From Clostridiaceae bacterium (GTDB lineage Bacteria; Bacillota; Clostridia; DSM-8532): a stretch of DNA of 36,025 nucleotides. Position numbers and translations under genes: made by a program. The notes under the pieces are model-generated. The model was not told the DNA's origin. It worked only from the letters and a program-made list of their open reading frames with translations, and did not search any database. Positions 1-36,025 of this stretch are shown one piece after another. Position 1 is the first letter of the stretch. Each line of letters starts with the position of its first letter. Where the stretch lies: NCBI GenBank assembly GCA_012521105.1, contig JAAYNA010000178.1, forward strand, positions 1-36,025, in the 5' to 3' direction.

Positions 1-40
1 ACAGACAAGGGGACAGGCACTTTGTCTGGCCCCTTGTCTG
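1..40 (-). repeat. REP-like palindromic repeat beside the RAYT transposase
   Basis: An 11-bp perfect inverted repeat (2-12 with 30-40) surrounds a 17-nt loop. Read on the minus strand it contains the core CCAGACAAAGTGCCTGTCCC, which recurs on the plus strand near 877 and 1015 with one change. It directly abuts the transposase stop codon at 41-43. The element may extend left beyond the window. Confidence 0.7.
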
Positions 41-799
41 CTATGCATTTTCAACCTTATATTTGCTTACCCCTGTCACTCTTGAAATCTGCCTGATTGA
101 AACGCCATTTAACGACTTTAACCTACGGATTATATTCCTTCTTGTTTCATCATCTAATAAATGGAATAGACCTTTCTTAACACCGAATTTTTCTTCTATC
201 AGAAGTAATAAATCGTCATCAGATAAACGACGTTTTTCATCATAGTCAAGGCAAATATCGTCGTTTTCCTGACTCATAAACTCTTTATATTTATTTAAGG
301 ATTCAGTTAAATCTTCGGAGAAGAGATTTAGTATGTAACAAGTATCTATAAAACTATTTTTTCTGAAGTACTCATGGTAGCTGTTCCATTTATAATCTTC
401 TATTCGACGTACAATTCCAGCCTTTATTGGATTTTGATGAATATATCTTAGTACAGTAAAAAGATAACGTTCATTCTCTACTGGTTCACTTTTAAATCTT
501 TCCTGGAATAGATGCCCATTTCTATCGTATTTCAAATTATACCAATAAACAAAACTTGAGCAAATTCTTTGCATGATTGATGAGACCGATTCATCCTTCT
601 CGCGCAATAACAAATGAACATGATTTCCCATTAAACAATATGCATATAAATCAAACTTACTTTTTATTTTCTTCTTTTTAATAACATTAATAAATGTAAG
701 ACAATCCTCATCATCGTGGAATATCACTTGACGGTTTATACCTCTTAACATAACATGGTATATTCCAGTTCCACTTCTTTTTCTGGCTTGTCTTGGCAT
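41..799 (-). CDS. REP-associated tyrosine transposase (RAYT, IS200/Y1 superfamily)
   Basis: This is a single-strand DNA transposase of the Y1 (HUH) type, expected to nick and join REP-like hairpins. The start MPRQARKRSGTGIYHV is typical of RAYTs. The HUH motif is visible as GNHVHLLL, and the catalytic tyrosine is probably the one in RYIHQNPIKAG. The C-terminus has a predicted DNA-binding helix-turn-helix (GVSIRQISRVTGVS). I chose the ATG at 799 over an in-frame GTG at 808 because GAGGTG lies about 8 bases upstream of it. The 252 residues are slightly long for the family but look intact. It is flanked by inverted copies of a palindromic repeat, the arrangement expected of a REPtron. No IS200-like accessory gene (tnpB) is present. 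The family assignment is firm, but present activity is unknown. Confidence 0.9.
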   Translation of the reverse strand: MPRQARKRSGTGIYHVMLRGINRQVIFHDDEDCLTFINVIKKKKIKSKFDLYAYCLMGNHVHLLLREKDESVSSIMQRICSSFVYWYNLKYDRNGHLFQERFKSEPVENERYLFTVLRYIHQNPIKAGIVRRIEDYKWNSYHEYFRKNSFIDTCYILNLFSEDLTESLNKYKEFMSQENDDICLDYDEKRRLSDDDLLLLIEEKFGVKKGLFHLLDDETRRNIIRRLKSLNGVSIRQISRVTGVSKYKVENA

Positions 800-876
800 A
801 AACAACACCTCAGGTACTGTATATCATATTTAGTATAAATATACAAGTATATATTTAATTGACTATATTAGAATAG

Positions 877-932
877 CCAGACAGAGTGCCTGTCCCCCTG
901 TCTCCTGTCTGTTCATGTCCCCCTGTCTGTTC
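877..932 (+). repeat. REP-like repeat, right side of RAYT, copy 1
   Basis: The core CCAGACAGAGTGCCTGTCCC is followed by variants of the unit CCTGTCTG/TTC. It is the plus-strand counterpart of the repeat at 1-40, so the transposase gene sits between inverted copies. Confidence 0.7.
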
Positions 933-1014
933 AATTGTATCTTGAACAGTATTAGTAACAATGTAATAATAATTGGTAAGGTTGGATTGGGGTTTGGTTT
1001 GGATGGAAAGAAAA

Positions 1015-1074
1015 CCAGACAGAGTGCCTGTCCCCTTGTCTGCCCTTGTCTGCTCCCCTTGTCTGCTTGTCTGG
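1015..1074 (+). repeat. REP-like repeat, right side of RAYT, copy 2
   Basis: The same core CCAGACAGAGTGCCTGTCCC is followed by short tandem CTTGTCTG-type units. It is bounded by a 7-bp inverted repeat (CCAGACA at 1015-1021, TGTCTGG at 1068-1074). Immediately after it begins the open frame of a broken membrane-protein gene. Confidence 0.7.
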
Positions 1075-1077
1075 TAG

Positions 1078-1730
1078 AAATTTTTATCCTACCAGGATGA
1101 AGACGGGTTTTATTTTCTGCAGTATTTTCAAAACTGTACCCACACTTTGAAGTTTACATGGGGGTATCATCCCCCGGCAAGGTTTAAAATTTTATTATAC
1201 TTTCCCGAACAGGACAGCTTCATTGTAAGTAATGGAGTATATGAGCGGTATGCCTTCGACAGCTATTATAAAGTTGACGCCCGGAGCCTGGAGATAAAAT
1301 CGGGATCAGTAACAGGTAGTATCACTGTAGAGAAAAACTATGATTATAAGTGGGAACTTATTTCTCTTTTTGCACGAATAATTATTACTATATCAATTGA
1401 GATTCTGATTGCACTGTTATTCGGCTTCAGAGCCAGGAAACAGATTTATATTATAGCGGGGGTGAACATTATCACCTAATCAATACTGAATATTCTGCTC
1501 AATATTATTAACTACAATCAGAGGGCAGTTTAGTATTTGTTATTAATTTTGTCTGGATGGAATTCCTTGTATTTATTATAGAATCTATCGCATTTTCTAT
1601 ATTCTTGAGTAAATATAGCGAAAAAGAGAAAACCAAAAGGTGGGCTGCTCCTTTATACGCATTAATAGCAAATACTGTATCCTTTGTTTTGGGATTTTTT
1701 GTTGCTTATCTGATACCAGGAATATTTTAG
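1078..1730 (+). pseudogene. decayed membrane-protein gene, 5' end cut at the REP repeat
   Basis: A protein-like reading frame opens right after the repeat at 1015-1074 and runs to a TAA at 1477-1479, including the segments ARFKILLYFPEQDSF and YERYAFDSYYKV and a hydrophobic helix near 1370-1430. The sense continues in the same frame past that stop (SILNILLNIINY), then shifts frame near 1527-1535. It finishes as FVINFVWMEFLVF through AYLIPGIF and a TAG at 1728-1730. So one stop and one frameshift break the 3' half, and the 5' part is missing. A TTG at 1147 could start a 110-residue peptide but has no good ribosome site. The family is an uncharacterised integral membrane protein that I cannot name. 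I infer that the repeat element truncated the gene. Confidence 0.7.
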
Positions 1731-1902
1731 CTGTGGGGCATCAGATTTTAATAATCTAAGTTTATTTAAATATCAAGTTGGTATATAATTAATTATGTAA
1801 ATTTACTCTCATCAGAAACTGGTAAAACACGACTGTAATATAGCTACAGTTGCTGTTAAACCACTGTTGAAAAACTATCTCAGAATACAGGAGGATAAAG
1901 AA

Positions 1903-2565
1903 ATGGAAAAATATCGTTGTTCAGTATGCGGATATATTCATGAAGGAGAGCTGTCTGAGGATTTTAAATGTCCCAGATGTAAGAAACCTGCTTCATTTTT
2001 TGTTAAAGCAGAGGAGAAAAAGGAAACCAGGAACCCATACGCCGGAACAAAAACCGAAAAGAATTTGTTGGAAGCCTTTGCAGGAGAAAGCCAGGCAAGA
2101 AACAAGTATACATATTTTGCCCATATAGCCCAGAGGGAAGGTTACGAGCAGCTGGCAGAGATTTTTCTTGCCACTGCCAGGAATGAACAGGAGCATGCAC
2201 GTATTTGGTTTGAGGAACTGGGTAAATTAGGAAATACAGCCCAAAATCTTCTGCAGGCAGCCGAGGGTGAGAACTATGAATGGACAGACATGTATGCCCG
2301 TTTTGCAAAAGATGCTGAGGAAGAAGGTTTTACAGAGCTGGCAGAGAAATTCCGTAAAGTGGCGGCTATTGAAAAAGCTCATGAAGAACGATACCGTAAG
2401 CTGTTAAAAAATGTTGAGATGCAACGTGTATTTGAAAAAAGTGAAGAAACCATGTGGGAATGCCGCGTATGTGGGCATCTTGTAACTGACAAGAAGGCCC
2501 CTGAAGTTTGCCCGGTATGCTCATATTCTAAAAGCTATTTTGAAGTCAGGAAAGAAAACTATTAA
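1903..2565 (+). CDS. rbr: rubrerythrin with rubredoxin domains at both ends
   Basis: This is a cytoplasmic non-haem iron peroxidase that reduces hydrogen peroxide in anaerobes. An N-terminal rubredoxin-like site (CSVCG at 6-10, CPRC at 23-26) is followed by a ferritin-like di-iron domain with [22 protein letters not shown] and EKAHEERY, which carry the Glu and ExxH ligands. A second rubredoxin-like site (CRVCG then CPVC) lies at the C-terminus. Classical rubrerythrins carry only the C-terminal site and reverse rubrerythrins only the N-terminal one. I chose the ATG at 1903 because AGGAGG lies at 1889-1894; an upstream in-frame TTG at 1867 has no ribosome site. Length is 220 residues. It appears monocistronic, with a hairpin downstream at 2648-2677. 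Confidence 0.93.
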
Positions 2566-2647
2566 AGAAAAATACTGTGTATTAACCTGGTAGGTTATAC
2601 GAGTAAGAATCCATGTGAGTTCTGACAGTACATTAATAAGATGGATA

Positions 2648-2677
2648 ATACCCGGTACTGTTATTAGTACCGGGTAT
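2648..2677 (+). terminator. hairpin between rubrerythrin and mtnA
   Basis: A perfect 12-bp stem (2648-2659 with 2666-2677) encloses a 6-base loop. The following sequence is only weakly T-rich, so this is a likely but not classical intrinsic terminator for the rubrerythrin transcript. Confidence 0.6.
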
Positions 2678-2759
2678 TTGAACGAGAAAATACCTGTTTA
2701 AAGTTAATCAAATATGCTAATATAAATATAACTAATCAAATCTTATGGAGGCAGATCCA

Positions 2760-3797
2760 GTGAGACCATTGTATTACGAAGATGGAGTTCTAAAATTGAT
2801 TGATCAGACGAAACTTCCTGCTAACACCGTCTGGCATGAATTGAAATCCTATGAACAGGTGGCAAAAGCCATAAAGGACATGATTGTCAGGGGAGCTCCT
2901 GCCATAGGTGTTTCTGCTGCTTATGGCATAGTAATAGGTGTGAATGGCATTGTGACTGATGACAAGGATGTATTTTTCAAAGAACTTAATAATATTGCAG
3001 ATGTAATGAAAAATACCAGGCCTACTGCTGTTAATCTTTTCTGGGCTGTTGACAGGATAGTGGAAAAAGCTTACCAGAACAAAGATAAGAGCATTGATGA
3101 GATAAAAAAAGAGGTGCTTAGGGAAGCCCAAATAATGGATCAGGAAGATGTTGAAAATAACCGTAAGATTGGTGAATTCGGAAACAGCCTTATAAAACCG
3201 AAAGATACTATTCTAACCCACTGCAATGCGGGAAGCCTTGCAACCTGCGGCTATGGTACGGCTTTGAGTGTAATACGTGCCGCTCATGAAGCAGGAAAGG
3301 AAATTAACGTGTTTGCGAATGAAACCCGCCCATACCTCCAGGGAGCAAGATTGACAGCCTATGAACTGATGCAGGACGGTATTCCGGTTACACTTATATG
3401 CGATAACATGGCCGGATATTTTATGCATAAGGGTGAAATAAACTGCTGTATTGTTGGGGCAGACAGAATTGCTTCAAATGGAGACACCGCTAACAAAATT
3501 GGAACTTATACAATAGCCGTTCTGGCAATGGAAAACAACATTCCCTTTTATGTAGCTGCACCTGTTTCCACTATTGACTTTGGGATAGCAACAGGTGATG
3601 AGATAATTATTGAGGAAAGAAACCATAAGGAGGTTACTCATATCAGGGAGATTCAGCTTGCACCCGAGGGGGTTAATGTGAAAAATCCTGCATTTGATGT
3701 TACACCAAACCATTATATCACTGCTATTATAACCGAAATGGGAATCCTATACCCGCCATTCAGCGAAAGTATTAAAAGCCTTAAAGAGAGTTTATAA
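2760..3797 (+). CDS. mtnA: S-methyl-5-thioribose-1-phosphate isomerase
   Basis: MtnA converts methylthioribose-1-phosphate to methylthioribulose-1-phosphate in the methionine salvage pathway. Family motifs are all present: RGAPAIGVSAAYG, HCNAGSLATCGYGTAL (with the catalytic cysteine), ETRPYLQGARLTAYEL and GADRIASNGDTANKIGTY (with the catalytic Asp). An ATG at 2745 is in frame, but GGAGG at 2747-2751 falls inside that start, so the GTG at 2760 with 8-base spacing is the likelier start. That gives 345 residues, normal for the family. No other methionine-salvage gene is adjacent, so the rest of the pathway must lie elsewhere or be partial. Related eIF2B-like ribose-1,5-bisphosphate isomerases are less likely given the motifs. 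Confidence 0.92.
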   Translation: MRPLYYEDGVLKLIDQTKLPANTVWHELKSYEQVAKAIKDMIVRGAPAIGVSAAYGIVIGVNGIVTDDKDVFFKELNNIADVMKNTRPTAVNLFWAVDRIVEKAYQNKDKSIDEIKKEVLREAQIMDQEDVENNRKIGEFGNSLIKPKDTILTHCNAGSLATCGYGTALSVIRAAHEAGKEINVFANETRPYLQGARLTAYELMQDGIPVTLICDNMAGYFMHKGEINCCIVGADRIASNGDTANKIGTYTIAVLAMENNIPFYVAAPVSTIDFGIATGDEIIIEERNHKEVTHIREIQLAPEGVNVKNPAFDVTPNHYITAIITEMGILYPPFSESIKSLKESL

Positions 3798-3873
3798 GGA
3801 TTATAAAATATGCTTATGAAAGTCTGAACAAGCCGGCTGTTAGTTCAAATGCAAATGAAGAGAGGGATTTTTA

Positions 3874-4551
3874 ATGGACAAGCTTCTTAAAATAACGATA
3901 AGTGTGATTTTAGCCTTGTCTTTAATTTCAATTCCGTGCTTTGCTGATGATATTGCTGTTCTTCGTTTTGACGATGTACCACAGGGCCATTGGGCAGAAA
4001 AAGCGGTGCATGACCTGCGCTTGCTTAAAATTACAGATGGCATTGGTGATAACAAATTTGGTATGGGTCTGGAAGTAAAAAGAAGTGAATTTGTAACATA
4101 TCTTGCAAGACTTATGAAATGGAAGCTTATAACGCCTGAGAAGGGTAGTTTTGTCGATAATATGGATACTTCAAAATGGTATTACCCGTATATTGAAACA
4201 GCTTTAAGAAATGGTGTCATAACGGACAGCGTAAATGAGTTCCGGCCTGAAGAGCCCATCACCCGTGAGGAAATGGCAATAATGCTTGTAAACACATTGG
4301 GGTATGACATACTGGCACAGCAGCTTGCTGAGCTTGGAAGTGATTTTGGTGATGTCTCAAATAACGCAGGATACATAACTATTGCAAAGGATTTTGGAAT
4401 TATTAAAGGTGTAGGGGATAATAAATTTAAGCCTTATGACACTGCAAAAAGAGAAGAAGCCGCTGTAATGATATGCGGATGTATGAGAAAATTAATAAGC
4501 CAATCAATGAATTACATGCCTTTTATGCAATCCGTTCATACCCGCAAATAG
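3874..4551 (+). CDS. secreted SLH-domain protein, 5' part of a frameshifted SLH-GH18 gene
   Basis: This fragment encodes a signal peptide (hydrophobic core ISVILALSLISIPCFA) and three S-layer-homology domains, beginning near FDDVPQGHWAEKAV, FVDNMDTSKWYYPYIE and FGDVSNNAGYITIA. SLH domains anchor proteins to secondary cell-wall polymers. GAGAGGGA precedes the ATG. The third SLH repeat is cut short near 4470: the expected continuation (RMYEKINKP) is in another frame, and the current frame adds about 25 unrelated residues before a stop. The following frame carries the catalytic-type domain. Restoring one base would give a protein of about 578 residues. As written, the fragment could still yield a truncated secreted SLH protein. 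Confidence 0.8.
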   Translation: MDKLLKITISVILALSLISIPCFADDIAVLRFDDVPQGHWAEKAVHDLRLLKITDGIGDNKFGMGLEVKRSEFVTYLARLMKWKLITPEKGSFVDNMDTSKWYYPYIETALRNGVITDSVNEFRPEEPITREEMAIMLVNTLGYDILAQQLAELGSDFGDVSNNAGYITIAKDFGIIKGVGDNKFKPYDTAKREEAAVMICGCMRKLISQSMNYMPFMQSVHTRK

Positions 4552-5609
4552 ATTTTATCCCCGACCTGGATTCGGTCAGTTTCGGCTGGAGCAGAATAGA
4601 ATACGATGCCGTGAATGGAAAGGTTCTTTTAAATACCACTACTGATAATAAGAATGATTTTTATATTCCGCCCGGTTTTACAGAGCCCTTTTATCTGGCT
4701 AAAGAAAACAGTGTTTCAACCCAGCTGATGGTATTTGCAGACAATAACACTCTTATAGGTTCAGGTGACGATAAAATTGCACTTCTGGAATGTATATTAA
4801 CCCGGCCCGAATTAAGAAAGCAGGCAATTTCATTAATTGCTGAGCAGGTAAACAACACAACGGTGGAGGATACCACAGTAAACTTTGACGGTGTGGTAAT
4901 TGACTTTGAAAGCATGAAGGGAGAAAATTTAAAATACACTTTTAACAGCTTCCTGGAAGAACTTAAACAGGAGTTGGATATTACGGGCAAAAAACTTTAC
5001 GTGGCAGTTCATCCGAAAAGAAAACCCGGGCAGGAATACTATGATGGTTATGATTTTAAAGCCATAGGACAAATATCTGATAGAATAATTCTAATGGCGC
5101 ATGATTACTATGCTAAAAAGCTTACAGACACCGAGATGAAAAACCGATACACGACTACGCCGCTAACTCCTCTTGAGGATGTATACTACGCTTTAAAAGC
5201 CATTACTGATGAAGAAAACGGGGTTGAGAATCAAGAGAAAATATTACTTCAGATTTCCTTTGATTCTGTACAGTGGAATATTCAAAATGGCGAAGTAATA
5301 AATCAGGAACCCTTCAGGCCGGGCTATGAGCAAATCTATCAGAGACTTCTTACCGATGTGGAAATCAAGTACTCGGCTGTTAACCGGAATCCATATATAG
5401 AGTATATAAATGAAACAGACCAAACTCTAAACATCATATGGTACGAAGATTCAAGAAGTGTTCAGGATAAGATTAATCTTGCAAAAATGTTCGGTGTGAA
5501 CGGGATATCTCTGTGGAGGTTAGGAAACATACCCGATTATGAAGATTTAAATGCTAAAAGCCTGTATCTTGATGTATGGCAGAAAATATTGAAAGAAGCC
5601 GGAGAATGA
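4473..5609 (+). CDS. GH18-type glycoside hydrolase domain, 3' part of the frameshifted SLH protein
   Basis: This is a family 18-like TIM-barrel domain, related to spore-cortex and cell-wall N-acetylglucosaminidases of the YaaH/SleL type. The active-site strand reads FDGVVIDFES, giving the DGxxxDxE pattern with the acidic catalytic residue. Other GH18 landmarks are YVAVHPKRK, ILMAHDYYAKK and the late tryptophan in GISLWRLGNIPDYE. It has no signal peptide or ribosome site of its own, and its first residues (RMYEKINKPI) complete the third SLH repeat of the preceding frame. It is therefore the remainder of one gene, displaced by a single-base deletion around 4467-4480. Without correction or recoding it would not be exported. 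The substrate is presumably peptidoglycan or a chitin-like glycan. Confidence 0.8.
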   Translation: MRMYEKINKPINELHAFYAIRSYPQIDFIPDLDSVSFGWSRIEYDAVNGKVLLNTTTDNKNDFYIPPGFTEPFYLAKENSVSTQLMVFADNNTLIGSGDDKIALLECILTRPELRKQAISLIAEQVNNTTVEDTTVNFDGVVIDFESMKGENLKYTFNSFLEELKQELDITGKKLYVAVHPKRKPGQEYYDGYDFKAIGQISDRIILMAHDYYAKKLTDTEMKNRYTTTPLTPLEDVYYALKAITDEENGVENQEKILLQISFDSVQWNIQNGEVINQEPFRPGYEQIYQRLLTDVEIKYSAVNRNPYIEYINETDQTLNIIWYEDSRSVQDKINLAKMFGVNGISLWRLGNIPDYEDLNAKSLYLDVWQKILKEAGE

Positions 5610-5673
5610 TGCCGTCGCAGATTATCTATAACGGGAGTTTAGATGCCTTTTACAGGTGAATTGAGTTAAAGGC

Positions 5674-5703
5674 TTGATGTTTTATACAAAAAATTGGTAT
5701 AAA
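5674..5703 (+). promoter_or_regulatory. candidate sigma-A promoter for the MFS/lyase operon
   Basis: TTGATG (5674-5679) and TATAAA (5698-5703) are separated by 18 bases. A TG motif one base before the -10 suggests an extended -10 promoter. It lies about 85 bases before the transporter start. Confidence 0.45.
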
Positions 5704-5788
5704 GTGATATGAATGCTCCTGAACTATTTATTTCTGGTGAATTTTTTAAACTTATATTGAAAAAGTACTTTAAGAAAAAGGTATACAA

Positions 5789-6982
5789 ATGAATGCAATA
5801 AAGATAAGGACCAGCTATGAATACACAATTTATGCCTGTTATATTGGCTATATTACGCAGGCAATTATAAACAACTTTGCACCGTTATTGTTTTTAACAT
5901 TTCTAAGATCTTATGGGCTGACCGTTGATAAGATTACTTTAATAACCACCACCAATTTTTTAGTTCAGTTACTTGTCGATTTAATATCAACAAAACTGGT
6001 GGATAAGATCGGATATCGCGTATCGGCAATATGCGCTCACTTTTTTGCGGGCTTTGGACTGCTGGGAATGGCATTTTTACCTGGTTTATTGGAGAATGCA
6101 TATACAGGGCTAATTATTTCAACCGTACTTTATGCCATAGGCGGAGGTCTGATTGAGGTAATTATCAGCCCCATTGTTGAAGCATGTCCCACAGAAAAAA
6201 AAGAAGCCGCAATGAGTTTGCTTCATTCCTTTTACTGCTGGGGACATGTTGGTGTGGTTCTGATTTCCACTGCTTTTTTTGTTTTAGCAGGTATAAATAA
6301 TTGGAGAATACTTTCGTGTATCTGGGCAATTATACCACTGGCTAACCTGATATATTTCACACAGGTCCCGATATATCCAATAGTTGATGGGGATGAAGGA
6401 CTTACAGTAAAAGCGCTTTTCAGTAAGAAAATCTTCTGGTTGTTTTTGCTTTTAATGGTATGTGCAGGAGCTTCGGAACAGGCAATGAGCCAATGGTCTT
6501 CTGCATTTGCAGAATCGGGCCTTAAAGTATCCAAAACATTAGGTGATTTGGCAGGACCTTGTATCTTTGCAGCATTAATGGGTTCAGCCAGAGCTATTTA
6601 TGGAAAATACAGCGATCACATTCCGCTCAGGAAGATGATGATTTTGAGTGCAGTATTGTGTATTGCCAGCTATTCTTTAGCTACCCTGTCAGGTAATGCT
6701 GTTTTAGCGTTTATAGGCTGTGCCCTGTGTGGTTTTTCAGTAGGTATTTTTTGGCCCGGAACATTCAGTATTGCAGCTAAAAGCTTACCAACCGGTGGTA
6801 CAGCAATGTATGCACTTATGACTCTTGCCGGCGATCTAGGCTGTTCAGCAGGACCAACCTTTGTTGGGTTTGTGGCAAATGCAAAAGGAGGCATGCTAAG
6901 TGCCGGGCTTTTTATGGCTATGGTATTTCCAATATTAATGTTAACCGGTCTGTTAACATTAAGGAGCATTAAAAATGCCTGA
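5789..6982 (+). CDS. major facilitator superfamily transporter
   Basis: A 397-residue integral membrane protein with about twelve hydrophobic segments in two halves, typical of MFS sugar or organic-anion transporters. The loop between helices 2 and 3 carries STKLVDKIGYR, the MFS motif-A position. A central hydrophilic loop near residues 190-210 separates the halves, and the second half repeats the basic loop as YGKYSDHIPLRK. The downstream lyase-like gene begins 27 bases after the stop with its own ribosome site, so both are probably one operon, and the transporter likely imports the lyase's substrate. The sequence does not show the substrate; acidic oligosaccharides are an inference from the neighbour. 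Confidence 0.85.
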   Translation: MNAIKIRTSYEYTIYACYIGYITQAIINNFAPLLFLTFLRSYGLTVDKITLITTTNFLVQLLVDLISTKLVDKIGYRVSAICAHFFAGFGLLGMAFLPGLLENAYTGLIISTVLYAIGGGLIEVIISPIVEACPTEKKEAAMSLLHSFYCWGHVGVVLISTAFFVLAGINNWRILSCIWAIIPLANLIYFTQVPIYPIVDGDEGLTVKALFSKKIFWLFLLLMVCAGASEQAMSQWSSAFAESGLKVSKTLGDLAGPCIFAALMGSARAIYGKYSDHIPLRKMMILSAVLCIASYSLATLSGNAVLAFIGCALCGFSVGIFWPGTFSIAAKSLPTGGTAMYALMTLAGDLGCSAGPTFVGFVANAKGGMLSAGLFMAMVFPILMLTGLLTLRSIKNA

Positions 6983-7009
6983 CAACAGGTATATCACGGA
7001 GGTTTTTTT

Positions 7010-8050
7010 ATGAAGAAATTTACTGTCTACAAAGATTCTGTAACTGGTTATGAAATACGCCAGTATACACATGGCCCTGAACGGTATACTAAGCTATACT
7101 TCTCAACCGAGAATTTTACCGTGGATGATCGCTACTTTTTTTGCAACAGACAAATCCCGGAAGGCAGAAACGAAGTTTACAGGGGAAAAGGTGAGATTTT
7201 AAAGGTTGAAGTTGAAACCGGCGAGATGAAGGTGGTAGCGGGTAGCGAATACCGGGGTTTTGCCCTTGATCGGTTCGAAAATTATGGTGTTATGTTGAAA
7301 GATAATATTGTATGCCGTTATGACTGCGATACCGATGAAATTACCGAACTGGGTGCTCTTCCTGAAGGAGGCACCATTACAGGTCACCTGACCACCAGCA
7401 AGAGCGGTATGATTGTTTGTGGTTATAAACAATGGAACTGTATTTACGCTTTGGTAATGTTTGATCCTGAAACCGGGAAAAGCGAGATTGTGTATCAAAG
7501 CGACTGTAACCTGGGTCATGTGCAGGTTTGCCCCACTGACCACAATACAATTTTCTTCATCCATGAAACGGGTGGTGATGCACTACAGCGTATGTGGCTG
7601 TTCGACGTAAAAACTTCCACTGCAAGGCCATACTATGTTGAAGTGGAAGGCGATTGGATTACCCATGAAGTGTGGACATCCGACGGTGAAAATATTGTAT
7701 TTATGAAGCTGCCAAGGTACTTAATGCTGGGTACAAAAGATGGTCACAATTTCCGGGTGATTACAGAAATAGAACAGATTCTGCATCCCGGTGTTTCCCA
7801 CGACTCCAGGTGGTTTTGCGCCGATCGTATAGGTTATCTGGGGGTTGAAAGTCCTAACCTGATTTATTTAATAAACGGAGAGACCGGAAATTCCATTGTG
7901 GTGGCCAGCACCGATACCCCGAAAACAGGTGCCGATCATATGCATCCTTCCTTTAACCGGAAAGGGAACAAGATTTTATTTAACCGTCCTTTTGAAAATG
8001 GCACAACACAGGTATGCCTTATAGATCTTAATCAGCTTGAGCGTCCATGA
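7010..8050 (+). CDS. oligogalacturonate-lyase-like seven-bladed propeller (PL22-type)
   Basis: This 346-residue protein resembles oligogalacturonate lyase, a cytoplasmic enzyme that splits unsaturated digalacturonate to 5-keto-4-deoxyuronate with a divalent metal. Propeller-blade repeats run throughout. Conserved-looking segments are LGHVQVCPTDHNTIFFIHE, ITHEVWTSDGENIVF, HPGVSHDSRWFCADR and DHMHPSFNRKGNKILF, which supply the histidines expected for metal binding. There is no signal peptide, in keeping with a cytoplasmic role. An ACGGAGG ribosome site precedes the ATG, and it follows the MFS gene closely. No pectate lyase, KduI/KduD or uronate gene is visible nearby, so it may act on another uronic-acid oligosaccharide. 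Fold and family are fairly secure; the exact substrate is not. Confidence 0.75.
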   Translation: MKKFTVYKDSVTGYEIRQYTHGPERYTKLYFSTENFTVDDRYFFCNRQIPEGRNEVYRGKGEILKVEVETGEMKVVAGSEYRGFALDRFENYGVMLKDNIVCRYDCDTDEITELGALPEGGTITGHLTTSKSGMIVCGYKQWNCIYALVMFDPETGKSEIVYQSDCNLGHVQVCPTDHNTIFFIHETGGDALQRMWLFDVKTSTARPYYVEVEGDWITHEVWTSDGENIVFMKLPRYLMLGTKDGHNFRVITEIEQILHPGVSHDSRWFCADRIGYLGVESPNLIYLINGETGNSIVVASTDTPKTGADHMHPSFNRKGNKILFNRPFENGTTQVCLIDLNQLERP

Positions 8051-8205
8051 GAAACGATAATGTTTCCGGCATTGCATAATACCTGCATAATCTTTTTTCT
8101 TGAAATTAACATGATCATTTAGTTCAGGGTTGTTGCCATAGTATGTCAGTACGTATATAATTTTTTATAAGCAAGATCAAATTTGAAGTAGAAGAGGGGA
8201 TATTG

Positions 8206-8556
8206 ATGATTAAAAGAGCATCGGAAATGAAAACCGAGATCAGAGAACAGATGAGGGGCGGAAAAGGAAGTGTGGAACTGATTCATATTTTGAATAAGGA
8301 AGAAATGAAGGGAAAAGTTCGTCTTTTTGCGAAAATAGTATTGAACCCGGGCTGTTCAATAGGAATGCATGAGCACGTGGATGAGGAAGAGGCTTACTAT
8401 ATTCTCAAAGGAAAAGGAACGGTAACAGACAATGGAAACACTTCGAATGTACAGGCAGGGGACGTAATTCTGACAGGTGATGGGGCATCCCATTCCATAG
8501 AAAACACCGGGAACGAGCCCTTGGAGTTCATTGCGGTAGTTATGCTGTACAATTAA
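8206..8556 (+). CDS. small cupin-domain protein
   Basis: A single-domain cupin of 116 residues. The metal-binding pattern is clear: GMHEHVDEEEAYYILKGKG supplies two histidines and a glutamate, and ASHSIENTG supplies the last histidine. Such proteins bind a metal and a small ligand, and many are sugar isomerases, dioxygenases or ligand sensors; nothing here tells which. I chose the ATG at 8206 because AGAGGGG precedes it by 6 bases; an adjacent TTG at 8203 is less likely. The stop codon lies in the loop of a terminator hairpin at 8542-8572, so transcription of this gene probably ends there. The next gene starts only about 30 bases on. Confidence 0.8.
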   Translation: MIKRASEMKTEIREQMRGGKGSVELIHILNKEEMKGKVRLFAKIVLNPGCSIGMHEHVDEEEAYYILKGKGTVTDNGNTSNVQAGDVILTGDGASHSIENTGNEPLEFIAVVMLYN

Positions 8557-8572
8557 GTACAGCATTCTTTTT
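8542..8572 (+). terminator. intrinsic terminator overlapping the cupin stop codon
   Basis: A perfect 9-bp stem (8542-8550 with 8557-8565) has a 6-base loop holding the TAA stop at 8554-8556 and is followed by TCTTTTT. The ribosome site of the next gene comes right after the T-tract. Confidence 0.75.
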
Positions 8573-8586
8573 AGGGGATGAGTAGT

Positions 8587-9348
8587 ATGATATTTTATTT
8601 TTCTGGTACCGGAAACTCTTTGTTTGCAGCCAGGCAAATAGCAGAGGCACAGAATGAACAGCTTGTATCTATTGCTGAAGAGCTTCAGAAAGAAGGTTCT
8701 GTTTTGGAATACGAGTTCGGCGGGAATGATTTGCTGGGTTTTGTCTTTCCTGTGTATGCGTGGGCTCTGCCCGAAATTGTTCTGGACTTTATTTCGCGGA
8801 TAAAAATTAGGGGTAAACCATATATATTTTCTGTGTCCACTTGCGGTGATGATGAGGGTAATACTACGCGCATTCTGCAAAAGGAGCTAAACAGGAAAGG
8901 CCTTTCTGTTGACAGTGCTTTTACTGTAATTATGCCAAACAATTATATTATTGGCTTTGATGTTGACGAAAAGGAATTGGAATCAGAGAAATTAGAAAAT
9001 GCAAAGAAAAAGCTTGATTCAATAAATTCGGCTGTTTCAAAAAGGCAAAAAGGTGTGTTTGATATAATACCCGGCAGGTTTTCGGGTATCAAATCGGGCA
9101 TCATAAACCCGCTGTTTAACCGTTTTGGAAGAAGCACCAAACCTTTTTATGCAACCGATGAATGTACCCGGTGCAAAATTTGTGAAAAAATCTGTCCTGT
9201 TCATACCATTAAAGTTAAAGAAAAGCCTGTTTGGGGCAAACAATGCACTCAGTGCCTTGCCTGTATACACAGATGCCCGGTCAGGGCAATTCAATACGGG
9301 AAGATGACAGTTAAAAAAGGAAGATATGTGCATCCTGACACAAGATGA
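8587..9348 (+). CDS. flavodoxin plus 2[4Fe-4S] ferredoxin protein (EFR1-like)
   Basis: This is a soluble electron-transfer protein that joins a flavodoxin-like domain to a bacterial ferredoxin domain. The start MIFYFSGTGNS is the FMN phosphate loop, and FPVYAWALPEIV is a second flavodoxin landmark. The C-terminal third has two cluster motifs, CTRCKICEKICP and CTQCLACIHRCP. I chose the ATG at 8587 because AGGGG sits 9 bases before it; an ATG at 8578 touches that site. Length is 253 residues. Such proteins are common in Clostridia; partners are unknown. It follows the cupin terminator closely, so its expression may depend on read-through or on a promoter inside the cupin gene. Confidence 0.88.
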   Translation: MIFYFSGTGNSLFAARQIAEAQNEQLVSIAEELQKEGSVLEYEFGGNDLLGFVFPVYAWALPEIVLDFISRIKIRGKPYIFSVSTCGDDEGNTTRILQKELNRKGLSVDSAFTVIMPNNYIIGFDVDEKELESEKLENAKKKLDSINSAVSKRQKGVFDIIPGRFSGIKSGIINPLFNRFGRSTKPFYATDECTRCKICEKICPVHTIKVKEKPVWGKQCTQCLACIHRCPVRAIQYGKMTVKKGRYVHPDTR

Positions 9349-9483
9349 ATAGTAATGGTGGAGCGGATTTCAAATCCTGTGTTTAATTGACATAACTTGC
9401 AAATAATATGGGATAAGTTTCAAAAAAGCGAATAATTTGATATACTTTATTATAATCAAAATAATAGATAGGAGGTTTTTCAT

Positions 9484-10692
9484 ATGAGCTACTTTTCTTC
9501 TATTATCGACGGAATACCACGGGTTATTTCTGCTGTTATTTTACTGCTTATTGCATTTGCTGTTGCCAGCATAGTAAAATACCTGGTGGTACAGGCCCTG
9601 AAGAAAATTAATGCAGAGAAATATACCGACAAGCTCGGGATTACGGACGAGAAGACCGGAAGCTCTGTAGAGTTTCTGGGTAAGCTGGCATTTTTAATTG
9701 TTTTTGTATTATTTCTGACCGGTGTATTCGAAAAACTGGGAATGGACAGGGCTTCTGCATCCATTTCATCAATGGTGTCCCAATTTGTTAATTATATTCC
9801 CAACATTATAGCTGCTGTTATTATTTTAGTGATAGGTATTTTTGTAGCCAACCTTATAAGACAGGTATTAAATCCGCTTCTGAAAAAATTAAATGTTGAC
9901 AAAATCCAGGAGAAGGCAGGCATTGGAACATCTGAAGGCGCTTTAATCTCTTCGGTAATATCCAATATAGTATATGTTCTTATTTTAATACCTGTAATTA
10001 TTGCATCCCTGCACGTTCTTAATATAAAAGCCATTTCCGAGCCTGCTCTTGGCATGCTTAATAAAATTGTATTATTCCTGCCCAATATACTGGTTGCCGT
10101 TATTATACTGGTAATAGGGGCAATCATTGCAAGGATAGTCGGGAAACTGTTGACTTCAATACTTTCCGGCGTAGGTACCGATGAAATTATTAAAAAAGCA
10201 ATTGGTTCAGACAGCCCAAAATTACAAAACCTATCTCTTTCAAAGGTAATTGGTGAGGCAGTAAGATATATAATCGTACTGCTGTTCGTGGTTGAAGCAG
10301 CCAATGTGCTGGAACTGGAAGTGCTGCAGCTTGCCGGTGAGTCAGTCATTGCCTACTTGCCACTTGTGATTAGCGCCTTAATAATACTGGTATTAGCCCT
10401 TATTCTTACAACATGGCTTGAAAACGTTATTCTGAAGAATTTCCCAAAGGCGAAAGCATTTGCTTATGCTGCGAAGTATACCATATTGGCTTTTGCAGTA
10501 CTTATGATGCTTAACCAGCTTGGTGTCGCTGCCTATATCGTAAACAGAGCTTTTCTGATTATTCTTGGTTCATTTGCTGTAGCCTTTGCGTTGGCTTTCG
10601 GCCTTGGAGGGCGTGAATTTGCTTCAAATATTCTCAGTAAAGCAGAAAAACAAATAGATAAGGCTATTACAGACAAAAAAGAAGAGTCCTGA
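9484..10692 (+). CDS. multi-pass membrane protein with repeated conserved TM helices (CmpX / MscS-related)
   Basis: A 402-residue membrane protein with several hydrophobic hairpins. A conserved helix recurs with little change: IPNIIAAVIILVIGIFVA, LPNILVAVIILVIGAIIA and YLPLVISALIILVLALIL, plus a first copy near residue 10. This is the TM_helix repeat seen in CmpX-type proteins and some mechanosensitive channels. The C-terminal helix ALAFGLGGREFASNIL resembles the glycine-rich pore helix of MscS, but the MscS beta domain is absent. The likely role is a channel or envelope-stress protein. The start is preceded by AGGAGG. The gene is monocistronic and converges on the serine hydrolase gene. Confidence 0.8.
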   Translation: MSYFSSIIDGIPRVISAVILLLIAFAVASIVKYLVVQALKKINAEKYTDKLGITDEKTGSSVEFLGKLAFLIVFVLFLTGVFEKLGMDRASASISSMVSQFVNYIPNIIAAVIILVIGIFVANLIRQVLNPLLKKLNVDKIQEKAGIGTSEGALISSVISNIVYVLILIPVIIASLHVLNIKAISEPALGMLNKIVLFLPNILVAVIILVIGAIIARIVGKLLTSILSGVGTDEIIKKAIGSDSPKLQNLSLSKVIGEAVRYIIVLLFVVEAANVLELEVLQLAGESVIAYLPLVISALIILVLALILTTWLENVILKNFPKAKAFAYAAKYTILAFAVLMMLNQLGVAAYIVNRAFLIILGSFAVAFALAFGLGGREFASNILSKAEKQIDKAITDKKEES

Positions 10693-10722
10693 CTGAGTAC
10701 ATACTTTTCTAAAAAGGAAAAA

Positions 10723-10756
10723 TAAAGGGCGGAGAGCTTAAACTCACCGCCCTTTA
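10723..10756 (-). terminator. terminator between convergent genes
   Basis: A perfect 10-bp GC-rich stem (10723-10732 with 10747-10756) has a 14-base loop. Read on the minus strand it is followed by a long T-rich run (10721 down to about 10708), so it ends the serine hydrolase transcript and may also stop the plus-strand gene. It overlaps the hydrolase stop codon. Confidence 0.75.
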
Positions 10757-11887
10757 AAGTCCCAGCATTTCGTAGGTTAAATCTCTTACTCTGGGATGAA
10801 TCACATGATAAACATATCCGCAATTCAGAACATGCTGTATGTAGAATATTGCCAGGTTATTTGTTACGTCTATCAGCGCATAGGCACCCGCAGCACCATC
10901 CCAGCCAAATTCGCCCAAAGGACTTCTTACCCCGGATTTCTCCTTTTCAATCAGGGTTCTGACACCAAGGCCGTAACTGTAGCCGTTCCGCCCAAATGAA
11001 TCGAAGTCTCTTTTCGAATTTTCATTCATCTGATCCTGGCGCATAAGGTTAATTGATTCCATAGAAAGAAGCCTGTAACCGTCTTTACTCACACCGCCAT
11101 GGCACATGGCATCCAAAAACAACAGATAATCATTTACGGTTGAAATGAGGCCTGCGCCGCCGCTTTCATAATTATTTGTTAAAACATAGCGGTTACGGTT
11201 TGGTACAGGTTCGGATGTCATGGTATTCATATTGAATTCAAACTGATCACTCATATTGGCTTTTCGTTCTGGTGTCAGCTCAAATCCTGTATTCTTCATG
11301 CCCAGTGGTTCAAAAATATGGTCGTTAAAATACTCACCCAACCTTTTCCCTGAAACAACTTCGATTACCGCACCAAGCACATCATGGCTTAAACTGTATT
11401 GAAAACGGGTTCCCGGCTCGAAATCTAAAGGCTCTTCAGCCAGTGCTTTTATAACCTGCCGTGTGGTGGCTTCATTGTTTGTATCCTTTTTTATCCTGAT
11501 AATAGATGGCGCATCAAGATCGTAATTCAAGCCACTTTGCATGGAAAGAAGATGCCTGATTGTCATTTGGTTTTTTGCCGGCACTGTTTTTTTACCTGTT
11601 TTTACCTTTAAATTTTTATATTCGGGAAGAAAATCAGAAACATGAGAGTCCAGAGAAATCAGACCTTTATCGACAAGCTGCATTACAGCAGTACATGTCA
11701 ACAGTTTTGTAGCTGAATAAAGCCAGTATGTATTCTCATCGGTTAAGGGTTTTTCTCTTTCGGAATCGGCATATCCTGTGGTGTGCCTGAAAACCACCTC
11801 ATGGTTATATATCACAGCACAGTCACAGCCTGGAATTCCATATTGTTCAAGTGAATTTAAATAATTTTCCAATATTTTCTTGCTCAT
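10754..11887 (-). CDS. serine hydrolase of the class C beta-lactamase / esterase family
   Basis: A 377-residue member of the beta-lactamase-related serine hydrolases, a family of esterases, D-aminopeptidases and penicillin-binding-like enzymes. The nucleophile motif SATK is at residues 58-61. The second catalytic motif is probably YSLSHDVLG, and the third, which replaces the KTG box, is FGWDGAAGAY. There is no signal peptide or membrane segment, so the protein is probably cytoplasmic and unlikely to be a true beta-lactamase. A GGGGATG ribosome site precedes the ATG. It stands alone between a convergent membrane-protein gene and a divergent ABC operon. The substrate cannot be inferred. Confidence 0.85.
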   Translation of the reverse strand: MSKKILENYLNSLEQYGIPGCDCAVIYNHEVVFRHTTGYADSEREKPLTDENTYWLYSATKLLTCTAVMQLVDKGLISLDSHVSDFLPEYKNLKVKTGKKTVPAKNQMTIRHLLSMQSGLNYDLDAPSIIRIKKDTNNEATTRQVIKALAEEPLDFEPGTRFQYSLSHDVLGAVIEVVSGKRLGEYFNDHIFEPLGMKNTGFELTPERKANMSDQFEFNMNTMTSEPVPNRNRYVLTNNYESGGAGLISTVNDYLLFLDAMCHGGVSKDGYRLLSMESINLMRQDQMNENSKRDFDSFGRNGYSYGLGVRTLIEKEKSGVRSPLGEFGWDGAAGAYALIDVTNNLAIFYIQHVLNCGYVYHVIHPRVRDLTYEMLGL

Positions 11888-12149
11888 AAAAACATCCCCT
11901 TTATAGTGAACTGGAAAATGTTTTTGCAGCAGTTCTTGCTGCCTGCCATATAGTTGATTTTATACTAACTTGACTAATATTGCTACAGATTTTTAATAAA
12001 GACCGTTTCATCCATTAGCAGAAACAGTAATCCACCATTTATAAATCTGTAACATAATTGTTAGAAAAACAATGGTAGAAAAAGACATGTTAATGATATA
12101 TAATATATTTTTGTTCATCAGAACTTTTCTTTTTATATAGGGTAGTAAA

Positions 12150-13124
12150 ATGATAGAATTAAGGAATATAAACAAAACCTTTAAGGCAGCAAGGCGGAAC
12201 GCCGGCTTCAAAGAAGCTTTAGGAGCACTGTTTAAAAATAATTATACATATATACATGCCCTTCGTGACATATCCTTTACAATCAATGATGGTGAAATGG
12301 TGGGATACATTGGCCCCAATGGTGCAGGGAAAAGCAGTACTATAAAAATCATGAGCGGAATTCTTTATCCCGACAGTGGTGAATGCATCATAGATGGGTT
12401 AGTGCCGTATAAGAACCGCCGTGAGCATGTCAGAAACATTGGTGTTGTATTTGGTCAGCGTTCTCAGCTATGGTGGGATGTCCCTGTTATTGACTCCTTT
12501 GAGCTTTTAAAGGACATTTATGATGTGGACGAGCGTGTATATAAAAACAATCTTGAAGAGCTAACCGAGCTGCTTGACTTGAAAGAAATCATAAGAACCC
12601 CGGCGCGCCAGCTTAGTCTTGGGCAAAGAATGCGCTGTGAAATAGCAGCATCCTTTCTTCACAATCCAAAAATATTATTTCTGGATGAGCCTACAATAGG
12701 ACTTGACGCTGTATCAAAAATAGCAGTACGTGATTTTATAAAGAAAATGAACCAAGAAAAGAAGACCACAGTAATTCTGACAACTCATGACATGCAGGAT
12801 ATTGAAGCTATCACAGAAAGAATCCTGCTTATTGGCAGGGGTCAGATTTTGCTGGATGGTTCCCTTTCAGAGCTAAAGGTAAGAAATTCAAGAAAGAAAA
12901 AAATAACTCTGAAATATGATAAGGGGCAATTTAGTTTGGATGAAGGTATCTCTTTAGTAAGTCAAGTGGATGGTCATGCAGTGTTTGAAGTTGATACTTC
13001 TGTTATCTCGGTGCAGGAAGCAATAGAATTACTTTCAAAAAGTGCTGATATTAAAGATCTTTCGGTAACGGGCGCCAGCATAGATGAAATAGTTGTATCT
13101 CTTTATGAGGAATTAAAAATATGA
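12150..13124 (+). CDS. ABC-2 type exporter ATP-binding protein
   Basis: This 324-residue ATPase drives the two permeases encoded next. It has Walker A GPNGAGKSS, Q-loop VVFGQRSQLWWD, signature LSLGQR, Walker B ILFLDEPT and H-loop THD. The FGQRSQLWWD segment and the long C-terminal extension after residue 235 are typical of the subgroup that pairs with DUF990-type permeases. AGGG precedes the ATG. Its stop overlaps the next start (ATGA at 13121-13124), which implies translational coupling. The exported substrate is unknown; relatives are linked to drug or lipid export. Confidence 0.92.
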   Translation: MIELRNINKTFKAARRNAGFKEALGALFKNNYTYIHALRDISFTINDGEMVGYIGPNGAGKSSTIKIMSGILYPDSGECIIDGLVPYKNRREHVRNIGVVFGQRSQLWWDVPVIDSFELLKDIYDVDERVYKNNLEELTELLDLKEIIRTPARQLSLGQRMRCEIAASFLHNPKILFLDEPTIGLDAVSKIAVRDFIKKMNQEKKTTVILTTHDMQDIEAITERILLIGRGQILLDGSLSELKVRNSRKKKITLKYDKGQFSLDEGISLVSQVDGHAVFEVDTSVISVQEAIELLSKSADIKDLSVTGASIDEIVVSLYEELKI

Positions 13125-13924
13125 AGAAATATATAAGTTTTTTCAAAATACGGTTTATTAACGGGCTTCAATACCGTGTAGCTGCATATGCCGGAATTGC
13201 AACACAGATTGCGTGGGGTTTTATGCATATATTAATATTTAAGGCATTTTATAAAGGAGATCCACACAGCTTCCCTATGGAGTTTTCACAACTATCATCG
13301 TACATATGGCTGCAGCAGGCTTTTCTTGCCTTATTTATGTCATGGTATTTTGATAATGATATATTTATGACAATTACAAGCGGAAATATTGCATATGAGC
13401 TTTCCAGGCCAATGGATCTGTATAGCATGTGGTTTACAAAGAATCTTGCAGTACGCCTTTCAAGGGCTGTTTTACGCTGCTTGCCAGTCCTGTTGGTTGC
13501 GTTACTTTTGCCCGAACCTTATGGAATTGCTCCACCCGTCAGTTTATTTGGTTTTTTTATGTTTATCATAACCATGGTTCTTGCATTTCTTTGTGTGGTA
13601 GCATTTAGTATGTTTATATATATTATTGTCTTTTATACGCTGTCGCCAATGGGTGTTCGCGTTGTAGCCACATCTCTGATTGAGTTTTTAACGGGATCCA
13701 TAATACCGTTACCATTTTTTCCTAAAAAGCTTATGAAAATTGTATCTTTGACTCCGTTTGCATCAATGCAGAACCTTCCCTTCAGAATATACAGCGGTAA
13801 CATTGCAGGAAGAGAAATGTTATTTGGGGTGTTACTGCAGCTCTTCTGGGTTATTATCTTAATACTGTCGGGCAGACTTTGGATGGCAAGGGCTTTAAAA
13901 AAAGTTGTGGTGCAGGGAGGGTAA
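13121..13924 (+). CDS. ABC-2 family permease, first subunit (DUF990-type)
   Basis: A 267-residue membrane protein with about six hydrophobic segments. It belongs with ABC-2 permeases: an N-terminal cytoplasmic stretch (KKYISFFKIRFINGLQYR) leads into the first helix. It also has a loop SGNIAYELSRPMDLYSMWF and a re-entrant-type segment GSIIPLPFFPKKLMKIV, a signature of this permease group. It is translationally coupled to the ATPase by ATGA overlap, and the second permease begins one base after its stop. The two permeases together should form the membrane channel of one exporter. Confidence 0.87.
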   Translation: MKKYISFFKIRFINGLQYRVAAYAGIATQIAWGFMHILIFKAFYKGDPHSFPMEFSQLSSYIWLQQAFLALFMSWYFDNDIFMTITSGNIAYELSRPMDLYSMWFTKNLAVRLSRAVLRCLPVLLVALLLPEPYGIAPPVSLFGFFMFIITMVLAFLCVVAFSMFIYIIVFYTLSPMGVRVVATSLIEFLTGSIIPLPFFPKKLMKIVSLTPFASMQNLPFRIYSGNIAGREMLFGVLLQLFWVIILILSGRLWMARALKKVVVQGG

Positions 13925-13925
13925 T

Positions 13926-14703
13926 ATGAAATTATACTTTCGGTATTTTTCCATACACATAAAAAGCCAAATGCAGTATAAAACCTCTTTTTTCCTGACT
14001 TTAACCGGACAGTTTCTGACTTCATTTTCGGCATTTTTAAGTATTTACTTTTTAATGTCACGCTTTCACCAGGTGCAAAATTTTACATACAATGAGGTTC
14101 TTTTATGCTTTGCTACGGTTCTGATGGCGTTTTCCCTTGCTGAATGCTTTGCCCGCGGGTTTGATACTTTTTCCACAATGATAGGGAATGGGGAGTTTGA
14201 CAGAATAATGGTGCGGCCAAGGAATGAAATATTTCAGGTTTTGGCCTCCAGAATTGATTTTTCAAGAATAGGCAGGCTCATTCAGGCTATCATTATTTTT
14301 ATATATGCAATTCCCGCAAGCAGAATTACATGGACTTTTGATAAAATCCTGACATTGATTCTCATGATTATTGGCGGAGTTGTTATATTTTCAGGACTTT
14401 TTTTTAGTTTATGCGGCACTATGCTTTTTCACAACAGAAGGGCTTGAAGTTATAAACATCTTTACAGACGGAGGCAGGGAATTTGGCCGTTATCCGTTGT
14501 CCATCTATGGTGAAGGAATTTTGAAGTTCTTTACGTATGTTGTCCCGCTGGCATTGTTTCAATATTACCCCTTATTATATTTAACAGGCAGAAGTGAAAA
14601 ATTATTATATATGTTATTGCCTGTTATTGGCTTTCTTTTTATAATACCCTGCTATATCTTCTGGAGGGTTGGTGTAAGGCATTATAAGTCTACAGGTTCT
14701 TAA
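13926..14703 (+). pseudogene. ABC-2 family permease, second subunit, frameshifted in a T8 tract
   Basis: The N-terminal part (from ATG at 13926, MKLYFRYFSIHIKSQMQYK) runs about 158 residues in one frame, with the loop GNGEFDRIMVRPRNEIFQV matching the first permease. At eight consecutive Ts (14398-14405) the sense moves to another frame, which continues LVYAALCFFTTEGLEVI to VRHYKSTGS and a stop at 14703. With seven Ts the gene would encode an uninterrupted protein of 258 residues, the expected size for this family. As read, the first frame stops at 14447. Possible explanations are a sequencing error, a phase-variable tract, transcriptional slippage or true loss. AGGGAGGG precedes the start. 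Confidence 0.8.
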
Positions 14704-14754
14704 AGTTTATAAAAGCAATAAATATTTTTTTGTATCAACACTTTCCCTCTCTCA

Positions 14755-14771
14755 TTCGTTATAACAACGAA
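14755..14771. promoter_or_regulatory. inverted repeat upstream of the sigma-factor gene
   Basis: TTCGTT (14755-14760) and AACGAA (14766-14771) form a 6-bp inverted repeat with a 5-base spacer, about 100 bases before the sigma-factor start. It could be an operator for self-control; this is only a pattern. Confidence 0.25.
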
Positions 14772-14872
14772 AGCAATTTCACAAGTAGTGTTTACTTTTA
14801 TAAAAAGGGTGAGCAATTACATTATGAGCAGCAATATGGCATTAATAAACGCATGATGAAGGGAGAGCTCTT

Positions 14873-15328
14873 ATGATCAATTTACTCTATTCGAAATACT
14901 ATGGTGAGATATTGGGTTTTTGCATATCTCTTTCCCGCAATCAAGCGTTTGCTGAAGACATTGTGCAGGAGACTTACCTGCGTGCCCTTGCCAACGCTCA
15001 TATTCTTAATGATTTACCTGAAGAAAAATGCAGAGCATGGCTTTACCGAACTGCTAAAAACATATTTATCGATCATGTGCGGCGCATGTCTAAAAAGTGC
15101 AGGCCTGTTAATGAATCTGTCAGTGAAGATGGCTATTCCAGCGTGATTGTACATATGATGTGCCGGCATCTTCCTGAAAGCGAACGGACATTGTTCATAC
15201 TAAGGTATTTAAAAGGCTATAACTCAACAGAACTTGGGGATATGTTTGGCATACCGCCTTCTACAGTGAGGGCGAGGCTCTCCTCTGCAAGGTCAAAGCT
15301 TAGAAAATTCTATAGTGAATATAAATAG
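14873..15328 (+). CDS. ECF-type sigma-70 family RNA polymerase sigma factor
   Basis: A 151-residue sigma factor with only regions 2 and 4. Region 2 shows AEDIVQETYLRALAN and RAWLYRTAKNIFIDHVRR, the core-binding and -10 recognition helices. Region 4 shows LPESERTLFILRYLKGYN and the helix-turn-helix ELGDMFGIPPSTVRARL. GAAGGGAG precedes the ATG. The gene starting 11 bases after its stop is not a membrane anti-sigma factor but a soluble repeat protein, which is unusual for an ECF locus. Targets are unknown. Confidence 0.9.
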   Translation: MINLLYSKYYGEILGFCISLSRNQAFAEDIVQETYLRALANAHILNDLPEEKCRAWLYRTAKNIFIDHVRRMSKKCRPVNESVSEDGYSSVIVHMMCRHLPESERTLFILRYLKGYNSTELGDMFGIPPSTVRARLSSARSKLRKFYSEYK

Positions 15329-15339
15329 GAGGTATTATT

Positions 15340-16551
15340 ATGTCGAAGAAAAAACTTGTAATCAACACTGCTGTTTGTGATGCAAGAAAAGTAAAGGAAG
15401 AAACCCTTGCAAATTATGAAAAAATTACTGTTAATGCTGCATTGCTTTTTACCACACCCGAATCCCACAAGCTGCTTCATGGCTATAATGTAGTGATGAA
15501 CTGTGCCGATGTTATGGAATTGGATAAAGATACCGAAATTATAATGCAAAATGGAAAGTATACCATATCTGCGTCAGACGCTACAGGGAAAAAAGCTTTT
15601 CTTATTGTAAACGGTGCTCTGATAATAGAGCCGGGAACAGAAAATGTTCTCAGCAGGTTTGCAGGTATTTATGTGAACGGAAGTATAACCTGTCCGGACA
15701 ATCTGGTTCCATACCTGGGCTCACTGAAAGTTAACGGTGCTACCAATACTTATCCCAGCGATGCCATACTGCTTAAAAATACATTTATAGTTGATAAGAT
15801 ATTTATAAAACGGTGTAAAGATTCAAAGTACTTTGCAAAAAAGCGTGTAGTAATAACTGATAATTCCCTGGATGTTGCCGAGATGGTAAACAGGGGAGTT
15901 CGGTTTATTACCCAAAAAGCAATAATCACTGAATCACTTATTGATGAGGCTTTACCGCTTTTTCAGGACACAACCGACATAATCACCGTTCCAGACGGTT
16001 CCAGTTTCATAAACGATAACGCAGAACTTACCAAAGCACTGTTTATAAAACACGGGCCGAAGCTTATTGTAAATGGCGATTTGATGATTAATTCAGAAGC
16101 CGGGGATTTGCTCGAAAAAATTGAATATCTCTATGTAAACGGAGATATAAGGCTGCCAAAATCACTTGACGAGAAATTCAGCACAGTGAATGCACATTAC
16201 AATAGCTTAATGTTTGTACGTGGAAAGTGCATAATAGACAAAGTTAGCCTTAAAATTGACAGCCGCATGCTGAAACAAAACCCCGATGGAATTACAATTA
16301 TAGACTGTGTAAATGTGACTATTGCAGAAGATGTTCCATCTGAACTGATACTTGAACGCCTTGAAATTAGCGATTGTGTTAATGTCAGCTGCTTCCCTGG
16401 CCAGCGTAGTGCTGTTGAACAGGTATCGGACGATGTGGTTAACATCGATGAATCGGGCAAAGGATTTAAAGGAATACTTAGCAATTTAATACCGAACTCT
16501 GGCAAATCGGAAGATGTCAAAATGATAAACACCGCCAGTTATACTTTTTAA
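15340..16551 (+). CDS. internally duplicated repeat protein paired with the sigma factor
   Basis: I do not recognise this 403-residue protein. It has no signal peptide or membrane segment. Short beta-type units with the motif VNG recur: LIVNG at 88-92 and IYVNG at 110-114, again LIVNG at 242-246 and LYVNG at 264-268, each pair 22 residues apart. Residues about 85-160 therefore resemble 238-310, which suggests a duplicated beta-solenoid or stacked-strand fold. The C-terminal 60 residues look less ordered and rich in Ser, Asp and Lys. An AGGAGG ribosome site lies in the 11-base gap after the sigma factor, so both are almost certainly co-transcribed. It may be a cytoplasmic regulator of the sigma factor or a structural product of its regulon; both are speculation. 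Confidence 0.75.
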   Translation: MSKKKLVINTAVCDARKVKEETLANYEKITVNAALLFTTPESHKLLHGYNVVMNCADVMELDKDTEIIMQNGKYTISASDATGKKAFLIVNGALIIEPGTENVLSRFAGIYVNGSITCPDNLVPYLGSLKVNGATNTYPSDAILLKNTFIVDKIFIKRCKDSKYFAKKRVVITDNSLDVAEMVNRGVRFITQKAIITESLIDEALPLFQDTTDIITVPDGSSFINDNAELTKALFIKHGPKLIVNGDLMINSEAGDLLEKIEYLYVNGDIRLPKSLDEKFSTVNAHYNSLMFVRGKCIIDKVSLKIDSRMLKQNPDGITIIDCVNVTIAEDVPSELILERLEISDCVNVSCFPGQRSAVEQVSDDVVNIDESGKGFKGILSNLIPNSGKSEDVKMINTASYTF

Positions 16552-16625
16552 GAAAATATATGACTAAAAGGATATATGAATTTACTGAGTGATCATCTCT
16601 GTTGTTTTTGATAAGCAATTCACAG

Positions 16626-16663
16626 CAAAGCTGGGTTTTCTTCAGGGAAATAACCCAGCTTTG
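16626..16663 (+). terminator. hairpin between convergent genes
   Basis: A perfect 12-bp stem (16626-16637 with 16652-16663) encloses a 14-base loop and is followed by TTTGAGTAAT, a weak T-tract. It lies 75 bases after the repeat-protein gene and before the end of the minus-strand DUF2935 gene, so it may serve both. Confidence 0.65.
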
Positions 16664-16704
16664 TTTGAGTAATACTGTATAAAAATGCCCTAAGTCCATT
16701 ATAA

Positions 16705-17613
16705 TTATCCATTCATCATCCTCAGTAACCTTAAATAATGATTAGCCTCACGAAGTACATGATCAGCCAGAAGCGGGGGAATAATGGATTTTATTCTGCA
16801 ATTTAGAATTCCTTCTGTTGCAGACCTTTTGAAATTCCTGACTCCCTCTGTAAGCTGCAGGCTTTCCCGCTTAATTTGGTTTTCATTCGTTCTTGTGCAT
16901 TCTTTTATTAATTTATCAAAGCCTTCTTCAAAGGTTTTAGCAGTTTTTTTCAGATTTCTTTCCGACGGATCAAGCAATCCATCAATAAATGCTGCATGGC
17001 CCCCCATTACATAATTCCAGAAGTTCAGCTCTTCACAAAGGGTTCTCTTTGGAAGTTCTTTATTTTGAAGAGCCTTTAACATTTCTAAGTAATACTCGGC
17101 TTCATCGGTAATATGGTCAAGTATCTCTTCATACATGTTAATAAATATTTTACATTCGGTAGCCAGAGCCAATACTCTTTTTTGGAAGTTGATTACCCTT
17201 TCAGTCAGATTTATTGATCTTTGGTTTAAGTCTCTGACTATTCTTTCTGATGATTCTCTGAAATAATTGTCTGGAAAACTTGAAAGCCCCACTAATTCAT
17301 ATTCGGCTTTGGTAATCTCTGTGTTTAACCTTGCCCCTGTTAACATTGAATTTACTTCTTCTGCCCTTAAAGTATACGGAGTTACAAGCTCATTTGAATT
17401 AATAACACTTTCCGAAACAGCTCTGTTTGCATAGTGTACAGTTTCTGCCAGAAGTTGCTCGAATCCCTCTTTTAATGCTTCTGCTTCGGCAATGAGTGCT
17501 GTTTCAACAGGGGTTAAACTAATTTCAATAAAAAATGAGTGTCCTTTCATGATCCTTTGGAAGAAGAGGTTTGTCTCTAGTGAAATCCTTATAAATTCCT
17601 GATTTGACAGCAA
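16705..17613 (-). CDS. DUF2935 helical-bundle protein
   Basis: This protein matches the DUF2935 pattern, a Firmicutes family of paired ferritin-like four-helix bundles with probable metal-binding His and Glu residues; the function is unknown. Two halves echo each other: LFFQRIMKGHSFFIEISL with FWNYVMGGHAAFIDGLL, and ILDHITDEAEYYLEML with LADHVLREANHYLRLL. An ATG at 17643 is in frame but has no ribosome site. AAAGGAGA lies 9 bases before a TTG at 17613, and the resulting start (LSNQEFIRISLETN) matches how family members begin, so I prefer that start, giving 302 residues. It is monocistronic. Confidence 0.8.
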   Translation of the reverse strand: MLSNQEFIRISLETNLFFQRIMKGHSFFIEISLTPVETALIAEAEALKEGFEQLLAETVHYANRAVSESVINSNELVTPYTLRAEEVNSMLTGARLNTEITKAEYELVGLSSFPDNYFRESSERIVRDLNQRSINLTERVINFQKRVLALATECKIFINMYEEILDHITDEAEYYLEMLKALQNKELPKRTLCEELNFWNYVMGGHAAFIDGLLDPSERNLKKTAKTFEEGFDKLIKECTRTNENQIKRESLQLTEGVRNFKRSATEGILNCRIKSIIPPLLADHVLREANHYLRLLRMMNG

Positions 17614-17735
17614 TACAATTTTCTCCTTTCCCAAATATTGCATACTATATAATACTGAAGACGTTATAAAAAGTGTTTGTCTTTTTGTCTTGGTAAAAGA
17701 ACTTTATTGACTCACTTTTTGCCGCTGTTTTCCTG

Positions 17736-17744
17736 TGGTATAAT
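17736..17744 (+). promoter_or_regulatory. extended -10 element upstream of the DUF2804 gene
   Basis: TGGTATAAT (17736-17744) is a consensus extended -10 box. No -35 lies at the usual spacing (TTGACT at 17707 is 26 bases away). It is about 120 bases before the gene start. Confidence 0.4.
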
Positions 17745-17864
17745 TGAAATAAATAGTAAGTTCTCTTATATACAATTCAGAATCTTTTATGAAATATTGA
17801 TATTCAGTTTAAATACCAATGATAAATTAAATATGGGTTTTAAATAAAAGGGGGAGGTAAAATT

Positions 17865-18896
17865 ATGCAGCACGAAATTGTAAAACAGGCGCCTTTACTG
17901 GATGAACAGGGCAATGTAAGGGAAGCAGGTTATGCTAAAAAGCTGTTACCCATCTATAACCGTCAGGATATTAAGGCAAACAGCTTACGAATTAAAGAAT
18001 GGGATTATTACCTTGTATGTAATGATCACCATGCAGTGGCACTAACCGTTTCAGATATTTCGTACCTGGGCTTTGATTCCATATCCTTTTTGAACTTTGA
18101 TGAATGCTGGTATGAAACCAAAGGCACCATGCAGATAATGCCCATGGGCAAAAAAAATCTTCCTTCATCTTCGGAAGAAGGCGATGTAGAGGTTGGGAAC
18201 AGTAAATACAGAATAAAATTCAGCCATCAAAATGGTAAGCGAATTCTTGATTTTCACATGGAGCGTTTTAGTAATGAAAAACCTATCACAGGTCAGATTA
18301 TTCTCACCGATGAACCCGAAGAAAGTATGGTAATAGTCACTCCTTTCCACAAAAAAGCTCATTTCTATTACAATCAAAAGATTAACTGCATACGTGCCGA
18401 AGGTACCGTAACTGTTAACCGAAAGGAATACATATTTAATCCCGGGGAGTCCTTTGCTGTATTGGATTGGGGAAGAGGTGTGTGGACCTATAAAAATACC
18501 TGGTACTGGGGTAGTGCTTCGGGACTGGCCAACGGTGTTCCCTTTGGTTTCAACATCGGATATGGCTTTGGAGATACCTCTGCTGCAACGGAAAACATGC
18601 TGTTTTATAACGGGAAAGCCCACAAACTAAGCAACGTATACTGGCATATTCCGGTAAATGACAAGGGAAAGGAAGAATATTTGAAGCCCTGGACCTTTAC
18701 CAGTGATGACGGACGTTTTGAAATGGAATTTCAGCCCATTCTCGACCGTGCCTCCTGCATTAACGCTATTGTGATTAAGTCAGACCAGCATCAGGTGTTT
18801 GGACGTTTTTCCGGAAAAGCGATACTTGATGATGGAAAGGAAATCCTGGTTAAGAACCTTACAGGTTTTGCCGAGAAGGTCTATAACAGATGGTAG
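17865..18896 (+). CDS. DUF2804 domain protein
   Basis: A 343-residue protein that matches DUF2804, an uncharacterised family with lipocalin-like or CrtC-like beta-sandwich character. The family hallmark is the tryptophan-rich strand DWGRGVWTYKNTWYWGSASG near residue 205. Other landmarks are QAPLLDEQGNVREAGYA at the N-terminus and FGFNIGYGFGDTSAATENM. There is no signal peptide. GGGGGAGG precedes the ATG. It stands alone between two minus-strand genes. No enzymatic role is established for the family, so I give none. Confidence 0.85.
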   Translation: MQHEIVKQAPLLDEQGNVREAGYAKKLLPIYNRQDIKANSLRIKEWDYYLVCNDHHAVALTVSDISYLGFDSISFLNFDECWYETKGTMQIMPMGKKNLPSSSEEGDVEVGNSKYRIKFSHQNGKRILDFHMERFSNEKPITGQIILTDEPEESMVIVTPFHKKAHFYYNQKINCIRAEGTVTVNRKEYIFNPGESFAVLDWGRGVWTYKNTWYWGSASGLANGVPFGFNIGYGFGDTSAATENMLFYNGKAHKLSNVYWHIPVNDKGKEEYLKPWTFTSDDGRFEMEFQPILDRASCINAIVIKSDQHQVFGRFSGKAILDDGKEILVKNLTGFAEKVYNRW

Positions 18897-18912
18897 GACT
18901 TCTATTGATAAA

Positions 18913-18945
18913 AAGGCGGGAAGTAAATAATTTACAACCCGCCTT
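18913..18945 (-). terminator. intrinsic terminator of the thrS transcript (probably bidirectional)
   Basis: An 8-bp GC-rich stem (18913-18920 with 18938-18945) has an inner 5-bp AT stem. Read on the minus strand it is followed by five Ts, so it ends thrS; it may also stop the DUF2804 transcript. Confidence 0.78.
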
Positions 18946-18951
18946 AATTAA

Positions 18952-20715
18952 CTAATCCATTATATATTTCGGTTCGCCCATGTCCAGCTCCGGTTTTATT
19001 TTTTTCAGGAAGCTGTCTAACGACATAAAACCAAGATTACCTTCTTTTCTTGATCGTACTGACAAGCCGTTCATTTCAACTTCTTTATCCCCAATAATTA
19101 ATATAACCGGGATTTTCTCAAGTTCCATTCTTCGTATCTTTGTTCCCATTTTGTCATTTCCGGAGTCGTAGTTAACCCTTAGTCCCAGTCTTTTTAATTT
19201 CACAGACAGTTCTCTGCAATAATCTTTATGACGGCTGCTGACAGGAACAATTCCAATTTGAACAGGCGCAAACCACAGTGGAAAATCCCCGTTATAATGT
19301 TCAATAAGCATTGCAAAGAATCTTTCCAGGCTTCCGAATAATGCCCTGTGTACCATCAGCGGAGTATGTTTTAAGCCATCGTAGCCGGTATATTTCATAT
19401 TGAATCTTTCCGGAAGATTGAAGTCAAATTGAATGGTACTGCACTGCCACTCTCTTCCTAAAGCATCCCGCAGCTTTAAATCTATTTTTGGACCATAAAA
19501 TGCTCCACCGCCTTCATCAATCTCATATTCCAAACCAGCCCGAATTACTGCGTCCTTTAGTATATCAATTGCATTGTTCCAGTCATCCTCGCTGCCTATC
19601 GACTTATGTGGTTTTGTTGCCACATATGCCTTAAAATCGTCTAGTCCGAAGGAACGCAAAATATACAGCGAAAACTTAAGTGCATTGAAAACCTCATCAT
19701 TAGCCTGTTCTGGAGTGCAAATTATATGAGCGTCGTCCTGAGTAAATCCTCTTACTCTCGTAAGCCCTTGCAGTGTTCCCGACAGTTCATACCGGTATAC
19801 TGTAGCGTACTCAGCATAGCGAACTGGCAGATCTTTATATGAACGTAGTGAGCTGTTATATATCATTACATGGAAAGGGCAGCTCATTGGTTTAAGATAG
19901 TATTCTTCACTGTCTATTTCAATAGGACTGTACATTGAATCCTTATAAAATTGAAGATGTCCAGAGGTTTTCCACAGTTCAGACCGTCCTATATGGGGTG
20001 TATAGACCCATTCATAACCATTAAGAACATGTGCTGACTGGCTGAACTTTTCCAGCAGGTATCTGACCATAGCGCCCTTCGGATGCCATAAAACAAGACC
20101 TTGCCCAATATCCTGAGAAGAACTGAAGAAGTTAAGTTGTTTTCCAAGGTTTCTATGATCACGTTTACTTGCCTCTTCTATTTTGCTAATATATATTTCC
20201 AGCTCTTTTTCGTTTTCCCAGGCTGTTCCATAAATCCGTTGGAGCATGGCTTTGTTAGCATCTCCTTTCCAATATGCTCCTGAGAAACTCATCAGTTTGA
20301 AAGCCTGTAAATCCAACTCTTTCAACGAGGATAAAAGCGGACCATTGCACAGATCAAAAAAACGACCGATTCTGCATATGGTTATCATAGAGTTCTCCGG
20401 GATTTGAGAAAGCTCGTTTATTAACTCAAGTTTATATGGCTGATCGCAAAACATATGGCGAGCCTCATCTATACTGACAGACTCAGATTTTACCTGGTAT
20501 CCTCTTTTAATTATTTCTCGAATTTTTTCTTCTATTTGGTTTATATCTTCTAAAACCAAAGGTCGTGATAATTCAAAATCGTAAAAGAATTCATTTTCGG
20601 AAACTGTTCCTGTTCCCAATTTGACTTTGCTGAAAACTTCATTAACAGCAAATGCCAAAACAAGAGTCATAGTATGTTTTATTTTATATAACTTTTCATT
20701 TATAATGTGGCTCAT
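18952..20715 (-). CDS. thrS: threonyl-tRNA synthetase lacking TGS domain, degenerate editing site
   Basis: Class II ThrRS, which charges tRNA-Thr. The catalytic core is complete: zinc ligands C279 (KPMSCPFH), H330 (FTQDDAH) and H456 (MVHRALFGSLERF) have the same spacing as E. coli C334, H385 and H511. The anticodon domain follows (VQIGIVPVSSRHKDY). Two features are unusual. The N-terminal TGS domain is absent. In the editing domain, positions matching E. coli H73, H77, C182 and H186 are H14, L18, C123 and L127, so two of four ligands are lost and editing of Ser-tRNA is probably defective. I chose the ATG at 20715 because AAAGGAG lies 6 bases before it; an upstream ATG at 20748 lacks a site. 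Length is 587 residues. A T-box leader lies upstream. It may be a second, specialised ThrRS. Confidence 0.92.
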   Translation of the reverse strand: MSHIINEKLYKIKHTMTLVLAFAVNEVFSKVKLGTGTVSENEFFYDFELSRPLVLEDINQIEEKIREIIKRGYQVKSESVSIDEARHMFCDQPYKLELINELSQIPENSMITICRIGRFFDLCNGPLLSSLKELDLQAFKLMSFSGAYWKGDANKAMLQRIYGTAWENEKELEIYISKIEEASKRDHRNLGKQLNFFSSSQDIGQGLVLWHPKGAMVRYLLEKFSQSAHVLNGYEWVYTPHIGRSELWKTSGHLQFYKDSMYSPIEIDSEEYYLKPMSCPFHVMIYNSSLRSYKDLPVRYAEYATVYRYELSGTLQGLTRVRGFTQDDAHIICTPEQANDEVFNALKFSLYILRSFGLDDFKAYVATKPHKSIGSEDDWNNAIDILKDAVIRAGLEYEIDEGGGAFYGPKIDLKLRDALGREWQCSTIQFDFNLPERFNMKYTGYDGLKHTPLMVHRALFGSLERFFAMLIEHYNGDFPLWFAPVQIGIVPVSSRHKDYCRELSVKLKRLGLRVNYDSGNDKMGTKIRRMELEKIPVILIIGDKEVEMNGLSVRSRKEGNLGFMSLDSFLKKIKPELDMGEPKYIMD

Positions 20716-20756
20716 AAAACACTCCTTTATCATTTTTCTTGCCTTCAATACCTTAG

Positions 20757-20903
20757 GTAAATGAAGACAAAATAGAATTAGCTTACCGTAATGCCCGTGG
20801 CGTTAAGCGTTTTTGCTAGGCAGCACACAAAACGCGCAAAGAAGATGCTTTAGCGACGCGTTATGGCGAACAGTTTGTGCAAGCTGTCATTAAAAAACGA
20901 TAA
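20757..20903 (+). pseudogene. short gene remnant between T-box leader and thrS
   Basis: On the plus strand a frame reads VNEDKIELAYRNARGVKRFC, then one TAG at 20817-20819, then AAHKTRKEDALATRYGEQ and FVQAVIKKR to a TAA at 20901-20903. Codon choice (GCC, CGT, GGC, GCG, ACG) and higher GC differ from the neighbours. It looks like the decayed C-terminus of an acquired gene, which I cannot name. It could be chance. Confidence 0.35.
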
Positions 20904-21021
20904 AACAGCGACAAGTTATACTACCCGAACAGTCTGAAAAACATATAATGTTGCCATCATAAGTAAGACATACAGAAACATACAACATTTTTCTCACAGT
21001 TCATACACCACCTTCCGGGTA

Positions 21022-21276
21022 TAATAAAAAACTCCCATCCCATAAAGGGATGAGAGTATTTCTCACGGTTCCACCCAAATTACAGCTACATTAAGCAGCT
21101 GTCACTCATTATGATTATAACGGAATCACCGGTTATACTTACTGCTAGTTCAGTATACTGCTTAAAGGGGGTTTTCAATTTTCCATGTTTAGAAGTGCTC
21201 TCAGCCACCGACACTTCATCTCTGATAAACTGGGTAAAATTTACTCGTCCTTGTCATTGCATTTGCCTTTATATTT
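21022..21276 (-). promoter_or_regulatory. T-box riboswitch leader, probably threonine-specific, for thrS
   Basis: Read on the minus strand, the conserved T-box GGGTGGAACCGTGAG occupies 21077 to 21063. It is followed by a terminator stem (about 21057 to 21031) and a run of six Ts. Upstream is a Stem I with a GGTGG-containing distal loop closed by GAAGTG/CACTTC. A candidate specifier is ACC (Thr) at 21172-21170, in the context GAAAACCCCC before TTTAAGCAG. Uncharged tRNA should favour antitermination. The leader is unusually far (about 305 bases) from the thrS start. Confidence 0.85.
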
Positions 21277-21282
21277 TTGAAT

Positions 21283-21311
21283 ATTATAGCAGGTTTACCT
21301 TCTAAAAGTAA
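21283..21311 (-). promoter_or_regulatory. candidate promoter of the T-box leader
   Basis: On the minus strand a consensus TATAAT (21288-21283) lies 17 bases after a weak -35, TTACTT (21311-21306). It is placed correctly to start transcription just before Stem I. Confidence 0.5.
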
Positions 21312-21687
21312 AGTTAAATTTTAAATTCGGATTAAGCTATGGAGAGATTTTAATTTTATATCCAACACCTATTTTGAATTACATATAACACCATGTCGCA
21401 TATTCAGATAATATTGGAAGAAATGGCCATACGTCAAAGGAAAGCTGAAAGACGGGCAAGCAGTTTTACATTTTAAATGTAAGTTGATTTTATATTCAAA
21501 CATGTGGATGAAGTGGTTTAAATAACGCACATTTATTTTATTGATTTAAATGTTAAGCTGTGCAATAATATATTAAGTGAAGTTGGGCATTTTTTGAAAT
21601 ATGCGATGACTGTTTTATTTCAAAAGTTTTTGGAATAAATAAGAACAGTATAAGAAAGGGTTAGCTTTACTGTGAACATAAAAATAA
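21312..21687. other. AT-rich intergenic region before the MetRS-like gene
   Basis: I see no RNA gene or riboswitch here. One 27-codon plus-strand frame (21393-21476, containing EEMAIRQRKAERRASSF) lacks a ribosome site and is probably not translated. Confidence 0.4.
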
Positions 21688-23784
21688 ATGGACAAAAGAG
21701 GGGATGATTTACTTGGGACAGAAATGAACAATAGGAATTTAAAAAATACCGAATGCAAAATAGAGAACAAAAAGGATTGTAAGGGTATGGATGAAATGAC
21801 TTCTAACAGACCTAATTTTCCTAAAAGAGCAGTTATTACAGCGGGAATGCCTTATGGAAATAAAGAATTACATCTTGGCCACATCGGTGGTGTTTTTGTG
21901 CATGCCGATACTTTTGCACGGTTTCTTCGGGACCGCATAGGAAAAGAGAACGTAATTTTTGTTTCAGGAACCGACTGTTATGGTTCTCCCATATTGGAGA
22001 ATTATCGCCAGTTGGTTGAAAGCGGTGAATTTGAAGGAACCATAGACGAATTCGTAAAACTTAATCATGATCTTCAAAAAGAAGTACTGGATGAGTACTT
22101 TATTGACATAAGCCTTTTTGCAGCTTCAAGCTTTGGCCCGGCTGCTGAGATTCATCATGAATTTTCCAAGGAGTTCATTAACAGATTGTATGAAAACGGA
22201 CACCTGGTGAAAATGACTACGTCTCAATTCTATGATCCCGAACTTGGTGTTTTTCTTAACGGCCGGCAGGTAGTTGGCAGATGTCCTATTGAAGGTTGCA
22301 AATCAGAAAGAGGTTATGCAGATGAATGTGCTTTAGGGCATCAATATATGCCTGCAGATCTTATTAATCCAAAGAGTACTCTTACAGGTAAAAGACCTGA
22401 AATGAGGGATGTGACCAACTGGTATTTCAAGCTTGACAGTTTTCGCGACCTGTTAATCCAGTGGGTAGAGAAGCTTGAGAATGATGAAAGTTCCAGAAAA
22501 TTTGTTATTAACAGTATAAAAGAATTCCTGGAACCTCCGGTTATATATGTAAAGAGAGAATTCCTTGATATATTAGACTCAATACAGGGTAATTTACCCG
22601 ATTATTCTTTAATAGATGAGGGAAAATCCTCTGTTATAATGTCTTTCGATTGTTTGGAGAAAAGAGAGAGAGCATCCTTAATACTTGCTGAAAACGGGGT
22701 ACGCTTCCGCACAGGGAAAACTCTTGTACCATTCAGGCTTACCGGTAATATAGAATGGGGAGTACCTGCTCCATGTATTGAAGGACTGGATGGCCTTACA
22801 ATTTGGGTTTGGCCCGAATCTCTGTGGGCACCAATATCATTTACAATGACATATCTTGGGATGAACAATGAAGATAAGAATAAGTGGAAAGAATGGTGGT
22901 GCTCCAAGGATTCACAGGTCTATCAGTTCCTTGGTGAGGATAACGTATATTTTTATGGTCCTGCCGAAATGGCAATGTTTATGGCTCAGCAAGGCAAAGA
23001 ACCTTCTGCTGAACCCAGTGAGGGTGATTTGCAAATACCGAAGCTTATTGTTAATAACCATATTCTATTTCTAAACAAAAAAGCAAGCAGCAGCGGAAAA
23101 ATTAAGCCACCTTCAGCAAAGGATTTACTAGAACACTATACGCCTGAACAATTAAGGGCACATTTCCTTGGTTTAGGGCTTGGAATCAGAAGTGTAGGTT
23201 TTCAGCCAAAACCATTTAATCCTGCAGCTTCAGAAAAGGACAGTGATCCTGTCCTGAAAGAGGGGAATTTACTTACAAATGTATTTAACAGGGCTGTCAG
23301 GTCTTGTTTCTACACAGCACAGAAATACAGCGAAGGAAAAATTCCTATAAGGGACATTAGTGAAGATATTATAAAAGAGTCTAATGAAACCATCCTTGAA
23401 TATGAAAGGTTAATGTTCAGATTTGAATTCCACCAGGTTATGAACCTGATGGATACCTATATCCGAAACATGAATAAATACTGGTCAAAAACAATCAGGG
23501 AAGCTGAAACAGAAAATAATGATGATTTAAGATTACAGGTATTGGCCGACACTTTCCATATGGTACGTACAGCAGCTGTTCTTATGCATCCTATTGCTCC
23601 GAAGGGAACCGAAATGATACGGGAATACCTTAATGTAGGAGAAGAGCTGTGGAGCTGGGACAGGATATTCGACCCGATATATTCCTTTATGGATAATCCC
23701 GAAGAACACAAGCTGAAATACCTTAAACCAAGGGTTGATTTTTTTAAGAAGCATCCAAGTCAAATTAGCCAATACGAAAAATAA
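21688..23784 (+). CDS. MetRS-like class I aminoacyl-tRNA synthetase, non-canonical
   Basis: The protein has the layout of methionyl-tRNA synthetase: HLGH (62-65), a zinc knuckle (C199, C204, C214, H218), a catalytic fold and an alpha-helical anticodon domain. Several key sites differ. The KMSKS loop reads KASSSGK (465-471), losing the second lysine. The methionine-pocket strand, YVWxDAPIGY in MetRS, reads WVWPESLWAP. The anticodon-domain NKY...PW motif reads NKYWSKTIRE, without PW. Residues about 284-345 look like an insertion, and there is no C-terminal tRNA-binding (EMAP-type) domain. Start choice is uncertain: ATG 21688 has no clear ribosome site, and 21724 or 21787 are alternatives. It is divergent from thrS. 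It may have changed specificity or a non-translational role. Confidence 0.8.
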   Translation: MDKRGDDLLGTEMNNRNLKNTECKIENKKDCKGMDEMTSNRPNFPKRAVITAGMPYGNKELHLGHIGGVFVHADTFARFLRDRIGKENVIFVSGTDCYGSPILENYRQLVESGEFEGTIDEFVKLNHDLQKEVLDEYFIDISLFAASSFGPAAEIHHEFSKEFINRLYENGHLVKMTTSQFYDPELGVFLNGRQVVGRCPIEGCKSERGYADECALGHQYMPADLINPKSTLTGKRPEMRDVTNWYFKLDSFRDLLIQWVEKLENDESSRKFVINSIKEFLEPPVIYVKREFLDILDSIQGNLPDYSLIDEGKSSVIMSFDCLEKRERASLILAENGVRFRTGKTLVPFRLTGNIEWGVPAPCIEGLDGLTIWVWPESLWAPISFTMTYLGMNNEDKNKWKEWWCSKDSQVYQFLGEDNVYFYGPAEMAMFMAQQGKEPSAEPSEGDLQIPKLIVNNHILFLNKKASSSGKIKPPSAKDLLEHYTPEQLRAHFLGLGLGIRSVGFQPKPFNPAASEKDSDPVLKEGNLLTNVFNRAVRSCFYTAQKYSEGKIPIRDISEDIIKESNETILEYERLMFRFEFHQVMNLMDTYIRNMNKYWSKTIREAETENNDDLRLQVLADTFHMVRTAAVLMHPIAPKGTEMIREYLNVGEELWSWDRIFDPIYSFMDNPEEHKLKYLKPRVDFFKKHPSQISQYEK

Positions 23785-23797
23785 AATCTTTGATAAC

Positions 23798-23828
23798 GGT
23801 GGAGACAAAACTCCACCTTTTTATTTTA
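23798..23828 (+). terminator. intrinsic terminator after the MetRS-like gene
   Basis: A perfect 7-bp stem (23798-23804 with 23811-23817) has a 6-base loop and is followed by TTTTTATTTTA. It is a classical rho-independent terminator. Confidence 0.85.
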
Positions 23829-24032
23829 TTACCAGCCTCATATATAAGCCCGTTCCCGCTTCTTACAAGGCGTTTTCTCAGGCCACAAATACTGTCAAAA
23901 TACTTGAACACTTACATTAATATTAATTTTATGATAGAATATAGATATAGTTAAAACACTGTTTCTCTGTTTTAAGATTGATGAACTCAATAGATTTGGT
24001 TCTTGTAGACATATAAAATTAAGGAGGAAGTA

Positions 24033-24527
24033 ATGTTCAAAATTAACGACTATGTTATTTACAATTCAATGGGAGTCTATAAAATTATCGATATTAGAGA
24101 AGAAAAGGATATTAATGATAATGATACGGAATATTATATTCTGAAGCCAGTTTATGGGAACAATCTGACAATTAAAACACCGGTTAACAATACAAAAGTT
24201 TTTATGAGAGAAATTCTAAAAAAAGAGGAAGTACTGACATTAATAAAATCATTGCCAGAGCAGGAAACTGCTTGGATAGATGATGACAGGAAGAGAAGCG
24301 AAGCATTTAAAGCTTCTTTAAAAACAGGTGATAGTGAGGAATGGGCGAAGCTTATCAAGACCATATATTTAGAAAAACAAAAAAAGTCTGTTGACGGCAA
24401 GAAATTAATGAAGGCAGATGAAGACATTATGAAGATTGCTGAAAAAAATCTTTACGAAGAATTTGCCGTAGCATTAAATATACAACCTGAAGAAGTGGTT
24501 TCATATATACTTGAACATGTGTCCTGA
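24033..24527 (+). CDS. CarD/CdnL/TRCF-type transcription regulator
   Basis: A 164-residue CarD-like protein. The N-terminal RNA-polymerase-interacting Tudor-like domain begins FKINDYVIYNSMGVYKI and includes YYILKPVYGNNLTIKTPV. The helical C-terminal half carries the LYEEFAVALNI segment typical of CdnL proteins. CarD/CdnL proteins bind the RNA polymerase beta subunit and stabilise open promoter complexes. AAGGAGGAAG precedes the ATG. The gene stands alone between the MetRS-like gene and the convergent chemoreceptor gene. Confidence 0.87.
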   Translation: MFKINDYVIYNSMGVYKIIDIREEKDINDNDTEYYILKPVYGNNLTIKTPVNNTKVFMREILKKEEVLTLIKSLPEQETAWIDDDRKRSEAFKASLKTGDSEEWAKLIKTIYLEKQKKSVDGKKLMKADEDIMKIAEKNLYEEFAVALNIQPEEVVSYILEHVS

Positions 24528-24583
24528 TGAGTGCTGAAAACCCGATTATTAAACTTTTTGACAGTTTGAGCTTTTATGTAAAA

Positions 24584-24611
24584 AAGGCCGGAAGATATTT
24601 CTTCCGGCCTT
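24584..24611 (-). terminator. terminator between carD-like and chemoreceptor genes
   Basis: A perfect 11-bp stem (24584-24594 with 24601-24611) has a 6-base loop. On the minus strand it is followed by a run of Ts, so it serves the chemoreceptor; the stem could also stop the plus-strand gene. Confidence 0.85.
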
Positions 24612-24624
24612 CTGTGGTTAAGGA

Positions 24625-26733
24625 TTAAATTTTGAAAACACTGATAGATTCTTTCATTCTGTTGGCCACCTCGCCAAGTTCCTTTGCCATTGTAGCCAAG
24701 TGTTCGATACTGGCTAATTGTTCTTCTGTTGAGGCATTGACTTCCTCGGATGATGCAGCGGTCTCCTGTGATACTGAGGAAATATTATGTATTGATGATA
24801 GTGATTCAGCTTTACAACTGTTCATTTCTTTAGTATCTTCTATGATTTCTTCTATTCTTTCGGCAAGCGCCTGCATTGAGGAAGTTATTCTCTTGAAGGA
24901 CTCGATGGTATTATTAACTTCTTCATTTTGAGATTTTAATGCTTCTTCCATATCAACAGAACGCTGTACTGTTATTTCTGTCTGTTTCTGTGTATTGCTT
25001 ATTATTAATGAGATTTCTTTTGTAGCTGCCATGGATTGTTCTGCAAGCTTTCGGACTTCGTCAGCAACCACTGCAAACCCCCGGCCTGATTCACCGGCCC
25101 TTGCTGCCTCAATAGCAGCATTTAGTGCCAGTAAATTAGTTTGATCTGCGATAGAACGAATAACATTTACAATCTTCCCAATAGATTTCGAATGTTCATC
25201 AAGGGCTTGTATGTCTTTGGTAATGGCATTTGTATTCTCTGTTGTTTCATTTGTTTTCTTTTCCAAATTTTCTACTGTAGACAAGCCTTGACTGGTAATA
25301 GCCATGGCTTCCTTTGAAAGTATGTCGATTCTGTTGGCTGCGTCTGATACTTTATTTATTATCGTTGCAAGCCGATCCATCATACCTACGCTTTCTTCAA
25401 CGTTACTGGCCTGTTCGGACGCTCCTGTTGCAATTTCCTGCATGGCAGCAGTTATATCCCTTGAAACTTCAGACACATACTCGGTTGTTGTGGTTACCGT
25501 TGTAGCAGACTCGGCTACTTTGTTTGAGATCTCAATGGTATTTGCAATAAGATTTCTGGTGTTCTTAATCATTGTGTCAATTGCTTTGGCCAGAAGACCA
25601 AGTTCATCTTTTCTTCTTGACGAGAATTCAACCGATAAATCGCCAGAGGCTGCCTGCCTGGCAGTATTTATAATTCTGTTAATCGTTCTGCCCATACCAA
25701 TTGATATGTACAGCCCTACGCTGATAGCAAAGGCTGACCCGGCGATTACCAGGATTATTGTCCAGATAAGGATATTATTGGACGCCTCCATAAGAACACT
25801 CATTGGAATAAGGGATACCATTAAATACCCTGTATCGCCTATATAAGTGTATGTTAATAAATGTTCCCGGTCATTATAATCAACAAAGTCTGACCCTTCT
25901 GTTATATCACTTTCTAAAATTTCTTTAATAAAGTCCTGTTCATAAAGCCATCCGGTTTGGTATTCAGTGTTTTTCAATTCTTCGGATTCCAAATTAAAAG
26001 ATGAAATAACCCTTCCATCAGGGCTGAGTAAATGATATTCACCCTGGCTGCCTTCTGCCAGTTGATCCAACAACTTTTGAATACTTGACAGTTTTACATC
26101 AATAAAAAGGTAGCCAATGGTTTTAGCAGTGTTGATGTTTCTTATGCTTCGTGCAACTGAAGCAGCATAGTTAACATTTTCTAAACGAGTTGATTGGTGG
26201 TTATCTAAAAAATCATGCCATCCAATATGCACCAACTGACCTGACTTTTCAGTGATTTTTTTGGTCAGGTCATCCTCAAGAAAAGATTGATAGTCAAGAT
26301 CACCAAAATAGTAAGTAGATGTGGAGAGAGATTTGCCATTATCTGCCACTATGCAGACATCGGATACAAAATCATAGGTAAAAGCTATATTTACCATAGT
26401 GCTGGACAAATCATTCCTAAGTTCAATATATTCCATCAGATTTGCTTTTTCACTCGAAATATAATTTTGCAGATCCTTATTGGCCAATAGCTGTGTAGAA
26501 ATAGACTCGATGTTATAAAACATTAACTCCAAATAGTTCTTTGTTTGTTTAAAAGTATCCATAGAAGCGGTTTTTGCATTTTCTCTGAAAGCTTCTTTTG
26601 ATATGTTGAAGGATACAAACCCTAACAGTATAACCGGGATAATTGTGAGGATAAACGCAGTTAGTAGCTTAAAACGTATGGTTTTAAAACTAAATATTTT
26701 TGATAATGAAACAAATATTCTATTAATTTTCAT
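24625..26733 (-). CDS. methyl-accepting chemotaxis protein
   Basis: A 702-residue transmembrane chemoreceptor. A first membrane helix (about 21-43) is followed by a large extracytoplasmic sensor of about 280 residues, probably a dCache domain (its centre reads [20 protein letters not shown]). Then come a second helix (about 322-345), a HAMP linker and a long coiled-coil signalling domain. The hairpin tip [20 protein letters not shown], which contacts CheA and CheW, is intact. A consensus sigma-D promoter lies directly upstream (26771-26797), so it is likely part of the motility regulon. No other chemotaxis gene is nearby, as is common for receptors. The ligand is unknown. Confidence 0.93.
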
Positions 26734-26770
26734 AGTCCATTATCCCTGCCTTTTTTAACATATATACTAT

Positions 26771-26797
26771 TTATCGGCAATTAAATCATGGATTTTA
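26771..26797 (-). promoter_or_regulatory. sigma-D (sigma-28) promoter of the chemoreceptor gene
   Basis: On the minus strand TAAA (26797-26794), 15 bases, then GCCGATAA (26778-26771) matches the sigma-D consensus exactly. It ends about 37 bases before the start codon. Confidence 0.85.
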
Positions 26798-26922
26798 AGA
26801 AACGGGTATAATACTTTACTTTTATCTAAACTAGTGCTTTAACCGTAATTTGGAATCAATGATGGAATATCCTTGATATCAAACCTCTGAAGTGTTAATA
26901 TGTTTGCAGGAAATATGTTGGT

Positions 26923-26950
26923 TTGACACTGGCCTCTTATTTTGTATAAT
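26923..26950 (+). promoter_or_regulatory. sigma-A promoter of the pyrophosphatase gene
   Basis: Full consensus TTGACA (26923-26928) and TATAAT (26945-26950) are separated by 16 bases, about 50 bases before the gene start. Strong constitutive expression is expected. Confidence 0.8.
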
Positions 26951-27002
26951 AAAATAACTGGATTATTTACCAAAATAAATATACTGGAAGGTGGTACTCA
27001 GT

Positions 27003-27542
27003 ATGCATGTCTGGCATGATATAGATCCTAAAGAAATAAAACCCGATGAGTTTATGGCTGTGATAGAAATTCCGGCAGGAAGCAAAAAGAAATACGAAAT
27101 GGATAAACGAACAGGCCTTCTGGTGCTGGATAGAATTCTTTATACGTCTACACATTACCCTGCAAATTACGGTTTCATACCCAGAACCTATGCCGACGAC
27201 AAAGATCCCCTTGATGTGCTGGTTTTATCAAGCGAATCCCTGGATCCTATGATCATGGTGAAATGCTATCCTATTGGGGTGGTAAGAATGGTGGATTGTA
27301 ATGAACATGATGATAAAGTAATTGCAATACCGCTTAAAGATCCAACATGGAATTTTTACAAGGACATTGAAAGTCTTCCACCGCATATCTCCGATGAGAT
27401 ATCCCATTTTTTTGAAGTGTATAAAAGCCTTGAGAATAAGATATCTGCAGCAATCGAAGTGCTCGGTCCCGATTATGCAAAAACTATAATAGCCGATGCC
27501 ATTCATCTGTATGAAAGGCATTTTTGCGGTAAAATAACCTGA
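27003..27542 (+). CDS. ppa: inorganic pyrophosphatase, family I
   Basis: Soluble family I pyrophosphatase, which hydrolyses pyrophosphate to phosphate and drives biosynthesis forward. The active-site signature DDKDPLDVLVL supplies the metal-binding aspartates. Other family segments are MAVIEIPAGSKKKYEMDK, THYPANYGFIPRTYADD and KVIAIPLKDP. GGAAGGTGG lies 8 bases before the ATG at 27003; an in-frame GTG at 26991 overlaps that site and is rejected. Length is 179 residues, normal for bacterial family I enzymes. A strong consensus promoter precedes it. Clostridia often use membrane or family II enzymes instead, so presence of family I here is worth noting. Confidence 0.92.
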   Translation: MHVWHDIDPKEIKPDEFMAVIEIPAGSKKKYEMDKRTGLLVLDRILYTSTHYPANYGFIPRTYADDKDPLDVLVLSSESLDPMIMVKCYPIGVVRMVDCNEHDDKVIAIPLKDPTWNFYKDIESLPPHISDEISHFFEVYKSLENKISAAIEVLGPDYAKTIIADAIHLYERHFCGKIT

Positions 27543-27569
27543 TGCCACGCAATTATCTTTTTCATTTTT

Positions 27570-27833
27570 AGAGCAATTGTTCTTTCTATACTGAGAAGGA
27601 CTCATATTAATTTTCTCTTTGAAAGAGGAAGAAAAGTGTTGTGCCGAGGCGTAGCCGCAGAAGTTTGCAATCTGGGACAAGAATAGATTGCTATATTTTA
27701 AAAGGTAGCATGCTTTTTTAAAACGAGTCTCTTGTATATAGGCTTGCGGTGATATACCCACAATCTCTTTGAAAATCCGATAAAGATAGGTACGGTCAAA
27801 CCCTACACGGTGTGCAACATCTTGAAAGAAATA
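27570..27833 (-). pseudogene. AraC-family regulator remnant (DNA-binding domain only)
   Basis: On the minus strand a frame running from 27833 shows an AraC/XylS DNA-binding domain: FQDVAHRVGFDRTYLYRIF, GISPQAYIQETRFKKACYLL, then the second helix-turn-helix LSQIANFCGYASAQHFSSSF ending near SPSQYRK. Everything before the first helix is missing, a TGA at 27836-27834 blocks the frame, and there is no start with a ribosome site. After SPSQYRK the frame runs on into the antisense of ppa without a stop at the expected place. It is a 5'-truncated fragment of a former regulator gene. Confidence 0.75.
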
Positions 27834-27935
27834 TCACTGGATAAGTTATCTTTATTTAGTACTGTACTTTATTGAAGTATATACCGTTTATTTATATAAT
27901 AAATGTATAAGTAAAATATTTTCAGGAGGTTGGAA

Positions 27936-28127
27936 ATGGCTTGCAATTCAACAGTTGACTGTACCTGTACATATCCCTGTTCCCGTCGTGGTAAATGCTG
28001 TAAATGTGTAGCATATCATCGAAGAAGCGGCGAAGTACCCGGCTGTTTTTTTTCAAAAGAAGGAGAGCGGTCCTATGACCGTTCAATAGAAAATCTTTAT
28101 AATGATTACAGGAAAAGAGGTTATTAA
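27936..28127 (+). CDS. small Cys-rich protein, DUF6485-like
   Basis: A 63-residue protein with eight or more cysteines in its first half: CNSTVDCTCTYPCSRRGKC and CKC, followed by VAYHRRSGEVPGCFF. The pattern CTYPCSRRGKCCKCVAYHR matches a small family (DUF6485) of unknown function, probably a metal-binding zinc- or iron-type knuckle. AGGAGG lies 6 bases before the ATG at 27936. A hairpin follows at 28135-28156, so the gene is monocistronic. No role is established. Confidence 0.8.
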   Translation: MACNSTVDCTCTYPCSRRGKCCKCVAYHRRSGEVPGCFFSKEGERSYDRSIENLYNDYRKRGY

Positions 28128-28134
28128 AGAACCA

Positions 28135-28156
28135 AGGCGGAGATTTTGCTCCGCCT
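28135..28156 (+). terminator. hairpin after the Cys-rich gene
   Basis: A perfect 8-bp GC-rich stem (28135-28142 with 28149-28156) has an ATTTTG loop. The T-tract is weak (GAATTATTA). It also lies downstream of the minus-strand gene ending at 28189. Confidence 0.7.
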
Positions 28157-28188
28157 GAATTATTATAATGCATATAAATTAACATTAA

Positions 28189-29700
28189 TTATGATATAAG
28201 CTGTTTTACAAGGTCTAAATAAGGCTTATGGCTTTCACCGCGTGGAACATACAAATATAGCTGGTAAGCCTCAGTACTGTCTTTAATGGGTATCCATGCG
28301 TAAACTATTTCAAAGGTTATACTCTCATCGTTCATTCTTTCATATCGTTCCAACAGATAGATCTCAGCATTACCAATACTGGTTTGCCCTGTGAACAAAA
28401 GCTCTTTTACACTGGAATCTCTTAAAAACTTATTCTCAATAAGAGAGACCACCGAATAATCTATTACGGTGAATCCACCGGCTGAGCCAGGCAACAGATG
28501 CTCCTTTTCAGGAAGATAGAAAGTAAAGTAGTAAGTGTCATAATAGGAATTATAATAAACATCCGCCTTAAATGAGGTGGGCAATACCTTCAGAACCACC
28601 TGTTCATCGTTGCTGTTTCTGTTTATATAGCGTATATCGGTAAGATTTTCAATGATACCGTCACCATAGGCCGGCAAATAAAGTGTACGGTGCTTACTGA
28701 TAGTCTTGGTTGTTGATAGTTTGTCTGTTTTAAGGTCAAGCTGGTAAGTTTCATAATCATATGAAGCAGCCTTAATGTTTACTATGTTGTTTTCAGTATC
28801 TACATTGTATTCATATATTTCTCCAATCATTGCCAGTAAATTAACTTTACCGTCCCTGGCTGTATAAAGGAATTCGTAATATGGTCCTGCAGGAATTCTG
28901 CGTCTTTTACTGAAACTGAAATAATCATCGGTTAATGCAAAATAACCCGGCGTGTAGTTTTCATAATAGGTTTCAACTGAAAAATCCCTTAAGTCAACAA
29001 TACACAAACATTGTCCGAAAGCTGCCAGAACTCTGTTTTCACTATTAACAATGGAATTAATGTTTGTCATGTTATCCAACGCAACCAAAACTTCTTCCTG
29101 TGTTCCGTCCGATGCAACAATCCTATTGTCTGACACAAAAACAAAATGATCATTCTTACTGCCAATTATCGGTCCAAGCTGTTCTCCGGGAAACTCTGCA
29201 AATAAGGATTGAAACGGATATCCGGTTTGTCTGACCGAATTGTCTTGCTTGTTCAAAATCAGATAAGTGAGCGTGTCACCATCTGCAATTAATGAATAGT
29301 TGTCTCCGTCCTGTCTGTAAATTGCGTTATAAGTTACTTCAACAGGTTTCCCACCATTTTCAGGAACACCTGACGGCTCTGGTACAGGTTCGGTTGTGAG
29401 AGTAGGTGCCAAAGTGGGAGTAGGTACAGTTGTAGGAGCAGGTGTTGGCGTAGCAGGAATAGTAGGGCTTTGGGCTGGAGTGTCGGTTGGGGTTGGTTCG
29501 GGTGTAGGTTCATCTGTTATTTGCGGTAACTGGGTTGGTTGGGTACTGGGTGTTGGTGTAACAGAAACAGCGGTTTGTTTTGAACCCTTACCTTTTACCG
29601 GAATCAATGATACATCATTTTTATCCAATATTATAAGAACTACAAGTATCAAGGACAAAACACATGGAACAAGAACCACAGTATTAAGATTTCTTCTCAT
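28189..29700 (-). CDS. membrane-anchored protein with Pro/Thr-rich linker and beta-rich domain
   Basis: I do not recognise the main domain. An N-terminal membrane anchor (TVVLVPCVLSLILVVLIIL) is followed by a linker of about 75 residues rich in Pro and Thr (TPTPSTQPTQLP, TPAPTTVPTPTLAPTL), like those in surface proteins of cellulolytic clostridia. The remaining about 380 residues are beta-rich and extracytoplasmic, perhaps a propeller (blade-like FVFVSDNRIVASDG and LNKQDNSVRQTGYP). I chose the ATG at 29700 with GGTGG about 8 bases upstream; a GTG at 29712 overlaps that site. Length is 503 residues. It is on the same strand as the ABC operon but 156 bases downstream, so a link is possible but unproven. 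Confidence 0.75.
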   Translation of the reverse strand: MRRNLNTVVLVPCVLSLILVVLIILDKNDVSLIPVKGKGSKQTAVSVTPTPSTQPTQLPQITDEPTPEPTPTDTPAQSPTIPATPTPAPTTVPTPTLAPTLTTEPVPEPSGVPENGGKPVEVTYNAIYRQDGDNYSLIADGDTLTYLILNKQDNSVRQTGYPFQSLFAEFPGEQLGPIIGSKNDHFVFVSDNRIVASDGTQEEVLVALDNMTNINSIVNSENRVLAAFGQCLCIVDLRDFSVETYYENYTPGYFALTDDYFSFSKRRRIPAGPYYEFLYTARDGKVNLLAMIGEIYEYNVDTENNIVNIKAASYDYETYQLDLKTDKLSTTKTISKHRTLYLPAYGDGIIENLTDIRYINRNSNDEQVVLKVLPTSFKADVYYNSYYDTYYFTFYLPEKEHLLPGSAGGFTVIDYSVVSLIENKFLRDSSVKELLFTGQTSIGNAEIYLLERYERMNDESITFEIVYAWIPIKDSTEAYQLYLYVPRGESHKPYLDLVKQLIS

Positions 29701-29856
29701 TACCTCAACCACCCTCTAATTCAATATTTAATCGTTTTTCTTTTATTTTTGCTCACATATGGGTTTACACAGAAACTTTTATTAATAGTGTCATATATCT
29801 ACATTATATAATATGATTTTCCCATAAACAATACAAAGCGTTTATTAGCCCGCCTG

Positions 29857-30576
29857 CTACATAGTAAAAAGATGCCTGTATTTATCTTCTCTGTAGCCGG
29901 TTATTTCCATCAGAACTGATTTTAAGTCCCTGTTGTTTTCTTTAATATCATCCATTAACAAATCGGCTTTTATTCTTCCATATCTAAGAATTACCACTCG
30001 ATCCACGAAATTTTCTATTTCATCTACAAGGTGGGTGGCAATTAAAATTGTTTCGTTATCTTTCAGATAGGATATCATAAGTTTTAAAAAATCCCGCCTT
30101 GTAAACATATCCTTGCCTATAAATGGTTCATCCATAAGAATATATTCCGCTCTTTTACAGAACCCTGCCGAAATTTCAAGCTTGGCTTTCTGCCCATGGG
30201 AAAGGTTTTTTATTTTTTGCTTTACATCCAGCTCAAAATATTTCAATAGCTTAATATACCTTTCCATATCAAACCCGGGTACGGTGTTTAAAAGAAATTC
30301 CCCGTATTCAAGGGGCTTCATTGATGGAAAATAGCTTCCTTCGCAGGTTATGTATGCCATTTTTCCATACATTTCTTCAACAGGCTTTCCTTCAATTAAC
30401 ACTTTACCTTCATTCAGTTCACACAGCCCCATTATTGCCTTTAGTAATGTAGTTTTACCCGAGCCATTTTCTCCAATTATTCCAACAATTTCTCCCTTGT
30501 TAATCGTAAGAGACTCTTTTTCCAGACCTGTGGCTGAAGAACCGTAATATTTTCTGACTTCAATAACTTCGATCAT
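29857..30576 (-). CDS. ABC transporter ATP-binding protein (YtrB-like)
   Basis: A 239-residue ATPase with Walker A GENGSGKTT, signature NLSHGQKAK, Walker B ILMDEPFIG and H-loop ATHLVDEIE. It is the last gene of the GntR-led operon and starts 10 bases after the preceding gene, with AGAGGTG before its ATG. Such YtrB-like ATPases pair with a membrane subunit, here the 32021-32803 product, to form an envelope-related exporter or efflux system. The substrate is unknown. Confidence 0.9.
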   Translation of the reverse strand: MIEVIEVRKYYGSSATGLEKESLTINKGEIVGIIGENGSGKTTLLKAIMGLCELNEGKVLIEGKPVEEMYGKMAYITCEGSYFPSMKPLEYGEFLLNTVPGFDMERYIKLLKYFELDVKQKIKNLSHGQKAKLEISAGFCKRAEYILMDEPFIGKDMFTRRDFLKLMISYLKDNETILIATHLVDEIENFVDRVVILRYGRIKADLLMDDIKENNRDLKSVLMEITGYREDKYRHLFTM

Positions 30577-30586
30577 ATTTTCACCT

Positions 30587-31999
30587 CTATCTTACATTAA
30601 CCAGTTCAAATTGCCTGTAATCATAGTAGTTGTATCCGAAGGACGTATCATTGTTATACAGATTCCTGCTATAATCATCAGCAGCATCTGTGACAAGCTC
30701 TCCTTTGTATACAGGATAAGTTCTGTCCTTTTCTGTTTTAAAAGCACATATTATAAAGTGCCCTGGAGCCTGCCACTCGGAAGGATATATCTTTATTTCA
30801 TCTCTGTCCTTTGTTAATGCGATGACATACAGCATGTTACCCTTAGATGTAATATTGTATAGATAGGTTTCCTGACTAGTATTTTTCTTAATTTTGTGCT
30901 TAAGGCTCATATTTTCATCTTCAACCTGAATACTTAATATAATATTCTCGGTAAAATTATTCTCGTTTTCGTATTTCAGATAAATATTAAGACAATTGTT
31001 ATTTATAAAACTTTGGTACTCAGGTAAGCCCTTTTCAGATAAAATATCTGTAAATACCAATTCATCCAGTTGCTGCCCTTCTGTATTATAAAGCCTGGCT
31101 TTAAATAAATTGTCTTCAAACAGCAGCAAAATAAGATTATCATTAACAGCATCAAGTCCCAGTACTTCCATATTTGTTTTGTCAAGGTCAAAGCTTGTGA
31201 TCGTGTCCACAGTACCCTTGTACTTAGAATCGTGCCACCAGGGTTCAAAATTCACAGCCTTATATATGCCATTGCGCCCCGAGTATTCCTTTGTGCAGAC
31301 AATTGAGAAATACAGTTCATTATTTAGTATGGTCATTGCCATTTTGGGCAGAGGAACAGGGAAGGTTTCACGGTTAAGATTATAAATTATATTATGTATC
31401 TTCTGATATTCGGCATTGGCACTTACATCCCCATATACATCCTTATTGAATTCTATCTCCATGCTGCTTCTTGTATACCGAAGCCCGGGGCTGAAGTAAA
31501 TGGTATCAAAATGTGGACTGCTGAAATCAACATATCTTTTTGATATTCTGGCATAGATGTCTATGCTGTCGGTAAAAACAGCACTTTTTCGAATTGAGAG
31601 GCTGTTCATGATAGGACTATTTTCCTTTGGGTATTCTGCTGTTTTAGAACCCGGAGATATTTCATATTCATACTGGTAAGTGTAAACAAACTCATCATGT
31701 TTAATAGCGTTCGCGAGGTTTTGAAGGTTTCCTAACATTGCAATATCATTCTGGTGCTGATAATAAACAAACTTACTGTTTAAAATACTGTTTTTCATCT
31801 CAAAGTATCTGCCATGGTATCTGTCCTCAAGGTAACCAGATATTGTAATATCTTTTAAAGCTGATCTGTTACCCTCCAGATCCTTGAGGAAAAAAGTGGA
31901 GTTGTCTTTTGCAGCTGCCATAAAAGCATAAGTTAATATAAAAACCAATACTGCAGATATTGAAAAGACAAGTATGATATTATTTCTTAATCTGTTCAT
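30587..31999 (-). CDS. membrane-anchored extracytoplasmic protein in the ABC operon
   Basis: I do not recognise this 470-residue protein. It has an N-terminal signal-anchor (IILVFSISAVLVFILTYAFM) and a large outside domain rich in Asn, Tyr and Phe with no cysteine pairing pattern. It lies between the permease and the ATPase genes, with 10- and 21-base gaps, so it is part of the transporter unit. AAAGGATG precedes the ATG. Segments such as MEVLGLDAVNDNLILLLFED suggest blade-like beta repeats. It may sense or capture the substrate outside the cell, or bridge the transporter to the wall. Confidence 0.72.
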   Translation of the reverse strand: MNRLRNNIILVFSISAVLVFILTYAFMAAAKDNSTFFLKDLEGNRSALKDITISGYLEDRYHGRYFEMKNSILNSKFVYYQHQNDIAMLGNLQNLANAIKHDEFVYTYQYEYEISPGSKTAEYPKENSPIMNSLSIRKSAVFTDSIDIYARISKRYVDFSSPHFDTIYFSPGLRYTRSSMEIEFNKDVYGDVSANAEYQKIHNIIYNLNRETFPVPLPKMAMTILNNELYFSIVCTKEYSGRNGIYKAVNFEPWWHDSKYKGTVDTITSFDLDKTNMEVLGLDAVNDNLILLLFEDNLFKARLYNTEGQQLDELVFTDILSEKGLPEYQSFINNNCLNIYLKYENENNFTENIILSIQVEDENMSLKHKIKKNTSQETYLYNITSKGNMLYVIALTKDRDEIKIYPSEWQAPGHFIICAFKTEKDRTYPVYKGELVTDAADDYSRNLYNNDTSFGYNYYDYRQFELVNVR

Positions 32000-32020
32000 A
32001 AATCCATCATCCTTTCAGGA

Positions 32021-32803
32021 CTACACAATTGCGCTTTTCTTTATAAGCCTTAAACTGTCGTAAATAATAAATACCGTTGTGAGAAAAATAGCTGCAGTTA
32101 AAACATGTATATAATTACTTTCATACACACCCAGCACGGTCAGAGAATTTATTCGGTGTACAAGAGAGAGTACGATTAAAGACAGGTTCAGAATAACGAT
32201 GGCAAATCTGAAATATCTTTTGCTTCGCTCACAGATTACACCGTAGTATATAGTACAGACTAAGCTTATAAAAACTGCCAATGAAGAGATAAAGCCCATA
32301 AACCCGAAGGGAAGTATTAATCTGAAGAAATCTGAGCGTATAAAGGCCAGAAACAGCCCGTTATTAACAGGAAGAGTGATGTTTGTTGCAATCTGTTGTG
32401 ATGAAACATACCAGTAAAAAAGGCCATATCCTATCCAGGCACTTATTATTTGTGATGCCAGCAGAGTAAGAAAGCACATGGAATAGGAAATAAGTTTTGA
32501 AAAATACATATACTCCCTTGGCAATGGCAGGGTAAGCAACGTATATATGCTTTTGCTTTCGGTGTAGTTGGAATATGCGTTGAAAATACAAAGCCCGCAT
32601 AATGCAAAAAAACATACCAGGAAAATAATAATGCAGCCCGATTTTGAAAACAAAAGCTCAAATCTTTCAAACCGGTTCGGGTAGTATTTTATACTTCTAA
32701 TAAGCAGGAATTGTTGTAGTATAATAAGCACCAGAACCAAAACAAGAACAACTCGGTAAAGTCCTTTAAATTCATTGTTTATCAGGTAGTACATTTTTTT
32801 CAA
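32021..32803 (-). CDS. ABC transporter permease of the GntR operon
   Basis: A membrane protein with about six hydrophobic helices, consistent with an ABC-2 type permease of the YtrC/YtrD kind (first helix VVLVLVLVLIILQQFLLI). I chose the TTG at 32803, since AAAGGAG lies 8 bases before it, giving MKKMYYLINNEFKGLYR and 260 residues. An ATG at 32794 is an alternative. A longer frame to 32875 would overlap the GntR gene and lacks a ribosome site. The gene sits between the regulator and the anchored protein and should form the channel driven by the ATPase. Confidence 0.82.
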   Translation of the reverse strand: MKKMYYLINNEFKGLYRVVLVLVLVLIILQQFLLIRSIKYYPNRFERFELLFSKSGCIIIFLVCFFALCGLCIFNAYSNYTESKSIYTLLTLPLPREYMYFSKLISYSMCFLTLLASQIISAWIGYGLFYWYVSSQQIATNITLPVNNGLFLAFIRSDFFRLILPFGFMGFISSLAVFISLVCTIYYGVICERSKRYFRFAIVILNLSLIVLSLVHRINSLTVLGVYESNYIHVLTAAIFLTTVFIIYDSLRLIKKSAIV

Positions 32804-32852
32804 AGCAATCACTCCTTTATGTATTGTTCGGTTAATACACAAGCCTGAAAAA

Positions 32853-33230
32853 TTAAACATCGTCCCATACTTCACTGATTAAACCAATAGTCTCTTTAAA
32901 TGACATATTAATATCCTTTGCGGCTTTCACAAAATCTTTAACAAGACCTTTGGTAAGCTCATTCTCAATAGAAGACAGAATTTTTTTGTCAATGTAAATA
33001 ATGCTGCCTGAATTACCGATAGTTTGCACATAGCCACTGTCTTCCATGAGCTTGTAGGCTTTTTGAACAGTATTCGGATTGATTCCAAGCAATGCAGCAA
33101 GTTCTCTTCTTGACGGGAGTTCATCCCCCGGTTCTGCGAAACCTGCCAGTATTTGCTTCTTTACATAATATGCTATTTGAATATATACCGGTTCCTTATT
33201 GTTTAGATTCAGTTTTGTAAAATCAATCAA
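32853..33230 (-). CDS. GntR-family regulator, YtrA type
   Basis: A 125-residue repressor: a winged helix-turn-helix (YIQIAYYVKKQILAGFAEPG, then LPSRRELAALLGINPNTVQK) with a short helical tail, as in YtrA-subfamily GntR regulators, which lack a large ligand domain. These are usually first in an operon with an ABC transporter and repress their own promoter until cell-envelope stress. The start is TTG at 33230 with AAGGTGG 10 bases upstream; the first residues MIDFTKLN fit the family. A 24-bp palindrome overlapping a consensus promoter lies just upstream. Confidence 0.9.
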   Translation of the reverse strand: MIDFTKLNLNNKEPVYIQIAYYVKKQILAGFAEPGDELPSRRELAALLGINPNTVQKAYKLMEDSGYVQTIGNSGSIIYIDKKILSSIENELTKGLVKDFVKAAKDINMSFKETIGLISEVWDDV

Positions 33231-33253
33231 ACACCGTTCACCACCTTTTTACA

Positions 33254-33287
33254 GGTGTATTATATATGTAATACACCGCGAAGTCAA
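33254..33287 (-). promoter_or_regulatory. GntR operon promoter with palindromic operator
   Basis: On the minus strand TTGACT (33287-33282), 17 bases, then TATAAT (33264-33259) form a near-consensus promoter. A 24-bp palindrome, GGTGTATTA, 6 bases, TAATACACC (33254-33277), covers the spacer and -10. This is the expected site for autorepression by the GntR protein. Confidence 0.82.
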
Positions 33288-33460
33288 GTTAATCATTAAA
33301 TTTCAATACCATATACAGGTAAATTTTCTTTTGGTAGCTAAGGATACCGAAAATAAAATATTTTTGTAGTATAATGAGTTTGAAATAAACAGAAGTAGAA
33401 GTATGCTAAAGTTAATAGAAATATGCAAACTTTACCGATTGAACAAGAGGAGGTATGGCC

Positions 33461-33655
33461 ATGAGAGCTTTTGTTGATAAGGACGCATGCATAGTCTGCG
33501 GTCTATGTGCGGATATATGTCCTGAAGTATTTAAAATGGATGATGACGGAACAGCAACAGCAATTGATACCGAAATACCTGACGATGCAAAGGATGCCGC
33601 AAGAGAAGCAGCAGAGCAATGCCCCGTTGATGCTATAAGAATTGAGGAAGACTAA
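33461..33655 (+). CDS. single [4Fe-4S] ferredoxin
   Basis: A small soluble electron carrier of 64 residues. Cluster ligands are in ACIVCGLCADICPEVF (C10, C13, C16) and EQCPVDAI near the C-terminus. The extra cysteine at 20 lacks its usual second-disulphide partner. An acidic surface is evident. I chose the ATG at 33461 since AGGAGG lies 7 bases before it; an ATG at 33455 touches that site. A strong terminator follows. Such ferredoxins serve many redox enzymes; no partner gene is adjacent. Confidence 0.9.
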   Translation: MRAFVDKDACIVCGLCADICPEVFKMDDDGTATAIDTEIPDDAKDAAREAAEQCPVDAIRIEED

Positions 33656-33660
33656 TATAA

Positions 33661-33703
33661 AAAAAAGAACCCTTTCAGTTTTATCTGTAACGGGTTCTTT
33701 TTT
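33661..33703 (+). terminator. intrinsic terminator after the ferredoxin gene
   Basis: A 12-bp stem (33661-33672 with 33692-33703) ends in a run of Ts. It is a strong rho-independent terminator. Confidence 0.85.
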
Positions 33704-33850
33704 AAATTAACGAATAATACACTTTTTACTATTTTGAAAGTGCATATTTTCTCATGCCTGCCCGATCTTTATAATACATATAGTAATGTTGGCATAAACT
33801 GTATACCCTTCATCATACTATTTTACGAACACCATTTTAGGACAGGGAAT

Positions 33851-34915
33851 GTGAGAAAAAAAGAGGTTTCAGCTTTAAAAGTAGCTGCAACATACATAGG
33901 GACCGTAGTTGGCGCGGGGTTTGCTACCGGCCAGGAAGTGCTGCAGTTTTTCGCAAGGTTTGGCATCTCCGGACTGGGTGGTTTATTTATAACCACCGTA
34001 CTATTTATAATTTTTGGCTATATAATATTAAGTTTAGGCAGTATATTGCATGCCAGATCTCACTTAGAGATTATTCAGTATTCAGGTGGAAAATATCTTG
34101 GGACTATCATTGATGCGGTTATAACCATTTTTCTGTTTGGTACTTTTGCAGTAATGATTGCTGGAAATGGCGCATTATTTGAACAGCAGTTAAAACTTCC
34201 ACCAATGGTCGGCAATGTAATTATGGCTGTTTTAACCGCGTTAACGGTATTAACAGGTATTAATGGTGTTATAAATTCTATAAGTTTTGTAGTGCCTTTT
34301 TTATTGTCAACGGTAATGTTAACCAGCCTTCTTTCAATAGTTCAAAATCCGGTAAACCTGACGGCAGCACCCATAATAATACACCCGAAGGGTTTTTTCA
34401 ATAACTGGTTTCTGGCCACTGTGTTGTATGTGTCATATAATACGGTTATTTCAATTGCAATACTGGGACCTCTTGGTAATGAGACCCAAAATAAAAGAGC
34501 TGTACGGAACGGTGCCATACTGGGTGGTCTGGGTCTCGGTTTTGGAGCTGCAATGATTTTTTTTGCCTTATCAGGCTATATGACGAATATTGGAAACCTT
34601 GAAGTTCCTATGCTCTATATTGCAGGGAGCATATCACCAATGCTTCAGGTTATATATGCCGTTGTTTTAATTGCAGAGATCTATACAACTGCTGTCAGCT
34701 CTCTTTATGGCTTTACATCAAGGATTATTGATATGCAAAAAAAACCTGTAAAGGGAAGGTACATTGTGACAGGTTCAACTGTTGTAGCTTTATTATCAAG
34801 CCGTCTGGGATTTTCAAACCTGGTCATGTACCTGTATCCCCTGATAGGCTACTGTGGCATGTTCATTCTTACCGCTCTTGTTATAAGAACTCTCAAAGAC
34901 ATCAAAAGCAGATAA
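33851..34915 (+). CDS. YkvI-family membrane transporter
   Basis: A membrane protein of about 354 residues with ten or so hydrophobic helices. The N-terminal motif VVGAGFATGQEVLQFFARFG is characteristic of YkvI-type proteins, distant relatives of the APC/LeuT-fold amino-acid transporters. The substrate is unknown. The frame stays open 39 codons upstream to a TTG at 33734, but that stretch is not family-like and lacks a ribosome site. The GTG at 33851 (VRKKEVSALKVAATYIG) is the likelier start, though its ribosome site is weak. It follows the ferredoxin terminator, so it has its own transcript. Confidence 0.82.
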   Translation: MRKKEVSALKVAATYIGTVVGAGFATGQEVLQFFARFGISGLGGLFITTVLFIIFGYIILSLGSILHARSHLEIIQYSGGKYLGTIIDAVITIFLFGTFAVMIAGNGALFEQQLKLPPMVGNVIMAVLTALTVLTGINGVINSISFVVPFLLSTVMLTSLLSIVQNPVNLTAAPIIIHPKGFFNNWFLATVLYVSYNTVISIAILGPLGNETQNKRAVRNGAILGGLGLGFGAAMIFFALSGYMTNIGNLEVPMLYIAGSISPMLQVIYAVVLIAEIYTTAVSSLYGFTSRIIDMQKKPVKGRYIVTGSTVVALLSSRLGFSNLVMYLYPLIGYCGMFILTALVIRTLKDIKSR

Positions 34916-34941
34916 TAGACATTTCACATCACAATTTTATC

Positions 34942-34969
34942 TTGTAATTTGGTTCAATTCATTTATAAT
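34942..34969 (+). promoter_or_regulatory. candidate promoter of the ABC exporter gene
   Basis: TTGTAA (34942-34947) and TATAAT (34964-34969) are separated by 16 bases, about 90 bases before the ABC exporter start. Confidence 0.45.
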
Positions 34970-35061
34970 GTAATAGGGGCAAGGGTCTTTATAATATATG
35001 AATCAGGGATTTTTTTATCAACTTAATACAATTAAAATCATTACAAAAAGGTAGATGTCAG

Positions 35062-36025
35062 ATGAAAAAAATAGGAAAATTTATATCTTATTACGGTCCT
35101 TATAAGGGCATGTTTTTTATGGATATGTTTTGTGCTTTGGTTCTTTCGGCAATTGATCTTTTCTTTCCAAAGCTCGTGCAATTTCTGTTGGAGGAAGTAT
35201 ACGGCAAGCGCCCGCCCGATATGATTAAAATTATACTTATTTCGGGTTTAGGTCTTTTAGTGCTGTATATAATCAGATATTTCTGCCAGCGCTATATAAC
35301 CGCACAGGGGCATATAATGGGTGCCCGCATGGAAGCGGATATGCGCAAGGATCTTTTCACCCATCTGCAGAAACTTTCCTTTTCCTTTTATGACGATGCC
35401 AATACCGGAACCCTTATGTCACGCATGACAAACGATCTTTTTGATATTTCAGAACTTGCCCATCACGGTCCTGAAGATTTGTTTATTTCGATTATAAAAA
35501 TAGTCGGGGCTATTGTACTTATGCTGACAATGAATGTAAAATTAACGGTAATACTGCTGGTACTGATTTCTTTCATAATTGTATTTACAGCTTTTTATAA
35601 CCTGAAAATGCGTGCAATATTTTCAGACAACCGCAGAAAGATTGCATTGGTTAATGCACAGACCCAGGATACCCTGGCTGGAATAAGGGTTGTTAAGTCA
35701 TTTTCAAATGAAGCAATTGAACAGAAAAAGTTTGATAATGGCAACCATCAGTTTTTAAAATCAAAGGAATCAAGTTATACAATTATGGGAAAGTTTTTCT
35801 CAGGAAATCAGTTCCTACAGGGTATTTTATACTTAACCGTGCTTGTTTTGGGCGGTATTTTCTTAAGCCAGGGCAGTATATCGTCGACTGATTTAGTAGC
35901 GTATATTCTTTTTATTAATGTATTCCTAAGTCCTATCGACAAACTGGTTAACTTTACGGAGCAATTTCAGCGGGGAATGTCCGGGTTTGAACGTTTCCTT
36001 GAAATTCTTAATACCAAACCCGAAA
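35062..36025 (+). CDS. ABC exporter, membrane domain; runs off the window
   Basis: An incomplete gene without a stop in the window, 321 codons visible. It is the transmembrane domain of a half-size ABC exporter of the MsbA/BmrA type. The N-terminal MKKIGKFISYYGPYKG is followed by helices 1-2, then the coupling-helix region MRKDLFTHLQKLSFSFYDD and NTGTLMSRMTNDLFDISEL. The second coupling region is QDTLAGIRVVKSFSNE, and the last visible part is MSGFERFLEILNTKPE, which leads to the nucleotide-binding domain outside the window. AAAAAGG lies 12 bases before the ATG. A paired second half-transporter may follow downstream. The substrate is unknown. Confidence 0.9.
   Translation, partial: MKKIGKFISYYGPYKGMFFMDMFCALVLSAIDLFFPKLVQFLLEEVYGKRPPDMIKIILISGLGLLVLYIIRYFCQRYITAQGHIMGARMEADMRKDLFTHLQKLSFSFYDDANTGTLMSRMTNDLFDISELAHHGPEDLFISIIKIVGAIVLMLTMNVKLTVILLVLISFIIVFTAFYNLKMRAIFSDNRRKIALVNAQTQDTLAGIRVVKSFSNEAIEQKKFDNGNHQFLKSKESSYTIMGKFFSGNQFLQGILYLTVLVLGGIFLSQGSISSTDLVAYILFINVFLSPIDKLVNFTEQFQRGMSGFERFLEILNTKPE

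Follow-up and report, generated by a model that had tools for sequence, protein, structure and literature searches.

A survey of 366 genomes sorts the formation of Gln-tRNA(Gln) into categories built on class Ib GlnRS and on GluRS with GatCAB only (PMC3927822), and a current synthetase catalogue lists none of class Ia for glutamine (PMC11580382). The methionyl-tRNA synthetase (MetRS) fold has been turned to other substrates in the hydrazine synthetases, whose MetRS-like domains take Glu, Gly and others as the amino acid (PMC8664883). T-box leaders respond to the charging state of the tRNA to which their specifier codon belongs, and often regulate the corresponding synthetase (PMC11477304).

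Here we examine a MetRS-like gene in a 36,025-nucleotide stretch of DNA from a Clostridiaceae bacterium (GCA_012521105.1, contig JAAYNA010000178.1; hereafter the window). Its product is quite probably a glutaminyl-tRNA synthetase descended from a class Ia MetRS of the archaeal type. A little more cautiously, we consider it likely that its family represents a third independent route to Gln-tRNA(Gln) that is widely distributed among gut and anaerobic bacteria, is regulated by glutamine T-boxes and, in reduced genomes, can take the place of GatCAB and GlnS. The GlnRS reading is backed by the fold of the protein, invariant changes in its amino-acid pocket, glutamine-reading T-boxes, the neighbouring genes and the coexistence of the gene with metG. 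The novelty lies in a specificity not known in the MetRS lineage, within a synthetase of known class; no description of the family was found in the open-access papers searched.

Fold and active-site motifs

Pfam and NCBIfam group the 698-residue protein with MetRS, far under all metG cut-offs (192.9 bits against TIGR00398, with a curated cut-off of 336 bits, and 230 bits against PRK00133, with a curated cut-off of 587), and it gives no match to PF00749 or TIGR00440, the models for class Ib GlnS. An AlphaFold2 model built from 64 family members (pLDDT 89, pTM 0.89) has the form of a complete MetRS, including the HIGH motif, the zinc knuckle and a complete and conserved anticodon-binding domain, and superimposes on 1pg2 with a Z score of 36.1 and an rmsd of 2.5 over 470 residues. 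The whole fold is common to the family and the archaeal and E. coli-type MetRSs (1rqg, 1pg2) over about 470-540 residues, as are the HIGH motif, zinc knuckle and helical anticodon domain; the archaeal type also has a loop of the KFSTS kind. The family differs from these enzymes in its methionine pocket, the loss of W461, an insertion of ~65 residues, its profile scores, its separate clade and its glutamine T-boxes. Since the first ~40 residues of the protein show no conservation across the family and are predicted to be disordered in the model, translation probably begins downstream of the annotated start, near codon 34-37. The features of the locus are as follows.

18952-20748, - strand: second ThrRS, 598 aa, with its own Thr (ACC) T-box at 21043-21266 (- strand)
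21688..23784, + strand: MetRS-like gene, 698 aa; proposed class Ia glutaminyl-tRNA synthetase
21871..21882, + strand: HIGH motif HLGH, residues 62-65; H62, G64 and H65 invariant
21973..21981, + strand: D96-C97-Y98, amino-acid pocket; E. coli D52 retained, H54 replaced by Y
22282..22341, + strand: zinc knuckle C199, C204, C214, H218 (C-C-C-H)
22537..22737, + strand: family-specific insertion, residues about 284-350 (~65 aa), ending in the conserved RTGKTLVPFR
22804..22842, + strand: WVWPESLWAPISF (373-385), pocket strand and helix; E. coli W253 retained, Y260 replaced by P382 (69/69)
22948..22968, + strand: YFYGPAE (421-427); H301 replaced by Y423, F304 by A426, W305 by E/Q427
23077..23094, + strand: KKASSS (464-469), KMSKS equivalent, K465-A-S-S-S
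23473..23505, + strand: anticodon-domain segment lacking the PW motif and W461

Across the family, the residues that define the methionine pocket (E. coli numbering) are replaced, Y260 by P, H301 by Y, W305 by E or Q and R233 by G in 69 of 69 members, all of which also have Y in place of H54; D52, Y15, W253, H21, H24 and D296 are retained. The stretches WVWPESLWAP, YFYG.A(E/Q), GTDCYGSPI, KKASSS and RTGKTLVPFR are invariant or nearly so. W461, the tryptophan of the PW motif that reads the CAU anticodon, is absent from the anticodon domain. The equivalence of N391/R395 (N534/R538) is ambiguous by one residue, as placed differently by hhalign and MAFFT, and no claim is built on that region.

The initial annotation had described a kept HIGH motif and zinc knuckle, the WVWPESLWAP pocket strand, a missing PW motif and an insertion of 60 residues, all of which were recovered here, the insertion at slightly greater length. 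It had also described KMSKS as altered. The loop does read KASSS, but the second lysine is likewise missing from archaeal-type and some bacterial MetRSs, which have KFSTS or KISTS; judged by these alignments, its loss is in itself neither abnormal nor a mark of inactivity. Dead or unusual chemistry was rejected as an explanation of the loop, T occupying that position in archaeal-type MetRSs. The possibility that the altered motifs are alignment artefacts falls away, as they are signatures of a family of more than 100 genes.

The MetRS fold would suit an alternative methionyl-tRNA synthetase, inhibitor-resistant or serving as a backup in the manner of MetS2. We regard this as highly unlikely: the methionine-binding residues are those that have been replaced, and the T-boxes and genome counts described below point the same way.

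T-box leaders and neighbouring genes

A motif scan found a T-box directly upstream of the MetRS-like gene in 30, that is only some, of the loci examined; ten T-boxes immediately 5' of the gene exceed the Rfam RF00230 cut-off (L019, L020, L036, L044, L046, L047, L054, L058, L070 and L071). With the specifier taken as the three nucleotides that follow the conserved GAA in the specifier loop, all 29 readable leaders carry a glutamine codon (CAA 26, CAG 3) and none the methionine codon AUG; the 30th is interrupted by a contig end. The same rule returns ATG for the canonical metG T-boxes in L023 and L095, and ACC for the ThrRS-like T-boxes of the window and of G193, a genome of the same genus. The antiterminator reads UGGC in 15 of the 30 leaders, of which the C pairs with G73 of tRNA-Gln (observed in the reduced genome G005) and not with A73 of tRNA-Met; in the two T-boxes of canonical metG the sequence is UGGU. 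The specifiers and discriminator bases of the orthologues thus point to tRNA-Gln, and argue against the alternative MetRS. Control by tRNA-Gln is seen where a T-box is present, in orthologues; none was found at the window copy. Two of the loci with glutamine T-boxes (L019, L020) encode proteins 72% identical to that of the window, and we infer that the window copy shares the glutamine specificity of its orthologues.

The commonest Pfam family among 145 immediate neighbours is tRNA-synt_1c (14, of which 13 have a GluRS-type anticodon domain); MtnA comes next (8), then glutamine synthetase (5 loci). A GluRS gene is also paired with the MetRS-like gene in annotated records of Monoglobus and of Ruminococcus albus 7 (pRUMAL02). 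Canonical class Ib GlnRS is encoded close to the gene in L020, L048 and L050, and GatA-GatB lies ~6.6 kb from it in L057. Because some carriers have canonical GlnRS or GatAB nearby, the MetRS-like gene is often redundant. The initial annotation had suggested a different amino acid or a different tRNA; this idea gains support from the T-box specifiers, the discriminator bases and the glutamine-related neighbours, which lead to tRNA-Gln.

The same T-box and neighbour evidence would fit the main rival of the GlnRS reading, a glutamyl-tRNA synthetase specific for tRNA-Gln (a functional GluRS2, or GluGlnRS) that places Glu on tRNA-Gln for amidation by GatCAB, and the GatA-GatB genes in L057 are in keeping with it. 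We consider it unlikely. The neighbour in L020, L048 and L050 is canonical GlnRS, not GatAB; G005 carries the gene, yet neither GatA nor GatB; and a pocket lined by carboxylates (E/Q417, E/Q427) would not point to glutamate. The family would resemble GluRS2 in being specific for tRNA-Gln, whereas GluRS2 uses Glu, needs GatCAB and is of class Ib ancestry.

Genomic distribution and the proposed route

Relatives of the gene number more than 100, at 43-87% identity, in Clostridia, Erysipelotrichales, Coriobacteriia, Spirochaetales, Armatimonadetes and Ozemobacter, with the changes almost invariant. A scan of GTDB genomes gave 108, of which 80 were kept at 52-87% identity; plasmid and contig records hold others, including one from Collinsella at 44%, and no phage-borne copies were found in IMG/VR. 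Within the class, 43 of 291 genomes carry the gene, as a single copy every time. NCBI labels the relatives only as 'class I tRNA ligase family protein'.

In phylogenetic analysis, the family forms one clade (100/100) separate from 15 MetRSs, and is placed as sister to two hydrazine-type MetRS-like proteins (95/84), a weak grouping with long branches. This placement, with a YF(W/Y)G...MA.xGK stretch in common, would accord with an amino-acid ligase that works without tRNA, as does the MetRS-like portion of the hydrazine synthetases, a reading that we hold to be extremely improbable. Both groups (PyrN and Spb40, 9l8v, on the hydrazine side) are MetRS folds re-aimed at another amino acid; the hydrazine-type proteins, however, act without tRNA, have cupin and hydroxylase partners and a degenerate anticodon region, and their pocket letters are unlike those of the family. 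Neither a cupin nor a lysine/ornithine N-hydroxylase (SidA-type) is present in the window or among the recurrent neighbour families of 80 loci, the family has kept a whole and conserved anticodon domain, and the gene is controlled by tRNA-sensing T-boxes. The non-translational use raised in the initial annotation finds no footing in the neighbourhoods or in the intact anticodon-binding domain. Hydrazine-synthetase-type clusters of hydroxylase, cupin, MetRS-like and ATP-grasp genes were observed on Pantoea and Deinococcus plasmids (L140, L141).

A canonical metG whose KMSKS is intact lies elsewhere in the genome of the window (G000:C62), so that the MetRS-like gene is not the only MetRS gene there, and the genome also has a canonical thrS (C165) besides the one next to the gene; therefore the MetRS-like gene is an addition. 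Across two samples, metG coexists with it in 66 of 68 genomes, which again disfavours the alternative MetRS. On the other side, metG was undetected in three near-complete reduced genomes that carry the MetRS-like gene (G005, G271 and G360), an absence that would be more simply explained by a methionine function. This is tempered by the relatives of these genomes. Among 85 genomes of the genus of G005, 46 have the MetRS-like gene and 81 have metG, and one (G374) has neither. Synteny with L151, L152 and L154 indicates that metG is cleanly gone from its ancestral site in G005 (L170:5181-5318), where 137 bp are left between conserved neighbours; in relatives metG has moved to another site, and in G271 the ancestral site falls at a contig end. 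Replacement of metG by the MetRS-like gene in reduced genomes was considered and set aside, resting as it would on one clean deletion and one contig end, with G374 lacking both genes.

G005 (0.86 Mb, all 862,550 bp read) encodes the MetRS-like protein and two tRNA-Gln genes, and tblastn across its full length detected neither GatA nor GatB nor a class Ib GlnRS. AsnRS, AspRS, GluRS and most other synthetases were present by the same search; canonical MetRS and TrpRS were also absent, and because of this the missing GatA, GatB and GlnRS may reflect assembly gaps, and the lack of metG appears in genomes that look incomplete. A congener without the MetRS-like gene (G336) has GatA, GatB and GlnRS. 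No GatAB or GlnRS was found in the 417 kb read of a further, partial genome (G100), and PLSDB, which covers only part of the Monoglobus and Collinsella genomes, had no row for GatB in either; the PLSDB result carries no weight in the argument here.

Taken together, these observations suggest how a MetRS-derived GlnRS may work. The class Ia machinery would be retained, with HIGH and the KASSS loop for ATP, a CP domain that carries zinc and a helical domain for the anticodon; the pocket (MPY..., DCY, WVWPESLWAP, YFYG.AE/Q) would bind glutamine and the altered anticodon domain tRNA-Gln (UUG/CUG). The protein would activate glutamine with ATP and then transfer it to tRNA-Gln, a direct route beside class Ib GlnRS and GluRS with GatCAB. 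In the many orthologues with a tRNA-Gln-sensing T-box, the gene would be switched on when uncharged tRNA-Gln accumulates. The proposed reaction is that of GlnS, Gln being joined to tRNA-Gln, but the family has the class Ia fold and a helical anticodon bundle where GlnS has a beta-barrel, and the context of its HIGH motif is different, without PPEPNGYLHIGHAKS. By homology it is no member of GlnS; what is proposed is a GlnS-like function.

If this is correct, these proteins would form a new family of synthetases and supply a further evolutionary origin for one of the 20 steps by which the genetic code is written; they would also offer a natural case of a change of both amino-acid and tRNA identity inside a class. 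Two unrelated LysRSs exist, and are comparable in kind to the specificity change proposed here. The annotation of many gut bacteria would be corrected, genomes seemingly without a route to Gln-tRNA would be explained, and the design of orthogonal tRNA pairs would gain a new scaffold.

ThrRS and other local associations

The initial annotation had proposed that the MetRS-like gene and the divergent ThrRS gene form an accessory locus. The pair is present in the window and in G193, and thus holds within the genus; it does not extend beyond it, as a clear ThrRS neighbour was found in 0 of 80 other loci (L022 has one partial class II match), and the ThrRS-like gene has a threonine T-box of its own. 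A ThrRS partnership as a general rule was rejected, and the linkage is local.

Two further associations were set aside. Methionine salvage, suggested by the MtnA neighbour in Erysipelotrichales, is confined to one clade, and the tRNA-fMet beside the gene in reduced genomes is an ordinary neighbour within one genus.

Individual loci hold other arrangements. On the conjugative plasmid pRUMAL02 of Ruminococcus albus 7 (L138, 131-4468), a GluRS-family gene adjoins the MetRS-like gene, and in L048 (7796-13959) GluRS, a T-box, the MetRS-like gene and a convergent class Ib GlnRS lie inside about 6 kb. In an Armatimonadetes genome (L056:8327-9970), an ORF for a 548-aa protein without Pfam or NCBIfam match precedes the MetRS-like ORF, from which only 7 bp separate it. 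In Clostridium manihotivorum, a RAGATH-18 RNA (L044:12265-12326) is located just 3' of the MetRS-like gene.
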